7,013 nt of DNA from Planctomycetota bacterium. Its GTDB lineage: Bacteria; Planctomycetota; UBA8108; UBA1146; JAJFFE01. The number at the start of each line of letters is the position of its first letter. The first letter of the stretch is position 1. Under the pieces are notes generated by a model. It saw only the letters and a program-made list of their open reading frames with translations, ran no database searches and was not told the origin of the DNA. The DNA lies in NCBI GenBank assembly GCA_020425835.1, contig JAGQRC010000185.1:1-7013 (forward strand). Reading direction: 5' to 3'. Shown in pieces: positions 1 to 7,013 of the stretch. Position numbers and translations under genes: made by a program.

Positions 1-332
1 TCGAAGTATGAGCCAATACGACTGCGTTTCGCCGGAAGTACTGGCCTTGAAATCTCGGACTCTCGCCTCGAAAGCAGCTTCTCAACGGACTGTAGTGGCC
101 GCGTGCAACAAGCCCGTTGGGTATCTACTCCCGGATTGCGGGACGAACTCGGAACGGCGCGTTGAACGACGCGGGCCACGGAAGTGCTACTCGGGAAGGC
201 GCGAGAACTCCAGGGAATCGCGATGGAATACCTGCGGACGCCGTCGGTGAGCCGCGGGGTGGGCATTGACTCGTCCGCAGGGTTCGCGATCATGCCAAGC
301 TCATAACATTCCCGAACCCCGAGAGCTCTCCC
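1..332. other. Non-coding stretch upstream of the ABC-F gene
   Basis: No gene is supported here. The only sizeable open frame (8-250, plus strand, 80 codons) is rich in Arg and Ser, lacks a ribosome binding site, has no recognisable domain and does not show the strong G/C third-position bias of the neighbouring genes. A TTGACT hexamer at 266-271 could be a -35 element, but no convincing -10 lies 16-18 bases downstream. A 5-bp inverted repeat (CGCGT at 158-162 with ACGCG at 169-173) is too weak to call. The region probably holds the promoter and leader of the ABC-F gene, but I cannot place them. Confidence 0.5.
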
Positions 333-2282
333 GTGCTGCGCGCCCACAACCTCACCAAGTCCTACGGGGGCCAGGTCCTCCTCGACAGCGTCGGCTTCCT
401 GATGAACAAGGGGGAGCGTCTCGCGCTCGTCGGCCGCAACGGCTCCGGCAAGACGACGCTCTTCCGGATGATCCTCGGCGAGGAAGAGCCGGACACGGGG
501 GAGCTGACGACGCCCAAGGGCTACACGATCGGGCATCTCTCGCAGCACCTCTCCTTCCACGAGGCGACGATCCTCGACGAGGTGCGTGCCGCCTTGCCGC
601 CGGCCGACGACGGCATCGATCTCACGTACAAGGCGGAGGCGGCGCTGATGGGGCTCGGCTTCGACCGGGAGGACTTCGGTCGACCGGCGAGCGAGTTCTC
701 GGGTGGGTACCAGATCCGCGTCAACCTCGCGAAGGTGCTCGTCGCCGAGCCCGATCTCCTGCTGCTCGACGAGCCGACGAACTACCTCGACATCGTCTCC
801 GTGCGCTGGCTCGAGCAGTACCTGTCCGCATGGCCGGGTGAGTTGATCGTGATCTCGCACGATCGAGCCTTCCTCCGGGAGGTCACCACTCACACCATGT
901 TGCTCCATCGTCAAGGTGTGCGTCGCCTCGAGGGCTCCATCGAGAAGGTCGTCGAGCAAGTGGCGCTCGAAGAGGAGGTCCACGAAAAAACGCGGCTCAA
1001 CGAGGAGCGGAAGCGGCGGCAGGACGAGCGGTTCATCGAGCGATTCCGCGCGAAGGCGAGCAAGGCGCGCGCGGTGCAGTCCCGGATCAAGGCGTTGGCG
1101 CGGCGCGATGAGATCGAGGCGCTCGAGGAGGAGCGAACGCTCGATTTTCGGTTCCGGTCCGAGCCGTTCCACGCCCCGGTCACCTTGAAGGCGCGCGATC
1201 TCACGTTCGGTTACCCGGAGGGCCCACGGATCGTCGACGGCTTCTCGATCGATGTGGCGCACGGCGATCGCATCGCGGTGATCGGGAAGAACGGTCGCGG
1301 GAAGACGACGCTGCTCGACCTCCTCGCACGCGAACGCGAGCCGCAGCGCGGCGACGTCACGGTCCACCCGTCGGTGCGCTCGGCCTACTTCGGGCAGACC
1401 AACATCGACCGGCTCGACCATCGTCAGACCATCGAGGGCGAGATCCTCGCGGTCCACCCGGAGCACAACCGGGGCAAGGCGCGATCGGTGTGCGGACTGA
1501 TGATGTTCGAGGGCGACCTCGCCCTGAAGAAGATCGGAGTGCTGTCCGGAGGTGAGCGCAGCCGCGTGCTCCTCGGGAAGATCCTCGTCAGCCCTTCGAA
1601 CCTCCTCATGCTCGACGAGCCGACGAACCATCTCGATCTCGAGTCCGTCGAGGCGTTGGTCGACGCGATCGATGAGTTCCCGGGTGCGGTCATCATCGTG
1701 ACCCACAGCGAGATGATCCTGGAGCGCATGGCGAAACGTCTGGTCGTCTTCGATCGCGGCAAGGTGACCTTGTTCGAGGGCGGCTATCGCGACTTCCTGG
1801 AGCGCGTCGGATGGGAGGGCGAGGCGGCGCCGGCGAAGCCCACCCCGCTCTCGGCGTCGAAGGCCGCGAAGTCGAGCCCGCCGAAGTCGAGCGCGTCGAG
1901 CTCCGGTGGGACGAAGCCCGCGACCCAGACGCCCGCGAGGACCCAGCCCGCTAGCACCGGACCCCCCGTCTCTCCGAAGGAGCGTCGCCGACTCCGCGCG
2001 GCGATCATCGCCGAGCGATCGAAGAAGACCGCGGATCTCCGGAAGCGCCGAGATCGCCTCCAGCACAAGGTGGATCGTCTCGAAGAGGAGATCGAGGAGT
2101 TGACGAGGCTCGAGACCGACCTTCGCCAACGCGGTGCGAGCGCCCGGCTCGCGGAGGCCAGCGACCAGCGGCACGAGAAGCAACACGCGATCATCGAGAT
2201 CGCGGGCGAACTCGCCGCCGTCCAGGAGCAGCTCGACCGCGCCGACGCCAAGTTCGAGAGCCGGCTGGCCGAACTGGAGTGA
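333..2282 (+). CDS. ABC-F family ATPase, Uup-like, with C-terminal coiled coil
   Basis: A 649-residue soluble protein with two ABC ATPase domains and no membrane segment, which defines the ABC-F class. These proteins bind the ribosomal E site and act on translation or ribosome assembly rather than transport. NBD1 has Walker A at 34-42 (GRNGSGKTT), signature FSGGYQ at 122-127, Walker B/D-loop DEPTNYLD at 146-153 and switch His176 (SHDR). An Arg/Lys-rich helical linker at about 210-265 matches the P-site tRNA interaction motif. NBD2 has Walker A at 318-326 (GKNGRGKTT), signature LSGGE at 404-408, DEPTNHLD at 428-435 and His458 in THSEM, a departure from SHDR. A Pro/Ser/Ala-rich tether (about 496-548) leads to a charged coiled coil (about 549-649), as in Uup. 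The GTG start is chosen because it places the first beta-strand (LRAHNLTKSYGG) at the N terminus; the ribosome binding site is weak. Class assignment is firm. Uup rather than an antibiotic-resistance ABC-F is inferred from the C-terminal coil. Confidence 0.95.
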   Translation: MLRAHNLTKSYGGQVLLDSVGFLMNKGERLALVGRNGSGKTTLFRMILGEEEPDTGELTTPKGYTIGHLSQHLSFHEATILDEVRAALPPADDGIDLTYKAEAALMGLGFDREDFGRPASEFSGGYQIRVNLAKVLVAEPDLLLLDEPTNYLDIVSVRWLEQYLSAWPGELIVISHDRAFLREVTTHTMLLHRQGVRRLEGSIEKVVEQVALEEEVHEKTRLNEERKRRQDERFIERFRAKASKARAVQSRIKALARRDEIEALEEERTLDFRFRSEPFHAPVTLKARDLTFGYPEGPRIVDGFSIDVAHGDRIAVIGKNGRGKTTLLDLLAREREPQRGDVTVHPSVRSAYFGQTNIDRLDHRQTIEGEILAVHPEHNRGKARSVCGLMMFEGDLALKKIGVLSGGERSRVLLGKILVSPSNLLMLDEPTNHLDLESVEALVDAIDEFPGAVIIVTHSEMILERMAKRLVVFDRGKVTLFEGGYRDFLERVGWEGEAAPAKPTPLSASKAAKSSPPKSSASSSGGTKPATQTPARTQPASTGPPVSPKERRRLRAAIIAERSKKTADLRKRRDRLQHKVDRLEEEIEELTRLETDLRQRGASARLAEASDQRHEKQHAIIEIAGELAAVQEQLDRADAKFESRLAELE

Positions 2283-2286
2283 GGCG

Positions 2287-2302
2287 CGCACGGGACCGTG
2301 TG
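2287..2302 (+). terminator. Weak hairpin just after the ABC-F stop codon
   Basis: Arms CGCACG (2287-2292) and CGTGTG (2297-2302) can pair over six base pairs, one of them G-U, around a GGAC loop, starting five bases after the stop codon. There is no T tract, so intrinsic termination is doubtful. It could be an mRNA 3' end stabiliser or chance in GC-rich DNA. Confidence 0.2.
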
Positions 2303-2326
2303 AGAGGACCTGTCCCCGCACGGTGG

Positions 2327-2356
2327 TCGACGCACCCCTCATCGGAGTGGTATCTT
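2327..2356 (+). promoter_or_regulatory. Possible promoter of the beta-helix gene
   Basis: TCGACG (2327-2332, four of six matches to TTGACA) lies 18 bases before TATCTT (2351-2356, four of six matches to TATAAT), about 50 bases upstream of the ATG at 2406. The 123-bp gap after the ABC-F gene is long enough for an independent promoter. This is a consensus match only; sigma factor preferences in this lineage are not known to me. Confidence 0.3.
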
Positions 2357-2405
2357 CCGCATCGACCCAGCGTCTCAGAGTCGGGAACACGGAGGGGGAG
2401 AGCGC

Positions 2406-3887
2406 ATGCGACGTACGGCACTATTGTTCGTGACTCTGGGGCTCCTCATCGGAAGCCGGGTCTCCGCCACCACGCTCACCGTTCCCGGCGACTTCGCGAC
2501 GATCCAGGGGGCGATCGTCGCGGCGGTGGATGGCGATGTCATCGTGGTCAGCTCGGGGACCTACGCCGAGAACATCAACTTCCTCGGCAAGGCGATCACC
2601 GTTCAGAGTGTCAGTGGTCCGTCGACGACGATCGTCGATGCCGGAGGGTCGGGCTCCGTGGTGACCTTCCAGGCGGGCGAGATGTCGGACACGGTGCTCT
2701 CCGGATTCACGATCACCAACGGTCAGGCGGCCGACGGTGGCGGGATCCTGTGCACGGGCACCGGGTCGCCGACGATTCTCGACTGTCGAGTCGTCGCGAA
2801 CATCGCGGGCGATGACGGCGGCGGGATCTACTCGATCGGTGGGAGCCCGACGATCGCCGGGTGCGAGATCTCCGACAACACCTGCGGCGATGACGGTGGG
2901 GGACTCCTCTGCTCCGGCGGCGCCCCGATGATCGTGGACTGTCTCTTCTCCGACAACGCGGCGATGGGGTCGCCGACGCCCAACGGGGGTGGGATCCACA
3001 CGCGAGACGGTTCCAGCCCGCTGATCACCCGCTGCGTCATTCGAGGCAACTTCGCCGAGGAGGGCGCCGGAGGGATTCGCTGCTTCAACTCCGACGCGAC
3101 GATCACCGATTGCCTGATCATCGGGAACTCGAGCGGGACCAACGGCGGGGGCGTTCGCGCCTACGACTCGTCACCGATCCTCACCAACTGCACGATTCAC
3201 GGCAATTCGGCGATCACCAGCGCCGGGGGGCTGGAGTCGGAATCGTCGTCCTCGACCGTCCTGGTGAACAGCATCGTCTGGGGAAACGGTGCCCCGACAT
3301 CGCCGCAGCTCCTCGCCGGTGGCGCGGGCTCGCTGTCGGTGACCTACAGTGATGTCGCGGGAGGTTGGCCCGGCGTCGGGAACCTCGATCTCGACCCGGA
3401 GTTCGTCGACGCCATCGGGCCCGACGGCTCGCCGGCGACGGGAGACGAGAACTTCCGTCTCACCGCGTCGTCCCCGTGTGTCGATGCGGGCTCCAACGTT
3501 GCGCCAGCGCTTCCCGCGCTGGACTTCGAGGGCGACGAGCGCGTGGTCGACGGTGACGCCGACGGCGTGGCCGTCGTCGACATGGGCGCGGACGAGGTCG
3601 CCGGCGGATTCCTCCGAGGCGACGTCAACTCCGACGGCGTCCTCGACGTGTCGGACGCCGTGTTCGGTCTCGCCGCCCTGTTCATTCCGGGGTCGAGTGC
3701 GCCGACGTGCGACGATGCGAGCGATGCCAACGACGATGGGCTCTTCGACATCTCCGACGCCGTCTACACGTTGGCCGCGCTCTTCATCCCGGGCTCGTCA
3801 CCGACGCCCGCCCCGGGTGGCCAAACGTGTGGTCCCGACCCGACGGCAGACGGCCTCGACTGTGCGGGTCCGACGACTTGTCCGTGA
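2406..3887 (+). CDS. Secreted right-handed beta-helix protein with C-terminal dockerin-like domain
   Basis: A 493-residue exported protein. The ATG follows a strong GGAGGGGGAG ribosome binding site at 2391-2400. Residues 1-21 form a signal peptide (two Arg, hydrophobic core, VSA cleavage site). Residues 22 to about 300 form a pectate-lyase-type parallel beta-helix whose coils recur every 26-30 residues, each opening with Gly-rich GGG or AGG and carrying a DC or similar step. Residues 405-465 hold two dockerin-like calcium loops of pattern DxNxDGxxDxxD (D406, N408, D410, D414, D417 and D440, N442, D444, D448, D451). Each is followed by an almost identical LAALFIPGSS tail. The protein has 15 cysteines and a short Cys-containing C terminus. 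No catalytic residues can be assigned. Such proteins are usually surface or extracellular, in carbohydrate binding or adhesion; any cohesin partner is not in view. A polysaccharide lyase is possible but not shown. Confidence 0.9.
   Translation: MRRTALLFVTLGLLIGSRVSATTLTVPGDFATIQGAIVAAVDGDVIVVSSGTYAENINFLGKAITVQSVSGPSTTIVDAGGSGSVVTFQAGEMSDTVLSGFTITNGQAADGGGILCTGTGSPTILDCRVVANIAGDDGGGIYSIGGSPTIAGCEISDNTCGDDGGGLLCSGGAPMIVDCLFSDNAAMGSPTPNGGGIHTRDGSSPLITRCVIRGNFAEEGAGGIRCFNSDATITDCLIIGNSSGTNGGGVRAYDSSPILTNCTIHGNSAITSAGGLESESSSSTVLVNSIVWGNGAPTSPQLLAGGAGSLSVTYSDVAGGWPGVGNLDLDPEFVDAIGPDGSPATGDENFRLTASSPCVDAGSNVAPALPALDFEGDERVVDGDADGVAVVDMGADEVAGGFLRGDVNSDGVLDVSDAVFGLAALFIPGSSAPTCDDASDANDDGLFDISDAVYTLAALFIPGSSPTPAPGGQTCGPDPTADGLDCAGPTTCP
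2736..3240 (+). repeat. Beta-helix coil repeats within the secreted protein
   Basis: Gly-rich openings GGG/AGG recur at residues 111, 138, 164, 194, 221, 247 and about 274, giving a period of 26-30 residues. Between them the pattern is a small polar turn, SPTI or similar, then D/G/N-Cys and N-x-A/S. The repeats are clear in protein but only partly conserved in DNA, so they look old rather than recently amplified. Confidence 0.7.
3618..3800 (+). repeat. Duplicated dockerin-like calcium-binding segment
   Basis: Two 27-residue segments (residues 405-431, bases 3618-3698; and 439-465, bases 3720-3800) each contain an EF-hand-like loop with acidic or Asn residues at positions 1, 3, 5, 9 and 12, then SDAV, a hydrophobic helix and FIPGSS. 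This is the architecture of a type I dockerin, which binds calcium and docks to cohesin modules. The post-loop helices differ at only two positions over 16 residues (FG versus YT). Confidence 0.85.
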
Positions 3888-3905
3888 GATTCGCGAGGGG
3901 TGACG

Positions 3906-4298
3906 CTACTTCACGAAACGAATCGTGATCGGATAGCGATACGTCTCACCATTCTGCGCCTTGAGCGCCGCGACGATCGTCAGCACCAGGTCCATCAGCC
4001 CGAGAATCGGAATCAGCACGATCCCGATCACGACGAAGATCAACGGAACGCAGCAGGCGATCCAGATCATTATCGAGATCTGGAAGTTGACCGACTCCCT
4101 GCCGTGCGCGTCGACGAAGGGGTCGGTCTCCTTCTTCATCGTCCACCAGATGATGGGGCCAATGATGTTGCCGAACGGAATGACGTAGCCAGCGAGGCTC
4201 GCGAGATGGCAGATCATGGCATTGCTCTTGGCCTCCGCCGATCCCGGCTGGCCGAACCCGTCCTCCGGCCCATCGAAGTCACCGTATTCGTCGCGCAT
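3906..4298 (-). CDS. DUF4870 (Tic20-like) small membrane protein
   Basis: A 130-residue protein. The first 25 residues are acidic, glycine-rich and soluble. The DUF4870 pattern follows: a first hydrophobic segment at about 29-52 (HLASLAGYVIPFGNIIGPII), the conserved KKETDPFVDAHGRESVNFQ loop at 55-73, and a long hydrophobic stretch at about 74-111 that probably makes two membrane helices, ending in a short polar tail. The family is widespread, lies in the cytoplasmic membrane and has no established biochemical role. The ATG at 4298 is supported by AGAGAGGA about seven bases upstream. A start further upstream in the same frame is possible only by running through sequence that is the reverse frame of the neighbouring gene, so I reject it. 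The stop is 18 bases from the stop of the convergent beta-helix gene. A 128-bp gap separates it from the upstream selenoprotein gene, so it may have its own promoter, but none is clear. Confidence 0.92.
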   Translation of the reverse strand: MRDEYGDFDGPEDGFGQPGSAEAKSNAMICHLASLAGYVIPFGNIIGPIIWWTMKKETDPFVDAHGRESVNFQISIMIWIACCVPLIFVVIGIVLIPILGLMDLVLTIVAALKAQNGETYRYPITIRFVK

Positions 4299-4426
4299 GG
4301 TGTCATCCTCTCTCGACTCTGATGCTTCGCCTCGTCGTGATTCCGCCACCCGAGCGGTACATTGAGGAACGCATTCCCGGCGGGAAGCTCGGACTCTCGG
4401 TTCGGGCGCGGTTCTTCGACGCACGG

Positions 4427-5446
4427 TTACGGCTTCGACCCCACCAACGCGTGGACGAACGGGATCACGTCCTTCTCGTAGGTGAACTTCCCCTCGAACC
4501 GTTTGGCGAGCTTGCCCTCGCGATCGAAAATGAGGACCGCGGGAAGCGCGAAGGCGCCGTACTTCTCGAGCACGGCGGATGTCGGGTCGCTGCTCATCCA
4601 GTGGCGGTGTCCCGGGGATCGGACGGCCGGGACACGCGCGGACAGTTTCGCGGCGACGCGTCGCATCAGCTGGGCGTCGACGTCCGTTCCACCATCGAAG
4701 TCGACGTCCAGAGTGATCGCGACGGTGTCCTGAGATCGGCTCTCCTGCAACTGCAGGAGGTGCGGCAACTCCGCAACGCAGTGCTGTCACCATAGGGCCC
4801 AGAGGTCGAGGATCACTACTTTGCCGACGAGCTTTCCGAGCTCCTCGTCGATCTGACCGAGCGAGCGGAGCTCGATGCGCTCGTCCGGGATCCCGAGGTG
4901 CTGACGCGCGCGACCCCACACTTCGGCGACCGCTCCTACGTCGAACTTCCCCGGGGCGAACGCGTGGTTGGCCTTCACCTCGGTGTTCGACCACATGAGC
5001 ACCGTCGTCTCCGCCTTCGGCGAGATCTTGTAGTCCGGGGGGCCCGTCGGATCGTCGTACAGGGTCAGCGGGATGTTGACCAGCGTGTGCTTCTTGGCGA
5101 ACGCGACGAGCTCGGCCTCGGCGGTGTCCGGGTCGTCGGTCAGATAGACCAGGAACGCGTGCTTCGAGTCGGCCGTCATCTTGGAGGCGCTCGAAACGCT
5201 CCGATCGATCGATCGGAGCAGCTGGCCGAGCTCCGCCGTGAGTTTCCGCGTCTGGATGTTGATCACGGTCCGTTTGGCGAACGCACACGCGTAGCAGAGG
5301 GACGAGCCCGCACGAGGTCCGGTCACGTCATCCACGTAGAACGCGCCCGCCGTCTCGCCCGGTTGCAGTCCGGACCGAAGCTCGGTCGAATCGACGTCCC
5401 CGAGTGAGAGCAACGTCGCGGCGATCAAGGACAAGAGCGGTGTCAT
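4427..5446 (-). CDS. Predicted selenoprotein: exported two-domain thioredoxin (TlpA-like), UxxC
   Basis: Reading TGA at 4787-4789 as selenocysteine gives one 339-residue protein. Residues 1 to about 17 are a hydrophobic export signal. Residues about 30-185 form an N-terminal domain with its own CYAC motif (C51, C54), of a type I associate with planctomycete Trx-like proteins. Residues about 190-339 are a TlpA/thioredoxin domain: GKVVILDLWALW, then U220-Q-H-C223, then VAELPHLL, with the likely cis-proline P302 in FALPAVLIFD. The classical motif is WCxxC, so the TGA replaces the attacking cysteine exactly. Frame and coding bias are unbroken on either side. The ATG at 5446 follows AGGAG overlapping the stop of the upstream gene, nine bases away, which implies translational coupling. 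Candidate SECIS hairpins follow the TGA. Without Sec insertion, a 219-residue protein lacking its Trx domain would result. The alternative, a nonsense pseudogene, is unlikely given the exact position and the matching neighbour. Confidence 0.87.
4742..4759 (-). promoter_or_regulatory. Candidate SECIS hairpin, distal (second selenoprotein)
   Basis: On the mRNA strand, CUCCUGC pairs perfectly with GCAGGAG (7 bp) around an AGUU loop. The loop begins 34 bases after the UGA at 4787-4789. A G in the first two loop positions fits the loose bacterial SECIS pattern, and the UGC-loop-GCA closing resembles E. coli fdhF. The distance is near the upper end of what I recall as usual, so the more proximal hairpin at 4761-4775 competes for the role. 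Confidence 0.5.
4761..4775 (-). promoter_or_regulatory. Candidate SECIS hairpin, proximal (second selenoprotein)
   Basis: On the mRNA strand, UGCGG pairs with CCGCA (5 bp) around an AGUUG loop that starts 16 bases after the UGA, close to the spacing in E. coli fdhF. One further G-C pair can form if a single U is bulged just below the stem, which recalls the bulged U of fdhF. The stem is shorter than the distal hairpin, but the spacing is better. The two hairpins are adjacent and could coexist. Confidence 0.5.
4787..4789 (-). other. Predicted selenocysteine codon (UGA), U220
   Basis: The in-frame TGA lies between TGG (Trp) and CAG-CAC-TGC (Gln-His-Cys), giving WUQHC where thioredoxins have WCxxC. 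The frame stays open for 219 codons upstream and 119 downstream. Confidence 0.87.
5198..5219. repeat. Perfect 22-bp palindrome inside the second selenoprotein gene
   Basis: Arms of 11 bp (GCTCCGATCGA and its reverse complement) meet without a spacer, with a core of overlapping CGATCG steps. It encodes part of LLRSIDRSVS in the N-terminal Trx-like domain. It may be chance in GATC-rich coding DNA, or a protein-binding or restriction-modification site. No second copy was noticed in the window. Confidence 0.6.
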
Positions 5447-5455
5447 GCGACTCCT

Positions 5456-6820
5456 CTACAGATCGACGCCTTCGATCACTCGAACCTCGAGCTCCACCTT
5501 GGCCTCACCCCGCACGACGGAGAGGGTGATCTTCTGGGTCGGGTGGCTCGCGAAGTAGCCGATCAGATCCGATTCGGTCCGGGGCTCGGTCTTCCCGTCG
5601 ACGGCCACGATCACGTCCCCGCGTTGCAGCGGGCTGCTGCTCCCGCGTCGTCCACGCGCCGCCTTGAGCGCGAGTTTCCCCGCGGGGATCTCCAAGGCGG
5701 AGCGCTCCTCATCGGTGGCCTCACGGAATTGGTAGCCGCCGAGCAGCCGGGACCGCAGGACACGCGTGGTGGTCCGCCAAGAGATGTCGGTCTTGCGCCG
5801 CCAGCCACTCTCGAGGTCTAGAGCGATCGACACGGGCTCGCCACCGCGCTCGACCTTGGCCTCCAGTCGGCCCGCATCCGACGTGTTCTGGAGCACCCAC
5901 TGGCGATCCGCGATCGAGAAGATCGGTTGCCCCTGGAGCTCCCGGATCTCGTCGCCCTCGCGGAAGCCGGCCTTCGCCGCCGCCGATGCGTCGACCACCC
6001 GACGGATCGTCGCCCGTTCCCTCGGATCGAGATCCAGTCCGACGACCGCCGGCATCGGCCAGGCGAACAGCACGTCATCGGGAATCGGCTCTCCGCGCGC
6101 GAGGTAGGAGAGCTGTCTTCGGTTGCCGAGGTCGTGGCAGTGGGAGCAGCGACCTCCGCGCCCCTCTTCGTCGCGGCGGCGTCGCCGTCCACCCTCCTCA
6201 CCCTCGCGTTCGTCCGGGCCTCGGCCGCGGCGCGGTCCGCGCGCCCCCGCCTCGCGCGGGAAGTCGGCGAGCTTGCGGTACTCGGGGGTCGCGCCGCGCT
6301 TCCCGGCGAGGGCGCCCTTCGCCTCCGCGTCCTTCGCGTGCCACTCGAGCGCGGACTCCATCGCCTTCTGCAAGCTGTCGAGGGAGACGTCTCGCTCCGC
6401 TTCGGCGAACGAGCTTCGCGAGCCGTAACGTCCGTAGATCGTCTGGTCGGCGTCGATGAAGAACACCGCGAACGAAAGGTCGGGATCGAAATCGAAGAGG
6501 GCCAGATCGAGCGTCTCGGCGCGGACCAGCCGCACGCAGACGAATCGGTCCATCAGCTCCTTCAGCTTCGGGTTGCGACGAACCACCTGTTCGTCGATGT
6601 CGGCGCACGAGCTTCACGGCGGGCAACGGAGCACGACCATCAGGGGTCGACCACTCTCCTTCGCCTGGGCGAGGCCCGCGTCCCAGTCGTCGTAGATCCA
6701 ACCGTTCTCGACCGCCGCCTCGCGGTCCCACGCGGGCGGGAAGTCCCGCAGCGCGGCCCCGATCAGCGGCACCGCCGCGACGAGACACACCCAGAGTCCT
6801 GCACGATGTCGCACGTTCAC
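5456..6820 (-). CDS. Predicted selenoprotein: exported thioredoxin-like/PDZ protein with UxxC and CxxCH
   Basis: Reading TGA at 6614-6616 as selenocysteine gives a 454-residue protein. Residues 1 to about 24 are a signal peptide or membrane anchor. Residues about 35-165 are a Trx-like domain: a strand MVVLR, then C66-P-P-U69-S-S-C72, then FVCVRLV and LSFAVFFIDADQTIYGRYG. A low-complexity Arg/Gly/Glu tether (about 190-224) leads to C225-S-H-C228-H229, a possible c-type haem site. PDZ-like domains follow at about 260-336 and 376-450 (AAKAGFREGDEI and SPLQRGDVIVAVDG). I recall NCBI naming a family Trx7/PDZ domain-containing (seleno)protein; this looks like a member, from memory only. The GTG start at 6820 is chosen for the export signal and an AAGGGGA ribosome binding site. 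An internal GTG at 6586 would tempt gene callers to drop the N terminus and redox site. It is first in a tight pair with the gene ending at 4427. Confidence 0.9.
6576..6596 (-). promoter_or_regulatory. Candidate SECIS hairpin (first selenoprotein)
   Basis: On the mRNA strand, arm CGACGAAC pairs perfectly over 8 bp with GUUCGUCG around the loop AGGUG. The loop starts 25 bases after the UGA at 6614-6616. Its first four bases, AGGU, are those of the E. coli fdhF SECIS apical loop, where G and U contact SelB. The stem is in coding sequence (residues 76-82), as bacterial SECIS elements are. Confidence 0.78.
6614..6616 (-). other. Predicted selenocysteine codon (UGA), U69
   Basis: The in-frame TGA lies after TGC-CCG-CCG (Cys-Pro-Pro) and before AGC-TCG-TGC (Ser-Ser-Cys), giving CPPUSSC at the Trx-fold redox site. 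The frame is open for 68 codons before and 385 after. Cysteine relatives that I recall carry RCxPCxxC here. Confidence 0.9.
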
Positions 6821-6942
6821 CCCGTTTCCCCTTCGTTCCCCGCATCGATCCCGATGCTAACCGAGCAGGAGGAGGGTCCGAGCCGGGGAATTCCGAGTTT
6901 CTCGACCCCGACGCCGCGAGGACGAGCCGACTTGACCTCAAC

Positions 6943-6974
6943 TTGACATCTCGCGGGGCGAGGACCGGTACTCT
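6943..6974 (+). promoter_or_regulatory. Possible divergent promoter reading out of the window
   Basis: TTGACA at 6943-6948 is a perfect -35 match. The best -10 is TACTCT at 6969-6974, with a 20-base spacer that is longer than ideal. CTTGAC occurs twice, 11 bases apart (6931 and 6942), which could be a tandem regulator half-site instead of or as well as a -35. The target gene would start beyond base 7013; GAGAGG at 7005-7010 could be its ribosome binding site. Confidence 0.35.
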
Positions 6975-6978
6975 GGGA

Positions 6979-7001
6979 CGACGGCCGAAGGTTGGCCGTC
7001 G
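6979..7001 (+). repeat. 8-bp inverted repeat at the right edge
   Basis: CGACGGCC (6979-6986) and GGCCGTCG (6994-7001) are exact reverse complements around a 7-base loop (GAAGGTT), just downstream of the possible promoter. It may be a 5'-leader hairpin or an operator. No T tract follows within the window, so a terminator is not supported. Confidence 0.5.
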
Positions 7002-7013
7002 GTCGAGAGGTGG

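Follow-up and report, generated by a model that had tools for sequence, protein, structure and literature searches.

The stretch of DNA under analysis, hereafter the window (7,013 nucleotides), originates from an uncultured and probably planctomycete bacterium and carries two adjacent genes on its minus strand, each of which contains an in-frame TGA. Gene A (5456..6820, minus strand) starts with GTG and, judged by its translation and by its NF041199 and Pfam matches, encodes a putative selenoprotein of the Trx7/PDZ family with 454 residues; its TGA (6614..6616, minus strand), read as U69, lies in the motif LRCPPUSSC. Gene B (4427..5446, minus strand) encodes 339 residues which, from the translation and a Redoxin match, form a fusion of a CYxC domain with a TlpA/ResA-like UxxC domain, and its TGA (4787..4789, minus strand), read as U220, lies in the motif WALWUQHC. 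The stop codons are TAG (5458-5456) for gene A and TAA for gene B. The nine bases between the two genes (5447..5455, minus strand) fall inside a Shine-Dalgarno-like region, with AGAGGAG directly 5' of the gene B ATG at 5446. An earlier note on this DNA had described two minus-strand genes nine bases apart, exactly one in-frame TGA in each, domain homology continuing in frame on both sides of each TGA and hairpins with AG-starting loops 3' of them, and our analysis agrees on every point. The minus strand from 6820 to 4427 holds two in-frame TGAs in total (U69 and U220), the Pfam domains Thioredoxin_7 (residues 41-124 of gene A) and Redoxin (residues 202-322 of gene B) extend across them, and the loops read AGGUG and AGUUG, respectively. 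The comparison with homologues proposed in the same note likewise gave Cys or TGA at the U69 column and U or Cys at the position of U220 in the opened relatives. By our arithmetic, the odds that a single random stop in each gene would land on the catalytic codon in both are approximately 1 in 455 x 340. A promoter scan of the window returned no promoter and one terminator-like site against 1.0 expected, and an Rfam search of the window listed nothing.

Gene A is a member of an already known family and is not new by itself; what distinguishes it is its neighbour, gene B. It scores 361 bits against the NCBIfam model NF041199 (cut-off 300), the Trx7/PDZ family listed in Table 1 of a 2026 review (PMC13188914), and with its Thioredoxin_7 and PDZ domains and a U within CxxU/UxxC it differs from that family in nothing essential. 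The 'MucD' of a marine survey, in which CxxC/U is joined to PDZ (PMC9402790), is in our view the same family. In the AlphaFold2 model U69 occupies the position typical of thioredoxins, following strand 60-64 and immediately preceding helix 70-80, and a fold search with gene A returned a list filled by PDZ-containing proteins. A CxxCH motif (CSHCH, residues 225-229, 6134..6148, minus strand) recurs in 120 of the 120 listed homologues out of 185 found. Leaving aside the window's own protein, the ten nearest of the listed homologues (P0004-P0013) start 3' of the TGA column, which is what gene callers would give if those genes also had TGA at this point, and the next in line (P0014) has Cys at this column. 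Among 294 sampled genomes from the phylum of the planctomycete MAG casp150-mb.177 (G001), 99 contain gene A matches (88 above the cut-off). By our count at least one match holds a TGA in 71 of the 99 and none does in the other 28, where the position of the TGA inside the match is known only in opened loci and one of the 28 (G006) is a fragment missing the thioredoxin part. Thirty loci were opened. In each of the 17 TGA loci that were readable, the TGA occupies the first Cys position of CxxC and the second position holds Cys; eight of these loci have a further TGA three residues earlier (UxxUxxC), and 12 of the 30 have Cys at the column. The remaining locus (L082), cut at this point by a contig end in the first reading, read UxPUxxC on recount.

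The putative gene A SECIS element is a hairpin of seven pairs with the loop AGGUG (6577..6595, minus strand). The published rules for bacterial SECIS elements allow a stem of 4-16 pairs, a loop of 3-9 bases with G in the first two, a distance of 16-37 bases from the UGA and an energy of at most -7.5 (PMC13188914), and the hairpin, whose loop begins 25 bases after the TGA and whose energy is -10.6 kcal/mol, lies within all of them. Taken from the window alone, the 42-base stretch shows no folding advantage over shuffled sequence (z = -0.19). The 17 TGA copies align without gaps across 48 bases, and the helix at columns 22-28/34-40 is paired in 70.6% of 119 cells, with paired cells and covariation score both above 500 of 500 shuffles, versus 17.9% of 56 cells in eight Cys copies. 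That first set left out L079, L117 and four Cys copies; a recount including every opened locus gave 96 of 133 paired cells in 19 distinct TGA copies against 13 of 84 in 12 distinct Cys copies. Pairing rises to 95.2% in nine copies including the window, a subset picked after looking; most of the remaining TGA copies pair one base out of register, and two (L084 and L089) fit poorly. These comparisons argue that the hairpin has been kept with compensating changes in TGA relatives and lost in Cys copies, to an extent beyond chance.

The earlier note had regarded gene B as a TlpA-like protein, a description that suits its second domain, which is Redoxin/TlpA-like with a UxxC site, and fails for the whole, which is a fusion of two domains. 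The reading as one TlpA-like gene was dropped, as 29 homologues, with lengths of 186-224 residues, consist of the first domain alone. The second domain exceeds the Pfam gathering scores of Redoxin (31.4 bits versus 26.6) and AhpC-TSA (32.5 versus 26). Membership in NF041054, the ResA-like WAxxUGC protein, was rejected at 19.5 bits against a cut-off of 300; gene B shares with it the TlpA/ResA-like fold and a U after WAxx, but its motif is WALWUQHC rather than UGC. In the first domain, C51 and C54 of the CYAC motif (residues 51-54, 5285..5296, minus strand) are invariant in 22 aligned proteins, and no model in Pfam or NCBIfam covers this domain. Structure prediction gives it a peroxiredoxin/TlpA-like fold with approximately 10-14% identity to TlpA, ResA, DsbE/CcmG and peroxiredoxins, and in the secondary structure of the model the CYxC motif seems to precede the strand that bears the usual active site. 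The model of the second domain had low confidence and was left out of use, and searching the PDB sequences with a profile of gene B found no entry. Variants of the first domain with CYxU in place of CYxC amount to 14 copies in all; they look like a selenoprotein family that is apparently new and unlisted. A search for a hairpin common to these copies found a best register that pairs hardly better than in Cys copies. A separately examined 8-pair helix fits fully in 4 of the 14, with 71 of 112 cells paired versus 62 of 168 for the Cys copies, and when it is shifted along the sequence the raw numbers mostly favour the Cys copies.

A second SECIS-like hairpin, of five pairs (4761..4775, minus strand), has the loop AGUUG, which begins 16 bases after the gene B TGA. 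It is complete in four of four Sec copies and in none of 30 Cys copies (20 of 20 cells paired versus 58 of 150), and two of its pairs carry changes on both sides across the four Sec copies. The stem was selected after these four copies had been seen, and with only four sequences the shuffle test is modest, the covariation score being equalled or exceeded in 34 of 500 shuffles. Under the bacterial rules the hairpin is a borderline case: alone it has -7.0 kcal/mol, slightly weaker than the required -7.5, and the 42-base fold has -15.4 kcal/mol. The G001 copy, with the loop ACCUC, is without the expected G and breaks the G rule. As for gene A, the 42-base stretch from the window alone folds no better than shuffled sequence (z = -0.95).

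Relatives of gene B were then compared across genomes. WALWUxHC occurs outside the window in at least three genomes, once within a fusion (G265) and twice as a separate gene near a CYRU relative of the first domain (G001 and G376). G265, which may be an incomplete assembly, holds a gene B-like fusion with CYAS and WALWUAHC. G376, which came from a search of 170 genomes in the order of G001 and was among the matches listed, has separate CYRU and WALWUSHC genes approximately 100 bases apart, with the start codon picked by eye. G001, whose locus (L001) is the only one from the genome-contig scan, carries four consecutive genes in the same orientation: a Cys TlpA gene, a first-domain gene with CYRU, a gene for a beta-propeller/di-heme cytochrome and a TlpA gene with WALWUGHC. 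An all-Cys row of a first-domain (CYxC) gene, a di-heme cytochrome gene and a TlpA gene is present in G239 and G070. Among the 294 genomes the first domain was found in 30 and the second in 20, all of which also have the first. By our reading the two lie no more than 3 kb apart in seven of the 20 (G001, G265, G239, G182, G070, G049 and G228), which may be close kin; the cytochrome between the domain genes was read in G001, G239 and G070, the loci of G182, G049 and G228 having been opened less far. TlpA hits with TGA in G217, G088, G106 and G438 (L136) were not counted as Sec since their active sites read Cys, and two further TlpA matches (L056 and L059), neither with listed stops, fall outside the active-site reading. 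A protein search with the G376 TlpA returned four distant proteins only, and 34 pattern matches in viral contigs included no relative.

The selenocysteine machinery was searched for in the genomes of relatives. A selB match above the cut-off is present in G001, G265 and G376; G239, G070, G182, G284 and G327 have none. selA is present in G001 and exceeds the cut-off in 10 of 20 genomes searched, with no match in G265; selD is present in G001 and in 4 of 13 genomes searched and was not found in G265. A tRNA-Sec (TCA) was detected by ARAGORN in G265 and G001, and G376 gave a 70.6-bit match, such that all three genomes with other WALWUxHC copies carry both selB and tRNA-Sec. Using our own threshold for a tRNA-Sec match (E < 1e-10, above the tRNA-Ser-like cross-matches), 60 of the 71 genomes with a TGA in gene A have one, the other 11 being counted as misses, versus 10 of the 28 without (Fisher p = 4e-6, genomes treated as independent and kinship uncorrected). 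For the gene B first domain, a strong match is present in nine of nine genomes with TGA versus 2 of 21 others (p = 4e-6). Given the family of gene A, the Cys/TGA columns, the covarying hairpins and the presence of selB and tRNA-Sec in the WALWUxHC genomes, both TGAs very probably encode selenocysteine, and decoding in this organism would be SelB-dependent. The proposal of two adjacent selenoprotein genes is thus strongly supported.

The results further suggest that the two domains of gene B are functionally linked, based on their fusion in the window and in G265, their adjacency in G376 and the gene row with a cytochrome in G001, G239 and G070. This linkage inside gene B is better evidenced than that of gene A to gene B, which rests on adjacency and on equal contig sizes. 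The coupling of genes A and B in the earlier note stands in part: five public contigs besides the window (2201, 2734, 2940, 15433 and 225466 bases) seem to carry homologues of both, a reading based solely on matching sizes of the longest contig, which is strong though indirect evidence, and gene B there is the first domain alone. Both proteins are likely exported, as their N-termini appear hydrophobic by eye, and an electron relay would accordingly be placed outside the inner membrane. We consider it somewhat probable that the locus pairs a Trx7/PDZ gene with a fused gene of two thioredoxin-fold domains, that the TGAs of both are decoded as Sec via the downstream hairpins, and that the products form a linked electron relay at that location. 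It is unlikely, though conceivable, that both are selenoproteins with separate roles, gene A in a redox or protein-quality function of its own with its PDZ domains and gene B as a general extracytoplasmic reductase, with their adjacency reflecting co-expression only. Such separation would suit G265, where the homologues of A and B are on different contigs, G376, which has no gene A match above the cut-off, and the unequal distribution of gene A (99 of 294 genomes) and the gene B first domain (30); the nine-base spacing and the five contigs with apparent homologues of both genes speak for the linked pair.

Within a linked relay, the UxxC domain of gene B would most likely function as a disulfide reductase of the TlpA/ResA type, in electron exchange with its fused CYxC neighbour, and the domain pair would serve a partner carrying CxxCH motifs. 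In related genomes this partner would be the di-heme cytochrome whose gene lies between those of the two domains; for the window, gene A is the candidate, as it has both a UxxC site and a CxxCH. More tentatively, these elements could constitute an undescribed selenium redox module, in which a new CYxC/CYxU family whose motif lies away from the canonical thioredoxin active site, a UxxC TlpA and a di-heme cytochrome form an extracellular selenol-to-heme line, with Sec on different members according to lineage; in the window the first two would be fused and the Trx7/PDZ protein would replace the cytochrome. ResA and CcmG reduce the CxxCH cysteines of apo-cytochromes ahead of heme attachment. A role in cytochrome maturation is a serious rival, one in which gene B would be a CcmG/ResA-like selenoprotein and gene A or the cytochrome its client rather than an electron partner. 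The likeness of the second domain to TlpA/ResA, the cytochrome gene between the domain genes in G001, G239 and G070 and the constant CxxCH of the listed gene A homologues are all consistent with this role, but neither Pfam nor NCBIfam finds a cytochrome c domain in gene A despite its CxxCH, and we rate such a role as rather improbable.

That the TGAs are real stops, produced by two nonsense mutations, sequencing errors or gene decay, is very improbable: the window hairpins are indeed not significant alone, but the two TGAs fall on catalytic columns with the frames intact afterwards, and the same TGA recurs in relatives with covarying hairpins. Genetic codes with TGA as a sense codon such as Trp exist, but the chance of one throughout this organism is close to nil, since TGA is the stop of the ABC-F gene and the beta-helix gene in the same window (2280-2282 and 3885-3887) and neither column shows Trp in the opened relatives, which have Cys or TGA there.

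The proposed selenoprotein pair was compared with described systems. The UxxC Redoxin/TlpA domain is of a known kind: PMC13188914 (Table 1) lists Redoxin (PF08534) UxxC and thiol-disulfide isomerase-like (cd02966) UxxC selenoproteins which, like the second domain of gene B, have U at the first active-site Cys, although gene B differs from them by its fused CYxC domain. Operons with several selenoprotein genes side by side, as in the A-B pair, include grdA-grdB, prdB-prdC, frhA-frhD-hdrA, SAO and Tso (PMC13188914), but none of those named in the operon section of that review pairs a Trx7/PDZ protein with a TlpA/Redoxin protein. The A-B pair, the gene B fusion and the CYxU variants are apparently new. 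No fitting entry for them was found in the 119-entry table (by name, domain accession and motif) or the operon section of PMC13188914, and the titles and abstract openings of the open-access papers listed by literature searches gave no description of them; the selenoprotein list of a planctomycete genome paper (PMC4807772) may hold some. The CYxU domain would, with its 14 copies, add a family to the 119-entry list. Most prokaryotic selenoproteins are without a clear function (PMC13188914), in part, we think, because their partners are unidentified, and fusions and conserved gene rows name such partners. The present case ties together two domains of thioredoxin fold, each with Sec in some genomes, and in relatives a di-heme cytochrome as well, which makes the role of extracytoplasmic selenol chemistry in these bacteria testable. 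Standard annotation loses such genes, and the public calls for gene A and gene B are both cut at the TGA.

Among relatives of the first domain of the fused gene B, the CYxC domain that precedes its TlpA/ResA-like WALWUQHC domain, 14 copies carry a TGA in place of the second cysteine (CYxU). These copies lie in the opened loci L001 (10587-11177, in the planctomycete MAG casp150-mb.177), L140 (7467-8027), L028, L031 (two copies), L032, L034-L038, L104, L106 and L107. A strong tRNA-Sec match (E below 1e-10) was detected in all nine genomes with a TGA-bearing first domain in the 294-genome sample of that MAG's phylum. Judged from sequence, the CYxU relatives look like a selenoprotein family absent from the table of PMC13188914. 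Three loci (L001 10587-13952, L067 4466-7698 and L068 5641-8929) share a conserved gene row in which a beta-propeller/di-heme cytochrome gene, whose product has two CxxCH motifs, stands between the gene for the CYxC/CYxU domain and a TlpA gene.

The fused gene of genome G265 (L063, minus strand) retains WALWUAHC and reads CYAS rather than CYAC in its first domain (upstream of 5827), so the second cysteine of this domain can be lost. Repeats in the adjoining gene (L063 4745-5329) resemble, by appearance, the dockerin-like repeats close to the end of a secreted-looking beta-helix protein at 2406-3887 of the window. An open frame of 796 codons at window 3-2390 (minus strand), antisense to the ABC-F gene, is probably an artefact of G+C-rich coding.

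In the gene A family, ten Trx7/PDZ copies (L073, L076, L079, L082, L083, L086, L088, L096, L100 and L117) hold two TGAs per gene as UxxUxxC, whereas PMC13188914 lists one Sec for the family. A single TGA also lies within the selD matches of L113 and of genomes G134 and G236, so SelD may itself be a selenoprotein there.
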